A DNA stretch of 64,000 nucleotides from an uncultured Latescibacterota bacterium (lineage in GTDB: Bacteria; Latescibacterota; UBA2968), in the NCBI GenBank assembly GCA_951812755.1, contig OX638329.1:1411339-1475338 (forward strand), written 5' to 3'. Below the pieces are notes generated by a model, which was given only the letters and a program-made list of their open reading frames with translations, was not told where the DNA came from and ran no database searches. A program made the position numbers and the translations under genes. Below, piece after piece: positions 1 to 64,000 of this stretch; position 1 is the stretch's first letter; every line of letters starts with the position of its first letter.

Positions 1-1097
1 GCGATCTGCTCGAAACCGTCCTCGGCAACCTGCTCGAATGCGTCGCCCCCGGCTCCCACAATGCGTCTGAAGCCGCACAGGCGACCCTGACTGAAAATAT
101 CGAAGAAATCGCCGACCAACTCTACGCCATGATCTACCAATCGCTTCAAGCCGCGCAGGGCGAAAACGGCCCGATAGAAGATGTGGCACTCCAATCGGCC
201 TTCGCGCTCATTTCTCGACTGCCCCAACTCAAAACCCGCGCACTCTGGAACCGCTTTGCATCGCTCAAAGACCCCGCCGTGTGGGATGCGTATTTACGCA
301 AAGTACACAATCTGGATAACAGCGACCTCGCCGCCCTCGCATTTGCGCCCGTCATTGACAAAGCTATTGAAGCGCGCACTTTTGATCTCTACGAAGCATT
401 TCTCGCCGAAAAAGGCGTGCAATCTGCCTTTGCATATCAGATGCAACTCGTCGCCAGTGCGTATCCCGGATGGCGCGTCTTGTTTTATCACGACATCGCC
501 AATGCCCTCACGCAAAGCGGCGAGGTTGAAAATTTCGACTGCACACCCATCCCCCTCCTGCCCCGTGCCATCTCAGAACTCGGTGGGCGTTATTATCAAG
601 CCGATATTCACCCGGAAACCACCATCGCAGACGCCAACTTTCTCGAACACCCGCACCGCGGCCTCACAACCGGTCAAACAGGTATCATAGGCTATGGGTG
701 CATCATCTATCCCTGCACACTCGGCGGATTGACAGAAAGAGCGCGGCAGCGACATCCCACCATTGGCAATTTTGTAAAAATTGGCACAGACGCCACCTTG
801 CTCGGTCCCGTCGTCATTGGCAACCGCTCCACGATCGGCAGCGGCACAGACATATACGGCTATGTCGAAACGGGCACAGGCTGTCAAATCGCATCATCAG
901 TCGTACTCGGCACCGTGCGCTCTGGTTCCCGAAATCCGGGAAAGATCATCCTTGGAGATCACGTGCGCGTGGGCGACGGCACAATCGTCGAAAACAGCAC
1001 CGAACTGGATCTCATCATCCCCGACAAATCCGAAATCCCCGCGCGCTCCCACATCGTCAACGACGGCTTTGGCAACCCCAAATACGATAGGGAATAA
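1..1097 (+). CDS. Serine O-acetyltransferase-like hexapeptide protein (5' end outside window)
   Basis: The reading frame is open from base 3, with no stop before the ATG at 129, so the gene probably begins left of the window. The C-terminal half is a left-handed beta-helix acyltransferase resembling serine acetyltransferase, which makes O-acetylserine from serine and acetyl-CoA for cysteine synthesis in the cytoplasm. Counting from the ATG at 129, the motif DIHPETTI (159-166) is followed by FLEHPHRGLTTGQTGIIG, where His174 lies at the place of the catalytic His of CysE, then YPCTLGG and irregular hexapeptide rungs to the end. The helical N-terminal half fits a SATase N-domain. It ends seven bases from the convergent glycosylase gene. 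The family call is firm; the substrate could be another amino or hydroxy compound. Confidence 0.75.
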   Translation, partial: DLLETVLGNLLECVAPGSHNASEAAQATLTENIEEIADQLYAMIYQSLQAAQGENGPIEDVALQSAFALISRLPQLKTRALWNRFASLKDPAVWDAYLRKVHNLDNSDLAALAFAPVIDKAIEARTFDLYEAFLAEKGVQSAFAYQMQLVASAYPGWRVLFYHDIANALTQSGEVENFDCTPIPLLPRAISELGGRYYQADIHPETTIADANFLEHPHRGLTTGQTGIIGYGCIIYPCTLGGLTERARQRHPTIGNFVKIGTDATLLGPVVIGNRSTIGSGTDIYGYVETGTGCQIASSVVLGTVRSGSRNPGKIILGDHVRVGDGTIVENSTELDLIIPDKSEIPARSHIVNDGFGNPKYDRE

Positions 1098-1104
1098 AAA
1101 ACAA

Positions 1105-2055
1105 TCATCCCGCATCCTCAAACGGCATCACCGCTGACGCTTCACCAGAAGCATCAAAAGAAAGCACCCTATCATACAGCGTTGGGCCGTACAACTCGCG
1201 ATAATACGCGAACAAATACTCATTGCAATAGCCCGCCCACTTGCCCCATCGCGCCTCGCCCCACCGGCATATCTTCGCATCTGAACCCGTTACGCCATAC
1301 CATTCCTGGGCAAATTTTCGCACCCAGGTATCAACGGGAACCGCATAGAGCCGATCCAGTGAGAACAGATCAATACACCGCGCCACCTTAATACCAACAC
1401 CACTACCGGACAGCGCGTGCAAATCATCCGAGATACACCGCCAATTATTCAAATCTGTCCCCCCATCGCATACTGCCTCGGCGATAAACCGCGCTGTTTC
1501 AGCCACCCGCTCCGAACGCCAGCCAAAACGGTGACGCCTGTAAAATTCGCCATCCAACTCAGAAAGTGCATCGGGTTCTGCGAATGTCCAGTACGTCTCG
1601 CCCTCAAAAATCCGTCTCTCGCCCAGGGTTCGCGCAAGAAATCCGATCCGCTTTTTGGTCAACGACATATGTGCTTGAACCGAGAGAACATAAGAAATAA
1701 TACACTCGAATGGATCTTGACGAACAAATTGTAGTCCCTTCAACAAATCCCGCGCCTTTCGCAAATAGGTATCCCCACGCGGCACTCTGATCCGGGGTAG
1801 GTGATCCAGCCTTAAATACCACCTTAAAAAATCATCAATCGCCATCTCGCCACAGTACGTAGCCACCCGCTCAGACGATGCGCGATACGCGATCTGGTCT
1901 CCCTTTTGTCTCAGATGCACAACCACGCCATAAGCAATACCCTTCCACCACCCATCGACATCTCGCCCCCACCGAAACACCTGCCCCGATCCCAGTGTCA
2001 ATCCTATATTAACCGACGTGCTCTCGAGCAGGCCTTCAAAACAATGCGTCGCCAT
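1105..2055 (-). CDS. OGG1-type 8-oxoguanine DNA glycosylase/AP lyase
   Basis: A 316-residue protein of the helix-hairpin-helix-GPD DNA glycosylase superfamily, expected to excise 8-oxoguanine and nick the abasic site. An N-terminal OGG-like beta domain (about 1-100, with QVFRW) is followed by QDPFECIISYVLS (113-125) and the HhH-GPD signature LSGSGVGIKVARCIDLFSLD. Lys223 is in the position of the catalytic Schiff-base lysine, and Asp242 in VPVDTWV is the catalytic aspartate. The usual SSNNNI stretch is SVQAHM here, which may affect the base pocket. ATG start. The gene is transcribed divergently from the efflux gene at 2152 and convergently with the acetyltransferase. Confidence 0.85.
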   Translation of the reverse strand: MATHCFEGLLESTSVNIGLTLGSGQVFRWGRDVDGWWKGIAYGVVVHLRQKGDQIAYRASSERVATYCGEMAIDDFLRWYLRLDHLPRIRVPRGDTYLRKARDLLKGLQFVRQDPFECIISYVLSVQAHMSLTKKRIGFLARTLGERRIFEGETYWTFAEPDALSELDGEFYRRHRFGWRSERVAETARFIAEAVCDGGTDLNNWRCISDDLHALSGSGVGIKVARCIDLFSLDRLYAVPVDTWVRKFAQEWYGVTGSDAKICRWGEARWGKWAGYCNEYLFAYYRELYGPTLYDRVLSFDASGEASAVMPFEDAG

Positions 2056-2084
2056 AATCTAATCCTCTCCGATTGCGATATATA

Positions 2085-2112
2085 TTGACAAAAATAAAAC
2101 TTTCTTTATGAT
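2085..2112 (+). promoter_or_regulatory. Sigma70-type promoter for the efflux lipoprotein gene
   Basis: TTGACA at 2085-2090 and TATGAT at 2107-2112 are separated by 16 bases, 40 bases upstream of the ATG at 2152. A GGAG at 2141-2144 supplies the ribosome binding site. The other strand of this 96-base gap must carry the glycosylase promoter, which I could not pick out. Confidence 0.6.
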
Positions 2113-2151
2113 AGGCGCAGTCAGCAGTCCGCTTCTTTCAGGAGATCGAGA

Positions 2152-3579
2152 ATGAACACCCACGCGGCATGGCACTTTTTTGCACTCTGCTTTGCACTTA
2201 TGACCTCATGTGCATCCGCGCCTCGCGTGCAACAAACCCCCATTTCGCCACCTCAAACTTATCAGACGGAGCCAGCCACCACAACACCCGCAGACACCCT
2301 CTGGTGGGCGACATTTAACGATAGCCATCTCGACAGCTTGATCGCGCAGGCACTGGCGTACAACCACAACCTGCACGCTGCTGCAGCGCGTCTCAAAGCC
2401 GCACGCGCCCAGGCCAAAATGGCCGGCGCACCACTATACCCGCAAATCAGCGCGGGTTCATCGGGATTGAGACGCAAACAAAACTTCATCGGATTTCCCA
2501 TCCCCGGTCAGGCGGATGGTGAGGTGCTCTCAAACACCAACACCACCTACGGCGTTTCCATCAATGCCACGTGGGAAATCGACCTCTGGGGGCGGCTCGG
2601 CGCAAGTGCTGCGGCTGCACAGGCCACATATCAGGCAACACAGGCCACATATCGAGGCGCGCGCATGTCACTGGCTGCACAAACCGCCAAAGCCTGGTTT
2701 GCCACCATCGAAGCCAGGCGACAACTCGAACTCGCGCAGGCGACATACGAAAATAGCCTCACCAGCCACAAACAGGTACGCACGCGCTACGAACGGGGGG
2801 TGCGGCCCTCTCTCGACATGCGCCAGAGCCAATCCGAACTCGCATTATCGCAAGACCGCCTGCACCAGCGCGAACAACGCTATGAAATGGCTATTCGCCA
2901 GCTCGAAGTAATCATTGGTCGCTATCCCTCAGGCACATTCGCCATTGCCGGAGGCCTTCCCCAGGTGCCGCATCCAGTGCCCGCAGGCCTTCCGGCAGAT
3001 CTCATTTCTCGACGCCCCGACCTCATTGCGGTTGAACGCCAATTTGCCGCGTCTCAGGCCAATCACAAAGCCGCCAAACGCCTGCGTTATCCGCGCATCA
3101 GCCTGACCGCTTCGAGCGGGACCAGCAGCGACGCATTGGGCAGCCTGCTCAACGGAGACTTCAGCGTGTGGAGCCTGATCGGCAACCTCACACAACCCCT
3201 CTTCCAGGGCGGGCGCATACAGGGCAATATCGACCTGGCCAGTGCCAGAGAAACCGAAGCCGCCGCGCTATTTGCCCAAACCGTTTTGCAAGCATATAGC
3301 GAAGTTGAAAATGCACTCTCTGCAGAAGCGCATCTGGCAAAACGCCAGACCGCTCTGGAAACCGCCGCTGAACAGGCGCGGGAAGCACGTCGATTGGCAG
3401 AAGACCGGTATTACAGAGGGCTTATAGACATGTTGACCGTGCTTCAAACGCGCAACACGGCTTACCTTGCCGAGAGCCAATTGCTCGTTGTGCGCCAACA
3501 ACGGCTCCAGACGCGCATTGACCTTCACCTCGCACTGGGCGGCGGGTTTCCCGACCGCGAAACCATAACAACACCATAA
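2152..3579 (+). CDS. NodT/OprM-family outer-membrane efflux lipoprotein
   Basis: A 475-residue TolC-like outer-membrane channel, normally the exit duct of an RND or MacAB tripartite pump. A lipoprotein signal ends in LMTSC with Cys20 as the lipidated residue. Two outer-membrane-efflux repeats follow, the second containing PADLISRRPDLIAVERQ and a TQPLFQGGRI segment, both typical of NodT/OprM proteins. Length is normal for the family. No membrane-fusion protein or inner-membrane pump is adjacent, so the partner is encoded elsewhere or the channel is shared. It has its own promoter and a GGAG site eight bases before the ATG. Confidence 0.88.
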   Translation: MNTHAAWHFFALCFALMTSCASAPRVQQTPISPPQTYQTEPATTTPADTLWWATFNDSHLDSLIAQALAYNHNLHAAAARLKAARAQAKMAGAPLYPQISAGSSGLRRKQNFIGFPIPGQADGEVLSNTNTTYGVSINATWEIDLWGRLGASAAAAQATYQATQATYRGARMSLAAQTAKAWFATIEARRQLELAQATYENSLTSHKQVRTRYERGVRPSLDMRQSQSELALSQDRLHQREQRYEMAIRQLEVIIGRYPSGTFAIAGGLPQVPHPVPAGLPADLISRRPDLIAVERQFAASQANHKAAKRLRYPRISLTASSGTSSDALGSLLNGDFSVWSLIGNLTQPLFQGGRIQGNIDLASARETEAAALFAQTVLQAYSEVENALSAEAHLAKRQTALETAAEQAREARRLAEDRYYRGLIDMLTVLQTRNTAYLAESQLLVVRQQRLQTRIDLHLALGGGFPDRETITTP

Positions 3580-3705
3580 AAAGGGAGGACCTCACAGTTT
3601 CACCATGTAACTAATCCAGAGCGGGGACAGCCCCACAGAAAATCTCCTGCTCTCCAACACCTACAGCCCTCATTTTTTGCAACCGTTTCTCTTTTGGAGG
3701 TAATC

Positions 3706-4560
3706 ATGCAGAACAACAAGCAAATCATCCTGGTGGTTGGCATAGCCGCCATTGCAGTGGCCCTTCTTTTGTACATCGCGTTTTTGCCCAGCGAAGAGGA
3801 AATTATTAAAGAAAGTCCCTACGTTATGCAAATAGAAGAAGAAGCCAAACGCGATGAAGCCCTGATAGACTCTCTAAATATGGTCGTCGAGGGATTAAAT
3901 GTCCGCATCGATTCTGTACGTGCGCAAATGGATAGTACCAGCACATCAAATAAAGTTTTGCTGACCACTCTCCACCGCGTTACCAATGAGATGAAAGAAT
4001 ATCAGCGTCTCACCACCAATCTGCGAGGTGATCTCGAACATGTCACAGCCGCCCGCGACAGCCTTCGCAACAACCTCTTCGAGCAAACCAATCGCCTTCA
4101 ACGCGTAACAGAGGCTCTTGAAAAAGCTCATCGGGAAAGCCAAAAATTGCGCGCAGACCTTCAGGTCACCAAAGAAGACCTTCAAGTTACCAAAGAAGAC
4201 CTTCAAGTCACCAAAGAAGACCTTCAGGATGCCAAGGAAATTATCAGTTCAGTCCTCGTCTATGTCGGCATTGAAGATAACCTGAAAGAACAGGGATATC
4301 TCCATACCTGGCGAAGGATTCGCAAAAACTACAAAATTATAAATTTCCCCGATGTTGACAACACCGACGTTAAAAAAGTTTCCATTGGAGAAAACATTAC
4401 TGTACAGGGCAAACTCGCCGCCGTGTGCGACGACCATGGCAAACTGGGCAAAGACAAAGAATACACACTCAGCGAGGATAAAGAAGCCCAAACCCTCACC
4501 ATCTCCTTTTCCGATCCTTTGCTCGTCGGTCAGCGCATCCTCATTGTGTTGAAAAATTAG
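3706..4560 (+). CDS. Membrane-anchored coiled-coil protein, unknown function
   Basis: No family recognised. The start is set by GGAGG at 3696-3700 five bases before the ATG at 3706, although the frame is open from a TTG at 3694. A single N-terminal membrane span (about residues 8-25, rich in Ile, Val, Ala and Leu) precedes a long heptad coiled coil (about 35-180) and a C-terminal globular part of about 90 residues. The coiled coil ends in four near-identical seven-residue repeats DLQVTKE. The layout suggests a protein anchored in the inner membrane with the rest in the periplasm. It lies 20 bases before the next gene and may be co-transcribed with it. Confidence 0.6.
   Translation: MQNNKQIILVVGIAAIAVALLLYIAFLPSEEEIIKESPYVMQIEEEAKRDEALIDSLNMVVEGLNVRIDSVRAQMDSTSTSNKVLLTTLHRVTNEMKEYQRLTTNLRGDLEHVTAARDSLRNNLFEQTNRLQRVTEALEKAHRESQKLRADLQVTKEDLQVTKEDLQVTKEDLQDAKEIISSVLVYVGIEDNLKEQGYLHTWRRIRKNYKIINFPDVDNTDVKKVSIGENITVQGKLAAVCDDHGKLGKDKEYTLSEDKEAQTLTISFSDPLLVGQRILIVLKN
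4156..4239 (+). repeat. 21-bp tandem repeat encoding DLQVTKE heptads
   Basis: Four consecutive 21-base units within the coiled-coil gene, three encoding DLQVTKE and the last DLQDAKE. The units differ only at a few positions (for example CAGGTC versus CAAGTT), consistent with recent in-frame duplication extending a coiled coil by whole heptads. Confidence 0.85.
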
Positions 4561-4580
4561 ACCGCGTAGCGAGGGATAAT

Positions 4581-5456
4581 ATGACGAGCTTCCACTACAG
4601 AGGAGGGTTGAGAATCGCAACCCTCCTTTGTTTTTTCTTTACACTGGATTGGCCAGCATGTGCAAACGGCGTGCGTCCGGGGTATCAGGTGGTGAGTCGG
4701 GCAGAGATAATAGAGGCGATGCGGCAGTGTAGCGATTACGACCCGACAGCAACGACCAATGGTGCGCGGTTTCAGGGGGAGATGATACTTTATCTCGCGC
4801 AAAAGGCAAGAGCGCGCGATCCGCAGGGGTTACCGCTATTTATCGGGTACGAGAACTGGTTTCAGGCATTTATGGAAGTGACCACACGCACAGAAGACGC
4901 GATGCCCCAGTACGCGCAGTTATCCTATCAATACAAACAGATTACGGAAGTAGATTATCGGGTAGATCGGGTCATCCGCGAAGTAAAGAAAGCCCCAACG
5001 CCAGAACTGGCAGTAAATGTACGAATTTGGTGGGAGGACCAGCCCGGCAAGCCGGATCGGTATTCGTATCTGGACACGCTTTCGACGCCGAATCTCAAAG
5101 TAACCAATCAGCGGGTGATGACCTATCGATTGCTGGATTTTGGGGATTGGGTCATCTATGATGAGATCGAAGGGCTTACAGGCCGCCCAACATCCGGCAT
5201 CCTGGGTTTTCTTTTTCGCATTATCGGCGAGGGACGCGTTTTACAGACTCGCATGGCAATTTCAAAAGACGGCCTCCAGATCTATCACGCGACAGCCAGG
5301 AAGGGATTCATAAAAAGGATAGACACAGTAACCGTATATCCCGACGGAAAGATGGAGAAAGACGTCCCACCCGGCAGGTCCGATCTCCTGGAAATTGCGA
5401 AGCGAATCACCCAGCCACTGGAAATTGAGTATGCGAAGTTATCGGGTGATAGATAA
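4581..5456 (+). CDS. Exported protein of unknown function
   Basis: A 291-residue protein with an N-terminal signal peptide (hydrophobic core ATLLCFFFTLDWPACA at about 13-28, likely cut after ACA). The mature part is soluble and mixed alpha/beta, with conserved-looking Trp and Tyr residues (RIWWEDQPGKPDRY, FGDWVIYDE) and a Gly-rich turn GLTGRPTSGILGFLFR. I do not recognise the family. A GAGGG sequence lies about eight bases before the ATG. It follows the coiled-coil gene by 20 bases and precedes hsdR by 21, so it marks the last backbone gene before the accessory island. Confidence 0.55.
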   Translation: MTSFHYRGGLRIATLLCFFFTLDWPACANGVRPGYQVVSRAEIIEAMRQCSDYDPTATTNGARFQGEMILYLAQKARARDPQGLPLFIGYENWFQAFMEVTTRTEDAMPQYAQLSYQYKQITEVDYRVDRVIREVKKAPTPELAVNVRIWWEDQPGKPDRYSYLDTLSTPNLKVTNQRVMTYRLLDFGDWVIYDEIEGLTGRPTSGILGFLFRIIGEGRVLQTRMAISKDGLQIYHATARKGFIKRIDTVTVYPDGKMEKDVPPGRSDLLEIAKRITQPLEIEYAKLSGDR

Positions 5457-5477
5457 GGTAATCCCACAGAGAACAGA

Positions 5478-7991
5478 ATGAACGAAGCTACTGCACGATT
5501 AAAAATCAATAAACTACTCGAGTCAGCGGGATGGCGATTTTTCGACGAAGGAGACAAACCCGCCAATATCCGCCTCGAAGCAGGTGTTGAGATTAACACC
5601 CTCGGTGACAACTTTGAGAAAACCCGCAAAGGATTTATCGACTTTCTACTGCTGGACGACAGGGGTTTTCCGCTCATCGTTCTGGAAGCCAAGGCAGAGG
5701 AGAAAGAACCGCTGGTGGGAAAGGAACAGGCGCGAAAGTATGCCCGCTCACAGAACTGCCGCTTCGTTATCCTCTCCAACGGAAACCTCCACTACTTCTG
5801 GGACCTCGATCGGGGCAATCCCTACATCATCACCGCATTCCCAACACCAGATTCAGTCACTGGCTACCAGAAGACTGCGCCCAACCCGCAGCGTCTGGTA
5901 GATGAACATGTCACCGACGACTACATCGTCCTCACCCAACGACCCAATTATGCGTCAGAAGCCGCGTGGAAGAATGAGGCCGAACGCCCCCGCTTCATCA
6001 ATGCCAACAAACTGCGCTTCCTCCGCGCATATCAATTACAAGCTGTTCACGCTCTGCAACGCGCTGTAAAGGACGGCAAGGACCGCTTCCTATTTGAAAT
6101 GGCTACTGGCACGGGCAAAACCCTCACCGCTGCCGCCATCATTAAGCTATTCCTCCGTTCCAGCAATGCCAGCCGCGTGCTCTTCCTGGTGGATCGCCTC
6201 GAATTGGAGGACCAGGCCAAAAAGGTCTTCACAGAATTGCTCTCCGCCGACTTTGAGACAGTCATCTACAAAGAGAACCGCGACGACTGGCGGCGAGCCG
6301 AGATTGTGGTCAGCACGGTCCAATCCTTCCTATTCGACAACAAATACCAGAAAATCTTCTCGCCCACGGATTTCGATTTCGTCATCTCCGATGAAGCACA
6401 TCGCTCCATATCGGGCAATGCCCGCGCAGTATTCGACTATTTCGTCGGATACAAACTCGGCCTGACCGCAACGCCCCGCGACTATCTGCGCGGCGTCAAA
6501 ACGTCTGACCCGGCAGTGCGCGACCCGCGCGAAGTTGAACGACGCTTGCTACTCGACACCTACCGCACCTTTGGATGCGAGAGCGGACAACCCACCTTTC
6601 GCTATTCCCTACTCGATGGCGTAAAAGATCGCGTCTTAATCAATCCAACCGTCGTTGACGCTCGCACCAATGTAACAACGCAACTCCTCTCTGAGCAGGG
6701 CTTCGTCGTCTCGTTCACCGATGCCGAGGGCGAAGATCACGACGAAACCTACAAACAGCGCGAGTTCGAGAAGCGATTCTTTTCCGACGCCACCAACGTA
6801 CTTTTCTGCAAGACCTTTCTCGAAAACGCCCTGCGCGACCCCGTCAGCGGTGAAATTGGCAAGTCCATCATCTTCGCCGTCAGCCAGAACCACGCCGCCC
6901 ACATGACCAACATACTCAATGAAATGGCTCATCGAATGTTTCCCGACAAATACCAGTCCGACTTCGCCGTGCAGGTCACATCACTCATACAGGATGCGCA
7001 ACAATTCACCATCAACTTTGCCAATAACAACCTGCTCGGCACCGCCAACTTCCTGCCCCAATACCGCACGAGTAAAGCCCGCGTATGCGTCACCGTCGGC
7101 ATGATGACCACCGGCTACGACTGTCCAGACATCCTCAACCTCGGCTTGTTTCGCCCCATCTTCTCACCCACAGACTTTATCCAGATCAAAGGCCGCGGTA
7201 CGCGAAAGCACGATTTCCGCGATCTGCTCTTAGACGACAGCCACAAGGACCGCATCGCGCACCCAGAGAAAACCGCCTTCAAACTCTTTGATTTCTTCGG
7301 CAACTGCGAATACTTCGAGACCGAATTCAACTACGACGAGATACTGGAACTACCTGCGTACAGGCAGAGAAATGAGGGCGAAGGCGATCCCGGGCCAACG
7401 ACACGCTACGGGTATGAGCATCTGGGTAGGGATATTCTCTCAACAATCACAGAAGAGCACATCGGCTACGACGGCATGAAAATTGACCGCATGTTCTTCG
7501 ACAAATTCGCAGACACAGTGCGCGAAGATGAAACCATAGTAAAAGCCATTGAAGCCGGACAGTGGGATCGCGTAATTGACTATGTGAACAGTGAAGTCTT
7601 TGACAAGCCCGAAGAATACTACACCCTCAACAAACTCCGCCAGGCAGCAGCCGTGGATCGTCGTCTGACCCTGCGCGAAATATTGGAAAAAGTCTTTGAT
7701 CTCATCCCGCATTTCAAGTCCAAGGACGAGTTATTGGAAGAGGAATTCAACAAATTTGTCGCTGATAACAAGCCGGAAGACGCCCATTCCATTCCCGCCC
7801 TCAAAACCTATTTCAAGGCATACCTCACCAGCGATCAGGTGCGTCACATCATCGAAAACCGCGCATACACCGAACTCGCCACCAACCCGGTCTTTTCCAT
7901 CCGCGACTTCCGCGCTGTACCAGAGAAGTACCGCACACTCATTCCTGAGTATGTCAAAGATTACGTACCATTGAATCAGTTTGTTGCCTAA
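5478..7991 (+). CDS. hsdR: Type I restriction enzyme R subunit (EcoEI-like)
   Basis: The 837-residue motor and nuclease subunit of a type I restriction-modification enzyme. The N-terminal nuclease domain has Asp55 in FIDF and Glu70-Ala-Lys72 in VLEAKAEEK, a PD-(D/E)xK site. The superfamily 2 helicase core has Walker A ATGTGKT (209-215), DEAH (305-308), a TATPRDYLRG motif III region and IKGRGTRKH motif VI. The C-terminal 200 residues fit the EcoEI R C-terminal domain that contacts the methylase. It is intact and complete. The fused HsdM-HsdS lies downstream with a GxxExxY gene between them. Confidence 0.93.
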   Translation: MNEATARLKINKLLESAGWRFFDEGDKPANIRLEAGVEINTLGDNFEKTRKGFIDFLLLDDRGFPLIVLEAKAEEKEPLVGKEQARKYARSQNCRFVILSNGNLHYFWDLDRGNPYIITAFPTPDSVTGYQKTAPNPQRLVDEHVTDDYIVLTQRPNYASEAAWKNEAERPRFINANKLRFLRAYQLQAVHALQRAVKDGKDRFLFEMATGTGKTLTAAAIIKLFLRSSNASRVLFLVDRLELEDQAKKVFTELLSADFETVIYKENRDDWRRAEIVVSTVQSFLFDNKYQKIFSPTDFDFVISDEAHRSISGNARAVFDYFVGYKLGLTATPRDYLRGVKTSDPAVRDPREVERRLLLDTYRTFGCESGQPTFRYSLLDGVKDRVLINPTVVDARTNVTTQLLSEQGFVVSFTDAEGEDHDETYKQREFEKRFFSDATNVLFCKTFLENALRDPVSGEIGKSIIFAVSQNHAAHMTNILNEMAHRMFPDKYQSDFAVQVTSLIQDAQQFTINFANNNLLGTANFLPQYRTSKARVCVTVGMMTTGYDCPDILNLGLFRPIFSPTDFIQIKGRGTRKHDFRDLLLDDSHKDRIAHPEKTAFKLFDFFGNCEYFETEFNYDEILELPAYRQRNEGEGDPGPTTRYGYEHLGRDILSTITEEHIGYDGMKIDRMFFDKFADTVREDETIVKAIEAGQWDRVIDYVNSEVFDKPEEYYTLNKLRQAAAVDRRLTLREILEKVFDLIPHFKSKDELLEEEFNKFVADNKPEDAHSIPALKTYFKAYLTSDQVRHIIENRAYTELATNPVFSIRDFRAVPEKYRTLIPEYVKDYVPLNQFVA

Positions 7992-8005
7992 TGATCCACA
8001 AAAAA

Positions 8006-8045
8006 TGATCCACGAAGGACACGAAGATGCACGAAGAAAAACCCT
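8006..8045 (+). repeat. Left direct repeat of the GxxExxY cassette
   Basis: A 40-base sequence starting ATGATCCACGAAGGACACG. It recurs at 8457-8496 with two substitutions, so the repeats bracket the GxxExxY gene. A shortened relative (AATGATCCACAAAA) precedes it at 7991. Confidence 0.8.
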
Positions 8046-8082
8046 GTGTACCCCTTATGCATGTCGTGGAGAGACATAAAAT

Positions 8083-8460
8083 ATGAAAGAGTTGGTTCTA
8101 AAAGAAGAAGTGTATGCCATCGTGGGTGCTGCCATTGAAGTGCATCGCGAACTTGGCCCCGGGTTTCTGGAAGCTATCTATCAAGAAGCAATGGAAATCG
8201 AATTGAGTACGAGAGGAATACCATTTGATGCTCAGAAACCAATTCAGGTTCGGTACAAAGGCCAGATACTCAATAAGAAATACGTTGCCGACCTGATCTG
8301 TTTTGACCTGATTATTGTTGAACTCAAAGCACTTAATCGTCTCTCTGGAAATGAACAAGCTCAAATTCTCAACTATCTGAAAGCAACCGGCTTCAAAGTG
8401 GGTGTTCTTATCAACTTTGGGAGCTATGGTAAACTGGAATGGAAACGGTTTGTAAAATGA
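8083..8460 (+). CDS. GxxExxY family protein (PD-(D/E)xK fold)
   Basis: A 125-residue member of the GxxExxY family, named for the motif seen here as GFLEAIY (Gly27, Glu30, Tyr33). The later ADLICFDLIIVELKA segment supplies Asp70 and Glu80-Leu-Lys82, matching a PD-(D/E)xK nuclease core. Function is unestablished for the family; a nuclease role is inferred from fold. The gene separates hsdR from hsdM and its stop codon lies inside the right-hand copy of a 40-bp direct repeat, suggesting that it arrived as a unit. A GGAGA site precedes the ATG at somewhat long spacing. Confidence 0.85.
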   Translation: MKELVLKEEVYAIVGAAIEVHRELGPGFLEAIYQEAMEIELSTRGIPFDAQKPIQVRYKGQILNKKYVADLICFDLIIVELKALNRLSGNEQAQILNYLKATGFKVGVLINFGSYGKLEWKRFVK

Positions 8461-8562
8461 TCCACGAAGAACACAAAGATGCACGAAGAAAAACCCGTAA
8501 TGACTCTTTGGCCCCTTCATAAACCTTCATAACCCTTCGTGTCCTTAGTGTCCTTCGTGGAT
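8457..8562. repeat. Right direct repeat plus inverted copy flanking the GxxExxY gene
   Basis: 8457-8496 repeats the left 40-mer with 38 of 40 bases matching and contains the gene's stop codon. At 8535-8562 a shorter copy is inverted (CTTCGTGTCC and TCCTTCGTGGAT), so this spacer before hsdM could fold back on itself. A related TGTCCTTCGTGGAT string occurs at 56043-56056, far outside the island. Confidence 0.75.
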
Positions 8563-8586
8563 AGATAATTACTTAAAGGAAGTCCC

Positions 8587-11082
8587 ATGCTCGATACCGA
8601 TACCAAACGCCGTATTGACACTGCCCGCGATATTCTGGTGGGCAAAGTGCCCGACCCAAAAAGTCAGGTTGAGCAAATCACCATTGCGCTGATTTACAAG
8701 TTCATGGACGACCTGGACGCCGAAAGTGAAGAACTCGGAGGTGAGCGACAATTCTTCGCTGGGGAATTCGCCAGTTTCGGTTGGGCAAAACTCATGCGCT
8801 CTGGCCTGGGTGGCTACGAAATGCTCAACCTCTACGCCGACGCCATCACCAGGATGCCTGAAAACCCCGGTATTCCAATCCTCTTTCGGGACATTTTTAA
8901 GAACGCCTTTTTGCCCTACCGCGACCCCGAAACCCTGCGCGCCTTTCTCAAAATCATTGACGAGTTTGAATACGACCACTCCGAGCGACTCGGCGACGCT
9001 TTTGAATATTTGCTCTCTGTACTCGGTTCGCAGGGAGACGCCGGACAATTCCGCACACCGCGCCATATTATCGACTTCATCGTCACAGTCATTGACCCCA
9101 AAAAAGACGAAAGCGTACTCGACCCGGCCTGCGGCACCGCCGGATTTTTAATCTCCTCCTACAAGCACATACTCAAAGCCAATACCAATGAGCAGGGCCA
9201 ACTTACGCTTACACCAGACGAGCGAGGGAAACTGGCGGGCAATTTTAAGGGCTACGACATATCGCCCGATATGGTGCGCCTATCGCTGGTAAATATGTAC
9301 CTGCACGGCTTTGCCGATCCGCATATCTCTGAATACGACACCCTGACCAGTGAGGAAAATTGGAACGAATACGCCGATGTAGTTCTCGCTAATCCACCAT
9401 TCATGTCGCCAAAAGGAGGCATCCGCCCGCACAACCGCTTCTCCGTTCAGTCCAAACGCAGCGAAGTGCTATTTGTCGATTACATGGCCGAACATCTAAC
9501 ACCTGCGGGACGCGCCGGCATCATCGTACCCGAAGGCATCATTTTTCAGAGCCAAAACGCGCACAAGCAACTCCGCAAAATGCTGGTAGAAGAATACCTC
9601 GTCGCCGTCGTCTCACTCCCCGCTGGCGTGTTCAATCCGTACTCAGGCGTCAAGACTTCCATTCTCATACTGGACAAAGTACTGGCGAAAAAGACAGACT
9701 ACATCGCCTTCTTCAAGGTAGAAAACGACGGCTTTGATTTGGGAGCACAACGGCGGGAGATTGACAAAAACGACCTACCACAAGTAGCAGAGGAACTTTG
9801 CGAATATCTCACGCGACTGCGGGCGGGCGAAGCAGTAGATGATTCTCAGCCCACACCAATGGCCGCAGAATCTGGAGCGCAGTACACAACAGATGGCCCC
9901 ATCACGCATGGACTGATCGTTGAGAAATCAAAAGTAGCAGAGGGCGGAGAGTATAACTTGAGTGGGGAGCGGTATCGAGAAACTATTAATTACGCCAATA
10001 TGAAGTGGCCGATGGTAGATTTGGGTGAAACTGTAGAAATTTTGGATTCTCTGAGGCGACCAATAACCAAACACAAGAGAAGACCGGGACCATATCCGTA
10101 CTATGGAGCGACAGGTATCGTTGATTATGTTGATAGTTACTTATTTGATGAACCTTTAGTGCTCGTCGGTGAAGATGGAGCAAAATGGGGACCAGGAGAA
10201 GATAGCGCCTATGCTGTTGAAGGCAAGGTTTGGGTCAATAACCATGCCCACGTCTTACGGCCTAAACGAGAGCGTATTCTTGACAGATTTCTAATTGAGA
10301 TGATAAATTTTTTGGACCTGACGCTATATATTACGGGTGTCACGGTCCCTAAGCTCAATCAAGCGAAGTTGAAGAGCATTCGAATACCCTTACCACCGCT
10401 TGAAGTGCAGCGGGAGATTGTCTCGGAAATAGAGGGCTATCAGCGAGTGATTGACGGAGCGCGGGCAGTGGTGGAGAACTATCGACCACAGATTGCGATT
10501 GATCCCGAATGGCCGGTGGTTGCACTTGAGGATGCGTGTGAAATTAAACGCGGAAAGTTCTCACATCGCCCAAGAAATGAGCCGCGATTTTACGGCGGTA
10601 AATATCCCTTTATACAAACTGGTGACATAGCCCGTGCCAATGGAGGAAAGATCTCATACACACAAACTCTGAATGATGATGGACTATCTATAAGCAGACT
10701 GTTCCAACCGCCCGTCGTGGTGATTACGATTGCTGCAAATATAGGCGACACAGCAGTTCTCGATTTTCCGTCATGTTTTCCAGATAGCATTATCGGTCTA
10801 ATTCCAAATTCGAGAACTGACGCTTGGTTCTTGGAATTCATCATGCGAACGAAGAAGCAACACCTCAATGAAATTGCTCCGCAAGCGGCTCAAAAAAATA
10901 TCAATATTCAGATTCTGAAGACTATAACGATCCCCCTTCCACCTCTCGCCATCCAGCAGGCCATTGTCGCCGAGATTGAAGCCGAACAGGCACTGGTAGA
11001 TTCCAACCGAGAATTGATTGAGCGATTTGAGAAGAAGATACGGGATGCGGTGGGAAGGGTGTGGGATGAAGGCTCTGCTTAA
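8587..11082 (+). CDS. hsdMS: Fused type I methyltransferase-specificity subunit (HsdM-HsdS)
   Basis: An 831-residue fusion. Residues 1 to about 420 are an N6-adenine methyltransferase: a helical HsdM N-domain, the SAM motif DPACGTAGF (179-187) and the catalytic NPPF (269-272). After a linker come two target-recognition domains of an S subunit, beginning near 473 (KWPMVDLGETVEIL) and 642 (WPVVALEDACEIK). Each ends in the conserved IPLPPLxxQ(R/Q) spacer-helix segment (600-632 and near 790-825), so the bipartite-target layout of HsdS is preserved. One polypeptide therefore modifies DNA and directs HsdR. AAAGGAAG lies four bases before the ATG. The 3' end of the gene is duplicated twice downstream. 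Confidence 0.92.
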   Translation: MLDTDTKRRIDTARDILVGKVPDPKSQVEQITIALIYKFMDDLDAESEELGGERQFFAGEFASFGWAKLMRSGLGGYEMLNLYADAITRMPENPGIPILFRDIFKNAFLPYRDPETLRAFLKIIDEFEYDHSERLGDAFEYLLSVLGSQGDAGQFRTPRHIIDFIVTVIDPKKDESVLDPACGTAGFLISSYKHILKANTNEQGQLTLTPDERGKLAGNFKGYDISPDMVRLSLVNMYLHGFADPHISEYDTLTSEENWNEYADVVLANPPFMSPKGGIRPHNRFSVQSKRSEVLFVDYMAEHLTPAGRAGIIVPEGIIFQSQNAHKQLRKMLVEEYLVAVVSLPAGVFNPYSGVKTSILILDKVLAKKTDYIAFFKVENDGFDLGAQRREIDKNDLPQVAEELCEYLTRLRAGEAVDDSQPTPMAAESGAQYTTDGPITHGLIVEKSKVAEGGEYNLSGERYRETINYANMKWPMVDLGETVEILDSLRRPITKHKRRPGPYPYYGATGIVDYVDSYLFDEPLVLVGEDGAKWGPGEDSAYAVEGKVWVNNHAHVLRPKRERILDRFLIEMINFLDLTLYITGVTVPKLNQAKLKSIRIPLPPLEVQREIVSEIEGYQRVIDGARAVVENYRPQIAIDPEWPVVALEDACEIKRGKFSHRPRNEPRFYGGKYPFIQTGDIARANGGKISYTQTLNDDGLSISRLFQPPVVVITIAANIGDTAVLDFPSCFPDSIIGLIPNSRTDAWFLEFIMRTKKQHLNEIAPQAAQKNINIQILKTITIPLPPLAIQQAIVAEIEAEQALVDSNRELIERFEKKIRDAVGRVWDEGSA

Positions 11083-11123
11083 TATTTTTTATAGCAACAT
11101 ACAATTTGGATGGAGGATGGACT

Positions 11124-12152
11124 ATGATTCTTGTTTTCGTAGGTGCAGGGGGATCTGCCGCTGTTGATCCCGAACAGTATCCAACCACTGTCGAGTTTTT
11201 CAATCGTCTTCCCAATGATATTAAAGAGGACCCTTTATTTTCTTTAGTCCATGATTTTTTAGAGATTCAGAAAGATGAACAGCCCATAGATATTGAGGAA
11301 ATACTGTGGACTTTGGATGAACTTCGAGACTATTGCAAAGTATCTCTCAATACTGAGACCATAGCTGGATGGATCTTGGAAGGAAATCGAATTAATCAAC
11401 TCATGGTGAATGCGTCTGACCTCTCGAATCTTCTGAGAGGGATGAGGCATTTGGAACGGACTCAGATCGAAACTCTAAAACACAAAATCAATGTTCTGGT
11501 ATATGATTTCTATGCAACAATCCCCAGCGATGACATGCTATCGGATTGGATAGAATTACTTCAAGGGCTCACAGAGCACGAATTACCCGTTGAAATTTTC
11601 ACGACGAACTATGACCGAGTGTTGGAAACGGCGATTAAGGTGGGAAAAATAAATGTGGAAACAGGCCGAAGGCCCGATGATGTACAGCCAATCCAAGATA
11701 TGACTATCTGGGATAACCCTAGTAGACCCCTGACCAAAAAACGGAGACGGTTGACCAAGCTACATGGTTCTGTGGACTGGCAACGCAATCAAGAGGGTAT
11801 TATTATCAGAACGGGTTCTGCCTTAGAAAATGAAGAACACTTAATCTTGTACCCAGGATATAAAGGAGAGCCTAACGAGGAACCCTTCTTCCAATTTCAT
11901 GAGCACCTGCGAGCTGTAGTACAACAAGCGGATGCTGCGATTTTTATTGGGTATGCTTTTCGCGATGACTATATCAACACCATTCTCTCCGAACTCCCTT
12001 CAGAGATTCCAAAATTCGTTATCAACAAAGATGACGCACTTCCCGATTCCCCTTTTTTAGAAGGGTGTAAGCATTTGAATGATGGACTCACGAAAGAATC
12101 GGTTGAGACCTGTCTCAGAGGTTTGTATATCAACACTTCGGACAGTTTTTAG
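11124..12152 (+). CDS. SIR2-like NAD-binding protein, probable defence effector
   Basis: A 342-residue protein of the SIR2_2-like Rossmann family. From the ATG at 11124: FVGAGGSAAV (5-14) is the nucleotide loop, FTTNYDRVLE (159-168) the TNxD motif, KLHGSVDW (212-219) contains the expected catalytic His214, and FIGYAFRDDYIN near 280 is the usual C-terminal motif. In anti-phage systems such domains deplete NAD+; that role is inferred from family and location. The start is fixed by GGAGG at 11112-11116; an upstream TTG at 11106 is in frame but overlaps this site. Base composition is AT-richer than hsdMS, and it sits between hsdMS and a partial copy of its 3' end. Confidence 0.82.
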   Translation: MILVFVGAGGSAAVDPEQYPTTVEFFNRLPNDIKEDPLFSLVHDFLEIQKDEQPIDIEEILWTLDELRDYCKVSLNTETIAGWILEGNRINQLMVNASDLSNLLRGMRHLERTQIETLKHKINVLVYDFYATIPSDDMLSDWIELLQGLTEHELPVEIFTTNYDRVLETAIKVGKINVETGRRPDDVQPIQDMTIWDNPSRPLTKKRRRLTKLHGSVDWQRNQEGIIIRTGSALENEEHLILYPGYKGEPNEEPFFQFHEHLRAVVQQADAAIFIGYAFRDDYINTILSELPSEIPKFVINKDDALPDSPFLEGCKHLNDGLTKESVETCLRGLYINTSDSF

Positions 12153-12364
12153 GTGTAGAGGTTCTTTGAAATCAATAGGTTAGATGAGGCTCCATGTTTT
12201 ATTTGCAACTTAGACCTGTACCCTGAGTTTAATAAAAAAACAGGTGATTCTATAACTCTTTGTATTATATAGACTTAGGATTTTTGAATAATTGAAGACC
12301 GATCAAAAAGTGTCCGAACCATTGTATATGGAACTTGAATAATGAATTCTGAGGTTTAAGGATC

Positions 12365-13237
12365 ATGCAAAATGGCTTTATCGCACTTTTCAGTACCAGA
12401 GAAATAGCGTCCGCTCTCTGGTTAGGTATTATCCTGCTGGCTTTTATGAGCTATAAAGATGTCCGCCAAAACATGTGGCAGGTGGTACGCGCATTTTGCT
12501 GTCGCTACATACTCGTAGTAACATTCCTGCTCTTGGCCTATGTTGTTGGTGTTGTTTGGAGTCTCCACGCGACTGGAGCTTGGACCACAACTATATTAAA
12601 GGAAACCATCATCTGGTTCATATTTTCTGGCATGGCTCTCACATTCAATCTCGCGACTAAAAAGAATAATGAGGGATTGTTCAAGACAATAATGGTGAAC
12701 AATCTGAAGTTAATAGTGGTCCTTGAGTTCTTGATTGGCACATACACATTCTCGTTTCTTAGTGAATTAATTTTTGTGCCAATGGTAACATTCATTGTCA
12801 TTCTAAGTGCCGTTGCAAAATCAAAGGATGAATATGCATCAGTAGCTAAATTTTTCGGAGGCATAGAGGCTATTGTTGGTATTACAATTGTGGCATTTGC
12901 CGTTAGCAAAGCCATTACTGATTTTGAGACCATCCGGAGTATAGATTCGATTCGGAGGGTTCTGCTTGCACCCGTTTTATCAATTTCACTCGTGCCCTTC
13001 ATCTTTTTTCTAAGCGTCTATGCAATCTATGAAATACTTTTTATGGGACTTCGGACCAACCCTCCAAAGGCTCCGTCTATCACCCGATATACAAAGCGAA
13101 GACTCATTGCCAAGTTTGGTTTTAACACCAAGAGAATTAGACAGTTTCTTCGGTACCATGCGTTCGATATGAGAAGAATTCGGACAAGAAACGACATTGA
13201 TAGGCTTCTCGACGATGAAACAGAAACCAACGGATAG
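12365..13237 (+). CDS. Multi-pass membrane protein, unknown function
   Basis: A 290-residue hydrophobic protein with about six membrane segments (roughly 14-32, 45-66, 78-95, 115-152 as two, 160-183 and 198-228) and a basic cytoplasmic tail of 60 residues rich in Arg and Lys (TRYTKRRLIAKF, RTRNDIDRLLDDE). Not recognised as a known transporter. AAGGATC precedes the ATG. With the SIR2-like gene 212 bases upstream it forms the insert between hsdMS and the first remnant of its tail. A membrane partner or effector in abortive infection is possible but not shown. Confidence 0.55.
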   Translation: MQNGFIALFSTREIASALWLGIILLAFMSYKDVRQNMWQVVRAFCCRYILVVTFLLLAYVVGVVWSLHATGAWTTTILKETIIWFIFSGMALTFNLATKKNNEGLFKTIMVNNLKLIVVLEFLIGTYTFSFLSELIFVPMVTFIVILSAVAKSKDEYASVAKFFGGIEAIVGITIVAFAVSKAITDFETIRSIDSIRRVLLAPVLSISLVPFIFFLSVYAIYEILFMGLRTNPPKAPSITRYTKRRLIAKFGFNTKRIRQFLRYHAFDMRRIRTRNDIDRLLDDETETNG

Positions 13238-13256
13238 CTAACGAAATCATAGGGAT

Positions 13257-13412
13257 AAAGATATTACGAATGCCTTTGCCACTTGATCAGTACCCAGCAA
13301 GCCATTGTCGCTGAGATCGAAGCAGAGTAGGCACTGGTGAATGCGAACCGCGAGTTGATTGAGCGATTTGAGAGGAAGATACAGGATGTGGTGGGAAGGG
13401 AAGGGTGTGGGG
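13257..13412 (+). pseudogene. Duplicated 3' tail of hsdS, first remnant
   Basis: About 150 bases closely matching the end of hsdMS (from about 10916 to 11073): the stretch encoding the IPLPPL-Q-AIVAEIEAEQ helix and the following NRELIERFE(R/K)KI segment is recognisable. Damage includes a shifted frame and a TAG replacing the CAG codon after GCAGAG at 13324-13329. No intact reading frame or start; the 65-codon frame across it (13337-13534) is a fossil. It lies immediately after the membrane-protein gene. Confidence 0.85.
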
Positions 13413-13509
13413 CGAGGAATGAGGCCAAAAATTGGCTTGGCAATAAACTGGAAGAATTGCCGAAAGCCAAAACGCTTGGGGCGCATTTACATAAAAAAAA
13501 GAAGACACA

Positions 13510-14739
13510 ATGGCTAAATTTGAGTTCACTATGAAAAATCCATGTCGAGGCTATGCTGCCGAAAATGCACGACAAGAAGAAGATTTTAGGGTTTGTATGA
13601 TGGATTTTGCAACTTCTTCAGATTGGGACAAATTTGAGATATTGGCTGGTCTTGTTGATGAATTTTTATCCAAACTGCCTTCCGATTCTTCATTTGACCC
13701 CTCTCAGACCAATCACATGCTTTTTGTTTCGCACCTGGATGGCCGGGTTCAGGCTTATATAGACGAGCTAAAATTTATCTCGTCAGCCAAACTCAGAGGA
13801 TCAATAAAAAAAGGAGATCTTATAAGAAAGAGCGATATAGCAGGCATAGAGTCGTTGGAACTTGTCGTGGATACATCCAATGATGCTAATGTCATAGATA
13901 TCAATGATGCTGATATGATAGAGATACCCAATGATGCTGGTATCATGTTTGTCTTTTCGCACAGATGGAGAAAAGCAATTTTTTTTGATCATATCCCTTT
14001 ATGGCTTCCTCATCATAAGCGTCAATATGATATCAAAGTGCAATTAGGCAGTCTATTAGGATATACTGTATTTGAGGAAAGGCACAGAATTTCTTCAGAA
14101 ATCCATGCCGCGCTGCATAAAAAAGGATGGTTTCCATTTATTGGGCTGTCCGAAGAAACTCTGGATATGTTAATCAAGTGGACAAAAGACCCGAAGTTTG
14201 ATCCAGATGAGGGGGGATTTGTTGATATAGTTGTCTCAGAAGTTCAAAGTCGCTGTGACCAAATGCTGGCGGGGTGGAAGAACAAACCTTCTTTTTTTAT
14301 ACATCTGGAAGATTTGGTGTATGGCGTAGAGAAATTCAAGGAAGAGGAATGGAGGAGTTGCATACAAACACTATATCTGAAAATAGAAGGTATCATCCGA
14401 TCACAGGGATTACACAAACTGTCCAGCGATCCTCGTAGCGAAGACCTTATAGCAAGAAATCCTCGTGATAAAGACTTGAGAAAAATTGCGGTGCAGGATG
14501 AGATAGAAAAACCTCTGAGTATTCTTTTGCCGCATCAGTTTTCGGAATACTTGAAAGAATTTTATTTTCGAAATTTCAAATCTTCTGAAACAAGGGCGAA
14601 GTTGTCTCGTCATAGCATAGCACATGGGGTTTCAGATCCATCGGAATATAATAGCAAAAATGCGGTTATTGGACTCTTGATTTTGGAACAATTGTTTTAT
14701 TTATTCGCACCTGATAAATCTTCAGAAAAGCCGTCTTAA
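13510..14739 (+). CDS. Unknown protein with candidate HEPN-type Rx4H motif
   Basis: A 409-residue protein without a family I can name. Near the C-terminus, RAKLSRHSIAHGVSD has Arg367 and His372 in the R-x4-H spacing of HEPN ribonucleases, followed by helical residues (NSKNAVIGLLILEQLFYLFA), as in HEPN four-helix bundles. The N-terminal 300 residues are mixed alpha/beta. A small internal repetition of the codons for Asn-Asp-Ala occurs three times at 125-143. The gene is AT-rich and lies between two hsdS tail remnants. ATG start with no clear ribosome site; a second ATG at 13531 is possible. RNase effector is a hypothesis. Confidence 0.55.
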   Translation: MAKFEFTMKNPCRGYAAENARQEEDFRVCMMDFATSSDWDKFEILAGLVDEFLSKLPSDSSFDPSQTNHMLFVSHLDGRVQAYIDELKFISSAKLRGSIKKGDLIRKSDIAGIESLELVVDTSNDANVIDINDADMIEIPNDAGIMFVFSHRWRKAIFFDHIPLWLPHHKRQYDIKVQLGSLLGYTVFEERHRISSEIHAALHKKGWFPFIGLSEETLDMLIKWTKDPKFDPDEGGFVDIVVSEVQSRCDQMLAGWKNKPSFFIHLEDLVYGVEKFKEEEWRSCIQTLYLKIEGIIRSQGLHKLSSDPRSEDLIARNPRDKDLRKIAVQDEIEKPLSILLPHQFSEYLKEFYFRNFKSSETRAKLSRHSIAHGVSDPSEYNSKNAVIGLLILEQLFYLFAPDKSSEKPS

Positions 14740-14817
14740 ACCCATATTGTAAGAAACCTCACGACTGTAGTAGGGCGATTACACGCAACATAGATTGGTC
14801 TATCAGGAGAGAATCAC

Positions 14818-15069
14818 ATGGTAACAGTCACTTTTGAACTGCCAGAAGACACGCTTTCTTCGGTGCGAAAAGACCCGGATCATTTCGCCCAAGAATTGCG
14901 TTTGGCTGCTGCTGTGAAATGGTACGAGATGGAAGAGGTTTCTCAAAGCCAGGCGGCTGAGATTGCTGGACTATCCCGCAGTGAGTTCATTGAGGCACTG
15001 GGCCGGTTTGAGGTTTCAGCATTCCAATACAGTGTGGACGAAATAGCAGAGGAAGTAAACAGTGAGTGA
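14818..15069 (+). CDS. UPF0175 family antitoxin-like protein
   Basis: An 83-residue UPF0175 protein. The helix-turn-helix-like centre AAVKWYEMEEVSQSQAAEIAGLSRSEF is the family hallmark. Such genes normally pair with a DUF3368 PIN-like toxin that overlaps their 3' end. Here the overlapping frame exists but is cut to 25 codons, so this appears to be a solitary antitoxin. GGAGAG six bases before the ATG supports the start. Confidence 0.8.
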   Translation: MVTVTFELPEDTLSSVRKDPDHFAQELRLAAAVKWYEMEEVSQSQAAEIAGLSRSEFIEALGRFEVSAFQYSVDEIAEEVNSE

Positions 15070-15139
15070 GGGGTGGATACTCTATGCCTCGCCGATCATT
15101 AACCCTTGCCTGAGCAAGGAGGCTGGACCGGAGGAGTGA
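15062..15139 (+). pseudogene. Truncated DUF3368 (PIN-like toxin) start
   Basis: A frame opening with a GTG that overlaps the UPF0175 stop reads MSEGWILYASPIIN and stops after 25 codons. UPF0175-linked DUF3368 toxins typically begin with a W-V-x-N-A-S-P-L/I-I stretch carrying the first acidic-site residues, and the overlap geometry is also typical. The rest of the toxin is absent; the next gene starts four bases after the stop. Confidence 0.65.
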
Positions 15140-15142
15140 AAC

Positions 15143-15553
15143 GTGGAATCCTATTGTACAGATACGACCAGCGAATATCCGAATGAGGAGCGCACATCAC
15201 TCAAGCGCGAAGTTCACAGTCTGCTTGAAGATGCTGGAACCGAAGACTGGGATGGCGAAGGTGCTCTTGCCCTTGCTCCGGAGACAGTAGATCTTGCCCA
15301 GAAACTGATTGACGAATTCCCGCCTCATATCGATAGGCCAGATGTGAACGCCACACCACACGGCGAAGTGGATTTCGATTGGGTCATTGACCGAAACGTG
15401 ATGCTTACTGTCAGCGTTGGTCCCTCAAAAGAGATTGCATTCGCCGGTTTGTTTCAGGGCACACGCTTGAATGGTTGCGAAACATGGAACGGCACGCTAC
15501 CACAATTTGTGAATTACTGCTTTGATCGGCTGCGCGAGGCTCAGAATTTATGA
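15143..15553 (+). CDS. Small conserved protein, unknown function
   Basis: A 136-residue acidic protein starting at a GTG with GGAGGAG six bases upstream. The segment EDWDGEGALALAPETVDLAQKLIDEFP followed by P-x-V-x-x-T-P-x-GEVDFDWV resembles a widespread uncharacterised group with a W-D-G-x-G-A motif and a later D/E-W strand; I know of no assigned function. It sits where the DUF3368 toxin body should be, so it may have replaced it by recombination. Confidence 0.55.
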   Translation: MESYCTDTTSEYPNEERTSLKREVHSLLEDAGTEDWDGEGALALAPETVDLAQKLIDEFPPHIDRPDVNATPHGEVDFDWVIDRNVMLTVSVGPSKEIAFAGLFQGTRLNGCETWNGTLPQFVNYCFDRLREAQNL

Positions 15554-15601
15554 GAATAAGGGAAGCAGGGACACTCGCAAGGTTTGCTACATGAATTACG
15601 T

Positions 15602-15644
15602 GATTCGAGAAGAAGATATGGGATGCGGTGGGATGGGTGTGGGG
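15602..15644 (+). pseudogene. Third, 43-base copy of the hsdS 3' tail
   Basis: Bases 15602-15644 match the stretch of hsdMS that encodes EKKIRDAVGRVW with about four substitutions (for example GATATGGGATGCGGTGGGAT). It lies at the end of the same-strand block and directly precedes the oppositely oriented receiver gene. Confidence 0.75.
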
Positions 15645-15666
15645 TACAACCTCCTATACGCCTATA

Positions 15667-16728
15667 TCAAGAGTTGATAAATCTGTCAAAATCAATATCT
15701 GGCTGGCCCTGACGAGCGTAGTATGATGAAAAACGCGCCACAATATCCTTCACAAAAGATAACGAGATTTGTATTTCAGGAGGTGTGTGAAATTTTTCTT
15801 GGAATTGCCCAATTTCCCAAGTGAAAAGTTTTCTAAAATTGAGGAACCCGCCTTCAAAGAAATCCGTCTTAGGAAGCCAGTGATGATAGGCTGATTTGTT
15901 ATTCCCAAACGCTCGTTTCAACTCTCCCTTTCTGGTGTTACTCAGATTTGTATCATCAAACCAGGGAAATAACGTCGTTCCGAGGTCAACTTCGACAATA
16001 AGAATCCTGTCAGTATTACGGCTGCCATCTTCCCTCACGACAAGGTCGCAGGCTGGACTCATGACAGCAAACCACTTCCCACTTTCCTTTTCTTTAACAA
16101 GGCTACCAGTCCGGATGTCGTCATTAAGCGGCGGGTACAGATAGACTTCTTCGGGAAAGCAACTGTCTGCGTCATCGTCGAGAAGCTGGAGCAGATGATT
16201 CAGCGTGTGCCGAAGAAGAGCCTTTTCGGTTCTGGAAGAATTGTCCTCACCATAATCTATCCATTTATCTATCTGAGGGATAAGGTTTTTCAAAAACACT
16301 TGGCTCAATGTTTGTTCTATGATGCCCCTGCCCCCCATAATGCGAGTAAGCCCCGTGTTATAAATATCCCAGAATCTGTCCAACAAATCATCGTATCCTG
16401 CTCCAGGGTCCCCTTTTTTGAAAACTTTTATATGTGCAAAATCCGTATTGACAGGGGTTCCAGTCAGAATAAAGACTGGAATCCGAAACTGTGAATCTTC
16501 AATTTTCCGTATAACTTGATTGCCTGCATCACTATCATTTCCAAGTGTCAGATCAATGATTGCACCGTCGAAGGAATTATCAAGCACGGAGAAAGCTTCC
16601 TCGACATCTTTACATTCGACAAGTTTGACCTCCCGCTGCTTTTCATTTTCGTATCTTTCGACAGTATCTCTACAGGTAGATAGATCCTGTTCATCATCCT
16701 CAACTATAAGCAGTCGCAATACACTCAT
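15667..16728 (-). CDS. Receiver-domain protein with unassigned C-terminal domain (operon gene 3)
   Basis: A 353-residue protein. Residues 1-120 are a response-regulator receiver: acidic pair Asp11-Asp12 in VEDD, phospho-acceptor Asp59 in AIIDLTL, Thr89 in FILTGTP and the conserved lysine at 104/105 in VFKKGD. Residues 121-353 are not a DNA-binding output domain I know; they contain MSPACDLVVRED (223-234, Cys227-Asp228) followed by DRILIVEVD, a Cys-Asp motif seen in uncharacterised proteins. ATG overlaps the TGA of the upstream kinase gene (ATGA), so the two are translationally coupled. By position it is the likely phosphorylation-controlled effector of the operon. Confidence 0.75.
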   Translation of the reverse strand: MSVLRLLIVEDDEQDLSTCRDTVERYENEKQREVKLVECKDVEEAFSVLDNSFDGAIIDLTLGNDSDAGNQVIRKIEDSQFRIPVFILTGTPVNTDFAHIKVFKKGDPGAGYDDLLDRFWDIYNTGLTRIMGGRGIIEQTLSQVFLKNLIPQIDKWIDYGEDNSSRTEKALLRHTLNHLLQLLDDDADSCFPEEVYLYPPLNDDIRTGSLVKEKESGKWFAVMSPACDLVVREDGSRNTDRILIVEVDLGTTLFPWFDDTNLSNTRKGELKRAFGNNKSAYHHWLPKTDFFEGGFLNFRKLFTWEIGQFQEKFHTPPEIQISLSFVKDIVARFSSYYARQGQPDIDFDRFINS

Positions 16729-18878
16729 TCCTCATCCTCCATTTTCGGTTGTAACCTGAACCAAGCTCCTTCTTCAGACTCAAAAGCTTTCAATTCAAGA
16801 TCGTTCCGTGCGGCGGCTTCACCAGCAATTGCCAATCCCAGACCAGTACCAGATGGTTTGGTGGAGAAATGGGGTTCGAAAATCACTTCGTTTGCAATGA
16901 AGCGTGGTTCAATGCCTGGACCGGTGTCTCGATAGTCCACATGCAGTAGAGAATTACCGTCTGTTGAGAGTTCAATAATAATTTTTCGTTTGAGAATTTT
17001 TTTTTCACTCATCCAGTACAGACTGTTGTCCACAAGATTTGTGAAAATCGCATTGACATCCTGACGCCAAGAGGAAAATCTAAAGTCGTCGGATCCTGTA
17101 ATTTCAGCGATTACCTTCTGAGACTTCATTCCTTGTTCGAAGACAGCAAGCACGTTTTCTATCTCTTTCTTCAGCGCAAGCGGCTCTTTCTTAGAGCGCT
17201 TCCCCGCTGCCAGAGGATCAAGTTTGTTGAAGAGATTGACAAAAAACTCTGCATTCATGCCTATGCCCTCAACAATTGACAGAGATTTCTCAAGATTTTT
17301 TAAATTCTCAGTTTTCCGAAATGATTTGTACCAGTATCGGAGGTTTGGTATCTGGTTTCGGAAATAATTGAGTGGCCGTCTGCCTTCATGAAGGATCACG
17401 TTAATAATTTTTCCCAAGGTGGCCTGCCCCTGATAAATGGCAACAGCTTGGCGTATTTCATCAGCAATTTTGTTCTTGCCTTCCTCTTCCCCACTGATGA
17501 TTTCAATAATCTTATCAGAGGTTCTTTGGTCAATTCCGGATCCAGTAAGTCTTTCCAAAACATCCCGTTTCAGTTCATCGAATGAAAAAAGGCGTTCCAA
17601 TTCACGTTCGACTTTGATAACAGGCCTGCTCAGACCTGCTTTCATTCTGAATTCAAACCGTCGTGTTTCGAGTTCAGCGATGACCTTTGCGGTGATTTTG
17701 TTCAGTTGAACAAAGGCCGCATTTTCCCTGAGTCCATCTCGCGCGCTCTTTTCAATCAGACCAGATCGCTCATCCGACTGAATCTGCACATACCCTATTA
17801 CTTGGTTGCTACCGATCTTACGCGACGGATTCTGGATACGCTGCTCGTTCAGCCTCAACCAATCAAATTCTGGATCACCCAGCGGCCGGATACGAAATCC
17901 GTTTCGGTAAACACCTATGCCGTTAGAGGCGTTGAGAAGCCGCCTTGCCTCGAGTTTTCCGACGTAGTCACCGAATTCATCCTGAAGACCACGTCCTATC
18001 AAAGAATCAATAGCATCCTTGTCACGATCATACACCCGTACATCAATATCAAGTTCACCGCATCCGGTAGGCTCACCAAAATCAAAAGGAATACTCTCGT
18101 CGGCGGTGTTACGAACTTTCTGCGATGAATAGGTCAGTGTGCCTTTTCCATCAGCACCAATTTTGCCAGCTATCTTGTAATCAAAGAGATCAAATAGAGG
18201 AAATGGCTCAATAGTTTCAGTGATGTCCTCTACACCGGGAAAGCCTTCAACTTTCAGGTTTATACAAAAGTCATCACTGCTAAGAGCAGAATTCACTGGC
18301 GATTTCAATTTTTTTAGTTCAAAACGAAGTTTTTTGAACTGTGCCTTGTCCCAGCCAGCAAGAAGTTCGCTATCTCCTTCCATAGTCAGTTGGGTACCCG
18401 GTGGTTCGGATACCTCAGTGGTTTCAATGAGGATTTCCACGTCATCCAGATATTCGGCATCCTCGAAGTTGCCCCACACGACATAGACCGTTGTCTTCTC
18501 GCCTTCATCACTGACTGTTTCGAGAAGCATGTCTGTGCCGAGAAGGGATGCCGCGTAACGTCCTATCCCTTTACGCCCCTGCATGAGCCTTCCGGAAGGA
18601 CTCGTGCTCCGATCAAGTTTGTCTCGGGTTGACGGTACCATCCACTTGTTAATGACAGTATCCCTGGACATCCCGTGACCATGGTCTGAGATAATGATGG
18701 AATATCCGCTGTGGTCAGGGTTGGCCATAAATTTGATATTTACATCAGGAGAATCGGCGTCATAAGCGTTCTTCACCAGTTCTACGACCGCCGCATAGAC
18801 ATCCTGAATCAGATCGCGGCCAATGGTCAGGATATGCCGACCAGCCGGTCTTATTCTGTATGTTCCGCTTGCGCTCAC
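16725..18878 (-). CDS. Double-GHKL protein: MORC/Hsp90-like ATPase fused to histidine kinase (operon gene 2)
   Basis: A 717-residue protein with two GHKL ATPase modules. The N-terminal one resembles MORC/MutL/Hsp90: ELVKNAYDADSP (33-44), DHGHGM (65-70), GRKGIGR (101-107), then an S5-like region with GVYRNGFRIRPLG (322-334). The C-terminal one is a histidine kinase: H-box LHEGRRPL with His497, N-box NLVDNSLYW (614-622), G1 DTGPGI (651-656) and G2 GTGLGLAI (677-684). No membrane segment, so it should sense something cytoplasmic. It starts at a GTG overlapping the methyltransferase stop, with GGAGG upstream. Partner of the receiver protein by coupling. Confidence 0.85.
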   Translation of the reverse strand: MSASGTYRIRPAGRHILTIGRDLIQDVYAAVVELVKNAYDADSPDVNIKFMANPDHSGYSIIISDHGHGMSRDTVINKWMVPSTRDKLDRSTSPSGRLMQGRKGIGRYAASLLGTDMLLETVSDEGEKTTVYVVWGNFEDAEYLDDVEILIETTEVSEPPGTQLTMEGDSELLAGWDKAQFKKLRFELKKLKSPVNSALSSDDFCINLKVEGFPGVEDITETIEPFPLFDLFDYKIAGKIGADGKGTLTYSSQKVRNTADESIPFDFGEPTGCGELDIDVRVYDRDKDAIDSLIGRGLQDEFGDYVGKLEARRLLNASNGIGVYRNGFRIRPLGDPEFDWLRLNEQRIQNPSRKIGSNQVIGYVQIQSDERSGLIEKSARDGLRENAAFVQLNKITAKVIAELETRRFEFRMKAGLSRPVIKVERELERLFSFDELKRDVLERLTGSGIDQRTSDKIIEIISGEEEGKNKIADEIRQAVAIYQGQATLGKIINVILHEGRRPLNYFRNQIPNLRYWYKSFRKTENLKNLEKSLSIVEGIGMNAEFFVNLFNKLDPLAAGKRSKKEPLALKKEIENVLAVFEQGMKSQKVIAEITGSDDFRFSSWRQDVNAIFTNLVDNSLYWMSEKKILKRKIIIELSTDGNSLLHVDYRDTGPGIEPRFIANEVIFEPHFSTKPSGTGLGLAIAGEAAARNDLELKAFESEEGAWFRLQPKMEDEE

Positions 18879-20137
18879 AACCAGACCTCCTTCAATTTAT
18901 CAGCTATTTTTCGTGCCAGAAGCACAGGCACTGCATTGCCGATCTGACGGAAAGCAGGCGTGCGCCTTGGAACATCTCTGACGCTCTCAAAGTAATAACC
19001 ATCCGGGAATGTCTGTAATCTTGCAGCCTCTCTGGGTGTGATTGATCGATTCTGATTAATATCTGGATGAATGTAATAGTGACCGTCCTTGGCGATATGG
19101 GCAACTACGGTATGAGAAAATGGCAGATCCCAAGCGACGACTTTGAACCTATCCAGAAACGAGTTTCGGTGCCTATGTGTTTTCAGACGAGCCGGAAGCA
19201 TATTGTAATTCAGACGAGTCTTTTTTTTATTCCATTGATCAACAGCGATCCGGTAAATTTCAAGGTCTTGTTCCGTATTAGGTCTCGCTTGATGCCAAGT
19301 GACCGGGAGATCGTCATTTCTTATGCCTGCCTTATACTGATATGGTCCATGATATGGTCCGACATTACATGGCCCCGGGACACCTTCACCTGCGGCAATA
19401 GTGGGAAGATCGCAGAATATTTCTCTGACACAGGTATCGGGATTCCACTCGTCTGGCTCTGGATAAAAATCAGTCTCTTTACCTCTTCTTCCGACAAGAA
19501 TTATTCTTTTTCGTCTCTGTAGAACGCCATAATTCTCCGCTGACAGATTCAGAAAATCGGTTTTATAGCCACATTCACGAAAAAGGCTTAGCATGGCGTC
19601 AAAATAGCGGCTGCCATCCTCATTTTTTGCAGATAGGAGACCCGTGACATTTTCGAAGACAAAGTATAATGGTTTGTATCTCTTCAAAAATTTGGCGTAA
19701 TAGTTATACAGATAGTTACGCTTATCTCCCTTCATCCTATTCAAGTCACGTGAACGTCCTATTAGGGAATAGGCTTGGCAAGGAGGTCCACCGACAATCA
19801 AATCAAGCCTACAATTATCCAGTAGAGCGTCAACCCGCCGGAAAATATCTGGCAGTGTTTCGTCACCTATCTCAGCATTGATGACCGATTTGATAATCCG
19901 TTCCGGAACCTGTTCATAGAAATCTGGGCGGCTCAGTATTCCATTCAGATAGTCTGCATACAGTTCTACCCGGTCACGGTCCTTCAAATAGTGGTATGCC
20001 ATCCGGGTGCGTAGAGTAAAACAGGCCGCTTTATCTGATTCAATGTGTGCGACAGGCTCGAATCCCGCTTGTATAAATCCCTCGGACAGCCCTCCAGCAC
20101 CCGCGAAAAGATCCAGAAATTTTAGGCCCCTATTCAT
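18875..20137 (-). CDS. DNA (cytosine-5)-methyltransferase (operon gene 1)
   Basis: A 420-residue C5-cytosine methyltransferase. Motif I is DLFAGAGGLSEGF (9-21), motif IV GGPPCQAYS with catalytic Cys120, motif VI FENV, motif VIII QRRKRIILVG and motif X IGNAVPVLLA near the end; the variable region before motif X should set sequence specificity. Complete and apparently active. No restriction nuclease or Vsr gene adjoins it; instead it heads an operon with the double-GHKL kinase and receiver protein, overlapping the former by four bases. Upstream lies a stump of another GHKL ATPase gene. Confidence 0.92.
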   Translation of the reverse strand: MNRGLKFLDLFAGAGGLSEGFIQAGFEPVAHIESDKAACFTLRTRMAYHYLKDRDRVELYADYLNGILSRPDFYEQVPERIIKSVINAEIGDETLPDIFRRVDALLDNCRLDLIVGGPPCQAYSLIGRSRDLNRMKGDKRNYLYNYYAKFLKRYKPLYFVFENVTGLLSAKNEDGSRYFDAMLSLFRECGYKTDFLNLSAENYGVLQRRKRIILVGRRGKETDFYPEPDEWNPDTCVREIFCDLPTIAAGEGVPGPCNVGPYHGPYQYKAGIRNDDLPVTWHQARPNTEQDLEIYRIAVDQWNKKKTRLNYNMLPARLKTHRHRNSFLDRFKVVAWDLPFSHTVVAHIAKDGHYYIHPDINQNRSITPREAARLQTFPDGYYFESVRDVPRRTPAFRQIGNAVPVLLARKIADKLKEVWL

Positions 20138-20321
20138 GCTGTGATTTCCATTTTCTTTTATTTATCAGGGCAATAGACAAGACAGATAGCTTGCCAATGC
20201 CCTTTCTTCCCATAACGGGCCGCCCCTTGCCCAGTGTTTGATCACCACTTCCGTTGACCGCGATTCCAGCCCTTTTTAGCCTATAGGTCAAACCTCTAAT
20301 ACTGCAAAACATATCAAACAC
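20130..20321 (-). pseudogene. Remnant of a second MORC-like GHKL ATPase gene
   Basis: A 63-codon frame just upstream of, and overlapping by eight bases, the methyltransferase start. Its middle reads GKGRPVMGRKGIGKLSVLSIA, the glycine-rich lid motif of MORC-type ATPases and close to GRKGIGR of the complete neighbour, but the N-box and DxGxG motifs are missing. It looks like the residue of a related gene lost by deletion. A short expressed peptide cannot be ruled out. Confidence 0.6.
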
Positions 20322-20381
20322 TTATGCACTGAATGGACTGCTATCGCAGTTGTAAACCTCTTGATTAAGAGATTCATTCAT
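20322..20381 (-). CDS. Short ORF with strong Shine-Dalgarno upstream of the methyltransferase operon
   Basis: A 19-codon frame starting MNESLNQEVYN with GGAGG (complement of 20389-20393) seven bases before its ATG. It is the first translatable frame of the leftward operon leader and abuts the GHKL remnant. It may be the original start of the decayed gene or a leader peptide. No family recognised. Confidence 0.35.
   Translation of the reverse strand: MNESLNQEVYNCDSSPFSA
20335..20358 (+). repeat. Possible divergent copy of the GAACTG/CAGTTGTAC palindrome
   Basis: The sequence GGACTGCTATCGCAGTTGTA resembles the palindrome at 31553 (about 17 of 22 positions), with ACTGC and GCAGT arms around TATC. 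It overlaps the short ORF at 20322-20381, so chance similarity is possible. Confidence 0.35.
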
Positions 20382-20444
20382 GCAACCACCTCCAATGTAC
20401 AATTAAAGGTTGACATATATAATTAGATTGAGATTGGCAATTTG

Positions 20445-20801
20445 TCAAGGTCGTAAGACCTGTTTTCCTGATTGGCGGTGCATCCGTGTGTAGGTTTCCG
20501 TCAGCAGGTCGCGTAGTTCCTCAGCGATTTTCGGATAAGGTTCTCCAGCAAGAGCTTTGCAGGCCAGTTGCTCTGCCAGGCGTGGCCGATTGCAGTCCAA
20601 AGCCAACCAGCCAGCACTGCGGTGTAGTATCGAGTAAGTCGGTTCCACAGGCTCGGTTATCTCATTAAGGGCCTTAAGTTCCAGGTCCAATGCTTGCTCA
20701 AACAACTCCGCCGCCTGTTTCTCATTACCCCGCCGTCGTTCTTGGTCAGCGAAAAACGCCACTTCCATAGCTTTATTGTGGAATTTGTCAAGAGCACTCA
20801 T
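20445..20801 (-). CDS. Small TPR-like helical protein, unknown function
   Basis: A 118-residue protein, counted from the ATG at 20801, which has GAGG about nine bases upstream; the frame is open a further ten codons from a TTG. Sequences such as GNEKQAAELFEQALDLELKAL and NRPRLAEQLACKALAG look like two tetratricopeptide-type helix pairs. It belongs to a set of small uncharacterised helical proteins common in accessory regions. It is transcribed divergently from the DUF5131 gene. Confidence 0.55.
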   Translation of the reverse strand: MSALDKFHNKAMEVAFFADQERRRGNEKQAAELFEQALDLELKALNEITEPVEPTYSILHRSAGWLALDCNRPRLAEQLACKALAGEPYPKIAEELRDLLTETYTRMHRQSGKQVLRP

Positions 20802-20967
20802 TTTTTTGTACCTCGGCAGGTGGTCGTCCAAATTCTACGACGACCACATAAATTTCCAATCCATTCTAAAATAAAAATACTCCATACTTGTTCTTTGGAC
20901 AAGAAAAAACTATACTTATGTGCAGTAATTGTTTTTAGTTATTTCAAATGGCACACAGGAGAATTGC

Positions 20968-21750
20968 ATGTCGCGCAAAAGCACTATTGAGTGGACCAAC
21001 AGCACCTGGAACCCGGTCACTGGCTGCACAAAGGTGAGCGCAGGTTGTGATAACTGCTATGCCGAACGATTATCGGAGCGTTTCCGCGGCGTTAAGAGCA
21101 ACCCTTTTGAGACTGGTTTTGATCTCACGCTTCGTCCCGAACGCCTTGAGCACCCCAAGCACTGGCGGCGGTCGCAACTCATCTTTGTCAATTCGATGAG
21201 CGATCTGTTTCATAAGGACATACCAACTCAGTACATCCATCGCGTATTTGACACGATGGAACAGGCGGATTGGCACATCTATCAAGTGCTGACCAAGCGC
21301 AGTTCGCTAATGCGCGATTTTGTCCATCAACGCTATGGGAGCCTATCCGCTCCGCCACATATCTGGCTTGGTGTTTCTATCGAAAATGCCGCGGCCATGA
21401 CGCGCTTAAGACACTTGAAACAGACCAACGCCTTAACGCGCTTTGTTTCATTCGAGCCGTTACTCGACGCGCTTGGTTCGGTGGATCTTACAGATATTCA
21501 TTGGGTAATTGCTGGAGGGGAGAGCGGACCTGGAGCGCGTCCGGTCAAGATAGAGTGGCTACGTGAATTACGCGATCAGTGTCAGATGCAAAATGTCGCT
21601 TTCTTCTTCAAGCAGTGGGGTGGTCGCACGCCCAAGGCTGGCGGCAACACGCTGGATGGAAGGCAATGGCATGAATATCCCGATATTGAGCACGATCAAT
21701 CCGATGAGATGCGCTCAACCCGAATCTCATCAGCCTTCTGCATGGCCTGA
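20968..21750 (+). CDS. Phage Gp37/Gp68-like DUF5131 protein
   Basis: A 260-residue DUF5131 protein from the ATG at 20968 (GGAGA at 20958-20962). The N-terminal [20 protein letters not shown] has Cys20, Cys27 and Cys30 (C-x6-C-x2-C), and later [27 protein letters not shown] and FFFKQWGG are family motifs related to the radical-SAM fold. These genes often accompany a three-Cys-motif partner in phage-derived or defence loci; none is adjacent here. The natural end seems to be near [10 protein letters not shown], with about 18 extra codons running 55 bases into the convergent higA, which suggests a recombination joint. Confidence 0.8.
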
Positions 21751-21983
21751 GCCAGGTCATAGGCTGCCTGCATTCGGTACCATGTAATTGCGCCTCCCCC
21801 GAAGGCTTTGTCCAGGCGAATTGCCATCTCGGGTGAGATACCAATTCTGCCATTCACAATATCCGATAATTCCTCGTAGTCAACGCCAAGTTTTTGCGCG
21901 GCTACCGTCACACTCAACCCGAGCGGCTCCAAGCAATCGTAGCGTACTGACAGCCCCGGATGGGGCGGATTCTTCATCGGCAT
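21696..21983 (-). CDS. higA: HigA-family antitoxin
   Basis: A 95-residue XRE/HigA antitoxin. The start [14 protein letters not shown] is diagnostic, and the HTH region [36 protein letters not shown] is intact. It normally neutralises the HigB mRNA interferase and represses the operon. higB lies nine bases upstream but is inactivated, so this is an orphan antitoxin at present. The 3' end overlaps the convergent DUF5131 gene. Confidence 0.88.
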
Positions 21984-21992
21984 TTTTTCTCC

Positions 21993-22264
21993 TTAGTGGT
22001 AGTCAATCAGATCCACGTTACAGACATTCTCTCCTTCAAACCGAAACACGATACGCCAGTTACCAGACACTCTGACCGACCAATATCCCGTGCGGTCACC
22101 TTTTAACGGATGAAGTCAGAAGCCCGGCAGGTTCATGTCCCCAGGCACTGTCGCTTCATCAAGGCGAGCTAAAATACGCTCTATTTTGTCAGCGTATTCA
22201 GGTTGAACATATCGCCGATTTCCTTCCTCATAGAGAGATTTAAGACCTTTGTGACGGAAACTGA
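21993..22264 (-). pseudogene. higB: HigB (RelE-like) toxin, interrupted and nonsense-mutated
   Basis: Translation of the minus strand gives SFRHKGLKSLYEEGN, an NLPGF segment, a TGA at 22116-22118, then LHPLKGDRTGYWSVRVSGNW and RIVFRFEGENV, i.e. HigB with one in-frame nonsense codon where the family has Arg (CGA to TGA fits). The first codons lie on the far side of the IS element: 24158-24143 reads ATG ATT CTC AGT TTC C, so the ancestral protein began MILSFRHKGL. The element inserted after codon 5 with a 9-base target duplication. Confidence 0.88.
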
Positions 22265-24142
22265 TTGAGGTATATTCAAAAGTTGATGGGTCGGCAAAAA
22301 GTCAGAGATTGCCCTGCTGTGTATGATGATCTATCTTTGGTTTATGCTTACCTTACGAGACCACACTTCCGCGGCCCCATCAGATCTGTGGATACAGCTT
22401 GGGGCCAAACGCAGGCAACTTCTTGATCGTTCTTGGGCTGGCGTCTTCCGAGAGTATCTGCTTTTGGAACTGCCCGTTGAGGCACTGGCCCCCCATTTCA
22501 GCAAAGACTTTGGACGTCCGAGTAAAGACCACCACGTTGTGCTTGGGGCACTGGTGCTACAACAACTGCATGATTTGACCGATGCACAGACGGTGGAAGC
22601 CATTGCATTCAACATAGCTTGGCAGTATGCCCTTGATGTGCGCAGCGAAGCCGACTGTTATTTTTGTGAGCGCACCCTGCGAACCTATCGTCGTTTGGTG
22701 ATAAAGCATCACATAGACGAGGTGCTCTTCCAAAGTCTGACCGACAAGCTCATCCACTCGGTTGGCGTTAATACCCGCAAGCAGCGGATCGACTCGACGG
22801 GTGTTCAAGGCTTTATGCGCAACCTGACGCGCTTGGGCATTCTGGTCGAGTCCACCAGTAAATTCTTGCGACAGTTGCGTCGAACCTATCCAGAGTTGTA
22901 TCAGGGCCTGGATCCTGAACTATGGCGCAAGTATGTTGTCCGAACAGGCGATGGGTGTTTCGCCTCCACCCTGCCGAGTCAGTCAAAGCGTCGATTGCCA
23001 GAAGCCGCTGCCGATATAGATGCACTGCTGAGGCAGTTTTGTCCAACCGAGGCAGCGCAGTTGGACAGCTACCATCTGTTGGAACGTGTTTTTGAAGAAC
23101 AGTGCGAACGCATCTGTGAGGCATCTGGTCAAAGCAGCATAAAGATGCGGGATCCCCATGCTATATCGTGTGATAATACGCTTAATCCGGCAGATCCGGA
23201 TGCCAGCTATAACAAGCGTCGGGGGGTAGGCTATCTCATACAGGTCATGGAGACCTTCTGTGATGATACCGACAAAGACGAGGAGGCAGAGGAAGCTACA
23301 TCAGCCGTGTCTGAAGTAGCCAAGCCAGACCTGATCACGCATATGGCCCTTGGCAAGATGACGGTCCATGACAGCAAAGCCCTCTTACCTGCTATAAAGG
23401 ATACACAAGCGCGTGGTGTGGCACCCGAGCATCTGCTGGCCGATACGCACTACGGCTCGAACCAATGTATTGCTTATGCCAAAGCCAAAGGTGTCACCCT
23501 ATTGGCTCCGTCGATGCCCCCCAAGGGCAAAGGTCAAGGTAAATTGACATTGGAGGACTTTGAAGTAGATGCCTCTGGGCACATCCAGCGATGTCCAGCA
23601 GGCCACGCACCCCTTGAGATGTCTGTGAGCAAAAAACGCCTTCAGGTTCGATTTGCCATAGATGTGTGTGACCAATGCCCCTTGCAGGAGGGCTGTCCAA
23701 TCCCTGGCAAAGAGCGTCTCCAATACACCCACGAACGTGTCAAGCAACGTGCCCGGCGTCTATCTGAACAGTCTGCCGCCTTCCGCGACCAATACCGCTG
23801 GCGCGCAGGTATCGAAGGGACCATATCGCGTCTGAAGCATCAAATGGGACTGGCAAAACTGCGGGTGCGTGGGCAAAGTGCGGTTCAATACCGGGTATTG
23901 CTACGCGCATTGGGTCTCAATATCCATCGTGTCGCTGCCTGGCGGGGGTCATTTTACCCTCAAAGACTTTTTGATAGGCTTTTGAGTGCCTTGCAAGGTC
24001 ATCAACGGGTTCCTGGGCCGTACAAACCTATATCAGGGAATACGAACAGACGATTTGAAGTACCCACGACAAGGGTTTACAGATGCCTTTCTCCCTTGCT
24101 TGCAAGACTTTTTGCCGACCCGTCAACATTTGACAATATCTC
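22265..24142 (+). mobile_element. IS1182-family insertion sequence
   Basis: About 1.88 kb with imperfect terminal inverted repeats. The left inner arm 22282-22303 and right inner arm 24106-24127 match at 21 of 22 bases as reverse complements, and the outer ends (TTGAGGTATATT and, reversed, GAGATATTG) are looser. The flanks carry a 9-base direct repeat GGAAACTGA at 22256-22264 and 24143-24151. Removing the element and one repeat restores the higB start, which fixes the boundaries. Confidence 0.9.
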
Positions 24143-24224
24143 GGAAACTGAGAATCATAAACCAAATATAACCTATCTTCTTCCAGAATCAAAATATCAC
24201 ATACTTGACTTGAAAAAACCGTGA
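22323..24224 (+). CDS. IS1182-family transposase
   Basis: A 633-codon frame encoding a DDE transposase: an N-terminal DUF772-like domain (ELPVEALAPHFSKDFGRPSKDHHVVLGALVLQQ region), central IDSTGVQGF catalytic-core start, LADTHYGSNQ and the C-terminal YRWRAGIEGTISRLKHQMGLAKLRVRG with the acidic residue. There is no stop within the element: the frame runs through the right inverted repeat (encoding LFADPSTFDN) and 27 codons into flanking DNA. Start codon uncertain among ATGs at 22323, 22326 and 22344. Confidence 0.85.
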   Translation: MMIYLWFMLTLRDHTSAAPSDLWIQLGAKRRQLLDRSWAGVFREYLLLELPVEALAPHFSKDFGRPSKDHHVVLGALVLQQLHDLTDAQTVEAIAFNIAWQYALDVRSEADCYFCERTLRTYRRLVIKHHIDEVLFQSLTDKLIHSVGVNTRKQRIDSTGVQGFMRNLTRLGILVESTSKFLRQLRRTYPELYQGLDPELWRKYVVRTGDGCFASTLPSQSKRRLPEAAADIDALLRQFCPTEAAQLDSYHLLERVFEEQCERICEASGQSSIKMRDPHAISCDNTLNPADPDASYNKRRGVGYLIQVMETFCDDTDKDEEAEEATSAVSEVAKPDLITHMALGKMTVHDSKALLPAIKDTQARGVAPEHLLADTHYGSNQCIAYAKAKGVTLLAPSMPPKGKGQGKLTLEDFEVDASGHIQRCPAGHAPLEMSVSKKRLQVRFAIDVCDQCPLQEGCPIPGKERLQYTHERVKQRARRLSEQSAAFRDQYRWRAGIEGTISRLKHQMGLAKLRVRGQSAVQYRVLLRALGLNIHRVAAWRGSFYPQRLFDRLLSALQGHQRVPGPYKPISGNTNRRFEVPTTRVYRCLSPLLARLFADPSTFDNISETENHKPNITYLLPESKYHILDLKKP

Positions 24225-24339
24225 ACGACATCCATTTCAACCTATCTATTCACTAAAATTTATTAATTTACCATGAACAGAATCCATTTTACCTATCTAT
24301 TCACTAATATTTGACAATTTATCGTGAATAGGATATTCT
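24215..24339 (+). promoter_or_regulatory. fic promoter with tandem operator-like repeats
   Basis: TTGACA (24311-24316), 17 bases, TATTCT (24334-24339), seven bases before the fic ATG. Inverted arms CTATTCAC (24297-24304) and GTGAATAG (24324-24331) bracket the -35 box. A second copy of the block, with CTATTCAC at 24246-24253 and a degenerate CATGAACAG partner, lies about 51 bases upstream. The arrangement suggests repression by a dimer, perhaps of a regulator for both fic and the divergent higBA. Confidence 0.6.
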
Positions 24340-24345
24340 AATGAT

Positions 24346-25230
24346 ATGGCAAGCACACAGCCGATAAAAAACCGCATTCAGGCTCTGAAACGAGATTACG
24401 ATATCTTGCGCCAGAGTAAGGAATCGCTACTGTCGATGATTGACGAAGTAGAGATGCCCGAGAGTGTGTACAACTCGAACGCCATTGAAAACTCCACTCT
24501 CACCCTCAATGAAACAGAGAAGATTCTGTTAGAGCAGATGATATCTCGAAATGTATCTGTGCGGGAAGTCTTTGAGGCGAAAAACCTGGCTCGTGTCACA
24601 GAATATAAGCGCAACAGAGCCAAAGACAGCGAACTGAACAAAGACCTGATGCTACTCTTACATCAGATGCTTATCGGCGGCATCAACGATGACATTGCAG
24701 GCCGCTTTCGCCAGCAGGGAGAATACGTGCGGGTGGGCACTCATATTGCACCGGCACCCGAGCATGTAGAGCGCATGATGGATAATATCCTCGTCGAGTA
24801 TTCCAGTGATCTCGACACCTACTTCCTGGATAAAATTGCCCGATTTCATCTGGATTTCGAGACCATCCATCCCTTTTGTGACGGCAATGGCCGCATGGGG
24901 CGGGTCATTATCAACTTTCAACTCCTGCAACTCGGTCTGCCGCGCCTTATCATCCGCAACTCGGAGAAGGAGACGTACTATCGGGCATTTAGAGACTACG
25001 GAGATAGCAGAACGACCAGAACGATGGAAGGGATCCTATCACTGGCTCTCACAGAGTCATTGCACAAGCGACTGAGCTATTTGAGGGGAGAGGCAATCAT
25101 CAAGCTATCGGATTATATCAGGCAGAATGGACTTTCGGCACCCGCTGTCACCAACGCCGCCCGCCGCCAGACCATTCCCGCTTTTCGTGAGAAGGGGGTA
25201 TGGAAAATCGGCCAAGAATTCATCTACTGA
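24346..25230 (+). CDS. Fic-domain protein (AMP transferase, class II-like)
   Basis: A 294-residue Fic protein expected to transfer AMP (or a related group) from ATP to a target hydroxyl. The active-site loop HPFCDGNGRMGR (175-186) is complete. An N-terminal inhibitory helix motif S-x3-E-(G/N) is present as SNAIEN (44-49), which places it in the autoinhibited class and predicts low basal activity. The C-terminal 60 residues resemble a winged-helix tail. Its last 7 bases overlap the 3' end of the truncated NYN gene on the other strand. Confidence 0.88.
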   Translation: MASTQPIKNRIQALKRDYDILRQSKESLLSMIDEVEMPESVYNSNAIENSTLTLNETEKILLEQMISRNVSVREVFEAKNLARVTEYKRNRAKDSELNKDLMLLLHQMLIGGINDDIAGRFRQQGEYVRVGTHIAPAPEHVERMMDNILVEYSSDLDTYFLDKIARFHLDFETIHPFCDGNGRMGRVIINFQLLQLGLPRLIIRNSEKETYYRAFRDYGDSRTTRTMEGILSLALTESLHKRLSYLRGEAIIKLSDYIRQNGLSAPAVTNAARRQTIPAFREKGVWKIGQEFIY

Positions 25231-25436
25231 TTCCACAACTGGCGCATCTCCGGCGGCACATAACCAGCGGCAAATGCCTTCTTCAAAGGACGGTCGGCAT
25301 GCGCCAGGCGCAGTATATTGTCAACGTTAATACGCACGCGATAACGGGCATTAGGACCTTCGCGCCGTTCCTTCGCCAACCGTTGTGCCTCATGGAAAAT
25401 ATTGGAATTGTCCCAATAAATGAAAACACTGTTCAT
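25224..25436 (-). pseudogene. Truncated NYN-domain (PIN-like RNase) protein
   Basis: A 70-codon frame starting MNSVFIYWDNSNIFHEAQ, the first strand of a NYN/LabA-type nuclease with the first catalytic Asp, and ending RQLWNQ then stop where full-length relatives continue with the remaining catalytic acids. The cut coincides with the fic 3' end. GGAGG lies nine bases before the ATG. The protein, if made, would lack most of the active site. Confidence 0.75.
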
Positions 25437-25476
25437 GCCGCACCACCTCCTTTTATCTGACAAAATAGCGAAAAAC

Positions 25477-25603
25477 CTTCTGGATTACTGGCGTTGTGCT
25501 GCGCGTGGCGGCTAAAGCATGTCCCTGCATGGTGTAAGCAGGGACCACGCCGCAATGACAATCAAAACCTTCTGGATCGCGGCTAAAACCATGCCGCGAT
25601 GAC
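25477..25603 (+). repeat. Compound palindromes of the CTGGAT-GCGGC family
   Basis: Between the NYN stump and the TPP-enzyme gene. 25572-25603 holds ATCGCGGC and GCCGCGAT arms around TAAAACCAT. A longer variant at 25477-25556 has GTCCCTGC/GCAGGGAC and GCGTGG/CCACGC arms and ends in the same GCCGCAATGAC tail. The rest of the 25437-25718 gap shows no gene. Confidence 0.8.
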
Positions 25604-25718
25604 AAGACAGGGGCGAGGGCACGGCAGCCCATTTCTTTGCTGCCACTATCCTTCCTGTGAATATACCCAAAAAACTCCTGAATGACTACTTAACTATCCC
25701 AAACAGGCGCACACAACA

Positions 25719-27347
25719 TCACGTCGGGACATTCGGCTCTGCCTTGGTCATAACCTCCAGGACAGCGGTTTTGCCCTCTCTATTCGCGGCGAGTGCGCGG
25801 TGAATCGCGGGTGCGAGTTCGCCGGGCGTATCCACGCGCTCGGCATGTGTGCCCAAACCCGCGCTCACCTGGGCGTAATTCCCGCTCATCTCATTGCTTC
25901 CAAAGCGATCTGACGCATACGGCATATGCGAATCGTACTTCGTCATCACGCCATTATTGAGCACAACCGTAAAAATCGGAATCTCTGCCCGAACACCCGT
26001 CTCCAGATCCAGCCCCGCCATCCCAAACGCCGCATCACCCATCAAATTGATCACCTGCTTCTCCGGCGCAGCCAACTTCGCGCCCAACGCCAGCCCCAGA
26101 CCATATCCGAGCTGCGTTGACTTGCCCCACCCCAGGTACCCGCGCGGCGTCACGGGCTTCCACGTCGGAACGAGTTGATCGCGCGGATAACCCGAATCGT
26201 GGGTAATAATCGTATTGCCCACATCGACCGCATTCTCCAACTCTCGAATCACCCGATAAGGACTGATCGGAATTTCATCGGACGTAAAATGAGGCTCCCA
26301 CAGATCGGCAAACTCGCGGGTCACAGCGGCAACCCGGTCCTCGGCATCGTTCTCACGCCCACCCTCGCCAATTTGTCGTTTGGCCTCTTCAATCATCTGC
26401 CTCAACACCAGCTTCGCATCTCCCAGTGCGCCCACTGCAACCTCGAAATCCTTGCCCATATCCTCGGCACAATTCGTCACCTGCCCGAGAGGAACCCCCT
26501 CTGGCATAGGCGTGGTAAATGTATTGCGCGTAAAACTCGTACCAATCCCCAGCCCAAAATCCATCGTCTCCAAAAACCGCTTGACCATCAACGTATAGGT
26601 ATGCCCGCCAGTGCCCAGTGATAGTGGATGCGTCTCTGGAAAAACACTCTTGCCAGCAAGCGTCGTCATCACGGGAACACTGGCCAACTCGGCAAACTCG
26701 ATCAGTTCCTCCGTCGCCTCGGCATACAACACCCCCTGACCCGCAATAATAACCGGACGCGAAGCTCCGAGAAGATCTGTAATCATATCCCGCACATCCT
26801 CAGATGCAGCGGCAGAGCGCCGGGCCTGAACCGGCGTATAAGCGACCTCCTCACCGGGATATTCGGCAGCCATAGCCTCCCTGTGCATCTCCAACAACAC
26901 CGGACCCAAACGCCCGCTCTTCATCTGCACAACCGCGCGACGCATCATAACCGGAATATCCTCTACCGCGTATATTTGCGCCGCCCACTTTGTAATATGA
27001 CGGTAGTTCCGCACCGCTTCAAACGTCGGATGAATGCCCTGACGCGACAGTGCTTCTCCGCCGGGCAAGTGCAACACGGGCACCGAATCTGCATAGGCCT
27101 GTGCCACGCCCCCAAACGCATTTTCCGCGCCGGGACCTTGCTGCATCGTAAAAACGCCAAACTTTTTTCCATTGGACACGCGACTAAAACCATCGGCCAT
27201 ATTGACACCCGCGCGCTCCTGACGACAAATAATAGGGGTAATTCCCGCCTTCGCCGAGGCTTCGATCAGCGTCTGATGGGGAAATGCCACCAGAAATTCA
27301 ACGCCTTCTGCCTTGAGCACACGCGCCATAGCATCGTAACCAGTCAT
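25719..27347 (-). CDS. Thiamine-pyrophosphate-dependent decarboxylase/synthase, acetolactate-synthase-like
   Basis: A 542-residue three-domain TPP enzyme. The N-terminal domain has ICRQERAGVNMADGFSR with the glutamate that activates TPP; the middle domain fits the Rossmann-like TPP central domain; the C-terminal domain has GDAAFGMAGLDLETG...NN for Mg-diphosphate binding. The substrate is not predictable; acetolactate synthase, glyoxylate carboligase and benzoylformate decarboxylase are relatives. The ATG at 27347 follows GGAGA by five bases, and 22 upstream codons are rejected. It diverges from the catabolic operon at 27669. Confidence 0.8.
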   Translation of the reverse strand: MTGYDAMARVLKAEGVEFLVAFPHQTLIEASAKAGITPIICRQERAGVNMADGFSRVSNGKKFGVFTMQQGPGAENAFGGVAQAYADSVPVLHLPGGEALSRQGIHPTFEAVRNYRHITKWAAQIYAVEDIPVMMRRAVVQMKSGRLGPVLLEMHREAMAAEYPGEEVAYTPVQARRSAAASEDVRDMITDLLGASRPVIIAGQGVLYAEATEELIEFAELASVPVMTTLAGKSVFPETHPLSLGTGGHTYTLMVKRFLETMDFGLGIGTSFTRNTFTTPMPEGVPLGQVTNCAEDMGKDFEVAVGALGDAKLVLRQMIEEAKRQIGEGGRENDAEDRVAAVTREFADLWEPHFTSDEIPISPYRVIRELENAVDVGNTIITHDSGYPRDQLVPTWKPVTPRGYLGWGKSTQLGYGLGLALGAKLAAPEKQVINLMGDAAFGMAGLDLETGVRAEIPIFTVVLNNGVMTKYDSHMPYASDRFGSNEMSGNYAQVSAGLGTHAERVDTPGELAPAIHRALAANREGKTAVLEVMTKAEPNVPT

Positions 27348-27480
27348 AGACTTCTCCGTTTTGTATATTGTGAAAAATGGATAAATTGTTACCTTATGCA
27401 GGGTCGGAGCCAAAGATATTCTGATTGCACGAATAATACAATGGGATTTTGAGACGCCACATCATTTAATCTATAACTAT

Positions 27481-27674
27481 GTACAAAGTGATGTGTGACT
27501 TCAAAACCGCCACATAGTAATACCGGTATACAGATATAAGAAAGTCAAAACCACTGGATTGCGGCTAAAACCATGCCGCAATGACGGCTCTAAAATCCTT
27601 GTTCTTCTGACTGCTAACCACTGATTGCTTATTTTTTTGACCATTATTTTAAAGTCACACATGACGTTATGTAC
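27481..27674. mobile_element. MITE-like 194-bp element with terminal inverted repeats
   Basis: Ends 27481-27506 and 27647-27674 are reverse complements apart from a two-base gap and a few mismatches (core ATGTGTGACTT). No ORF inside. A member of the CTGGAT-GCGGC palindrome family lies within at 27554-27585 (ATTGCGGC and GCCGCAAT). The right end includes the start codon of the methyltransferase gene. This explains most of the 27348-27668 gap. Confidence 0.6.
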
Positions 27675-28334
27675 AACTCTCCAGCGGATACCTGTCCGCT
27701 TTGCAAAAGCCAGAACACAACCCACTATTTCCGCGACTCATTCAGAGAATATCTAATCTGTACGGATTGTTCCCTGATCTTTGTCCCCAAAACTTTTCAC
27801 CTATCGGAAAAAGAGGAAAAACAACGCTACGACCTGCACAGAAATGATCCCACAGACCCAAAATACAGGGCATTTTTATCGCGAATTTGCAACCCCCTGA
27901 AAGCGCGCCTGTCCAAACGCGCGCACGGCCTGGATTTTGGATGCGGTCCCGGACCGACATTATCCCTCATGTTGCAAGCGTGCGGATATACCGTCGATAT
28001 ATACGACAAGTTTTACGCGCACAACCCCGAAGTCTTCCAGCGCGAATACGACTTTGTAACCGCAACAGAAGTCGTCGAACACCTGAAAAACCCGCAATAT
28101 GAATTGCAAAGACTTTATCGCCTTGTAAAACCGAACGGCATACTCGGCATCATGACCAAACTCGCAATCGACAAATCCGCATTTGAAAATTGGCATTACA
28201 AAAGAGACCCAACACACATCTGTTTTTTTTCAAAAACGACATTTGAATGGCTGGGAAAAACCTATGAATCAGAAATCGAATTCATCGGAGCCGATGTGAT
28301 TTTAATCCACAAAACAAGAAAAGGACACAGATGA
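27669..28334 (+). CDS. SAM-dependent methyltransferase with N-terminal zinc ribbon
   Basis: A 221-residue class I methyltransferase. An N-terminal ribbon has CPLCKS (9-14) and CTDC (32-35); the SAM site is LDFGCGPGPTLSL, with EVVEHL and VKPNGILGIMT downstream. This ribbon-plus-methyltransferase layout is common in small-molecule or glycan modification. Substrate unknown. It starts at an ATG inside the MITE-like repeat with no obvious ribosome site, and its stop overlaps the next start (ATGA). Confidence 0.8.
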   Translation: MYNSPADTCPLCKSQNTTHYFRDSFREYLICTDCSLIFVPKTFHLSEKEEKQRYDLHRNDPTDPKYRAFLSRICNPLKARLSKRAHGLDFGCGPGPTLSLMLQACGYTVDIYDKFYAHNPEVFQREYDFVTATEVVEHLKNPQYELQRLYRLVKPNGILGIMTKLAIDKSAFENWHYKRDPTHICFFSKTTFEWLGKTYESEIEFIGADVILIHKTRKGHR

Positions 28335-29323
28335 AAAAATCATTAGACGCAAAACTCGCCGACATACGCAGCAACCCCAACAGCGATGCATTTATCATTG
28401 CGTATGCCGCTGATCCCGACATGTCAAAAGGCCTTGCAACACTCACAGATGCCACACCATCTATACAAGCCTATTACGATGACCTTGTGGATATCACTGA
28501 ACAAGCCAAAATCGATGTTTTACTCACCTCTGTCTCCAGTATGGATGTGCTGGCACGAGAAAAACGGCTTTTTGATACATCGCCTGTAACACCTGCCGTA
28601 CGCGCCAATGACACAACCGACCTGTGGGATGCAACAGGCGCAGGATACACCTCTCTACCATCCCGCCCCTTTGCCTCACCCACAATAGAAGAAGCGCAAT
28701 ACGGCACGCTATTGCCCCAACCAGACCAGAAACCAGACATCGACCTCGGCCTGTACTCGGTCACATTCAACAACAATCTGGACACAGACTGGCTCACACT
28801 AACAGAGTTTAAGGCATTCAGAACAGAAGCCGTACGCAAAGGATTTCGATACTTCCTCGAAGTCTTTAATCCCAATGTAGCGGACTGCGGGTTGAATCCA
28901 GAAGACATCCCCACTTATGTCAATGACCAGATCGCCCGGATGCTCGCCGGCATACCCCGGGCATCGCGTCCCGAATTTTTGAAAATCGCCTACAACGGCC
29001 CAGAATCTATGGAGAGCCTCGTCAATTACGATTCCACAGTCGTCGTCGGCATCCTCGGCGGACCAACGAGCACCACTTACGATTCATTCAAACTCATTTC
29101 AGAAGCAAAAAAACACGGCGCGCGCGTCGCCCTCTTTGGCCGCCGCATCAAAGGTGCCGAAAACCCCCTGGCATTTGTCGAAGTCTTGCGCAATGTGGCA
29201 GATGGCCTTGTCAGCCCAGAAGAAGGGGTAAAAATCTATCGAAACACACTGAAAAAACTCGGCATCGCGCCATTGAGAAATTTTGAAGACGACATGGTAA
29301 TCTTCACGCCGGGACTGCTATAA
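28331..29323 (+). CDS. Aldolase-like TIM-barrel protein
   Basis: A 330-residue protein that resembles class I aldolase-type (beta/alpha)8 barrels in its second half: FLKIAYNGPESMESLV, VVVGILGGPTSTTYDSFKLISEAKKHGARVALFGRRIKGAEN and a final VADGLVSPEEGVKIY helix. The first half is less typical. Lys221 in FLKIAY is a candidate Schiff-base lysine, unproven. Coupled by a four-base overlap to the methyltransferase. A role in cleaving a sugar-derived intermediate fits the neighbours. Confidence 0.5.
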   Translation: MKKSLDAKLADIRSNPNSDAFIIAYAADPDMSKGLATLTDATPSIQAYYDDLVDITEQAKIDVLLTSVSSMDVLAREKRLFDTSPVTPAVRANDTTDLWDATGAGYTSLPSRPFASPTIEEAQYGTLLPQPDQKPDIDLGLYSVTFNNNLDTDWLTLTEFKAFRTEAVRKGFRYFLEVFNPNVADCGLNPEDIPTYVNDQIARMLAGIPRASRPEFLKIAYNGPESMESLVNYDSTVVVGILGGPTSTTYDSFKLISEAKKHGARVALFGRRIKGAENPLAFVEVLRNVADGLVSPEEGVKIYRNTLKKLGIAPLRNFEDDMVIFTPGLL

Positions 29324-29338
29324 TCACAAGGAAATAAC

Positions 29339-30307
29339 ATGCGCGTCACACGACTTCACAATGCACCCATCATCACCCCGGATTTGCACCCGAGTATCGG
29401 ACACAACATCCAGGGGCCATCGCTAATCCGCGTACCCGACTGGGTACCCGAGCCACTCGGAACGTACTACCTCTACTTTGCCGACCACAAAGGCAGGTAC
29501 ATCCGCCTCGCATACACAGATGACCTGCGCGGACCATGGAAAATACATCCACCGGGAACCCTGCAACTCGCCGAATCTCATTTTCCCACGCAGCCACTCC
29601 CAGCATCAGAAAAAGACATAGCGCAAATCAAAGCACTCTGGCACGCGGAAAAAGGACCCCAAAAATTATCCCACGACCTGATGACAGAAGCCACCACACC
29701 GCATATTGCATCACCGGATGTACACGTCAACCACACCGATCAAACCATTGTCATGTACTATCACGGCCTTGAAAAACTCGCACATCAAATCAGCCGCGTC
29801 GCCACATCTCCCGATGGGATCAATTTCACAGCACGCCCAGAAACCTTTGCCAAAAGCTATCTCAGAATCTTTCGACACGCAGATTATTTCTATGGCATGG
29901 CAATGCCGGGTCAATTTTATCGGTCAGCTGACGGATTCTCCCACTTTGAAGAAGGTCCATTGCTATTCAACAAAAACATGCGTCACGCGGCTCTGTTAAA
30001 GCGCGAAAATACCCTGTATATATTCTGGACGCAGGTAGGGGATGTGCCCGAACACATTTTGCTAAGCACCATTGACATATCGGTTGACTGGCAAAATTGG
30101 CACGCGACAGAAAGCATAGAAATCTTGCGCCCAGAACAGCCATGGGAAGGCGCGGACGCACCTCTGGAACCCTCTATCCGCAGCGTGGCTTATGGACACG
30201 TCAATCAGCTACGCGACCCGGCAATCTTTGAAGAAAATAACCACACCTATTTGCTATATGCCGTCGCTGGAGAAAGTGGCATAGCCATCGCCGAAGTCGA
30301 ACTATAG
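29339..30307 (+). CDS. GH43/GH32-like five-bladed beta-propeller protein
   Basis: A 322-residue protein with repeated blade motifs: NIQGPSLIRVP, YYLYFADHKGRYIRLAYTDDLRGPW, ASPDVHVNHTDQTIVMYYHG and LRDPAIFEENNHTYLLYAVAGE. These match glycoside hydrolase family 43/32/68-type propellers, though I could not assign all three catalytic acids. No signal peptide, so it would act inside the cell on an imported glycoside. It begins 15 bases after the aldolase-like gene. Confidence 0.65.
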   Translation: MRVTRLHNAPIITPDLHPSIGHNIQGPSLIRVPDWVPEPLGTYYLYFADHKGRYIRLAYTDDLRGPWKIHPPGTLQLAESHFPTQPLPASEKDIAQIKALWHAEKGPQKLSHDLMTEATTPHIASPDVHVNHTDQTIVMYYHGLEKLAHQISRVATSPDGINFTARPETFAKSYLRIFRHADYFYGMAMPGQFYRSADGFSHFEEGPLLFNKNMRHAALLKRENTLYIFWTQVGDVPEHILLSTIDISVDWQNWHATESIEILRPEQPWEGADAPLEPSIRSVAYGHVNQLRDPAIFEENNHTYLLYAVAGESGIAIAEVEL

Positions 30308-30339
30308 ATCAAACCACCTATTCACTGTGAGGGCTAATA

Positions 30340-31464
30340 ATGTCAGATTTACTCCCTGATAAACTCCTGGAATACTCTGTCGTCTATACAGACCGCGCAC
30401 TCAACCACATGTCGCAATCCTTCCAGGGCGTGATGAAAGATATCTCCGCCACACTCAAAAAAGTGTATAACGCCAGTGCGGTCATCGTCGTTCCCGGCAG
30501 TGGCACATTCGGCATGGAAGCCGTAGCGCGACAATTTGCCACAGACAAAAAATGTCTTGTAATTCGCAATGGATGGTTCAGCTATCGCTGGACCCAAATT
30601 TTCGAAATGGGCGATATACCATCCCAATCCACTGTCCTCAAAGCGCGGCGCACGGGCGATGACAAACACGCCCCTTATGCACCCGCGCCCATCGAAGAAG
30701 TCGTGCAAACAATCGCAGCAGAAAAACCGGACTTTGTCTTTGCACCACATGTCGAAACCGCATCCGGGATCATACTCCCCGACGACTACATCTGTTCCGT
30801 AGCAGACGCCATACACGCTGTTGGCGGCCTCCTGATATTGGACTGCATCGCCTCGGGAACAATCTGGGTCGATATGAAAGCCTGCGGTGTCGATGTCCTG
30901 ATCAGTGCCCCACAAAAAGGCTGGAGCGCCTCTGCGTGTTGTGGCCTGGTCATGCTCAGTTCCGCTGCGCTGGCGAGAATTGAATCCACAACCAGTTCCA
31001 GTTTTGCCTGCGATCTGCACAAATGGCTCCAAATTATGGAAGCTTATGAAGGTGGCGGCCATGCGTATCACGCGACCATGCCCACGGATGCCCTCACAGT
31101 ATTTCGCAACGCAATGCAAGAAACCGAAAATTACGGCTTGGATAAAATATGCGCGCAACAACGCGAACTCGGCCACAAAGTTCGCGCACTCTTGAGCAGC
31201 AAAGGCATAAAAAGCGTGGCAGCAGAGGGATTCCAGGCACCGGGAGTAGTAGTCAGCTACACCGAAGACCCCGACATACAAACGGGAAAAAAATTTCTGG
31301 ACGCTGGCCTTCAAATCGCCGCTGGCGTACCATTGCAATGCGACGAACCAGAAGACTTTCAGACCTTTCGCCTGGGCCTATTCGGCCTGGACAAACTCCA
31401 GAACATCGACCGCACCGTCCAAAAACTCGACGACGCCCTATCCCAAATGCGAATAGACGAATAG
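30340..31464 (+). CDS. Class V aminotransferase, alanine-glyoxylate type
   Basis: A 374-residue PLP enzyme of the alanine-glyoxylate/serine-pyruvate aminotransferase group. GSGTFGMEAV (53-62) binds the cofactor phosphate, HVETASG (137-143) and DCIASGTIW (168-176) are family motifs, and Lys193 in SAPQKGWSAS is the PLP lysine. It would interconvert an amino acid and a 2-oxo acid such as glyoxylate or pyruvate, in step with a catabolic operon. Start ATG at 30340 preceded by GTGAGGG. Confidence 0.85.
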   Translation: MSDLLPDKLLEYSVVYTDRALNHMSQSFQGVMKDISATLKKVYNASAVIVVPGSGTFGMEAVARQFATDKKCLVIRNGWFSYRWTQIFEMGDIPSQSTVLKARRTGDDKHAPYAPAPIEEVVQTIAAEKPDFVFAPHVETASGIILPDDYICSVADAIHAVGGLLILDCIASGTIWVDMKACGVDVLISAPQKGWSASACCGLVMLSSAALARIESTTSSSFACDLHKWLQIMEAYEGGGHAYHATMPTDALTVFRNAMQETENYGLDKICAQQRELGHKVRALLSSKGIKSVAAEGFQAPGVVVSYTEDPDIQTGKKFLDAGLQIAAGVPLQCDEPEDFQTFRLGLFGLDKLQNIDRTVQKLDDALSQMRIDE

Positions 31465-31492
31465 ACGAACCCCGCCCAACCACCCAAAACCT

Positions 31493-31614
31493 CTGGATTG
31501 CGGCTAACACCATGCCGCAATGACGGCTTTGTTGATTCGTTGATTCGTTGATGAACTGCTGGCGCAGTTGTACCCCGTTCCGTTGATTCGTTGATTCGTT
31601 GATTCGTTGATTCT
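31493..31614 (+). repeat. Palindromes embedded in a GTTGATTC tandem array
   Basis: 31493-31524 is a CTGGAT-GCGGC family palindrome (ATTGCGGC, loop TAACACCAT, GCCGCAAT). Then 31531-31552 and 31582-31614 contain 8-bp tandem units GTTGATTC, interrupted by the hairpin sequence 31553-31580 (GAACTGCTGGCGCAGTTGTA, followed by a CCCCGTTC tail). No gene in this 194-base gap. Confidence 0.85.
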
Positions 31615-31658
31615 TTACTGCGTTCATCGGTGATTGCATTTTGAAAAGGAGAAATATC

Positions 31659-32639
31659 ATGTATGTAGGCACACAGTATTTTGGCACATCAAAAATAGAA
31701 ATGGAATTTCTATCACGCCATGGCGTCACCCATTTTGACGCCACAGTCGAGGGCATGGATGCCGACACCCTCGCGCGTCACAGAGAAGAAGCCGCCGCTT
31801 ATGGGGTCGAACTCGAAATGATTCACGTCCCCCCAATGGACAGCATCCCCATGGCAAAGGATCCGCAACGCGACAAAGACATCGACCTGTTCTGTCAATA
31901 CATCGAAAACGCGCACAAAGCCGGACTGCGCGGTCTGAACTACAACTTCTGCGTCTTGCGCGCCCCTTCGGGCGGCCTTGTACAGCGCACCGGACGCAGG
32001 CCGGGTCGCGGCGGGACAACGTACAGCTCTTTTGTCCTCTCTGAATACGACAACGACACCCTCACCGAAATCGGTCGCGTGAGCCGGGAAGAGGCTTTTG
32101 AACGGGCAGCGTATTTTCTCGAACGCGTAATACCCGTCGCCGAAGAATACAAAATCCAGATGGCGTGCCACCTCAACGACCCGCCAGCACCCGTGCTAAA
32201 CGGCGTGGAAAAGTGGAATTATCCCGTATTTGAGGGCCTGAAGCGATTCAGCGAACTGGTTGACAGCCCCTATCACGGATTCAATTTCTGCTGCGGCGTG
32301 GCCGCCGAAGGATTGGAAAATCCAGCCGAAGAACTCCCGCCCATCATAAAATATTTCGCAGAAAGAAAAAAAATCTTCAACGTACACTTCAGAAACATCC
32401 GCGGAGGCCTGCACGACTTTTGCGAGACCTGGCCAGATGAAGGCGACGTCAACATGTACGAGATTGTAAAAGCTTTACACCAGGCAGGCTATTCGTACAT
32501 GCTCATGCCCGACCACGCCCCCCGCCATCCCGACGACACAGCCCCCGAAGGCGTCTCGAGCCGCGTGACCCAGGCCTGGGCATTCCAATTTGGGTACATC
32601 ATCGCATTGATCCAGGCAGTCGAAAACGAGAGCAAATAG
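31659..32639 (+). CDS. Mannonate-dehydratase-like TIM-barrel enzyme
   Basis: A 326-residue protein of the xylose-isomerase-like/UxuA fold. MACHLNDPPAP, the Cys-containing NFCCG segment, FNVHFRNI and LMPDHAPRHPDD correspond to the metal-binding motifs of D-mannonate dehydratase. That enzyme converts mannonate to 2-keto-3-deoxygluconate; the exact substrate here is inferred only. Start at ATG 31659 with GGAG seven bases upstream; the longer frame from TTG 31641 is not favoured. Followed 20 bases later by the RraA-like gene. Confidence 0.75.
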   Translation: MYVGTQYFGTSKIEMEFLSRHGVTHFDATVEGMDADTLARHREEAAAYGVELEMIHVPPMDSIPMAKDPQRDKDIDLFCQYIENAHKAGLRGLNYNFCVLRAPSGGLVQRTGRRPGRGGTTYSSFVLSEYDNDTLTEIGRVSREEAFERAAYFLERVIPVAEEYKIQMACHLNDPPAPVLNGVEKWNYPVFEGLKRFSELVDSPYHGFNFCCGVAAEGLENPAEELPPIIKYFAERKKIFNVHFRNIRGGLHDFCETWPDEGDVNMYEIVKALHQAGYSYMLMPDHAPRHPDDTAPEGVSSRVTQAWAFQFGYIIALIQAVENESK

Positions 32640-32658
32640 AACAAAAACAGGAGAATAT

Positions 32659-33396
32659 ATGGCAATCGTACAACCCACCCCCGATCACGTACTGGACAAA
32701 GCGACGCGAGAAGCACTCAAGCGCGTGAACACAACCGCTGTGGTCGATGTGCTCGCGCGCAATGGGTATGACGCGCGGTACACGTATATGCCCAATCTGC
32801 AAACCATGAACCCCGGGGAGCGATTGGTCGCCAGAGCAGTCACCGTGCGCTTTGTGCCCTCGCGCCCCGACGCCGACGAAGAAAAACCGGACGGCGAAGA
32901 ATCCCCTGAATACGCCGCTTTTGAACTCGCCGGGCCAGGCGACGTCATCGTCATGGAATCCATGCGCACCAAATTGATGTCCATTGGCGGAGACATCAAA
33001 TTTCTTCGCTTAAAACAGCGAGGAGTAGATGGTCTGATCTGCGATGGCGGCATCCGCGACATGCACACCGTCAAAGACTATGGCATCATGTTGTGGGGAT
33101 ATGGCAAAACATCAAACCTCGGCACCCGCGTTGGAACGCCATATTCGACCAATGATTGGGTACAGGTCGATGGCGTCCTCGTCAGACCGGGAGACTACAT
33201 CGTAGCCGACGACGACGGCGTGGTGGTCATCCCGCGCAAAGTCGCGCCGGAAATGGCTCAAAAAGCGATAGAATACGACGACCTCGAAGAATGGATCAGA
33301 AGGCGCCTGGACACTGAAAATCTCTCCCCGGGCAAATACTATCCGCCAGATGAAGAAACATTCGCGCTATATCGCAAATGGAAGAAGGGATTATGA
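32659..33396 (+). CDS. RraA-family aldolase-like protein
   Basis: A 245-residue RraA-like protein (formerly annotated as demethylmenaquinone methyltransferase). Motifs include TTAVVDVLARNG, GDIKFLRLKQRGVDGLICDGGIRDM with the metal/oxyanion Arg-Asp pair, and GDYIVADDDGVVVIPR. Family members include 4-hydroxy-4-methyl-2-oxoglutarate aldolase and oxaloacetate decarboxylase. The surrounding genes favour a lyase step in carbon catabolism rather than RNase E inhibition. Its stop overlaps the next start. Confidence 0.82.
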   Translation: MAIVQPTPDHVLDKATREALKRVNTTAVVDVLARNGYDARYTYMPNLQTMNPGERLVARAVTVRFVPSRPDADEEKPDGEESPEYAAFELAGPGDVIVMESMRTKLMSIGGDIKFLRLKQRGVDGLICDGGIRDMHTVKDYGIMLWGYGKTSNLGTRVGTPYSTNDWVQVDGVLVRPGDYIVADDDGVVVIPRKVAPEMAQKAIEYDDLEEWIRRRLDTENLSPGKYYPPDEETFALYRKWKKGL

Positions 33397-33851
33397 TTGA
33401 GATTCGTCGGGGGCGACGAAAAGACGCATCCAATATCATAGATTTTCAAATCCGGATGGCAAAAGAAACAGAAGACTTTGCACTGGATCGCCCAACAGTT
33501 GAAAAAGGCGTACACGCCGTTTTTGACGACCCGCACAAGGGGGCGTATTGGATCGCCGAGTTAGACAATAAAGTCGTCGGCTGCTTGCTCACCGTCCCCG
33601 AATGGAGCGACTGGCGCAACGGAACAGTATTGTGGATTCACTCGGTCTATGTGATTCCCAGCGCACGGCGGCGTGGCATTTTTCGGATGATGTACGAAAA
33701 CTTAAAAACCACAGTCGAACAATCTGCCGACTTGCGCGGACTCAGGCTTTATGTCGAGCGGGAAAATGAACGGGCGCAAAAAACTTATAACGCAATGGGA
33801 ATGGATGGCAACCACTACAAAATGTTTGAGTGGATGAGAGAGGGATGGTAA
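33393..33851 (+). CDS. GNAT-family N-acetyltransferase
   Basis: A 152-residue GNAT protein beginning MIEIRRGRRKDASN at an ATG that overlaps the RraA stop. The acetyl-CoA motif A is IHSVYVIPSARRRGIFRMMY (with R-R-x-G-I), followed by LRLYVERENERAQKTYNAMGM. Substrate unknown. The frame is open from an ATG at 33378 but the overlapping start is better placed. Last gene of the catabolic operon; it converges with the outer-membrane protein gene. Confidence 0.85.
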   Translation: MIEIRRGRRKDASNIIDFQIRMAKETEDFALDRPTVEKGVHAVFDDPHKGAYWIAELDNKVVGCLLTVPEWSDWRNGTVLWIHSVYVIPSARRRGIFRMMYENLKTTVEQSADLRGLRLYVERENERAQKTYNAMGMDGNHYKMFEWMREGW

Positions 33852-33864
33852 AACGCACTAAAAA

Positions 33865-34662
33865 TCAAAATTTCCCAAAATACGCAATGCGAAGTTCCCG
33901 GTCGGGATGTGGATTTTGCATGCCATTGCGGAAAATATTCTTCAAATCAAATTCCAGAGCAAATGTCCCAGACAGCGTCCATCTGATACCGGCATTTAAA
34001 AATCCCTTTCCAGAACCCAGGCTATTGTCCGAGTTATCGTTCAACCCAAAATCGTATTCCGCCACAGCCACCACATATTTCCCAAGCCCTGTATCTACCC
34101 CGATATAACCCGTAAAATCACTATCGCCATCGCCGTCTTCAAAACTTCGGTTCGCGCCAACGTGAAGACCCGTATGCCCCAGAGGCAACCTGAAATTTTT
34201 GCTGGCAACGAGATAAATACCCTTGGACTTGCGGGTATAGCGCTTCAACTCATCATCGAACATCCCGTATCCCTGCGATGTATAACCCACTGCCAGAGCC
34301 GGGATTGTATATCCCTCTTCAATCACCCGCAGGCGGCCTGAAAATTCGACCCGCGGGTTTAAATTCACCGCCTCGTTGCCCAAAAGATCGCTACCGCCAA
34401 AAGACACCCCAACCATACCCCGGCTGAACAAACCGACCGATACACCGCCCAAAATGCCATCGTCTCCATAAAACCGAAGATCCAACCCCAAACTGCGACT
34501 GGGCAACAAACCCGCCGTGGGGGCTTCAACCAATTGCCGCGGCTGCAAGTCTTGCTGTGCCCAAACCGGTACAAACGCCATAACGTAAACGCACATGGCA
34601 AGCGTACCGTGCAGAAACCGGCACATCCAAATGGTTCTGCGATTATATCTTTTTTTCAACAC
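33865..34662 (-). CDS. YjbH-like outer-membrane beta-barrel protein
   Basis: A 265-residue exported protein: signal peptide to about VWAQQ (36), then alternating strands with many Gly and aromatic residues (LGLDLRFYGDDGILGGVSVGLF, GYTSQGYGMFDDE, YVVAVAEYDFGLND) and an aromatic C-terminus YFGKF, as in small barrels of the YjbH/exopolysaccharide type. Function unknown. The GTG start lies one base after the tsaE stop with GAGGG upstream, so it is probably co-transcribed with tsaE and porX-like. Confidence 0.6.
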   Translation of the reverse strand: MLKKRYNRRTIWMCRFLHGTLAMCVYVMAFVPVWAQQDLQPRQLVEAPTAGLLPSRSLGLDLRFYGDDGILGGVSVGLFSRGMVGVSFGGSDLLGNEAVNLNPRVEFSGRLRVIEEGYTIPALAVGYTSQGYGMFDDELKRYTRKSKGIYLVASKNFRLPLGHTGLHVGANRSFEDGDGDSDFTGYIGVDTGLGKYVVAVAEYDFGLNDNSDNSLGSGKGFLNAGIRWTLSGTFALEFDLKNIFRNGMQNPHPDRELRIAYFGKF

Positions 34663-34663
34663 G

Positions 34664-35137
34664 TCATCCCTCTGAAGCGGTGTACAACCTCGTCCTGGTC
34701 GAGATCATCAGGTTCCGAACCATCTCCCCCGCATGGGAAAAATGCACATCAATAGCATGGTCGGGAATCAAATCGCCCCCCAAATCTGCCCACTCAATCA
34801 AACACACACCCTCGCCATAAAATAAATCATCGCACCCAATCTCATAGAGTTCGTCGGGACTGCCCAACCGATAAAGATCAAAGTGATACACCGGGATCGG
34901 CTTTCCATCGGGCGAAACCCCCGCGTATTCGTTAACGATTACAAAAGTCGGACTCGTCACATAATCGGTCACATTCAAACCCGCGCAAACACCCTGTACA
35001 AAACAGGTTTTGCCACTGCCCAAATCTCCTGTCAGAGCAACGCAATCGCCCGGTTCGAGCCGGGCCGCGAGATCGCGTCCAAACCGATGTGTTTGATCGG
35101 GTGACGAAGATACCCGTGTGATCGTTCTATTTGACAT
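34664..35137 (-). CDS. tsaE: tRNA threonylcarbamoyladenosine biosynthesis ATPase TsaE
   Basis: A 157-residue P-loop protein: Walker A GDLGSGKT, YVTSPTFVIVNEY, YHFDLYRL and LIEWADLGGDLIP are all TsaE signatures. It drives release of TsaD in the t6A37 tRNA-modification cycle and is essential in most bacteria. Complete. It lies ten bases downstream of the PorX-like gene on the same strand. Confidence 0.93.
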   Translation of the reverse strand: MSNRTITRVSSSPDQTHRFGRDLAARLEPGDCVALTGDLGSGKTCFVQGVCAGLNVTDYVTSPTFVIVNEYAGVSPDGKPIPVYHFDLYRLGSPDELYEIGCDDLFYGEGVCLIEWADLGGDLIPDHAIDVHFSHAGEMVRNLMISTRTRLYTASEG

Positions 35138-35146
35138 AGTGCCCGA

Positions 35147-36721
35147 TTATTTTCCGCGCATAATAGCAACCGGCAAAATACACTCTTCGAGGGAGATCCC
35201 CCCGTGTTGAAAACTATTGGCGTATTTGGCCTGGTACTCATTGAAATTGGTGGGATACACAAAAAAGTAATCTTCCCTACAAATAATGTAATTAGTCCCT
35301 TGCCCCACACTCGGCAGGCCAAAAGCCTTGGGATCTCGAATATGCATCGCGTGACGGTTATCGCATCGCAAATTTTTGCCGTATTTGAAGCGAATCCCCG
35401 TCGAAGTATCCCGATTGCCATAAGCCAGAGAAGCCCGACTACTCAGCATACAGCCGTGATCTGTCGTCAATACCACTGTCGAGTCGGTCTCGGACAGCTT
35501 GCGCAACATCTCAAAAAGAGAAGAATGCGAAAACCACGACCGCGTCAAAGACCGATAAGCAGGCTCATTGGGCGCCATTTCCTGCAACAATTCGGATTCG
35601 GAACGGCCGTGCGTGAGCATATCCAGAAAATTGACCACCACTGCCATAAGCGGAAAAGACCGGTAAGAATGCACCTTCTTCGCCAGCCTGTTGCCCTCTG
35701 CAATATCCAGTATTTTGACGTAGCGCGTATCCAAATCCAATTTTGGATCAATTTCTGCGAGTTGTTGATCGAGCAACTGATGTTCGTGTCGGTTGCGACT
35801 CATGTCGTCGTCACGCGCGACCTGCCACTCATCGGGGTACAATACCGCGAGATCAATGGGAAAAAGACCGCTAAAAATAGCATTGCGAGAATACGGCGTC
35901 GCAGTGGGCAAAATAGAGTAATGGTAGTGTTGTTCAATATCGAAAATATCGGACAACAACGGCAAAATGGCAAGCCAGTGATCCAATCGCATACAATCGA
36001 CCACCACAAAAAACACCTGTTGCCCATCTTGCACACAGGGCGCGACAAATTCGGATACAATATCCACAGAAAGCGTGGGTGAATCTTCTTCGTCTTGCAC
36101 CCATTGGCTGTAATTATCCTCGATAAACTTGCCAAACGCCAAATTGCATGCACGGCGCAAATCGTCGTGCATGGTGCGCAAGCCCGGATCGTAAAAGCGG
36201 TCCAATTCCAAATCCCACTCAGACAGGCGCACATGGAGATCGATCCAATCTCGCCATGACTCCGCCAGTATGAGAGACTCGCGCAACCTGTTGGATGCAG
36301 CCGCATAGTCCAGACCCATGCGGTCTTTTTGAATTTGACGTGTATCGAGCAATTTTTTGCACGCCAGCAAAATCTGACTCGGATTCACGGGTTTGGTCAA
36401 ATAATCGTCAATCCGCTGTCCAATGGCCTGTTCCATCAACCGTTCTTCTTCGTTTTTTGTAATCATAATAACCGGAATATGCGGATTGATATCCTTAATC
36501 GCCGCCAGAGTTGACAACCCATCTCGTCCAGCCATCATCTCATCGAGCAATACCGCATCAAATCCGCGTTTCTGAATCATGGCAATAGCATCGTCGCCAT
36601 TGGTCACAGGCGTTATATCATACCCCCGGTCTTTGAGAAAAATTTGATGGGGTCGCAACAAATCAATCTCGTCATCTGCCCACAAAATCTGCTTGGCTTC
36701 TTGCGTTTGGTTCACATGCAC
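35147..36721 (-). CDS. PorX-like response regulator with PglZ phosphatase domain
   Basis: A 524-residue protein with a receiver domain (Asp16-Asp17, phospho-acceptor Asp60, Lys110) and a C-terminal alkaline-phosphatase-fold PglZ domain with VVVDCMRLDHW, LPTATPYSRNAIFSG (nucleophile Thr region), DMLTHGRSE and TTDHGCM metal ligands. This is the architecture of PorX, which in Porphyromonas controls type IX secretion together with a kinase and SigP and has oligonucleotide phosphodiesterase activity. No T9SS gene is in the window, so the target is unknown. The adjacent kinase is its likely partner. Confidence 0.85.
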   Translation of the reverse strand: MHVNQTQEAKQILWADDEIDLLRPHQIFLKDRGYDITPVTNGDDAIAMIQKRGFDAVLLDEMMAGRDGLSTLAAIKDINPHIPVIMITKNEEERLMEQAIGQRIDDYLTKPVNPSQILLACKKLLDTRQIQKDRMGLDYAAASNRLRESLILAESWRDWIDLHVRLSEWDLELDRFYDPGLRTMHDDLRRACNLAFGKFIEDNYSQWVQDEEDSPTLSVDIVSEFVAPCVQDGQQVFFVVVDCMRLDHWLAILPLLSDIFDIEQHYHYSILPTATPYSRNAIFSGLFPIDLAVLYPDEWQVARDDDMSRNRHEHQLLDQQLAEIDPKLDLDTRYVKILDIAEGNRLAKKVHSYRSFPLMAVVVNFLDMLTHGRSESELLQEMAPNEPAYRSLTRSWFSHSSLFEMLRKLSETDSTVVLTTDHGCMLSSRASLAYGNRDTSTGIRFKYGKNLRCDNRHAMHIRDPKAFGLPSVGQGTNYIICREDYFFVYPTNFNEYQAKYANSFQHGGISLEECILPVAIMRGK

Positions 36722-36744
36722 CTCTTTTGTTGATTGATAAAGGA

Positions 36745-38052
36745 TTATGAGTCATCTAAATCTGCCGGAGACAAAGGCAGCAAGACGACAAATGTCGTAC
36801 CCTGACCTGGCGCACTTTCTTTGATATATACTTTTCCGCTGTGATAGTCTTCCACAATGCGTTTCACAAATGCCAGACCAAGCCCCCACCCGCGTTTCTT
36901 GGTACTGGTACCCGGCAAAAAAACTTGCTTAAACATATGCGAAGACATGCCTTTTCCCGTATCGCGCACCTCAATAACCACCCGGTGTTCCTCCACACGC
37001 GACGAGACATCGATGCGACCCCCTCGGCCTTCCATCGCATCGGCGGCATTTCTGAAGAGATTTTCAAACGCCCATCCCAAAAGTTCTCGATTGAGCGGAA
37101 TAACTGGTACATCGTCCAGTTCCTCGACAATTTGCACATTCTCCGGCAAGCGCGCACGCAAATAACCCGCTGTTTCAGCTACCACATCGCGCACCTGATC
37201 CAATCGCAATTCAGGCGTGGAACCAATCAGACTAAAGCGAGAAGCAATCTTGTCCAATCGAATCGTATCCCGATCCATTTCTTCCAGAATATTTTTCAGC
37301 CTTTGACTACTCTCTCTATCCCCCTGCGCATCCAACTCGTCCTTCAACAATGCCAACCAACCATACAGAGAAGACAGCGGCGTTCCCAACTGATGGGCTG
37401 TTTCTCGCGCCATCCCCACCCAGATAGATCGCTGTTCTCTGTTCTTAATATACTGAAATCCGAGATATCCACCTCCAGTAAATACAATTGTCACCCCAAA
37501 AGCGACCCAGGGCAACCAGTTCAAACGCTTCTCCAGCGCAGACGCGCCCCAGTGCAACTCCCAGATTTCCGGTTCCTTGTTGATAGGTTTTTTATCCGGG
37601 CCCCATTCTGTCCCGGGCCATTCAAACGGCAACGGGTCATTTTCCCGGTCGAGCGCGTAAGCTTTGTCCATCACCTTGCCCAGAGTTTCCGGACTGTGGT
37701 CATCAAAGGGAATGCCAACCGCTTTCCAGTATCGGGGAATACCCTGTTCGTCTGTGATTACGACCGGAAAATTGGGATTTTGGACAGTATCAAAAATGAC
37801 ATCCTTATAAAATCCCTTGACCTCAATGGTGTCCAACGTAGCCACACCATGCATAAAAGCGTAGAACTCTCCCATACGCCTGGCTTCTTGCCGCATGGGT
37901 TGTACCACATAGAGCTGTGTATAAATGAGGAATACAATGACAATAATGACCGCCAAAAGAAAAAAATAAGCCGTTAAAAAACTCTGACTGGATAGGCGTA
38001 AGCTCAGGGTCCTGAGCTTGTCGTCGATCTTATTTTTATTTGTTAACTGCAT
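36745..38052 (-). CDS. Membrane sensor histidine kinase, probable partner of PorX-like regulator
   Basis: A 435-residue kinase from the ATG at 38052 (GGAGG upstream; 25 earlier codons rejected). Two membrane spans (about 20-42 and 175-195) enclose a periplasmic sensor of about 130 residues; then H-box ARETAHQLGTPLSSL, N-box NLFRNAADAME, G1 RDTGKGM and G2 GWGLGLAFVKRI. It is 23 bases upstream of the PorX-like gene on the same strand, so the pair forms a two-component system comparable to PorXY, where the genes are not always adjacent. Confidence 0.87.
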   Translation of the reverse strand: MQLTNKNKIDDKLRTLSLRLSSQSFLTAYFFLLAVIIVIVFLIYTQLYVVQPMRQEARRMGEFYAFMHGVATLDTIEVKGFYKDVIFDTVQNPNFPVVITDEQGIPRYWKAVGIPFDDHSPETLGKVMDKAYALDRENDPLPFEWPGTEWGPDKKPINKEPEIWELHWGASALEKRLNWLPWVAFGVTIVFTGGGYLGFQYIKNREQRSIWVGMARETAHQLGTPLSSLYGWLALLKDELDAQGDRESSQRLKNILEEMDRDTIRLDKIASRFSLIGSTPELRLDQVRDVVAETAGYLRARLPENVQIVEELDDVPVIPLNRELLGWAFENLFRNAADAMEGRGGRIDVSSRVEEHRVVIEVRDTGKGMSSHMFKQVFLPGTSTKKRGWGLGLAFVKRIVEDYHSGKVYIKESAPGQGTTFVVLLPLSPADLDDS

Positions 38053-38321
38053 TCGCCCCTCCGGCTGGTGTTCCTTCCTCCTCATCCAAAACGCCCGACA
38101 CTTTTTTGAGTTCCCATTCAAAACCAAAGTCCCACAATTTCCGCATTAAAAATAAAACACGCCTTGAAATGAACAAAGACGTTTTTTGTAGCGAGCAAAT
38201 TCTGAGTTGGACGACATGGGAAAAACGGGTTGCAAAAGTGCGGGACATTTTATATGTTATATAAATTGAAATTCGTTTTGATAATTCATTACATTCTCCA
38301 AAGAAAGGGGTGAGTCCCAGC

Positions 38322-38519
38322 ATGCCTGGTGTCCTCGTACGTGACGACGAACCGTTCGAAAGAGCACTCAAGCGGTTCAAAAAGGCCTGCGAAAAAGCCG
38401 GTGTTATTTCCGACATGAAGAAAAATCAACACTTTGAAAAACCGAGTGAACGTCGGAAACGCAAAATTGCCGCTGCAAGACGCAAGCGGATCAAATTGGA
38501 TCAGCAATACACCCGCTAA
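38322..38519 (+). CDS. rpsU: Ribosomal protein bS21
   Basis: A 65-residue basic protein starting MPGVLVRDDEPFERALKRF, with CEKAG and KPSERRKRKIAAARRKR, diagnostic of bS21. The ATG at 38322 is chosen because family members begin MPxVxVRD; an in-frame GTG four codons earlier overlaps the purine-rich site. An intrinsic terminator follows 21 bases after the stop. Confidence 0.93.
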   Translation: MPGVLVRDDEPFERALKRFKKACEKAGVISDMKKNQHFEKPSERRKRKIAAARRKRIKLDQQYTR

Positions 38520-38540
38520 GTCTTTCGCAATTATTTAATT

Positions 38541-38580
38541 AAGCGATAATCACTCAGGGTGGCTATCGCTTTTTTTTTAT
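38541..38580 (+). terminator. Intrinsic terminator after rpsU
   Basis: Arms AAGCGATA (38541-38548) and TATCGCTT (38564-38571) around a 15-base loop, followed by a run of nine or more T residues. Confidence 0.85.
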
Positions 38581-38602
38581 CCATTCCCATTTTGCACTTC
38601 AA

Positions 38603-39211
38603 ATGAACATCGTCGATCTCATTTTTGCCCTCGGCCTCTTCTGGTTCGCTCGAAAAGGATGGCAAATTGGGCTGGTACAAAGCCTCATCATGCTGCTCAG
38701 TGTGATATTGGCCTATGGTTTTGCCCTCACTTATGGCGAAACAACAGCACGCGCTTTGTTCGATACAACAGAAGACCTCGGCACGGGCACCGCGCTAATC
38801 GGGTTCTTTGTGATATTTGCGGCTGTATTAGCTGCCTGCTATTTCCTGGGCCGCACCCTTCACGGAATGCTGCGTGCCTCGCCCCTCGGCGCGATTGACG
38901 CATTTGGCGGCATTGCTCTGGGATTGGTTCAAGGCGCATTGATTTTAGGTTTGATCGCCATATTTTTACATGCAAAGCCCATCCACAGCCGCGTGCCCGA
39001 ATTCATCGACAACTCCGCCTTAGGAGCACCGCTTCAAAAATCCGCTCGGGTGATTGCCGATGGTGTACAGGCCATGTTCCCCGACGTAAAAACCCTGCTC
39101 GAAACACTGGGCATTCAGATCGAAAAAACGCCTCCTCTTATCGAAAAGCTAAACAAAGAAGCCGGTGAAGCGCGAAAAAAAATCAACGAAATGCTTGAGA
39201 AATCTAAGTAG
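38603..39211 (+). CDS. CvpA family membrane protein
   Basis: A 202-residue CvpA-like inner-membrane protein with four predicted spans (about 4-21, 26-44, 62-85, 99-122) and the typical opening NIVDLIFALGLFWFARKGWQIG. The C-terminus is a charged helix. CvpA affects colicin V export in E. coli and, more widely, envelope homeostasis. The stop codon is embedded in a 29-base palindrome. No clear ribosome site. Confidence 0.8.
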   Translation: MNIVDLIFALGLFWFARKGWQIGLVQSLIMLLSVILAYGFALTYGETTARALFDTTEDLGTGTALIGFFVIFAAVLAACYFLGRTLHGMLRASPLGAIDAFGGIALGLVQGALILGLIAIFLHAKPIHSRVPEFIDNSALGAPLQKSARVIADGVQAMFPDVKTLLETLGIQIEKTPPLIEKLNKEAGEARKKINEMLEKSK

Positions 39212-39236
39212 GTGCGGGTTTTAAACCCGCACCTAC
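39208..39236. repeat. Perfect 14-bp inverted repeat between cvpA and ispG
   Basis: GTAGGTGCGGGTTT, one central T, then AAACCCGCACCTAC. It includes the cvpA stop and ends one base before the first possible ispG start. It could act as a terminator-like hairpin or be a dispersed palindrome; only one copy is seen in this window. Confidence 0.9.
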
Positions 39237-41219
39237 ATGGACCATTATTCACATTCACCAAAACGACCAATGTCTATAACCAACGACCTGCTCGTTTCCC
39301 CGGGCAAATATTGCAATTCGCTCACGGAATACGCCCGCTTCAAAACCCGCGAAGTCGATATCGGGGGCGTGCCACTCGGCGGCGACAATCCCATTCGCGT
39401 GCAGTCAATGACCACAACCGATACCATGGACACCGATGGCACGGTTGCCCAGTCCATCCGCATGATCCGCGCCGGATGTGAATACGTGCGCATAACAGCA
39501 CCCAGCCAAAACGAAGCCCGCAACCTCGAAAACATCCAAAAAAAACTCAGAGCCGCGGGCTACCACACCCCACTGATAGCCGATATTCACTACACCCCCA
39601 ATGCCGCTGAAATCGCCGCCCGAATTGTGGAAAAAGTGCGCGTGAATCCCGGCAATTATGCCGACAAAAAAAAATTCCAGATCATCGAATACACCGATGC
39701 ACAATACGCCGAAGAACTGCACCGCATCCGCGACAGATTCGCGCCACTGGTCAAAATCTGCAAAGAATACGGCACAGCCATGCGGATTGGCACCAACCAC
39801 GGATCGCTCTCAGACCGCATCATGAGCAGGTTTGGCGACACCCCACTCGGCATGGTCGAATCCGCACTCGAATTTGCGCGGATATGCAGTGACCTCGACT
39901 ATCACGACATCGTGTTTTCCATGAAAGCCAGCAATCCGCAAATTATGGTTCAAGCCTACCGCCTGCTCGTACACAAAATGATGGTCGAAGGCATGAACTA
40001 CCCGCTCCATCTGGGGGTCACAGAAGCCGGCGATGGCGAAGACGGACGCATCAAATCGGCCGTGGGCATAGGCGCGTTGCTCGAAGACGGCCTGGGCGAT
40101 ACCATTCGCGTCTCCCTCACCGAAGAACCCGAAGCTGAAATCCCCGTGGCGCAAACACTGGTCGCCCGCTATTGCAACCGAAGCGATCACGCCCCAATAC
40201 CGGAAATTCAAACACCTCATATCGATCCATTTTCGTACACGCGCCGCACAACGCGACAGGTTGAAAAAATCGGCAAACCGAGTGTCCCAATCGTCATTGC
40301 CACCCCACAGGGCACTATCACCCCCGAATCCCTGCAACCTTTTGGGTATTCGTATGACGCTGCACTCGACAAATGGCATATCGCCGATATGGCCGTTGAC
40401 TTTATTAACATCGGTGATCGCACCCTGGACTTTGAATTGCCGGGCACACTTGGCATCATTCAAAATGCCCGGGTTTGGTCGCCCACATCCGCCGCATACC
40501 CGATTTTTTCTGCAACTGCATACTTGCAAGCCAATCACACATCCGACCGCATCACCTTTATCTGTGCCGAACTCGCCGAACTCGATGCACCGCTTATCTG
40601 CGCGCTCAAGGCCGATCCTTATGCCGTGCTCGCCCTGCAAACCCACAACACCCACGCCATGCCCGAACTGCGCCGCGCATTCTGTCTGATTGCAGATCGA
40701 CATTGCGACATACCCGTAGTCATCCGCCGAACGTATAGCGCAAAAATGTACTCAGCCAATGACGCCTTCATGCTCTACGCCGCCACAGACTGTGGCGGAC
40801 TGCTCGTCGATGGCCTCGGCGATGGCTTGTGGCTCGAAGCATCCGATCAAATAGACGACCACACCCTCACCCGCACGGCCTTTGGCATCTTGCAAGCCAC
40901 GCGCACCCGCATATCCAAAACCGAATACATATCCTGCCCTTCGTGTGGTCGCACCCTGTTCGACCTGCAGGAAACCACCGCCCTGATTCGAAGCCACACC
41001 AACCACCTCAAAGGCGTCAAAATTGGCATTATGGGCTGCATTGTCAACGGCCCCGGTGAAATGGCCGACGCCGATTACGGTTATGTAGGCAGTGGTCCTG
41101 GCAAAATCACGCTCTACAAGGGCAAAGACATCGTCAAACGCAATATCCCCACAAAAGGTGCGGTTGACGAACTGATTGACCTGATACGCGCCGGTGGCGA
41201 TTGGGTTGAGCCAGCTTAA
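39237..41219 (+). CDS. ispG: (E)-4-hydroxy-3-methylbut-2-enyl-diphosphate synthase, large form
   Basis: Up to 660 residues, the long IspG/GcpE type found in Bacteroidota, Chlamydiota and plants, with an extra domain between the TIM barrel and the iron-sulfur domain. Barrel motifs: GGDNPIRVQSMTTTDTMDT, VRITAPSQ, DIHYTP, VRVNPGN. Iron-sulfur end: SCPSCGRTLFDLQ and GIMGCIVNGPGE with the cluster cysteines. It makes HMBPP in the MEP isoprenoid pathway. Starts at 39237 and 39270 are both possible; neither has a clear ribosome site. Confidence 0.93.
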   Translation: MDHYSHSPKRPMSITNDLLVSPGKYCNSLTEYARFKTREVDIGGVPLGGDNPIRVQSMTTTDTMDTDGTVAQSIRMIRAGCEYVRITAPSQNEARNLENIQKKLRAAGYHTPLIADIHYTPNAAEIAARIVEKVRVNPGNYADKKKFQIIEYTDAQYAEELHRIRDRFAPLVKICKEYGTAMRIGTNHGSLSDRIMSRFGDTPLGMVESALEFARICSDLDYHDIVFSMKASNPQIMVQAYRLLVHKMMVEGMNYPLHLGVTEAGDGEDGRIKSAVGIGALLEDGLGDTIRVSLTEEPEAEIPVAQTLVARYCNRSDHAPIPEIQTPHIDPFSYTRRTTRQVEKIGKPSVPIVIATPQGTITPESLQPFGYSYDAALDKWHIADMAVDFINIGDRTLDFELPGTLGIIQNARVWSPTSAAYPIFSATAYLQANHTSDRITFICAELAELDAPLICALKADPYAVLALQTHNTHAMPELRRAFCLIADRHCDIPVVIRRTYSAKMYSANDAFMLYAATDCGGLLVDGLGDGLWLEASDQIDDHTLTRTAFGILQATRTRISKTEYISCPSCGRTLFDLQETTALIRSHTNHLKGVKIGIMGCIVNGPGEMADADYGYVGSGPGKITLYKGKDIVKRNIPTKGAVDELIDLIRAGGDWVEPA

Positions 41220-41271
41220 AATTAGCTTACAACACCTATTTACAGCCTCCTCTCCCCGGGGAGTTCCTTAC

Positions 41272-43116
41272 ATGCCGCGCATTCCAGAAACTGTCATCGA
41301 TCAAGTGCGCCTGTCCATTGACATCGTCGATGTCGTGGGCGATCACGTTGCACTGACCCGCCGGGGCAAAAGCTTTGTCGGCCTGTGTCCCTTCCACGAC
41401 GATTCCACACCCTCCTTAAACGTCTCGCAAGAAAAACAGATCTACAAGTGTTTTGCCTGCGGTGCGGGCGGCAACAGCTTTACATTTCTGCGCGACATAG
41501 AAAATATCAGCTTTATCGAAGCCGTCCGCCAACTCGCCGATCGCGCGGGCATAGCTCTGCCCGATGCAAAACCCGCAGACCCGGACCAGCAGGAAGTCTT
41601 TGACCAACTCTACCGCGCCAATGAACTCGCGGTCAAATATTTTCACCACCTGCTCACACAAGACGAGAAAGCCGCCGATGCCATGGCCTACCTCGAAAAT
41701 CGCGGCATAAACCGCGATGTAATCGACGCCTTTTCCCTCGGTTACGCGCCCGATCAATGGGATGGCTTCTTGCAAGTCGCCATCCGCCGTGGATTCTCTC
41801 CGCAAATACTCGAACGCGCCGGTCTGGTCTCACAAAGGCAAACAGGAGACGGTTTTTACGACCGCTTTCGCAATCGCATCACCTTCCCCATTCACGCCGC
41901 CACAGGTCGCCCCGTCGCCTTCGGCGCGCGCGCCCTCGACCCCAACGAACAAGCCAAATACATCAACTCGCCGGAAACCCCTGTGTACAACAAAAGTGCC
42001 ACCCTGTACGGCTTGTGGCGCAATAGAGATGCCATTCGCGACGCGGGAACAGCACTCGTCGTAGAAGGTTATATGGACCTCATTGCCCTTGCACAATATA
42101 ACATTGAAAACGCGGTCGCATCCTCTGGCACAGCACTCACAACCGACCACGCGCGCCTGCTCAGTCGTTACGCGCCTAAAATCATACTCATCTTTGACGG
42201 CGACACCGCCGGTGCAACCGCGGCAATGCGGGGGATAGAATCGCTGTCTGAAGTAGACCTCACAACAAAACGCCGACCAGACCAATTCGAGATGGAGATG
42301 CGGGGGATCGTATCACCGCTTGAAGTGGGTCTCGGAGTTGGCGTTGTCACCCTGCCTGAAGACCACGACCCCGACAGCTACGTGCGCGCCCATGGACCCG
42401 ATGGCTTTCTGCGCCTCACCGAAAACGCCGTCCCCGTCATCGACTTTCTCATGGAACAATTTGCCCAACGCGACGACCTTTCAACTGTAGATGGCAAAAC
42501 CCGAACAGCACACGCATTGGCCGAACTCGTTGGGGGCATCAAAGACAATACGCGCAAACGATTTCTCATTAAAGCTATCGCCGAAAAAATGGAAATAGAT
42601 GAAAAAACCCTCATCAGCATTGTTCAAACACAACGCCGCACCACAAGACCGCAAAATGGACAACCAGAACCAGAACCTTATGATACGCGGCCCCGTTCTG
42701 AGCGCGAACTGCTCACCTTCCTGATGCAACATCCCGAAACCGCCGATAGCGTATTCAATCAAATTTCTCCCGACAACTTCACAAATAGTGCTTATCGACA
42801 AATCGCTACTATGATTGCCCAAAACCGACAGCAGAAACAATCCATTGAAACCGCGCACCTCATCAATCAGTGCAACGATGATCGCCTGAGCCGCATATTG
42901 ACCGACCTATCTCTGGAAATTGGCATTGAGAATCCCAATATCGATATTCCCATTCGAGATTATATTCACAAGTTTCAGCTCAAAAGTCTCGAAAGCGAAA
43001 TCGAACTACTCGAAAAGCAATTGCGCCAACCGCTTTCTTCCGACGACCTGCGTGCCACACTGGAAAAACATCGCCACCTCACCGCCCAGCGCAAAGCAAT
43101 GGCTGAGCCAAAATAA
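41272..43116 (+). CDS. dnaG: DNA primase DnaG
   Basis: A 614-residue primase from the ATG at 41272 (GGGGAG eight bases upstream). CHC2 zinc finger Cys39-His42-Cys60-Cys63 in CPFHDDSTPS...YKCFACGAGG; TOPRIM residues Glu265 in VVEGYMD and Asp309/Asp311 in FDGDTAG; helical DnaB-binding C-terminus. An imperfect in-frame duplication of 72 bases (copies from 42226 and 42298) adds about 24 residues after the TOPRIM DxD motif. Otherwise normal for the family. It supplies RNA primers at the replication fork. Confidence 0.93.
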   Translation: MPRIPETVIDQVRLSIDIVDVVGDHVALTRRGKSFVGLCPFHDDSTPSLNVSQEKQIYKCFACGAGGNSFTFLRDIENISFIEAVRQLADRAGIALPDAKPADPDQQEVFDQLYRANELAVKYFHHLLTQDEKAADAMAYLENRGINRDVIDAFSLGYAPDQWDGFLQVAIRRGFSPQILERAGLVSQRQTGDGFYDRFRNRITFPIHAATGRPVAFGARALDPNEQAKYINSPETPVYNKSATLYGLWRNRDAIRDAGTALVVEGYMDLIALAQYNIENAVASSGTALTTDHARLLSRYAPKIILIFDGDTAGATAAMRGIESLSEVDLTTKRRPDQFEMEMRGIVSPLEVGLGVGVVTLPEDHDPDSYVRAHGPDGFLRLTENAVPVIDFLMEQFAQRDDLSTVDGKTRTAHALAELVGGIKDNTRKRFLIKAIAEKMEIDEKTLISIVQTQRRTTRPQNGQPEPEPYDTRPRSERELLTFLMQHPETADSVFNQISPDNFTNSAYRQIATMIAQNRQQKQSIETAHLINQCNDDRLSRILTDLSLEIGIENPNIDIPIRDYIHKFQLKSLESEIELLEKQLRQPLSSDDLRATLEKHRHLTAQRKAMAEPK

Positions 43117-43205
43117 CTTTTATAAGGTATCCAATTTTCGGTTGCACAACTTATCGCTGTTCCTTATCTTTGCTTTTCAGGTTGGATTAGCAAAACTAAA
43201 TTTTG

Positions 43206-43282
43206 GGGCGCATAGCTCAGTTGGTTAGAGCGACGGACTCATAATCCGTTGGTCCGGGGTTCGAGTCCCTGTGCGCCCACCA
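43206..43282 (+). tRNA. tRNA with CAU anticodon (Met, or Ile2)
   Basis: A full cloverleaf: acceptor GGGCGCA (43206-43212) with TGCGCCC (43272-43278), D-arm AGCTCAGTTGGTTAGAGC, anticodon arm ACGGA CTCATAA TCCGT with CAT, T-arm GGTTCGAGTCC and an encoded CCA at 43280-43282. The mature length with CCA is 77. CAU could be elongator Met or lysidine-modified Ile; elongator Met seems likelier, but sequence alone here does not settle it. Confidence 0.95.
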
Positions 43283-43290
43283 TAAATCAT

Positions 43291-43325
43291 CGCGGTGGCC
43301 ATCCGGCGAGGTCGCCGTTTTTTTG
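43291..43325 (+). terminator. Intrinsic terminator after the tRNA
   Basis: CGGTGGCC pairs with GGTCGCCG (two G-T pairs) around a nine-base loop, followed by seven T residues. Confidence 0.75.
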
Positions 43326-43414
43326 TGAATAGTCACTTCATTATTTTCTTGATACTCTGCCTTGTTTTTAGCAAACTATTCAGTGTATTTGATATTTTTT
43401 GTGGAGGGTAGCGA

Positions 43415-43720
43415 GTGCAAACCATCACCAAAGCAGACCTGGCAAAGATACTTGCAGATGAAATAGATTGTAAAAACACGATGGCGAAACAAGCCGTAGA
43501 TGTACTCTTTGAAACTCTTGCAGAGGCCATCGTCGAAGGTGAACGAATCGAAATTCGAGGCTTTGGAAGCTGGGAAGTCAAACGCACCAATGCCCGTCCT
43601 CGCGCACGCAATCCCCGAACGGGCGAAGAAGTCTATGTACCTGCGCGACGCAAAGTCGGATTCAAACCCGGCAAAATCCTTCGAGACGCCCTTTCAATAC
43701 CCCTCAGAGATCTGGAATAA
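43415..43720 (+). CDS. HU/IHF-family DNA-bending protein
   Basis: A 101-residue nucleoid protein: TKADLAKILADEI opening, GFGSWEVKRTNARPRARNPRTGEEV for the DNA-inserting beta-arm (with the Pro after RNPRTGE-type turn), and KVGFKPGKILRDAL. The arm sequence resembles IHF as much as HU. GTG start with GGAGG seven bases upstream. Followed by a strong bidirectional terminator. Confidence 0.9.
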   Translation: MQTITKADLAKILADEIDCKNTMAKQAVDVLFETLAEAIVEGERIEIRGFGSWEVKRTNARPRARNPRTGEEVYVPARRKVGFKPGKILRDALSIPLRDLE

Positions 43721-43744
43721 ACGAGGCAAGACAGTTTAAAAACA

Positions 43745-43776
43745 AAAGCACCGCAACAAATCTGTTGCGGTGCTTT
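43745..43776. terminator. Bidirectional terminator between HU/IHF and ABC-F genes
   Basis: A perfect 14-base stem AAAGCACCGCAACA / TGTTGCGGTGCTTT with a four-base loop. T-rich and A-rich flanks suit both convergent genes. Confidence 0.9.
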
Positions 43777-43798
43777 GTTGTAATGTTGACAATATAAC

Positions 43799-45592
43799 TT
43801 ACAAAGCGTCGTAGAGGTTTTCAATCTGCTGTTCCACCAGACGCAATCGACGGCTGAGGCGGTCTCCTCGTTTGAAATCTCGTTTTTCAAAAGCCGATGC
43901 CATCCCCCGTTCCAGTCGCAATTTCTCATCTTCCAACGCCTCGATTTGTTTTTCAACCTCAGAATGGATCTCTCCATCCGGCGTTTTACTCGATCTCCAT
44001 TTTGCCCAAAAATCTGAGAAATTGCCTGCATGGGATTCCAAATTCATGTCGCGCACTTCAATCACCCGCTCGGCAATTTTATCGAGGAAATAGCGATCGT
44101 GTGAAATCACTATGAGTGTACCGTCAAAGTCTTCAAGAGCATCTTCCACCTGCTCGCGGGATGCGATATCCAGATGATTGGTTGGCTCATCCAATAGCAA
44201 CATATTGGCCCCAGACACCATCAAACAGGCCAACTGAACGCGGCTTTTTTCCCCACCGCTTAAATTGCCGACTTTTTTGTCCAGATCGCGCCATCCAAAT
44301 AAAAACCTGGACAGCACCCCACCTCCCTGATCGCGGTTCAACTCACCCGACAAACAGATCTCTTCGAGAATGGTTCGGTTGTCATTTAAGGTCTCGTGTT
44401 CTTGTGCGTAATATCCCAATTGAATGCGTGGACCGATTCGCATTGTGGGATGTTCCCAGGCACCCTCGGCAACAATATCCTTAAAGAGCATAGATTTGCC
44501 TGTCCCATTATCCCCGACCAATCCGACGCGCTCGCCCGATTGCACCAGCAAATCAACATCTCGAAACAGCGTGCGCTTACCTGCCTTGCACCCGTACTTT
44601 CGCAACTCTAAGGCAATTTTTCCACTGCCCTGAATTGCGCCAAATGCGGGATCAATGCGCTGGCGATCCATGACTGGTCGATGGATCCGGTCTATGCGGT
44701 CCAACATTTTTCCCTTGTTTCTCGCACGCCGTATATTTTTTTCTCCACCCCACAATTCAAAACGCTTGATCATATCCTCCAGTCGTTGAATTTCCTTCTG
44801 CTGGTTGTCGTATGCCGCTTTCTGCAAGAGCAACTGACGCATTTTTTCTGCGCGGTAGGCCGAATAATTGCCCATATATGTGCTGGCTTTTCCATCTTCA
44901 ACTTCCACGGTCCGATTCACAACCCGGTCCAGCATATAGCGATCGTGTGATACCAGAATCACCGTTCGATCCAAATTTTGCAAAAATGCCTCTAACCAGG
45001 CCAATCCTTCAAAATCGAGGTGATTGCCCGGTTCGTCCAGCAACAGCAAGTCTGGCTCACCCAGCAGAATTTTTGCCAATCCCACCAGATTCTTTTCGCC
45101 GCCACTCAATACATCGACAGATTGGTCCCGCCAGGCCCCTATACCCAGTCCATCTATGACCGCATCAATTTTTGCCTGACGAGCATAGCCATCTGCCCGC
45201 TCAAAAGCCTCCTGTAAGCGCCCATACTGTTCCATCACCGCGTTAATCTGATCGGACGCACCATTTGCCATCTGCGCTTCCAGTTTGCGCATTTTGCGTT
45301 GCATCTGATTGACTGCTTCAAATACCGAGGCGATTTCTTCTTCAACACGCCTTCCCGCCTGAAATTTCAGGTGCTGCGCGAGATACCCCGTAGATATGCC
45401 TTTTACCTTACTCACAGTGCCAGAAACGGGTGTTTCAATACCTGCAATCAGTTTCAAAATGGTGGTCTTTCCACAGCCATTGTCACCAATTAAACCAACC
45501 TTTTCGCCTTTATTGATCTTAAAAGACACATCGATCAGCACATCCTGAGCACCGTAAGCCATTGCAATATGATGTAATTCCAAAATGGTCAT
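43799..45592 (-). CDS. ABC-F family ATPase
   Basis: A 597-residue soluble protein with two ABC domains and no membrane segment. Domain 1: Walker A GDNGCGKT (36-43), signature LSGGE (162-166), Walker B LLLLDEPGNHLD, where Gly189 replaces the Thr usual in ABC-F. Domain 2: GDNGTGKS, LSGGEKSR, LLLLDEPTNHLD. An interdomain linker near 235-310 and a coiled C-terminal tail follow. ABC-F proteins act on ribosomes, in translation rescue or antibiotic protection. ATG at 45592 is preferred over a TTG 15 bases earlier. A hairpin and T-tract lie just upstream. Confidence 0.88.
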   Translation of the reverse strand: MTILELHHIAMAYGAQDVLIDVSFKINKGEKVGLIGDNGCGKTTILKLIAGIETPVSGTVSKVKGISTGYLAQHLKFQAGRRVEEEIASVFEAVNQMQRKMRKLEAQMANGASDQINAVMEQYGRLQEAFERADGYARQAKIDAVIDGLGIGAWRDQSVDVLSGGEKNLVGLAKILLGEPDLLLLDEPGNHLDFEGLAWLEAFLQNLDRTVILVSHDRYMLDRVVNRTVEVEDGKASTYMGNYSAYRAEKMRQLLLQKAAYDNQQKEIQRLEDMIKRFELWGGEKNIRRARNKGKMLDRIDRIHRPVMDRQRIDPAFGAIQGSGKIALELRKYGCKAGKRTLFRDVDLLVQSGERVGLVGDNGTGKSMLFKDIVAEGAWEHPTMRIGPRIQLGYYAQEHETLNDNRTILEEICLSGELNRDQGGGVLSRFLFGWRDLDKKVGNLSGGEKSRVQLACLMVSGANMLLLDEPTNHLDIASREQVEDALEDFDGTLIVISHDRYFLDKIAERVIEVRDMNLESHAGNFSDFWAKWRSSKTPDGEIHSEVEKQIEALEDEKLRLERGMASAFEKRDFKRGDRLSRRLRLVEQQIENLYDAL

Positions 45593-45605
45593 TGGTCGCA
45601 CTTTC

Positions 45606-45648
45606 AAAAAAAAAAAAAGGCTGTGGTCACAATGTGTGCCACAGCCTT
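45606..45648 (-). terminator. Attenuator-like terminator in the ABC-F leader
   Basis: Read on the minus strand, AAGGCTGTGG and CCACAGCCTT pair around a 12-base loop and are followed by 11-13 T residues, ending about 13 bases before the ABC-F start. Its position just before the start codon suggests conditional termination rather than the end of another gene. Confidence 0.7.
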
Positions 45649-45759
45649 AGAAAACAAACTACGATCAAGCCTAAACCGTTCATTTTATTTGTTTTATGAA
45701 CGAATCAGGCAAAGTCTCTTCTTTCACGCATAGACACACCTATCCCCTAAAACCCGTCT

Positions 45760-45837
45760 TCAGGACGCGGCTTTTCTCACCAGTAAAACGATCATAGTAT
45801 GGTGAGCGATAGATGTATGCGTGTCAGAGGATGTCAT
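45760..45837 (-). CDS. Possible 25-residue leader peptide of the ABC-F gene
   Basis: An ATG frame (MTSSDTHTSIAHH start, MIVLLVRKAAS end) on the ABC-F leader strand with AAAGG about nine bases upstream and a TTGACA box at 45892-45897; the -10 (TAGCTT) is weak. Its codons overlap a foldable region: CACGCATA/TATGCGTG arms (45829 back to 45722 region) and CTCACCA/TGGTGAG inside. Whether it is translated is untested. Confidence 0.4.
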   Translation of the reverse strand: MTSSDTHTSIAHHTMIVLLVRKAAS

Positions 45838-45903
45838 TAGATTAAACCTTTAAAGGTGATATTTTTTAAAGCTACATATATAAACAGCCAATGTCAAGTT
45901 TTC

Positions 45904-47289
45904 TCAAATGTGAATCGCCTCATTTTCCACATTCAACGCCGCCTCCTTCAGTGCCTCAGGAAGTGTGGGATGCGCGTGCATTGTTCGCGCAATATCCTCT
46001 GCACTCGCAGAAAATTCCATTGCCAGAACCCCTTCCGCGAGCATATCGGACGCACGGGCGGCCAAAATGTGAATACCCATAACGCGATCCGTCTTCTCGT
46101 GGGCAATAATCTTCACCTCTCCATCCACCGCCTGTAGCGTATGCGCGCGACCATTGGCAGCTATTGGAAACTTGCCCACCTTGTAGGGAATGTTATCCGC
46201 CACAACCTGCTCCTCTGTCAGCCCCACCGATGCCAGTTCTGGATGCGTGTACACCACATTGGGAATCGCGCCATAATTCACATGCCCCGCCTTTCCCACC
46301 ATACATTCCACCGCAGCCACCCCCTCTTCCTCTGCCTTGTGCGCCAGCATCGGACCGGGAATCACATCGCCAATCGCATAGACACCGGACAAATTTGACT
46401 CAAACGCCTCATTGACCAGAACGCGCCCTTTGTCATCCATCTCCAATCCCACATCTTCGCCACCCAGCCCATCGGTATTTGGTTTTCGCCCAACAGCGAC
46501 CAACAACCGGTCACACGTCTCAGAAGTCGTCTCATCGCCCTGTGCGAGAGTCACAACCACTTTGCCATCGCGAACCTCGGCCGACTCCGCGCGCGTCTCA
46601 AACGAAAACTTCAGCCCCTGTTTTTCCAGCACCTTCTGCAAACCGAGGGACAATTCTCGGTCCATCGTCGGCGTAATCCCATCCAAAAATTCAACCACAT
46701 GCACCTCTGCACCCAGGCGATGCCACACCGACCCCAGCTCGAGACCGATCGCACCCGCGCCAATAACAATCATCTTTTCGGGCACCTCGTCCAGTGCCAA
46801 CGCCTCGGTCGAACTGATCACATACTCGCCATCAAAAGACAAATTGGGCAACTCAATAGCAGAACTGCCCGTAGCGATCAAAATGCGTTCTGCCGAATAA
46901 ATATCCCCGCCGACATCGACCTTTCCATCGCCAGCCAACCGCCCCAGCCCCGAAATATGCGTCACCTTATTCTTCCGAAACAGACCGCGAATACCGCCCG
47001 TCATTCTTCGCACAATACTGGACTTGCGCTTCATCATACCCTTCAAATCCAGTTCCACACCACCGGTCTTCACACCGTGAATACCCAACGAAGACTCTGC
47101 CTGGTGAAACAACTCACTCGACTCCAAAAGGGCTTTACTCGGGATACAACCCACATTCAGACAGGTACCACCCAATGCCTGTTTCTCAACACATGCCACG
47201 CGCATGCCCAATTGCGCCGCCCGAATCGCAGCGACATACCCCCCCGGTCCAGCACCGATAACAATGAGATCGAATGTATTATCTGCCAC
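45904..47289 (-). CDS. lpd: Dihydrolipoyl dehydrogenase (E3)
   Basis: A 461-residue flavoprotein disulfide reductase. FAD loop VIGAGPGGYVAA (10-21), redox disulfide Cys43/Cys48 in GGTCLNVGCIPSK, NAD loop VIGAGAIGLELGSVW and the C-terminal HAHPTLPEALKEA with the catalytic His-Glu pair of the partner subunit. It reoxidises dihydrolipoyl groups of 2-oxoglutarate dehydrogenase and perhaps other complexes. Third gene of the sucA-sucB-lpd cluster in transcription order. Confidence 0.95.
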   Translation of the reverse strand: MADNTFDLIVIGAGPGGYVAAIRAAQLGMRVACVEKQALGGTCLNVGCIPSKALLESSELFHQAESSLGIHGVKTGGVELDLKGMMKRKSSIVRRMTGGIRGLFRKNKVTHISGLGRLAGDGKVDVGGDIYSAERILIATGSSAIELPNLSFDGEYVISSTEALALDEVPEKMIVIGAGAIGLELGSVWHRLGAEVHVVEFLDGITPTMDRELSLGLQKVLEKQGLKFSFETRAESAEVRDGKVVVTLAQGDETTSETCDRLLVAVGRKPNTDGLGGEDVGLEMDDKGRVLVNEAFESNLSGVYAIGDVIPGPMLAHKAEEEGVAAVECMVGKAGHVNYGAIPNVVYTHPELASVGLTEEQVVADNIPYKVGKFPIAANGRAHTLQAVDGEVKIIAHEKTDRVMGIHILAARASDMLAEGVLAMEFSASAEDIARTMHAHPTLPEALKEAALNVENEAIHI

Positions 47290-47331
47290 GATATACTCCT
47301 CTCACCTTTCCCGTCTTGTATCTTTGTGTGT

Positions 47332-47372
47332 GAACTGGCCTGAGATGCGGCCAGTTGTACACCGCCCGTGTC
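47332..47372 (+). repeat. GAACTG palindrome copy between lpd and sucB
   Basis: GAACTGGCC, loop TGAGATGC, GGCCAGTTGTAC, followed by ACCGCCCGTG. The same palindrome with a TGAGAGAC loop is at 56007-56042. Confidence 0.85.
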
Positions 47373-47412
47373 TTCGTGTGAGGCCCTCTCATCTTTCACA
47401 TTTCACCTGCCT

Positions 47413-48573
47413 TTACACTTCCAGCATCATACGTGCGGGGTCTTCGAGCAGGTCTTTTACGCGAACGAGAAATGTAACCGAAGTTTGGCCATCAATCAGG
47501 CGGTGATCATAAGTCAATGCCAGATACATCATCGGGCGAACAACCACCTCATCCCCCACCGCGACAGGCCGATTCTGAATCGCGTGCATGCCCAAAATAC
47601 CCGTCTGTGGCGGATTGAGAATAGGCGTTGACAACAGCGACCCAAACACCCCACCATTGGTAATAGTAAACGTGCCCCCGCTCAACTCATCCAAACCTAA
47701 CTTGCCTTCTCGTGCAGAGAGAGCCACGCGCTTAATTTCGGACTCAATAGTAGCAAAAGACATGCGCTCTGCCGACTTCAAAACAGGCACGACAAGACCG
47801 CGGTCTGTACCCACAGCAATACCCATATTGACATAATCGCGATAGACAATATCAGAACCATCGATACTGGCATTAACATCGGGATATTCCTGCAAAGCAA
47901 TAACACAGGCGCGAACAAAAAAGGACATCAGACCCAGAGATATGCCGTGTACATCTGCGAACATCTCTTTGTATTTCGCGCGCAAATCAAAAATACCGCT
48001 CATATCCACTTCATTAAACGTCGTCAACATCGCCGCTGTCTGCTGTGCAGAAACCAGACGCTCGGCAATGCGCGTGCGAAGTTGACTCATCGGTTCGCGC
48101 CGCTCGCCATCGCCCGAAGCAGCGGGCGCAGGAGGTGGTGCAGGAGCTTCTGGTTCAGAAACGGGCGGATCTGCCACCGAATCGAGGTACGACAGCACAT
48201 CTTCTTTTGTCAATCGCCCGTCTTTTCCCGTACCCGTAATCGCCGCGGGATCGAGGTCGTGCTCTGTCACCAATCGGCGCACAGCCGGACTCAAACCATC
48301 GGCCTCCTCCGGTGCTGGGGCCTTTGTGACGACCTTGCCGTCCTCATCAATTGTGGCAATAGTCTCGCCGACCTCAATCGTATCGCCATCGGCCCTCAAT
48401 GTATGCAGCACGCCCGCCGAAGGCGCGGGCAATTCGACATCGGCTTTATCCGTTTCAATAACCGCAAGAGGTTCATCTACCGCCACCGCCTCGCCATCCG
48501 ATTTCAACCACTCGACCAGAATGGCGTCGGTCACTGACTCCCCCAATTCGGGCAAAACCACATCAACAGGCAT
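47413..48573 (-). CDS. sucB: Dihydrolipoyllysine succinyltransferase (E2 of 2-oxoglutarate dehydrogenase)
   Basis: A 386-residue E2: lipoyl domain with Lys43 in [12 protein letters not shown], an Ala/Pro-rich linker, E3-binding domain [33 protein letters not shown] (spread over 93-125), a second linker and the catalytic domain ending with YDHRLIDG, where the His is catalytic. It transfers the succinyl group to CoA. It starts 12 bases after the sucA stop, so the two are co-transcribed. Confidence 0.94.
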
Positions 48574-48585
48574 GTACGCGCCTCC

Positions 48586-51384
48586 TTAAGAAAAATCCAG
48601 AGCCGTTTCCACGATCTCTTGCTGTTCGGCCAAATGCACCGACTGAATACCCGTGGCCGTTGCAGCCGTAGGCTTTCGTCCCAGATAGCGCACTGGCTCT
48701 TTATTATCGAGCAACCTGCGAAGTTTTGGCTCCATAAAATCCCAACTACCCATGTTTTGCGGCTCTTCTTGCCCCCAGAAAATATCCGCATCACCGTATT
48801 TTTTGAGCACAGCACCCACCTCGTCCCACGGAAAGGGATAGTGTTCCTCAATCCGCACCAGTGCGAGCCGTTCTTCGCCCTTTTTATCTCGCCCCTCTTT
48901 GAGATCGAAAAAGACCTTTCCCGTGCAAAAAACAATGCGCTTCACCCCGCTGGGGTCGGGCTGTGCTGGATCGTCTAAAACGGGATAAAACGCACCCTCG
49001 GACAAATCCTCGAGCGTCGAAGTCGATCCTTTGTGCCGCAACAAACTCTTTGGCATCATCAAAATGAGGGGCTTGCGAAATGTGCGCAACATCTGGCGGC
49101 GCAGCAAATGAAAATACTGTGCGGGCAACGTGGGACAACCCACCTGCATATTGTCTTCGGCACACAGTGCCTGAAATCGCTCTAACCGCGCGCTCGAATG
49201 CTCTGGTCCCTGGCCCTCAAACCCGTGCGGCAACAGCATCACCAGCCCGCTCATCTTATGCCATTTGGCCTCAGAACTGGAAATAAACTGATCGATAATC
49301 ATCTGCGCGCCATTGGCAAAATCGCCAAACTGAGCTTCCCAGATCGTCAATTTATTGGGATTGGCATAACTCACGCCAAACTCAAAGCCCAGCACCGCCA
49401 ATTCAGAAAGCATGGTATTGTAAACCCTGAATCCTCCCTGACCATTCGATAGGTGATTCAGCGGTGAATAAATCGCGCCATTTTCGATATCGTGCCACAC
49501 CGCTTGCCGATGGCTAAATGTACCCCGCTGAGAATCTTGCCCGGCCAATCGCACCGGAAACCCATCGACCAACAAACTGCCAAACGCAAGCATCTCCGCG
49601 CAGCCCCAGTCCATACCCACCTTGCCGCGGACCATTTGCATGCGGTAATCGAGCTGGCGCACCAATTTGCGATAGGCATGAAATCCCTCGGGCACCGTTG
49701 TCGCCTTTTGGGCAATATCAATCAATTTTTTTCTGCTCACCGCGGTTTTTGCCGTGCGATCTGCGCCCGCCTTTCCAAACCCCTTCCACACACCCCCAAA
49801 TGTCGGCTCGCGCGGTTTTGTCTTTTGATTTTTTGCATCGACGAATGCCGCCTCGAGTTTCTCGCGCGCAGCCCGCTCCATAGCATCGACATCATCTTCT
49901 GTTGCAATATTCTGCTCAATCAAACGCCTCGCATACAAATCGACAACCGTTGGATGCCCGGCGATTTCGGCAGATTGCAGGGGCTGCGTAAAAGCGGGAT
50001 CGTCGGATTCATTGTGACCGTATCGGCGATAACACCACAGATCGATAATCACATCGTTTTTCACGGCCTGGCGATAGGCCATAGCCATGCGCGCTGTATG
50101 GACCACAGCTTCGGGGTCATCCGCATTGACGTGAAAAATGGGCATCTTAACGATCTTCGCCACATCTGTTGGATACGCTGTAAAACGGGATTCCCGAGGC
50201 AGTGCAGTAAAACCGATCTGGTTATTCACAACAATGTGAATCGTACCCCCATTATCATAGCCATCCAGATGGGACAAGCAAATCGTCTCTGGCACAATAC
50301 CCTGCCCTGCAAAAGCCGCATCGCCGTGGATAATCAGCGGTACGATATGCTCGTGCTGAACATCGCCTTTTGTCTCTTGCTTTGTGCAAACAATACCCTC
50401 AATTACGGGATTGACCAATTCGAGGTGACTCGGATTGGGCGTCAAACCCAAATGCACGGTGCGACCATCGCGCGTGACATACTCATGGGCGAACCCCATG
50501 TGGTATTTTACATCGCCCGACCCCTCGGAGCGCCCCACCTCAACGCCCTCAAATTCACTGAATATCTCCGGATAGGGCTTTTGCATAATATGCGTGAGCA
50601 CATTGAGCCTGCCGCGATGCGCCATCCCCATCACCATTTCTTCGACATTTAACGCAGCCCCCGTTTCAATAAGCGCGTGCAACATCGGGATTAGTGCTTC
50701 GCCGCCTTCAATAGAAAATCGCTTTCTCCCAATATATTTAATATGCAAAAATTGTTCAAACTCCTGGGCCTCGATCAATTTTCTCAGCAGGTCTCGGCAT
50801 TGTTCTGCGCTGAATTTTGGCCGATTTAATATTGGCTCCATGTGCTGTTCCAGCCACTCGTGCTGGCTCTTATACGGAATATCGGTGTACTCTACCGCCA
50901 CAGAACCGCAATATGTTTGCCTGAGCTTTGCAACGAGGTCGCGCAACGTACCATCCGTGGGACCGAGGAACCCGCCATTGCCGACAATTTGATCCAGGTC
51001 CTCTTCTGTAAAGCCGTATTCTGACAACTCCAATAGCGGATACGGTGGGCGCGTATAACTCATCGGCGCAATATCAGCGACAAGGTGCCCCCATGTGCGA
51101 TAGGCATTGACCAGAGCCATAGCCCCCTGCTGCCTATTCGCATCCATACGGGTATATTCCTCCAACGTGTCATAAGCATCGAGGAACGCCATCGCATCTT
51201 CCTCAGCCTGGCTTTCACCTGACGTATCCCGAGCCATTTCGGCGCTGTCGCGTTGCATCCCCAAATCAAAACCCGCAAAAAATGCATGCCATTTTTCATC
51301 CACCAGATTCGGGTCTTGTTTGTATTTCTCATACATCGCGTCGATATAATCGGCATTTGCAATCGCAGCAATATCGAATGACAT
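48586..51384 (-). CDS. sucA: 2-oxoglutarate dehydrogenase E1
   Basis: A 932-residue thiamine-dependent decarboxylase from the ATG at 51384 (GGAG six bases upstream; the frame is open 15 codons further). The N-terminal E2-docking segment has DEKWHAFFAGF; the TPP region has GMAHRGRLNVL, GDVKYHMGF, IHGDAAFAGQGIV and YRRYGHNESDDPAFTQP; the C-terminus has LLPHGFEGQGPEHSSARLER. It oxidatively decarboxylates 2-oxoglutarate in the TCA cycle. Confidence 0.96.
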   Translation of the reverse strand: MSFDIAAIANADYIDAMYEKYKQDPNLVDEKWHAFFAGFDLGMQRDSAEMARDTSGESQAEEDAMAFLDAYDTLEEYTRMDANRQQGAMALVNAYRTWGHLVADIAPMSYTRPPYPLLELSEYGFTEEDLDQIVGNGGFLGPTDGTLRDLVAKLRQTYCGSVAVEYTDIPYKSQHEWLEQHMEPILNRPKFSAEQCRDLLRKLIEAQEFEQFLHIKYIGRKRFSIEGGEALIPMLHALIETGAALNVEEMVMGMAHRGRLNVLTHIMQKPYPEIFSEFEGVEVGRSEGSGDVKYHMGFAHEYVTRDGRTVHLGLTPNPSHLELVNPVIEGIVCTKQETKGDVQHEHIVPLIIHGDAAFAGQGIVPETICLSHLDGYDNGGTIHIVVNNQIGFTALPRESRFTAYPTDVAKIVKMPIFHVNADDPEAVVHTARMAMAYRQAVKNDVIIDLWCYRRYGHNESDDPAFTQPLQSAEIAGHPTVVDLYARRLIEQNIATEDDVDAMERAAREKLEAAFVDAKNQKTKPREPTFGGVWKGFGKAGADRTAKTAVSRKKLIDIAQKATTVPEGFHAYRKLVRQLDYRMQMVRGKVGMDWGCAEMLAFGSLLVDGFPVRLAGQDSQRGTFSHRQAVWHDIENGAIYSPLNHLSNGQGGFRVYNTMLSELAVLGFEFGVSYANPNKLTIWEAQFGDFANGAQMIIDQFISSSEAKWHKMSGLVMLLPHGFEGQGPEHSSARLERFQALCAEDNMQVGCPTLPAQYFHLLRRQMLRTFRKPLILMMPKSLLRHKGSTSTLEDLSEGAFYPVLDDPAQPDPSGVKRIVFCTGKVFFDLKEGRDKKGEERLALVRIEEHYPFPWDEVGAVLKKYGDADIFWGQEEPQNMGSWDFMEPKLRRLLDNKEPVRYLGRKPTAATATGIQSVHLAEQQEIVETALDFS

Positions 51385-51541
51385 GGCAATCTCCACTTTT
51401 CTGAATGCCTTTATTAAGTATATGTACACACCCGGAAAAAGTAACGTCTGTGAGGCATCATGTCAAGATGGCAGCGGTCAGAAATCCGGTCTTCAGCCCT
51501 CTTTGTGCCTTTGTGTCTCTGTGTGAGAACTCTCTCACCTC

Positions 51542-52291
51542 TCAATCTCTCCACAGAGACCTTGTCTTCCGCGCGAATTGATAGAGCCTGAAAGAATGGC
51601 GCAGCAGGGGCAGCGCTCCCCATCCGAGACAGTATTTTCTTCGAATACCCCACATAGCCCTATCCCTATCTTCGCGCTGGCTTACACTGTGCGGATGCAC
51701 GCGATAATGGAACAACGGCTCGGGCACATACTGCCCAATCCCCCCCTGTTTGAGCGCAATATTCAACCACAAATCCCAATCCTGATACCGGCGCACAGCG
51801 GGGTCGAATCCGGGAAATCTATCAGCTCGAATCAACGCGGCGAGATCGATATAATTTCCGGCGCGCAATCGCCGCACATCAAACGGACCAGACACCTCGC
51901 GTTCGCCCTGCGGTATATCGCCATCCGCAAACACAATGCGATCCCCATAAGCATAAGTCGCGTGGGGAACCTCTTGCAACGCACTGTAAAGCACATATAG
52001 AAAGCGCGGCATCATCACATTATCGGCATCAAAAAACGCGACATAAGAAGTCGAAACCTTCAAAAAACCAAAATTTCGAGCGCGGTTGCCATTGCGAAAA
52101 TTGACGCGGCAATACTGTACATCGGAAAAAGCTGCTGTTACATCTGCCGCATTATCTTCACTCGCATCGTCAACCACCAACACCTGACGGGGCAAAAGCG
52201 TCTGTGACAAAACCGATTCCAAACACGCGGCGAGATAATGCCCGTAATTGTGCGTGGTAATCACCACCCCAATGTCTGCTCGCGCACTCAT
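51542..52291 (-). CDS. Family 2 glycosyltransferase
   Basis: A 249-residue GT-A fold enzyme: VVITTHNYGHYLAACLESVLSQ start, VLVVDDASEDN, the FFDADNVM (DxD) metal site and YQDWDLWLNIALKQGG acceptor region. It should add a sugar from a nucleotide-sugar donor, probably to a surface glycan. The ATG overlaps the stop of the upstream oxidoreductase (ATGA), so the two form a unit. Confidence 0.87.
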   Translation of the reverse strand: MSARADIGVVITTHNYGHYLAACLESVLSQTLLPRQVLVVDDASEDNAADVTAAFSDVQYCRVNFRNGNRARNFGFLKVSTSYVAFFDADNVMMPRFLYVLYSALQEVPHATYAYGDRIVFADGDIPQGEREVSGPFDVRRLRAGNYIDLAALIRADRFPGFDPAVRRYQDWDLWLNIALKQGGIGQYVPEPLFHYRVHPHSVSQREDRDRAMWGIRRKYCLGWGALPLLRHSFRLYQFARKTRSLWRD

Positions 52292-53265
52292 ACAGACCAA
52301 TCCGCCAGCTTTAACAGGGCAATTTGATATTGCAAATTCTTCAACGCATCTGCGCCAGAAACAACAACCCGCCCACCCTCGCCGCGTACATGCTTGCCAA
52401 ATTCATCGATTAAAATATGCATAAAATCGCGGCAAATCACAGCCTCGTCTCCATGCACCAATCGCGCGCGATAAATACCCTCATCATCGGCAAATCCCTC
52501 CCAATTCACCAAAAAACCATTCGCGCCAAATTGCCGTGCGGGCACCCCCTCATCGATATCGCGCAAAACAAACCGCACATCGCACCGTCCTTCGGACGTA
52601 ATCACATCAAAACGCGCGCGATTTTCCCGCTCGCCTATTGCACATGAGACCGTTGCCCAATCAATTTCTCCCCCAGGCAAAAACCCCAAAACCAAACTCA
52701 ACGGATGAGAAGCCACATCAATCCAGATATCTTCCCGCACCTTTGGTCCCCTGCGCCCCTTCACCTCCATCTCCATCTCAAGCGACTCGACCTTACCCCA
52801 CACCCCCCGCACACGCGCATAAAAATCGCGATAAATTGAAATCCCCGCGGGATACTGTGCAGACATCACCAGTGATCTACCCGCCTGTTCTGCCGCACGC
52901 ACCACAGCCTGTCCATCGGCCAAAATATCGTCCAAATCCCTATCCACATCCCAGCACAAGGGCTTTTCACACACCACATGGCATCCGCTTTCCAGAGCCA
53001 TAATTGCATGCTCTTTATGCAAATTAAAAGGACTTGAAACATCGACCACATCGGGCTGTTCAGCCGCCAGCATGTGCGCCACATCCGTATATGCGCGCCC
53101 ATCAAATCCAAAATACGCTTGCAATTGCGATCGGGTTGTTGCACACGATTCTTCCGAAGTGCCCGCAAATGCCACCACCCGGGACCCCGACAAATGGTGC
53201 CATCGCGCGTGGTGCTGTCCAATGCCACTCGCACCAATCACAGCGACTTTTAATTTATCAGGCAT
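52288..53265 (-). CDS. Gfo/Idh/MocA-family oxidoreductase
   Basis: A 325-residue NAD(P)-dependent sugar-type dehydrogenase. The Rossmann loop is AVIGASGIGQHHARWH (8-23) and the second family motif CHVVCEKPLCWD carries the EKP lysine. The C-terminal domain is the alpha/beta Gfo fold. Substrate unknown; coupling to a glycosyltransferase suggests nucleotide-sugar or glycan-sugar processing. Confidence 0.85.
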   Translation of the reverse strand: MPDKLKVAVIGASGIGQHHARWHHLSGSRVVAFAGTSEESCATTRSQLQAYFGFDGRAYTDVAHMLAAEQPDVVDVSSPFNLHKEHAIMALESGCHVVCEKPLCWDVDRDLDDILADGQAVVRAAEQAGRSLVMSAQYPAGISIYRDFYARVRGVWGKVESLEMEMEVKGRRGPKVREDIWIDVASHPLSLVLGFLPGGEIDWATVSCAIGERENRARFDVITSEGRCDVRFVLRDIDEGVPARQFGANGFLVNWEGFADDEGIYRARLVHGDEAVICRDFMHILIDEFGKHVRGEGGRVVVSGADALKNLQYQIALLKLADWSV

Positions 53266-53403
53266 TTTACTCTCCTCGCATTGAGATCGGAAAACACTGC
53301 GATATAATAGGTACTTACCTCAAAAATTCAACCCTTTTCAGTTGATCGCCAAAGCTAAATTAACCTGACTTATCATAATTTGAGAGAAAAATTAAAAAAT
53401 TTG

Positions 53404-53462
53404 TTGACATATACCCAACATTTGTTTTGTTTGTTGGGCGAATGTTTTATTAGTAAAACATT
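53404..53462 (+). promoter_or_regulatory. Promoter/operator-like inverted repeats upstream of the iron-locus porin
   Basis: In the 356-base gap 53266-53621: TTGACA at 53404-53409, then CCCAACA/TGTTGGG (53414-53420 and 53432-53438) and a perfect 9-base inverted repeat AATGTTTTA-ttag-TAAAACATT (53441-53462). The second palindrome is operator-like, but does not resemble a classical Fur box. The rest of the gap has only a GGTGAT/ATCACC pair and no gene. Confidence 0.45.
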
Positions 53463-53621
53463 TTCATATACCGCCAAACAAAAAAGGGTGATCGGTTCTG
53501 ACTTGCCCGGCCATCACCGAATCACCCGCACGCACGCGCCAGAGAGATCAAACCCTCTGCGCTTGCAGGATACAATATAACAGCACGCCTTTTCAGCGTC
53601 AATACTCATACAGGGAGATTT

Positions 53622-54863
53622 ATGAACCGACTTCTTTTGCGTAGTATCTGTCTAACGGTCGTGCTGCCCATAAGCATCATGGCAGAAGACCACAAGTCAG
53701 CACCCAAAATTAAAATCACGGGATACGGTGAACTCATCTACTCCCACTTCGATTACGGTCCCGACCAGAAGAGCGGCCCAGCGGGTTCGCCGCCAGATAG
53801 CCGCGCTACCATAGACATTGCGCGTTTGGCACTCGAAATGGAAATCCGCCTGCTGCGCGGTGTCGAACTGGAAACCGAAGTGGAAATCGAACACGGTGGT
53901 ACGGGCGGCGCCCTCGAAATCGAATACGAGGAATTTGGCGAATACGAAACCGAAGTGGAAAAAGGCGGGGAAGTCATCCTCGAAGAACTCTACATCAAAC
54001 GCGAATTTAGCGACGCCTTCAACATCCGCCTGGGCCACTTCTACGTCGCGGTGGGCCTCACCACAGAGCAATACCACCCCACGGACTTTTTCGGCACCCG
54101 CCGCCCCGAATCGGAAACCGCGATTATACCGGCAATATGGCACGAGACAGGTATCGAAATCAGTGGTCATACCAATCGCCTGACCTATCAACTCCAACTC
54201 GTCAACGGCTTAGACGCCACGGGCTTCAATTCGCAAAACTGGATTGTGGGTGGGCATCAAACGCGCTTTGAAGAAGTTCGCGCATCCAACATGGCCCTTG
54301 TGGGCCGGTTGGACTACCGCCTCATTGATGGTCTCACCCTGGGCGTATCGGGCTATCGCGGCAACAGCGCCGACAACCGCCCCAAACCCGACATGAAAGA
54401 TACGGACGCCTACGTATCCATTTTTGACGTCCACACTGTGCTGCGATACAATCGCTTCCGCGCACAGGGCATGTACCTCTACGGAAACCTGCAAAATGCG
54501 GACATTGTCAGCGAGCGCAACCGCACATTGTCCAACAACCTCGACGTCTTGAGAACACCCGTTGCCAGTGCAGCGTACGCATTTTACGCCGAAGCCGGTT
54601 ACGACATCATGCCCTTTTTCACTTCGCGCAAGGAGGATCAATGCCATTTGTTCTTTCGATTTGACAGCTACGATACAATGGCCAAAATGCCACAGAACTT
54701 TTTTGACAACCCACGCTTCCAACGCCGCGTTTACACACTTGGTCTCAACTACACCATGGGCAATGCCGTCGTCCTGAAAGGCGACTATGCCATGCGACGC
54801 CTGGGTGCGGAGAACTTCAACGGCGAAAACACCGCCAGTTTTGCACTCGGTTTTCAATTCTAA
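53622..54863 (+). CDS. Porin-like outer-membrane beta-barrel
   Basis: A 413-residue exported protein: signal peptide cleaved near SIMA-EDH (about 21), then ITGYGELIYSHFDY, RLALEMEIRLLRGVELETEVEIEHGG, LGHFYVAVGLTTEQYHPTDFF and a closing TASFALGFQF with terminal Phe, all porin-like. It resembles phosphate-selective-porin-type barrels. GGGAGA precedes the ATG. It lies 18 bases before the imelysin gene, so it may form the outer-membrane entry of an iron/haem-related system. Confidence 0.75.
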   Translation: MNRLLLRSICLTVVLPISIMAEDHKSAPKIKITGYGELIYSHFDYGPDQKSGPAGSPPDSRATIDIARLALEMEIRLLRGVELETEVEIEHGGTGGALEIEYEEFGEYETEVEKGGEVILEELYIKREFSDAFNIRLGHFYVAVGLTTEQYHPTDFFGTRRPESETAIIPAIWHETGIEISGHTNRLTYQLQLVNGLDATGFNSQNWIVGGHQTRFEEVRASNMALVGRLDYRLIDGLTLGVSGYRGNSADNRPKPDMKDTDAYVSIFDVHTVLRYNRFRAQGMYLYGNLQNADIVSERNRTLSNNLDVLRTPVASAAYAFYAEAGYDIMPFFTSRKEDQCHLFFRFDSYDTMAKMPQNFFDNPRFQRRVYTLGLNYTMGNAVVLKGDYAMRRLGAENFNGENTASFALGFQF

Positions 54864-54881
54864 TTTTTACGGAGAATCACC

Positions 54882-55943
54882 ATGAAACACATTACCCTCG
54901 GTATCATCCTCGCCTTTTCCCTCGCGGCCTGCAGCAGCGACGACAACCCCGTCGCACCAGAACCCGAACCCGGATATGATTTTTCACCCATCTTGACCGA
55001 CTTTTCCGACAAAACAGTTATCCCGACCTACAAAGACCTCGCCAACGTCGCCACAGAACTCCTCACCGCGGTGCAAAATCTCAAGAACAATCCCTCGACC
55101 GCTACGCTGGCAACAGCCCGTGCAAAATGGGTAGCCTCGCGTACTCCCTGGGAAAAAAGCGAGGGTTTTTTGTTCGGTCCCGTCGATTTTAGCGGCTTTG
55201 ACCCCGCGCTGGATTCCTGGCCAGTCAACCGCACGGATCTCGAAGGCGTTCTGGGCAGCAGCGATCCCCTGACCAAAACATCCGTAAACAACCTCGCCAA
55301 CGAACTCAAGGGATTTCACACCATTGAATTTTTGCTCTTTGACGAAGGCGGCAGCAAAACCATCGAAGACTTCACCCCGCGCCAATACGATTATTTGATC
55401 GCAGCAACAGAATTGCTCAAAGATGCGGCTGTATCTCTGCACACCAGTTGGATTGCCTCCGGCGAAAACTTCCGCGCACAGGTGGTCAATGCCGGCGCAG
55501 GGAGCAGTACTTACACCACGCAAAAAGCCGCTGTCCAGGAAATGGTCAACGGCATGATTGGCATTGCCGACGAAGTCGGAAACGGCAAAATTGCCGATCC
55601 CTTTACCGAGAAAGACACGCGCCTGGTGGAATCGCAATTCAGTTTTAACTCCCTCCTCGACTTTCAAGACAACATGCGCAGCATTCAAAATGTTTACCTG
55701 GGTGGGTACAATGTTGAAGCAGTGGGCCTCGATGAATTTATCAAAAGCAAAGACTCCGCCCTCGACCAGCGTTTCCAGGCTGAAATTCAGGCGGCCATCA
55801 CAGAAATTGGCAAAATATCCTTCCCATTCCGCGACGCCCTCACCACCGATGCAGCGCAAATAACAGCAGCGCAACAGGCCATTGCAACCGTGCAACAAAC
55901 ACTTGAGGGAAATATTATGCCTCTGGTATTAGCAGAACAATAA
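54882..55943 (+). CDS. Imelysin-family lipoprotein (M75-like)
   Basis: A 353-residue lipoprotein with lipobox LAAC (Cys17). The imelysin signature GxHxxE is present as GFHTIE (Gly144, His146, Glu149), with WEKSEGFLFGPVDFSGFDPALDSWP before it. Imelysin/EfeO-like proteins bind iron in the periplasm and are linked to iron uptake; the old peptidase label is doubtful. Between a porin and a di-haem protein on the same strand, an arrangement known from other imelysin loci. Confidence 0.88.
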   Translation: MKHITLGIILAFSLAACSSDDNPVAPEPEPGYDFSPILTDFSDKTVIPTYKDLANVATELLTAVQNLKNNPSTATLATARAKWVASRTPWEKSEGFLFGPVDFSGFDPALDSWPVNRTDLEGVLGSSDPLTKTSVNNLANELKGFHTIEFLLFDEGGSKTIEDFTPRQYDYLIAATELLKDAAVSLHTSWIASGENFRAQVVNAGAGSSTYTTQKAAVQEMVNGMIGIADEVGNGKIADPFTEKDTRLVESQFSFNSLLDFQDNMRSIQNVYLGGYNVEAVGLDEFIKSKDSALDQRFQAEIQAAITEIGKISFPFRDALTTDAAQITAAQQAIATVQQTLEGNIMPLVLAEQ

Positions 55944-56006
55944 TCTGGGGACTGGGGATTAGAGGCTGGGGGCTCGCCTCTTGCATCTCGCCTTTCTTGG
56001 TGTCGT

Positions 56007-56042
56007 GAACTGGCCTGAGAGACGGCCAGTTGTACCCCGTTC
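56007..56042 (+). repeat. GAACTG palindrome copy between imelysin and di-haem genes
   Basis: GAACTGGCC, loop TGAGAGAC, GGCCAGTTGTACC, then CCGTTC, nearly identical to 47332. It is followed by TGTCCTTCGTGGAT (56043-56056), the same short string that flanks the GxxExxY gene. Confidence 0.85.
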
Positions 56043-56066
56043 AGTGTCCTTCGTGGATCACCAAAG

Positions 56067-57443
56067 ATGAAAATACATATTTTATACACCATTGCTACAA
56101 TGCTGTTCTTCTTTGCGTGTAGCAGCAAAAATCCCGTTGCACCCACTCCCTCGGAGGACAGCGCTTTATCTGGCGGGCAGGCAACCGTCTTTGACGCATC
56201 CAGCCAGGCTTTTGAAATGCCCATACCAACACTCTCGCCCGACGAACTCGACAAATTTTTTGCGGGTGACACTGCCTTTGAACAAGTCTTTGTCACAGCC
56301 CCTGCAGAACTCAACCCCGGTCTGGGTCCCGTATTTAGCCACACCTCATGCGTGGGATGTCATCTGCGCGACGGGCGAGGGCGCGGTGCATTCGGCTCTG
56401 AACCGCCCTTTGTCGGCTCCATGCTCATGCGCGTCAGCCTGCCAGGATTCACCTCGCACGGCGGCCCCGTACCCGTTCCCGGCTTTGGCGTCCAACTCGG
56501 TGACCGCGCAAATTTTGGTGTCGCACTCGAAGCGCGTGTTCAAGTCAGCTTTTATGAAACAACGGAAACCCTATCCGATGGCGAAGAAGTTTACTTAAAA
56601 CACCCCATCTACACCATTGTTGACGCATATCAGCCACTGCCCGCGGGCGTACTCCTGTCCGCGCGCATGGCCCCGCCCGTATTTGGACGCGGCCTCCTGG
56701 AAGCCATCCCCGAGTCCGATATTCTCGCCCTATCAGATCCCGGAGATGCCAACGGAGACGGCATATCGGGCCGCCCCAATTATGTGTATAATTTCCGAAC
56801 GGGCCAAAGAGAACTGGGGCGCTTTGGACTGAAAGCCAACAACCCCGATCTTTTGCAGCAGACCGCTGGCGCATACAACGAAGACATGGGCGTTACCAAC
56901 CCCTATTTCCCTCAGGAATCCGTCCTGGGACAACCCCAGCACGACGGCCGCAACGACGATCCAGAAATCCTACAGGAAACACTGGACATCACCACATTTT
57001 ACTTACAAACCCTCGCCGTACCCGCTCGGCGTCTGTGGGACGACCCACAGGCATTGCAAGGCGAAGCACTCTTTGAATCAACTGGTTGTGCAAATTGTCA
57101 TACCACCACATTTAAAACGGGCAACCACAGCATCTCATCACTATCGGATCAAATCATTCATCCCTACACCGATTTGTTGCTCCACGACATGGGCGAAGCC
57201 CTCGCCGATAATCGCCCGGACTTTGAAGCCGATGGCCGCGAGTGGAAAACGACCCCACTGTGGGGCATTGGACTCACGGAAACCGTCAGCGGCGTTCCGG
57301 CTTACTTACACGATGGCAGAGCCAGAACCTTGCTCGAAGCCATTATGTTCCACGGCGGCGAAGCCGAACAATCGCGCGAAGCCGTGCGCAACTTATCCAA
57401 AACAGACCGCGACGCATTGCTCGCCTTTTTGCAATCCTTGTAG
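56067..57443 (+). CDS. Di-haem cytochrome c-type lipoprotein (DHOR/thiol oxidoreductase-like)
   Basis: A 458-residue exported lipoprotein (FFFACSS, Cys18) with two haem c motifs: CVGCH (95-99) and CANCH (341-345). Family landmarks include RDGRGRGAF, RMAPPVFGRGLLEAIP, GDANGDGISGRPNY, GRFGLKA and YLHDGRARTLLEAIMFHGGEA. It matches the di-haem oxidoreductases (DHOR) found with imelysins, which may oxidise or reduce iron during uptake; the peroxidase or thiol role is unproven. Strong terminator after the stop. Confidence 0.87.
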   Translation: MKIHILYTIATMLFFFACSSKNPVAPTPSEDSALSGGQATVFDASSQAFEMPIPTLSPDELDKFFAGDTAFEQVFVTAPAELNPGLGPVFSHTSCVGCHLRDGRGRGAFGSEPPFVGSMLMRVSLPGFTSHGGPVPVPGFGVQLGDRANFGVALEARVQVSFYETTETLSDGEEVYLKHPIYTIVDAYQPLPAGVLLSARMAPPVFGRGLLEAIPESDILALSDPGDANGDGISGRPNYVYNFRTGQRELGRFGLKANNPDLLQQTAGAYNEDMGVTNPYFPQESVLGQPQHDGRNDDPEILQETLDITTFYLQTLAVPARRLWDDPQALQGEALFESTGCANCHTTTFKTGNHSISSLSDQIIHPYTDLLLHDMGEALADNRPDFEADGREWKTTPLWGIGLTETVSGVPAYLHDGRARTLLEAIMFHGGEAEQSREAVRNLSKTDRDALLAFLQSL

Positions 57444-57458
57444 CGTCCTGCACAAAAA

Positions 57459-57490
57459 AAAGTGCCCTCAACATCTGAGGGCACTTTCTA
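57459..57490. terminator. Terminator between the di-haem gene and ferritin
   Basis: A 12-base stem AAAGTGCCCTCA / TGAGGGCACTTT with a five-base loop and A/T-rich flanks on both sides, serving two convergent genes. Confidence 0.88.
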
Positions 57491-57508
57491 TGCACATCGC
57501 TTTATCTT

Positions 57509-57988
57509 TCATCCCATATCTCGATCCAACAAAAACAATCCATAAGCATCATCGCCCACCAGCTTCAACTTTTGCACCATACTGCTGATTTGGGCCTCCT
57601 CTTCTACCTGTTTCTCGATAAACCACTTCAAGAAAATCTCCGTTGCATGGTCGCGCTCATCCAGCGCGAGATCAACCAGATCATTAATCATCCCACTGGA
57701 TTTCTGCTCTTGCCGATGAGCGTCTTCAAAAACCTCCAGAGGTGATGCCCACTCAGAAGGTGGTTCGGCGATCTGCTTGAGCAGGACCCGACAGTTTCGC
57801 GCATTGATATAATCCACGATCTTGAGCGCGTGCTGCCGTTCTTCCTTGTATTGCTCGCGCATATAATGGGCAAACCCGTGCAGATTTACCCCGTGAAAAT
57901 ATGTCTCCATGGCGAGATAGTGAAATGCCGAATGGAACTCAAAATTGAGTTGCTCGTTTAAGGCCATGAGGACCTTTTCGGGAATCAT
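57509..57988 (-). CDS. Ferritin (first of a divergent pair)
   Basis: A 159-residue non-haem ferritin. From MIPEKVLMALNEQLN: ferroxidase ligands in FEFHSAFHYLAMETYF, EERQHALKIVDYIN and the later EKQVEEEAQ. Related to bacterial FtnA. It stores iron as ferric mineral in a 24-mer. The ATG at 57988 matches family starts although its Shine-Dalgarno (GGAGG) is 13 bases away; a second start seven codons in is possible. About half of its residues match the divergent neighbour at 58249. Confidence 0.92.
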   Translation of the reverse strand: MIPEKVLMALNEQLNFEFHSAFHYLAMETYFHGVNLHGFAHYMREQYKEERQHALKIVDYINARNCRVLLKQIAEPPSEWASPLEVFEDAHRQEQKSSGMINDLVDLALDERDHATEIFLKWFIEKQVEEEAQISSMVQKLKLVGDDAYGLFLLDRDMG

Positions 57989-58169
57989 AATAAAAAACAA
58001 ACCTCCTGTCGGGTGGCTTATGGGCCACACTGGGGTAGTCAAATACTCCGCGTTTAGAAGTTGCTAAAGTTTTACGCAATTTCGCAAAAAGAATCAATAG
58101 AAAAATTCGCTACTCCATTGGGGATTTATTGCTCTAACCAAAGTATAATCAACCAATTATTTTAATAGG

Positions 58170-58197
58170 TTGACAAAACCCATATTTTTCTTATACT
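58170..58197 (+). promoter_or_regulatory. Sigma70-type promoter of the second ferritin gene
   Basis: TTGACA (58170-58175), 16 bases, TATACT (58192-58197), 51 bases before the ATG at 58249. No obvious Fur box, so iron control is not visible in the sequence. Confidence 0.65.
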
Positions 58198-58248
58198 TAT
58201 CCCCCCCTTGGTACAGCTTTTTTCTCCCCGTCGCAACAGGAGGACATC

Positions 58249-58779
58249 ATGATCAACACAAACATAACTGCTGCGCTCAACGAGCAACTCAATATGGAAT
58301 ATTACTCGGCGTATAGTTATCTGGCAATGTCCGCGTATTTTCTCACGCAAAATCTCAATGGCTTTGCCCATTGGATGCGCGTTCAAGCCCGGGAAGAACT
58401 CACCCATGGCATGAAGATATACGATTTTCTCGACGACCGCGAGGCCGATATACGCTTTGGCGCCATTGAAACCCCCAAACAATGTTGGGACAGCCCTCTG
58501 GAAGTATTTGAAGATTCCCTTGCCCAAGAGCAAAAAGTTTCTCAAAGCATCTACAACATCGCCGATCTCGCCCTGTCCGAACGCGATCACGCCACCCATA
58601 CCTTTCTCCAGTGGTTTATCACCGAACAAGTCGAAGAAGAAGCCATTGTCAGGGAATTGATCGATACGCTCAAACTGGTCGGCATAGAGGGCAACGGCTT
58701 GTTTTTGCTCGACCGCGACCTCGCCCAGCGAGGACTCAACGGCACGGATACTACCGAGGGGCCAGTAGCAACTCTGTAA
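58249..58779 (+). CDS. Ferritin (second of a divergent pair)
   Basis: A 176-residue ferritin with MEYYSAYSYLAMSAYF, EELTHGMKIYDFLDDR and TEQVEEEAIVREL, which carry the ferroxidase-centre ligands, and the LFLLDRDLAQR end. GGAGG lies six bases before the ATG. The C-terminal tail is 15 residues longer than in the first ferritin. Two ferritins plus imelysin and a di-haem protein point to dedicated iron handling. Confidence 0.93.
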   Translation: MINTNITAALNEQLNMEYYSAYSYLAMSAYFLTQNLNGFAHWMRVQAREELTHGMKIYDFLDDREADIRFGAIETPKQCWDSPLEVFEDSLAQEQKVSQSIYNIADLALSERDHATHTFLQWFITEQVEEEAIVRELIDTLKLVGIEGNGLFLLDRDLAQRGLNGTDTTEGPVATL

Positions 58780-59266
58780 CTTGTTAAACAAGAGTTATTT
58801 ATTGACAAATAAAAATCTATTTATTATTTTCTCTCAACATGCCAATAAGTATTTCATTAAAAAAACTTAAAAATACGGCCTTGAGTTTCAAAATATCAGG
58901 AGAATAGCATAGAAAAAGGGTTGCATTCTAAAATTGAATCCGCTATCTTGTCTGCCCAAGTATTATTTTTCCCCTCAATACTTGCCACACACACGATGAT
59001 TTGGTCGAACACACCGCTCCCCTGCGGCTCGTGATCATTCCCCATCCAGATCAACTCCCCAAAGTAACACTCCCCTAAACCAGGTTGTCACATAATCAGG
59101 CCATTGGTCTCCCCATGATCGATGTGCCATATATTCTGGCAACAACCGATTCTCTCCCATACAGGAGTCGGAAGGTGTCACAGCGTATGTTATTGTACAC
59201 CTTTGACGAGTTGACACACAAGACACTCGATCAAGAGAGTCGATTTCTCAGTCACGGGGGAAATAC
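58780..59266 (+). other. Intergenic region before the sigma factor gene
   Basis: 487 bases without a convincing gene. The left part (58795-58890) is AT-rich with a TTGACA at 58802-58807. Near the right end a TTGACA at about 59210 lies some 50 bases before the sigma-gene start and may be its promoter. A 66-codon frame (59085-59285) has no family features and overlaps the sigma-gene start. Confidence 0.4.
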
Positions 59267-60148
59267 ATGTCTGCCGCACTCATGAGTTCCAGCACCTCAA
59301 CCAGAACAAATGGAGGCAGTAGCTCCGCACTGGAACTCTATTTCAAAGACATTGCCTACGGCGAATTGCTCACGCCACAAGAAGAAATTGATCTGGCCAA
59401 GCGCATTCGTGCAGGAGATCGCAAAAGCCTCAATAAAATGATCGAATCCAATTTGCGATTTGTCATTACCATAGCGAAAGAATATCAGGGACGCGGCTTG
59501 CTCCTTGAAGACCTCATTGCCGAAGGCAACATGGGGCTTGTTCGCGCGGCCACCCGCTATGACGAAACCGTTGGTGTCAAATTCACCACGTATGCAGTCT
59601 GGTGGATTCGGCAGGGCATCTTATCGGCATTGGCAGAAAAAGCCCGCATGGTGCGACTGCCCGTCAACAAAATCAAACACCTGAGCAAATTGGAACGCAT
59701 ATCTGCAGAACTCAAACAATCGCTGGGGCGCGAACCGCGCATCGAAGAAATCGCTGCACAGGCCGAATTGCACCCCAAACAAGTGCAAGACCTCCTCAGC
59801 GCTTCGCGATGGCATGTTTCATACGACATGCCCCTTGAAGACGGCCCTGACACCAGCTTGCTGGAAATGTTGTCAGACAAAGACCAAGAAAGCCCCGAAG
59901 AGGCCATGCTCGAAAGATCTATGGCAGAGGAAATACGCACTGCGCTCAACACACTGGCCCCGCGCGATGCCCGCGTGTTGCGTCTCTATTTTGGCATTAA
60001 CAGCGGTGAAACAATGACGCTGGAGCAAATTGGCAATATCCTCAACTTGACCAAAGAGCGCGTGCGCCAAATACGCGACAAAGCTCTGGCGGCACTCAAA
60101 CATCCCTCGCGCATGCGAAAAATGAGAACCTTACTGATGGAGAATTGA
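59267..60148 (+). CDS. RpoD-type sigma factor (short, group 1/2)
   Basis: A 293-residue sigma70. Region 1.2 LELYFKDIAYGELLTPQEEIDLAKRI, region 2 NLRFVITIAKEYQGRGLLLEDLIAEGNMGLVRAATRYD with FTTYAVWWIRQGI, region 3 and region 4 TLEQIGNILNLTKERVRQIRDKAL are intact. It lacks the long N-terminal 1.1 domain, as in the primary sigma of Bacteroidota, so it may be the housekeeping sigma or a close paralogue. GGGGG six bases before the ATG. Confidence 0.9.
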   Translation: MSAALMSSSTSTRTNGGSSSALELYFKDIAYGELLTPQEEIDLAKRIRAGDRKSLNKMIESNLRFVITIAKEYQGRGLLLEDLIAEGNMGLVRAATRYDETVGVKFTTYAVWWIRQGILSALAEKARMVRLPVNKIKHLSKLERISAELKQSLGREPRIEEIAAQAELHPKQVQDLLSASRWHVSYDMPLEDGPDTSLLEMLSDKDQESPEEAMLERSMAEEIRTALNTLAPRDARVLRLYFGINSGETMTLEQIGNILNLTKERVRQIRDKALAALKHPSRMRKMRTLLMEN

Positions 60149-60152
60149 TCCG

Positions 60153-60545
60153 GTGGCCAATCGCATGGAATCGGCTGGCATGGGCATCACGCGCGTCAGC
60201 CATATCACATTGGTTACAGGGAACCTCGAGCGCGCATCGGCATTTTACGAAAAGCTTTTGGGGTTGCAGCCCATTCCTCGGCCAGATTACGATTTTGCAG
60301 GTGCCTGGTATCGCTGTGGCGACCTCGAAATCCACCTGATCCTCGCCGAAGAATACCCCCGTCCCTCGCGCCGCCACATCGCCTTTGAAGTCGCCGACTT
60401 CGATCGCGTTATCACCTCGCTCGACCGCGAACGCGTGCGCGTGGCATCTGGTCCCGGCGTGCGTCCACACGACGGCACGCGCTATGTTTTCGTACACGAC
60501 CCGGATGGCAACCTCATCGAAATCGGTCGTCCGGGAAAGACGTGA
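60153..60545 (+). CDS. VOC/glyoxalase-family protein
   Basis: A 130-residue vicinal-oxygen-chelate domain: GITRVSHITLVTGNLERASAFYEKLLGL, then HIAFEVADFDRV and FVHDPDGNLIEIGRPG. His17, His75-region and Glu123-region residues are the usual metal ligands. Metal-dependent lyase, dioxygenase or resistance roles are all known in the family. The GTG at 60153 follows the sigma-gene stop by four bases; an ATG at 60165 is an alternative. Confidence 0.82.
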   Translation: MANRMESAGMGITRVSHITLVTGNLERASAFYEKLLGLQPIPRPDYDFAGAWYRCGDLEIHLILAEEYPRPSRRHIAFEVADFDRVITSLDRERVRVASGPGVRPHDGTRYVFVHDPDGNLIEIGRPGKT

Positions 60546-60639
60546 AAAGCAACCACCGATAAACACAGATAAACACAGATGAAAGGCAACAGACCTGAGT
60601 TAGCGTTGAGTGGTACAGCTAAATGAGAGGAAACAAAAC

Positions 60640-60667
60640 AGGCCGCGATCTCAAGGGATCGCGGCCT
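60640..60667. terminator. Hairpin terminator between the VOC gene and the LRR gene
   Basis: AGGCCGCGATC / GATCGCGGCCT, an 11-base perfect stem with a six-base loop. On the minus strand it is followed by GTTTTGTTT, on the plus strand by AATTTCTT. Confidence 0.75.
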
Positions 60668-60672
60668 AATTT

Positions 60673-60864
60673 CTTAGAAGCTGTTTTAAAATTAATACCT
60701 GATGTTACGCATGTCAGGCGTTTTGTCATGCTGAGCGTAGCCGAAGCATCTTTTCCACCTGAGTTGGTAAGAGATTCTTCGACTCCGCTGCGCTCCGCTC
60801 AGAATGACAGAGCAATAGCGCATAGCTGAGAAGGGGCAAAATGAGTTTTAAAACAGTCTCTTAG
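60673..60864. mobile_element. MITE-like 192-bp element
   Basis: Terminal inverted repeats 60673-60691 and 60846-60864 match at 16 of 19 positions (core CTGTTTTAAAA). Inside, 60724-60809 is itself an imperfect palindrome from TGTCATGCTGAGCG to CGCTCAGAATGACA, a sequence type I recall as widespread in environmental bacterial genomes. No ORF. It accounts for most of the 60546-60919 gap; the left part also has a short ATAAACACAG duplication at 60560. Confidence 0.65.
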
Positions 60865-60919
60865 CAGTCAGGTATCGGAAAATGCTGATTTTTTTAAGGA
60901 GCATCGGCATTCAAGTCAA

Positions 60920-62170
60920 TTAGAAATTCACCGAAACCCCTCTCGCTTGAAGTGCTGGAATATGTGTGTTGATAGATGTAGAATTCAAGGGATTGTTCCA
61001 GACATTAACCCGATCCCTGCCATTTAATCCCGTGTTGGCCACCAGCGGTGCGAGATCCGAGATACTGTTGTCGGGAATATTCAGCCCTCTCAAGCGGAGT
61101 AAGTTGGTCAATGGTGCGATATCTGAGATGTTGTTATTGTCAAGATGCAGCCATATTAGGCGAGTCAAGTTGGCAAGCGGTGTGATATCCGAGATGCTGT
61201 TATTGTCAAGATACAGCCAGTTCAGGCGAGTCAAGTTGGCAAGCGGTGTGATATCCGAGATGCTGTTGTCACTAAGATACAACTCGTACAAGGTGTTTAA
61301 GTTGGTTAATGGTGCGATGTCTGAAATGCTATTCTTGCTAAGAGTCAACCATTCTACATTGGGCAAGTCGGCAAGTGGTGCAAGATCCGAGATGCTGTTA
61401 TTGGAAAGGATCAGCCATTTCAGACGAGTCAAGTTGGCAAGTGGTGTGATGTCTGAAACACTGTTGTCGTAAAGAAACAACTCCGTCAAGTGCGCTAAGT
61501 TAGTTAGTGGCGTGATATCAGATATCCCGTTGTTCCAAATATTCAAATCTGTCAGATTGATTAAGTTAGCAAGCGGTGCAAGATCCGAGATGCTGTTGTC
61601 GTTAAGTGCCAGCTTCGTCAAGCGGATTAAGTTCTTCAGTGGTGTTATGTCCGATATTCTGTTTCTTTCAAGACCCAAATCTGTCAAGTTGATTAAGTTA
61701 GCAAGCGGTGCAAGATCCGAGATGCTGTTGTTTCCAAGATACAACTCATTCAGACCGTTTAAATTGGCAAGTAAGGTAATATCCGATATGCTATTAAAAT
61801 AAAGATCCAGCACTGTCAGGTTGCTTAAGTTGGTCAGCGGTGTAAGATCCGAGATGCTGTTGTCCCTGAGATTCAGCCTTGTCAGGCCGGTTGCAAACTC
61901 AATCCCTTTCAAATCGCGAATATTCATACCCGCCGCCTCAAGACGAGACAATGTCTCCATCTCAGCGGCAGTGATTGAGGCACCGGGCACTTTGCCAAGA
62001 GCGAATTCGATAGCCGCACGCAAATTGGCGTCCGGGATGTCCCCACCTTCACCAGATGACAGAGATTTTGAACAACCGTAACTAAAAAACACAAATGCCA
62101 AGCCTAAAAAATAAATATTCCAGGCTATGATACGGTCTCCTTTTAAATAATTTTGGGACAACTCTTTCAC
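60920..62170 (-). CDS. Leucine-rich-repeat lipoprotein
   Basis: A 416-residue exported lipoprotein (FFSYGCSKS, Cys33). After a helical cap (IPDANLRAAIEFALGK) come about 13 repeats of 22 residues of the SDS22/internalin type, each centred on NSISDLAPLxNLxxL. Such surfaces bind proteins or glycans outside the cell. The repeats are very alike at DNA level, indicating recent duplication. A GTG at 62170 opens the frame; a TTG at 62158 has a better-placed GGAGGT. Confidence 0.82.
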   Translation of the reverse strand: MKELSQNYLKGDRIIAWNIYFLGLAFVFFSYGCSKSLSSGEGGDIPDANLRAAIEFALGKVPGASITAAEMETLSRLEAAGMNIRDLKGIEFATGLTRLNLRDNSISDLTPLTNLSNLTVLDLYFNSISDITLLANLNGLNELYLGNNSISDLAPLANLINLTDLGLERNRISDITPLKNLIRLTKLALNDNSISDLAPLANLINLTDLNIWNNGISDITPLTNLAHLTELFLYDNSVSDITPLANLTRLKWLILSNNSISDLAPLADLPNVEWLTLSKNSISDIAPLTNLNTLYELYLSDNSISDITPLANLTRLNWLYLDNNSISDITPLANLTRLIWLHLDNNNISDIAPLTNLLRLRGLNIPDNSISDLAPLVANTGLNGRDRVNVWNNPLNSTSINTHIPALQARGVSVNF

Positions 62171-62199
62171 CTCCCTTCATCTGTAGTTGCGTTTGTCCC

Positions 62200-63405
62200 T
62201 CACGCCAAACCCCACATGCGATCAATATCCTCCTGATACGCGCTGACCTTTCCGGATACCACATCGCCCACCTTGACGACCTGTCCGCTTTTCCCAGACT
62301 CGTAAATAGCTTCGCTCACAGCCTTGCTCTTAAGCCCCTCTTCGGCGTCAATTTCCACCTCGCGCCCAATACTCAGAGCATCGATAAAATCCCACAATTC
62401 AATCGCCATGCCATCCGTCAGACTGTATGGAAACAGGCGATCCTTTTCGACCTGGCTCAGTGAATCGAGAAACATATCTTGCAGTTGGGACACGCTATAA
62501 GTCGTGCCATCTATAAAATTGCATTCGCCGCGCGCCTGAGAAGCCGCCGGGTGAAAAATGTCGCTCTCGACAATCGTGCCCTTGCTCCCGGTGAGATTGA
62601 GCTGGGTAAATCCCTTACCGGGCGCGCTAATCGTCCACGACCATGTGCCGATCACACCACTTTCAAAATTGAAAATACTGCTCCAAAAATCCTCGCGACT
62701 GTCATCGACCAGACCGTCGCCTTTTTTGTGTGGACGCTGTTCCATCTGCTCCACACGCGCATAAACACTATCCACTTCCCCAAACCAGTAGCGCATGGTA
62801 TCCACCCAGTGCGCGCCGCTATCCATAACCATTCCGCAACCGCCGAGTTTGCGGTCCACGCGCCAGTGCCAATCGGGATAATTCGCGGGATCCTGCCATC
62901 CCGACCTGATGGCGTACCACAATCTGGGTTCGCCGAGCGGACCACCGTTAAACGCCCAGTGAATCGTGCGCTGTCCAACACTGCGGCGACACTGTTCCGC
63001 ATTCGCTGCGATCTTATTGCAGCGTTTGGCTGTATCGATAATTTTTTGCGTGGCTTTAACAGTTATACCAATGGGCTTCTCACACAGAATATTCACACCG
63101 CCTTCGAGCAATTCGCAAGCGAGCACATGATGCAAACCGTGAGGACTGCATATATCGGCACCATCGAGATTGGATTCTGAATTGAGCAGATCCTCAACCG
63201 AGGGATAACTCTTGACTTCCCATCCGGTCTTGCCATTGATCTGATCGGCATAAGCCTGCGCGCGACTAATATCGCTATCAACCGTGGCCACAATGCGAAA
63301 ACGGTCTTCGCCACTGTCAATAAGCTCTCCATACCGCCGAAGATGCCCGCCGGCAATACCGCCACAGCCGACAAGCGCGAGGTTTACGATTTTTCCTCTG
63401 GACAT
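62200..63405 (-). CDS. Gfo/Idh/MocA-family oxidoreductase
   Basis: A 401-residue dehydrogenase from the ATG at 63405 (GGAAGGG upstream). ALVGCGGIAGGHLRRYG is the NAD loop and VNILCEKPIGITVKAT the EKP motif; CGMVMDSGAHWVDTMRYWFGEVD fits the catalytic His region of the sugar-dehydrogenase branch. The start shares a base with the stop of the sulfatase gene (TAATG), so the two are coupled, in line with desulfation followed by sugar oxidation. Confidence 0.88.
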   Translation of the reverse strand: MSRGKIVNLALVGCGGIAGGHLRRYGELIDSGEDRFRIVATVDSDISRAQAYADQINGKTGWEVKSYPSVEDLLNSESNLDGADICSPHGLHHVLACELLEGGVNILCEKPIGITVKATQKIIDTAKRCNKIAANAEQCRRSVGQRTIHWAFNGGPLGEPRLWYAIRSGWQDPANYPDWHWRVDRKLGGCGMVMDSGAHWVDTMRYWFGEVDSVYARVEQMEQRPHKKGDGLVDDSREDFWSSIFNFESGVIGTWSWTISAPGKGFTQLNLTGSKGTIVESDIFHPAASQARGECNFIDGTTYSVSQLQDMFLDSLSQVEKDRLFPYSLTDGMAIELWDFIDALSIGREVEIDAEEGLKSKAVSEAIYESGKSGQVVKVGDVVSGKVSAYQEDIDRMWGLA

Positions 63406-64000
63406 TACCCTTCCTTTCTCTGGTGATATTCTGCTATCGCCTCCCAATAATACGGCGTGGGAATCGGACTTTTGAGCGACGGATCATTTACATCTTCCAT
63501 CCATTGCCACAGGCGCTGGCTCAACGCATTATAAACATCCCGGTATTCGGGTTTATCGGCTACATCGTCAAATTCGTCGGGATCTTTTTCCAGATCGTAG
63601 AGCTGTGCCACCGGTTGTTTGATGCGCGGCCTTGGCGGATCGGTCATATCCACGGGCACATCTATCAGGCGCCGCGGACTGAAATTGCGAATAAATTTGT
63701 AGCGATTGGTGCGAACACTGCGACTATCGCTACCCTGAAAAATGGAAAAGGCAGCATCCCGCGCAGGTTCCGCATCGGAATCTTTGAACACACTGGCAAA
63801 ACTCAAGCCCTCCACATTATCGGGAATAGGATGGTCTATGAGATCCATAAGCGTGGGCAAAAAATCGACATTGCTGAGCAGATGGTCACAGGCCTGTCCA
63901 CCCCGAACACCCCCACTGGGCCAGCGCATAAGCAATGCAACGCCAATACCCGCATCATAACAAAACCACTTCGCCCTGGGAAATTCAATACCGTGATCAA
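63405..64000 (-). CDS. Sulfatase, C-terminal part (continues beyond the window)
   Basis: The frame is open to the right-hand edge; the extreme end reads DHGIEFPRAKWFCYDAGIG and LLMRWPSGG, the C-terminal metal-site and substrate motifs of arylsulfatase-type enzymes, then LSNVDFLPTLMDLIDHP and YDLEKDPDEFDD. The catalytic formylglycine region lies outside the window. The ATG at 63935 is internal. No signal-peptide information is available. Confidence 0.9.
   Translation of the reverse strand, partial: DHGIEFPRAKWFCYDAGIGVALLMRWPSGGVRGGQACDHLLSNVDFLPTLMDLIDHPIPDNVEGLSFASVFKDSDAEPARDAAFSIFQGSDSRSVRTNRYKFIRNFSPRRLIDVPVDMTDPPRPRIKQPVAQLYDLEKDPDEFDDVADKPEYRDVYNALSQRLWQWMEDVNDPSLKSPIPTPYYWEAIAEYHQRKEG

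Follow-up and report, generated by a model that had tools for sequence, protein, structure and literature searches.

The vmlR leader of Bacillus subtilis, which precedes an ABC-F gene, is reported to work by an anti-antiterminator/antiterminator/terminator arrangement. As described in PMC9226507, its inducer is known, its open reading frame (ORF), Met-Ile-Asn, lies inside the first stem, the anti-antiterminator, and the leader also comprises a middle hairpin, an intrinsic terminator and a structure hiding the start region. The cplR leader of Clostridioides difficile, according to PMC10201436, has an ORF of three codons (MRI) and combines transcription and translation attenuation; without drug, its transcription stops at the start codon of the ABC-F gene. 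For msrD, PMC10314930 describes transcription attenuation by a hydrophobic leader peptide, MYLIFM, on which stalling was demonstrated with erythromycin, and an intrinsic terminator before the ABC-F gene. Ribosome-mediated attenuation is also described, in PMC4191407, for the ABC transporter bmrCD of B. subtilis.

A leader of comparable arrangement lies before an ABC-F gene in the window, by which we mean the whole 64-kb stretch of DNA analysed here. It shares with vmlR the ORF within the first stem, the middle hairpin, the terminator, the structure over the start region and the ABC-F target; the likeness is one of arrangement, and the ORF has 25 codons, in contrast to the short vmlR ORF. As in cplR, the transcript is predicted to end at the ABC-F start codon and both levels of attenuation are proposed, whereas the two ORFs differ in length and the organisms are different. 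The hydrophobic peptide, the intrinsic terminator and the mode of control of msrD are likewise paralleled, but stalling in the window leader is only predicted. For the ABC-2 permease sites of the family described below we propose the mechanism of bmrCD. By analogy with these systems, the window leader likely works like a vmlR-type attenuator.

Elements of the lpd/ABC-F intergenic region

The whole leader is housed in the 311 bases between the end of lpd (45904) and the ABC-F ATG (45592), on the minus strand (Table 1). The TTGACA box and the 25-codon ORF with AAAGG upstream are present on the ABC-F strand, as originally predicted, and the terminator hairpin with its T-tract is confirmed: its arms lie at 45648-45639 and 45626-45617, the T run at 45618-45606, and 13 nt separate the last T from the ATG. 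The pairs CACGCATA (45823-45816) with TATGCGTG (45732-45725) and CTCACCA (45806-45800) with TGGTGAG (45782-45776), which had been read as competing stems, are instead nested in one minimum-energy structure, where P1 encloses CTCACCA/TGGTGAG and one further hairpin; the competing-stem model is thus ruled out.

Table 1. Mapped elements of the locus, in window coordinates.
Feature	Position	Strand	Evidence
lpd, dihydrolipoyl dehydrogenase, upstream of the leader	45904..47289	minus	TIGR01350, 543.9 bits vs cut-off 408.8
Promoter: TTGACA 45897-45892, 17-nt spacer, TAGCTT 45874-45869	45869..45897	minus	same layout in 20/23 family leaders
Leader ORF, 25 codons, MTSSDTHTSIAHHTMIVLLVRKAAS; AAAGG at 45851-45847	45760..45837	minus	sequence; pairwise pS 0.054-0.161, pN 0.018-0.053, three species
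P1, putative anti-antiterminator: leader-ORF codons from 45823 pair with block region down to 45725	45725..45823	minus	folding
Conserved block GGGGATAGGTGTGTCTA; GTGTGTC 45739-45733, putative antiterminator strand	45731..45747	minus	
Hairpin H2, GCCTGATTCGTTCAT / ATGAACGGTTTAGGC; corresponds to the antiterminator stem GCCTA/TAGGC in relatives	45669..45710	minus	
Intrinsic terminator, AAGGCTGTGG / CCACAGCCTT + 13 T; GGCACAC 45640-45634, putative antiterminator target	45606..45648	minus	
P4, spacer paired with start-codon region; ends approximate	45595..45670	minus	3 variable pairs, 11/12 cells still paired
ABC-F ATPase, 597 aa, start ATG 45592	43799..45592	minus	NF000355, 434.6 bits vs cut-off 380

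The -10 element matches the consensus at 3 of 6 positions and is weak, which is why a promoter scan of the window did not list this promoter; a terminator scan of the window did not list the leader hairpin. The pattern TTGAC-N16-18-TANNNT is found upstream in 20 of 23 family leaders, failing in those of G036, G004 and G012, with about 0.03 occurrences expected per 260-nt region. The minimum-energy fold of the leader has z = -6.27, and none of 200 shuffles is equally stable.

Relative to fourfold sites in the ABC-F gene, the leader evolves at roughly half the rate or below, which is a sign of constraint. Compared with the window, 18/303 leader sites differ in G002, 16/304 in G003 and 8/187 in G009, against 35/242, 26/237 and 27/248 fourfold sites, respectively. 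The terminator shows 0-1 of 36 differences among four species, and the 19 bases preceding the ATG are nearly unchanged within the genus; the spacer (45649-45671) is the fast part. Of the three variable pairs in H2, one has changes at both positions and another is broken in a single one of the four species. In the leader ORF, pS exceeds pN in all three window-genus pairs, with just 3 to 6 changes per pair.

Two other features of the window were recorded. ARAGORN places a 99-nt tRNA-Asp at 54949-55047 (minus), which Rfam does not confirm at gathering score, and a long-form IspG homologue (660 aa) lies at 39237-41219 (plus), its best model being PRK02048 with 774 bits, below the cut-off of 886.

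Distribution of the leader in the genus and the phylum

A protein search of 11 genus genomes, the window's own included, in which the gene was called at E <= 1e-150, found the ABC-F gene in six. Lack of conservation in relatives had been named beforehand as grounds for rejecting the attenuator, and the outcome is mixed: the leader is kept in four of the six gene carriers (G000, G002, G003 and G009, the window's own among them; in G009 a run of N covers the ORF) and is absent in two. In these two, G001 and G005, the ABC-F ATG follows the lpd stop by 6 nt, and both congeners are read as having lost exactly the leader. On the lpd tree G001 groups with the leader-bearing G003 (support 0.95); G005 and G006 group together (0.995), with G002 beside them. 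Under vertical inheritance of the sites, this placement implies at least two losses of the leader. Three further genomes (G004, G006 and G007) carry neither leader nor ABC-F gene, lpd being followed by a hairpin and an HU/IHF-like gene; at the lpd site the G010 sequence runs out at a contig edge, and other DNA takes this place in G008. At the lpd locus the leader is never seen without the ABC-F gene: the two are present or absent together, or the leader alone is lost.

In other genera and families, the regions upstream of the orthologues (G013, G019, G021, G026, G031 and G039) have a promoter, a short ORF, a GGGGAGAAGTGTGCCCATG-like block and one or two terminators. A model built from these six leaders (R1) found further sites, including one in the window's own genome before a methyltransferase gene. 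A covariance model of 15 leaders, none of them an ABC-F leader of the window's genus (R2), was run on 386 genomes and matched in 24 at E <= 0.001, of which 22 are among the 64 of the phylum and two among the 322 outside it. The latter two (G142 and G267, E ~5e-4 each among the 386 genomes) have no clear block and were taken as chance matches. R2 gives the window leader 36.6 bits, its best match in the window, and E = 3.9e-5 in the 6.5-Mb genome; the second-best match in the window (60635-60779, minus, 18.4 bits) is probably just a terminator-like hairpin. With the terminator left out (R3), 20 sites were found in 19 of the 64 phylum genomes, all of them leaders already found; the window leader scores 24.4 bits (E 0.004 for 64 kb) and is not among the genome-wide matches at E <= 0.01, while its orthologues in G003, G002 and G009 have genome E values of 0.0015, 0.0031 and 0.0087.

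RNAalifold on the 15 leaders recovers the terminator, 5 of whose 9 pairs have changes on both sides, so that the terminator covaries across lineages. It also recovers a small hairpin within the block, GGG-N9-CCC; the outer pair of this hairpin is GC in seven leaders, AU in six and unpaired in two. In the window 12 nt separate the end of the leader ORF from the block, whereas in relatives the ORF continues through the block. A leader peptide conserved across lineages was rejected, the block being read in three different frames, and we therefore claim no common peptide. Judged by these sequence comparisons, the window leader is a member of a leader family conserved across the phylum. Neither the window leader nor any of ten leader loci scores at the gathering level of any of the 4227 Rfam families, the best weak match, SQ2397, lying far too low to be a relative (25.8 against a cut-off of 100), nor was the family found in the literature searched. 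So far as these searches reached, both the family and its occurrence before unrelated genes are new; the kind of attenuator is already known.

The 24 phylum sites found with R2 precede diverse genes. ABC-F genes stand at 12 (in G036 the gene is in two frames, and in G030 it is cut by the contig end), and one more site, L151 in G012, is followed by a 79-residue relic of an ABC-F linker (E 2e-14), a decayed copy. The same methyltransferase is downstream at three sites (G000, G004 and G007), ABC-2 permeases at three (G041, G042 and G027), CBM9/DUF5916 proteins at three (G047, G055 and G061) and B12/radical SAM proteins at two (G047 and G063), where the gene start is several hundred bases on; five of the 24 sites thus precede genes with no obvious link to resistance. 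Most family sites away from the lpd locus sit just 5' of a gene.

Several of these sites have features of their own. The second family leader of the window's genome (L146, C1:4496363-4496478, minus), whose ORF reads MNDSSKPSVAFFLTTFLGWVFTLIFIQRSFRGDVCPGVSRS, precedes a 296-aa class I methyltransferase gene flanked by ORFs that by eye resemble phytanoyl-CoA dioxygenases. Repeated dioxygenase-like genes also adjoin the methyltransferase leaders of G004 (L145), which has no recognisable promoter, and of G007 (L150), which keeps its terminators and in which no ORF or block was seen. L147, L149 and L152 (G041, G042 and G027) precede a pair of ABC-2 permeases (PF06182), and the C-terminal half of their leader ORF is similar to the ORF of the f4 ABC-F leaders. 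The sites before CBM9/DUF5916 or B12/radical SAM genes (L148, L162, L170, L175 and L168, in G047, G055, G061 and G063) mostly have a AAAGGAGGTG-like ribosome-binding site, and their gene contexts are unexplained as a drug response.

The predicted antitermination switch and its controls

Folding suggests the following choice between structures, similar to that of vmlR. RNA polymerase would start near 45862. With no stalled ribosome on the leader ORF, the ORF codons would pair with the conserved block to form P1, the block would be kept from the terminator and transcription would end just before the ABC-F start codon. A ribosome lingering on the leader ORF would prevent P1, and the block sequence GUGUGUC could then pair with GGCACAC in the 5' arm of the terminator, around H2, giving read-through. 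P4 may limit translation of the read-through RNA, since it could hide the ribosome-binding site.

Partition functions for the window agree with this choice in part. For the whole 5' end, P(P1) is 0.90 and P(AT) 0.00; with the 5' arm of P1 covered and the 3' arm of the terminator not yet made, P(AT) is 0.90-0.95; with that 3' arm present, the terminator is at 1.00 in every case. The terminator always wins at equilibrium and the switch must therefore be kinetic. Covering the ORF has the same computed effect in G002, G003, G013, G000MT and G041 and partly so in G027 and G055; in G019 and G021 the antiterminator forms either way, and in G030 and G026 a block-to-terminator antiterminator does not form. 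When folding is stopped before the 3' arm of the terminator, the ORF-stop region pairs with the 5' arm of the first terminator in G013, G000MT, G004, G041, G042, G027, G047, G055 and G063 and partially in G021, while G019 and the f4 leaders fold otherwise.

A simple overlap between H2 and the terminator, as in G013 and G041, was rejected for the window, where H2 does not overlap the AAGGCTGTGG hairpin; pairing of the block with the terminator was for this reason examined instead. In a survey of 20 leaders, the block pairs most strongly, among downstream stretches, with the 5' arm of the last terminator in G021, G013, G004MT, G000MT, G041, G042, G027, G055 and the four leaders of the window's genus, and in G030 and G031, with one terminator each, that terminator is the top partner. 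The arm is a close second in G019, and the top stretch of G061 begins within the arm. The block does not take the arm as its partner in G047b, G063 and G026, and G047 is ambiguous. Own block/arm pairs are stronger than pairs made across lineages, 205 of 20000 permutations being as good (eight representatives).

Controls on single leaders are uneven. With dinucleotide-shuffled blocks, single-leader tests over the eight representatives gave 11 to 353 of 1000 shuffles as good. Among 100 shuffled blocks, the observed pairing was matched by 0 in G013, 0 in G019, 1 in G021 and 2 in G000MT, which pass this control, by 13 in G041, 29 in G027 and 79 in G055, and by 47 in G000, 24 in G002 and 18 in G003; the block shuffle control does not support block-terminator pairing for the window alone (47/100). 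For the window, 69 of 200 shuffled upstreams reached the P1 pair count but just 2 of 200 its energy, the upstream half being more stable than 198 of the 200 shuffles. Covariation among the four close genus sequences does not go beyond shuffles (253/500); in the same sequences, changes in the spacer leave 11 of 12 variable P4 cells paired.

Taken together, the conserved leader family, the promoter, the leader ORF, the terminator and the predicted structural choice support the attenuation claimed at the outset. This is a real, constrained regulatory leader and most likely a ribosome-responsive attenuator; more specifically, we consider it probable that it is a cis-acting transcription attenuator of the ABC-F gene. 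Against this explanation stand the unremarkable block shuffles and P1 pair counts, the lack of covariation, the leaderless G001 and G005, the ORF that ends short of the block in the window, its shifting frame, the terminator that wins at equilibrium, and G030 and G026 without block-terminator pairing.

The ABC-F protein and the signal proposed for the leader

The ABC-F protein has two ATPase domains (PF00005 twice) joined by a linker (PF12848, ABC_tran_Xtn, at 229-311). It passes NF000355, the generic NCBIfam model for ribosomal protection-like ABC-F proteins. No named resistance family reaches its curated cut-off: Vga scores 294 of 725, Msr 277 of 680, OptrA 296 of 1450, and the others are likewise far below. 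Among solved chains, those of EttA come nearest and PoxtA ranks lower, and a search with an ABC-F alignment returned general ABC-F genes only (32-40% identity) and no near relatives. These scores do not show the drug-inducible ribosome-protection factor originally suggested, nor do the five family sites without an obvious resistance link; a resistance role for the protein is possible.

The EttA neighbours and the missing resistance model raise the idea that the protein is a housekeeping-type, EttA-like translation factor that regulates itself, the attenuator reporting its activity on stalled ribosomes. This is compatible with an attenuator and we hold it to be rather doubtful, since the same genome already has a clear EttA (L003, 886 bits vs a cut-off of 806.75), the protein meets the generic protection-like model, and the gene is absent at an intact lpd site in three of the 11 genus genomes (G004, G006 and G007), hence dispensable. 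A paralogue in the same genome, L002, also passes NF000355 and no named resistance family.

It seems unlikely that a true attenuator at this locus answers a signal other than drug-stalled ribosomes, be it the general translation state, a nutrient sensed through codons or an RNA-binding factor on the block. Conservation of the block as RNA while the peptide frame shifts, and the sites before CBM9/DUF5916 and radical SAM genes, would suit such a signal; against it, ABC-F genes (12/24) and ABC-2 permeases (3/24) better fit ribosome or drug stress, and the leader ORF, on reading its sequence, contains no run of one regulatory codon.

That the hairpin is simply the terminator of an upstream operon ending with lpd, with the ABC-F gene on low constant read-through and the rest incidental, is improbable. 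In its favour, no other terminator is seen between lpd and the hairpin, and at lpd loci that lack the ABC-F gene the hairpin at the end of lpd is shared with the HU/IHF-like gene; this reading, however, leaves without a role the promoter, the leader ORF and the block, all conserved in other families before unrelated genes, and the constraint on the leader counts against it. A free-standing small RNA with its 3' end at the terminator, unrelated to the downstream gene, would account for the promoter, the terminator and the strong structure, and is very improbable given that the leader never occurs without ABC-F at the lpd locus and that most sites elsewhere immediately precede a gene.

Returning to the ribosome-responsive attenuator, we tentatively propose, as a possibility for the phylum as a whole, that one homologous attenuator family has been reused as a translation-stress module before unrelated genes (ABC-F, methyltransferase, ABC-2 permeases, surface and radical SAM proteins). 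A single RNA block would serve as antiterminator for one or two tandem terminators, peptide and frame would drift, and some lineages would have cut out exactly the leader and so arrived at constitutive expression. If this is true, the phylum has a common regulatory RNA marking genes that answer ribosome stress, which could be used to find such genes, and the natural leader deletions would be a ready comparison of attenuated and constitutive states.
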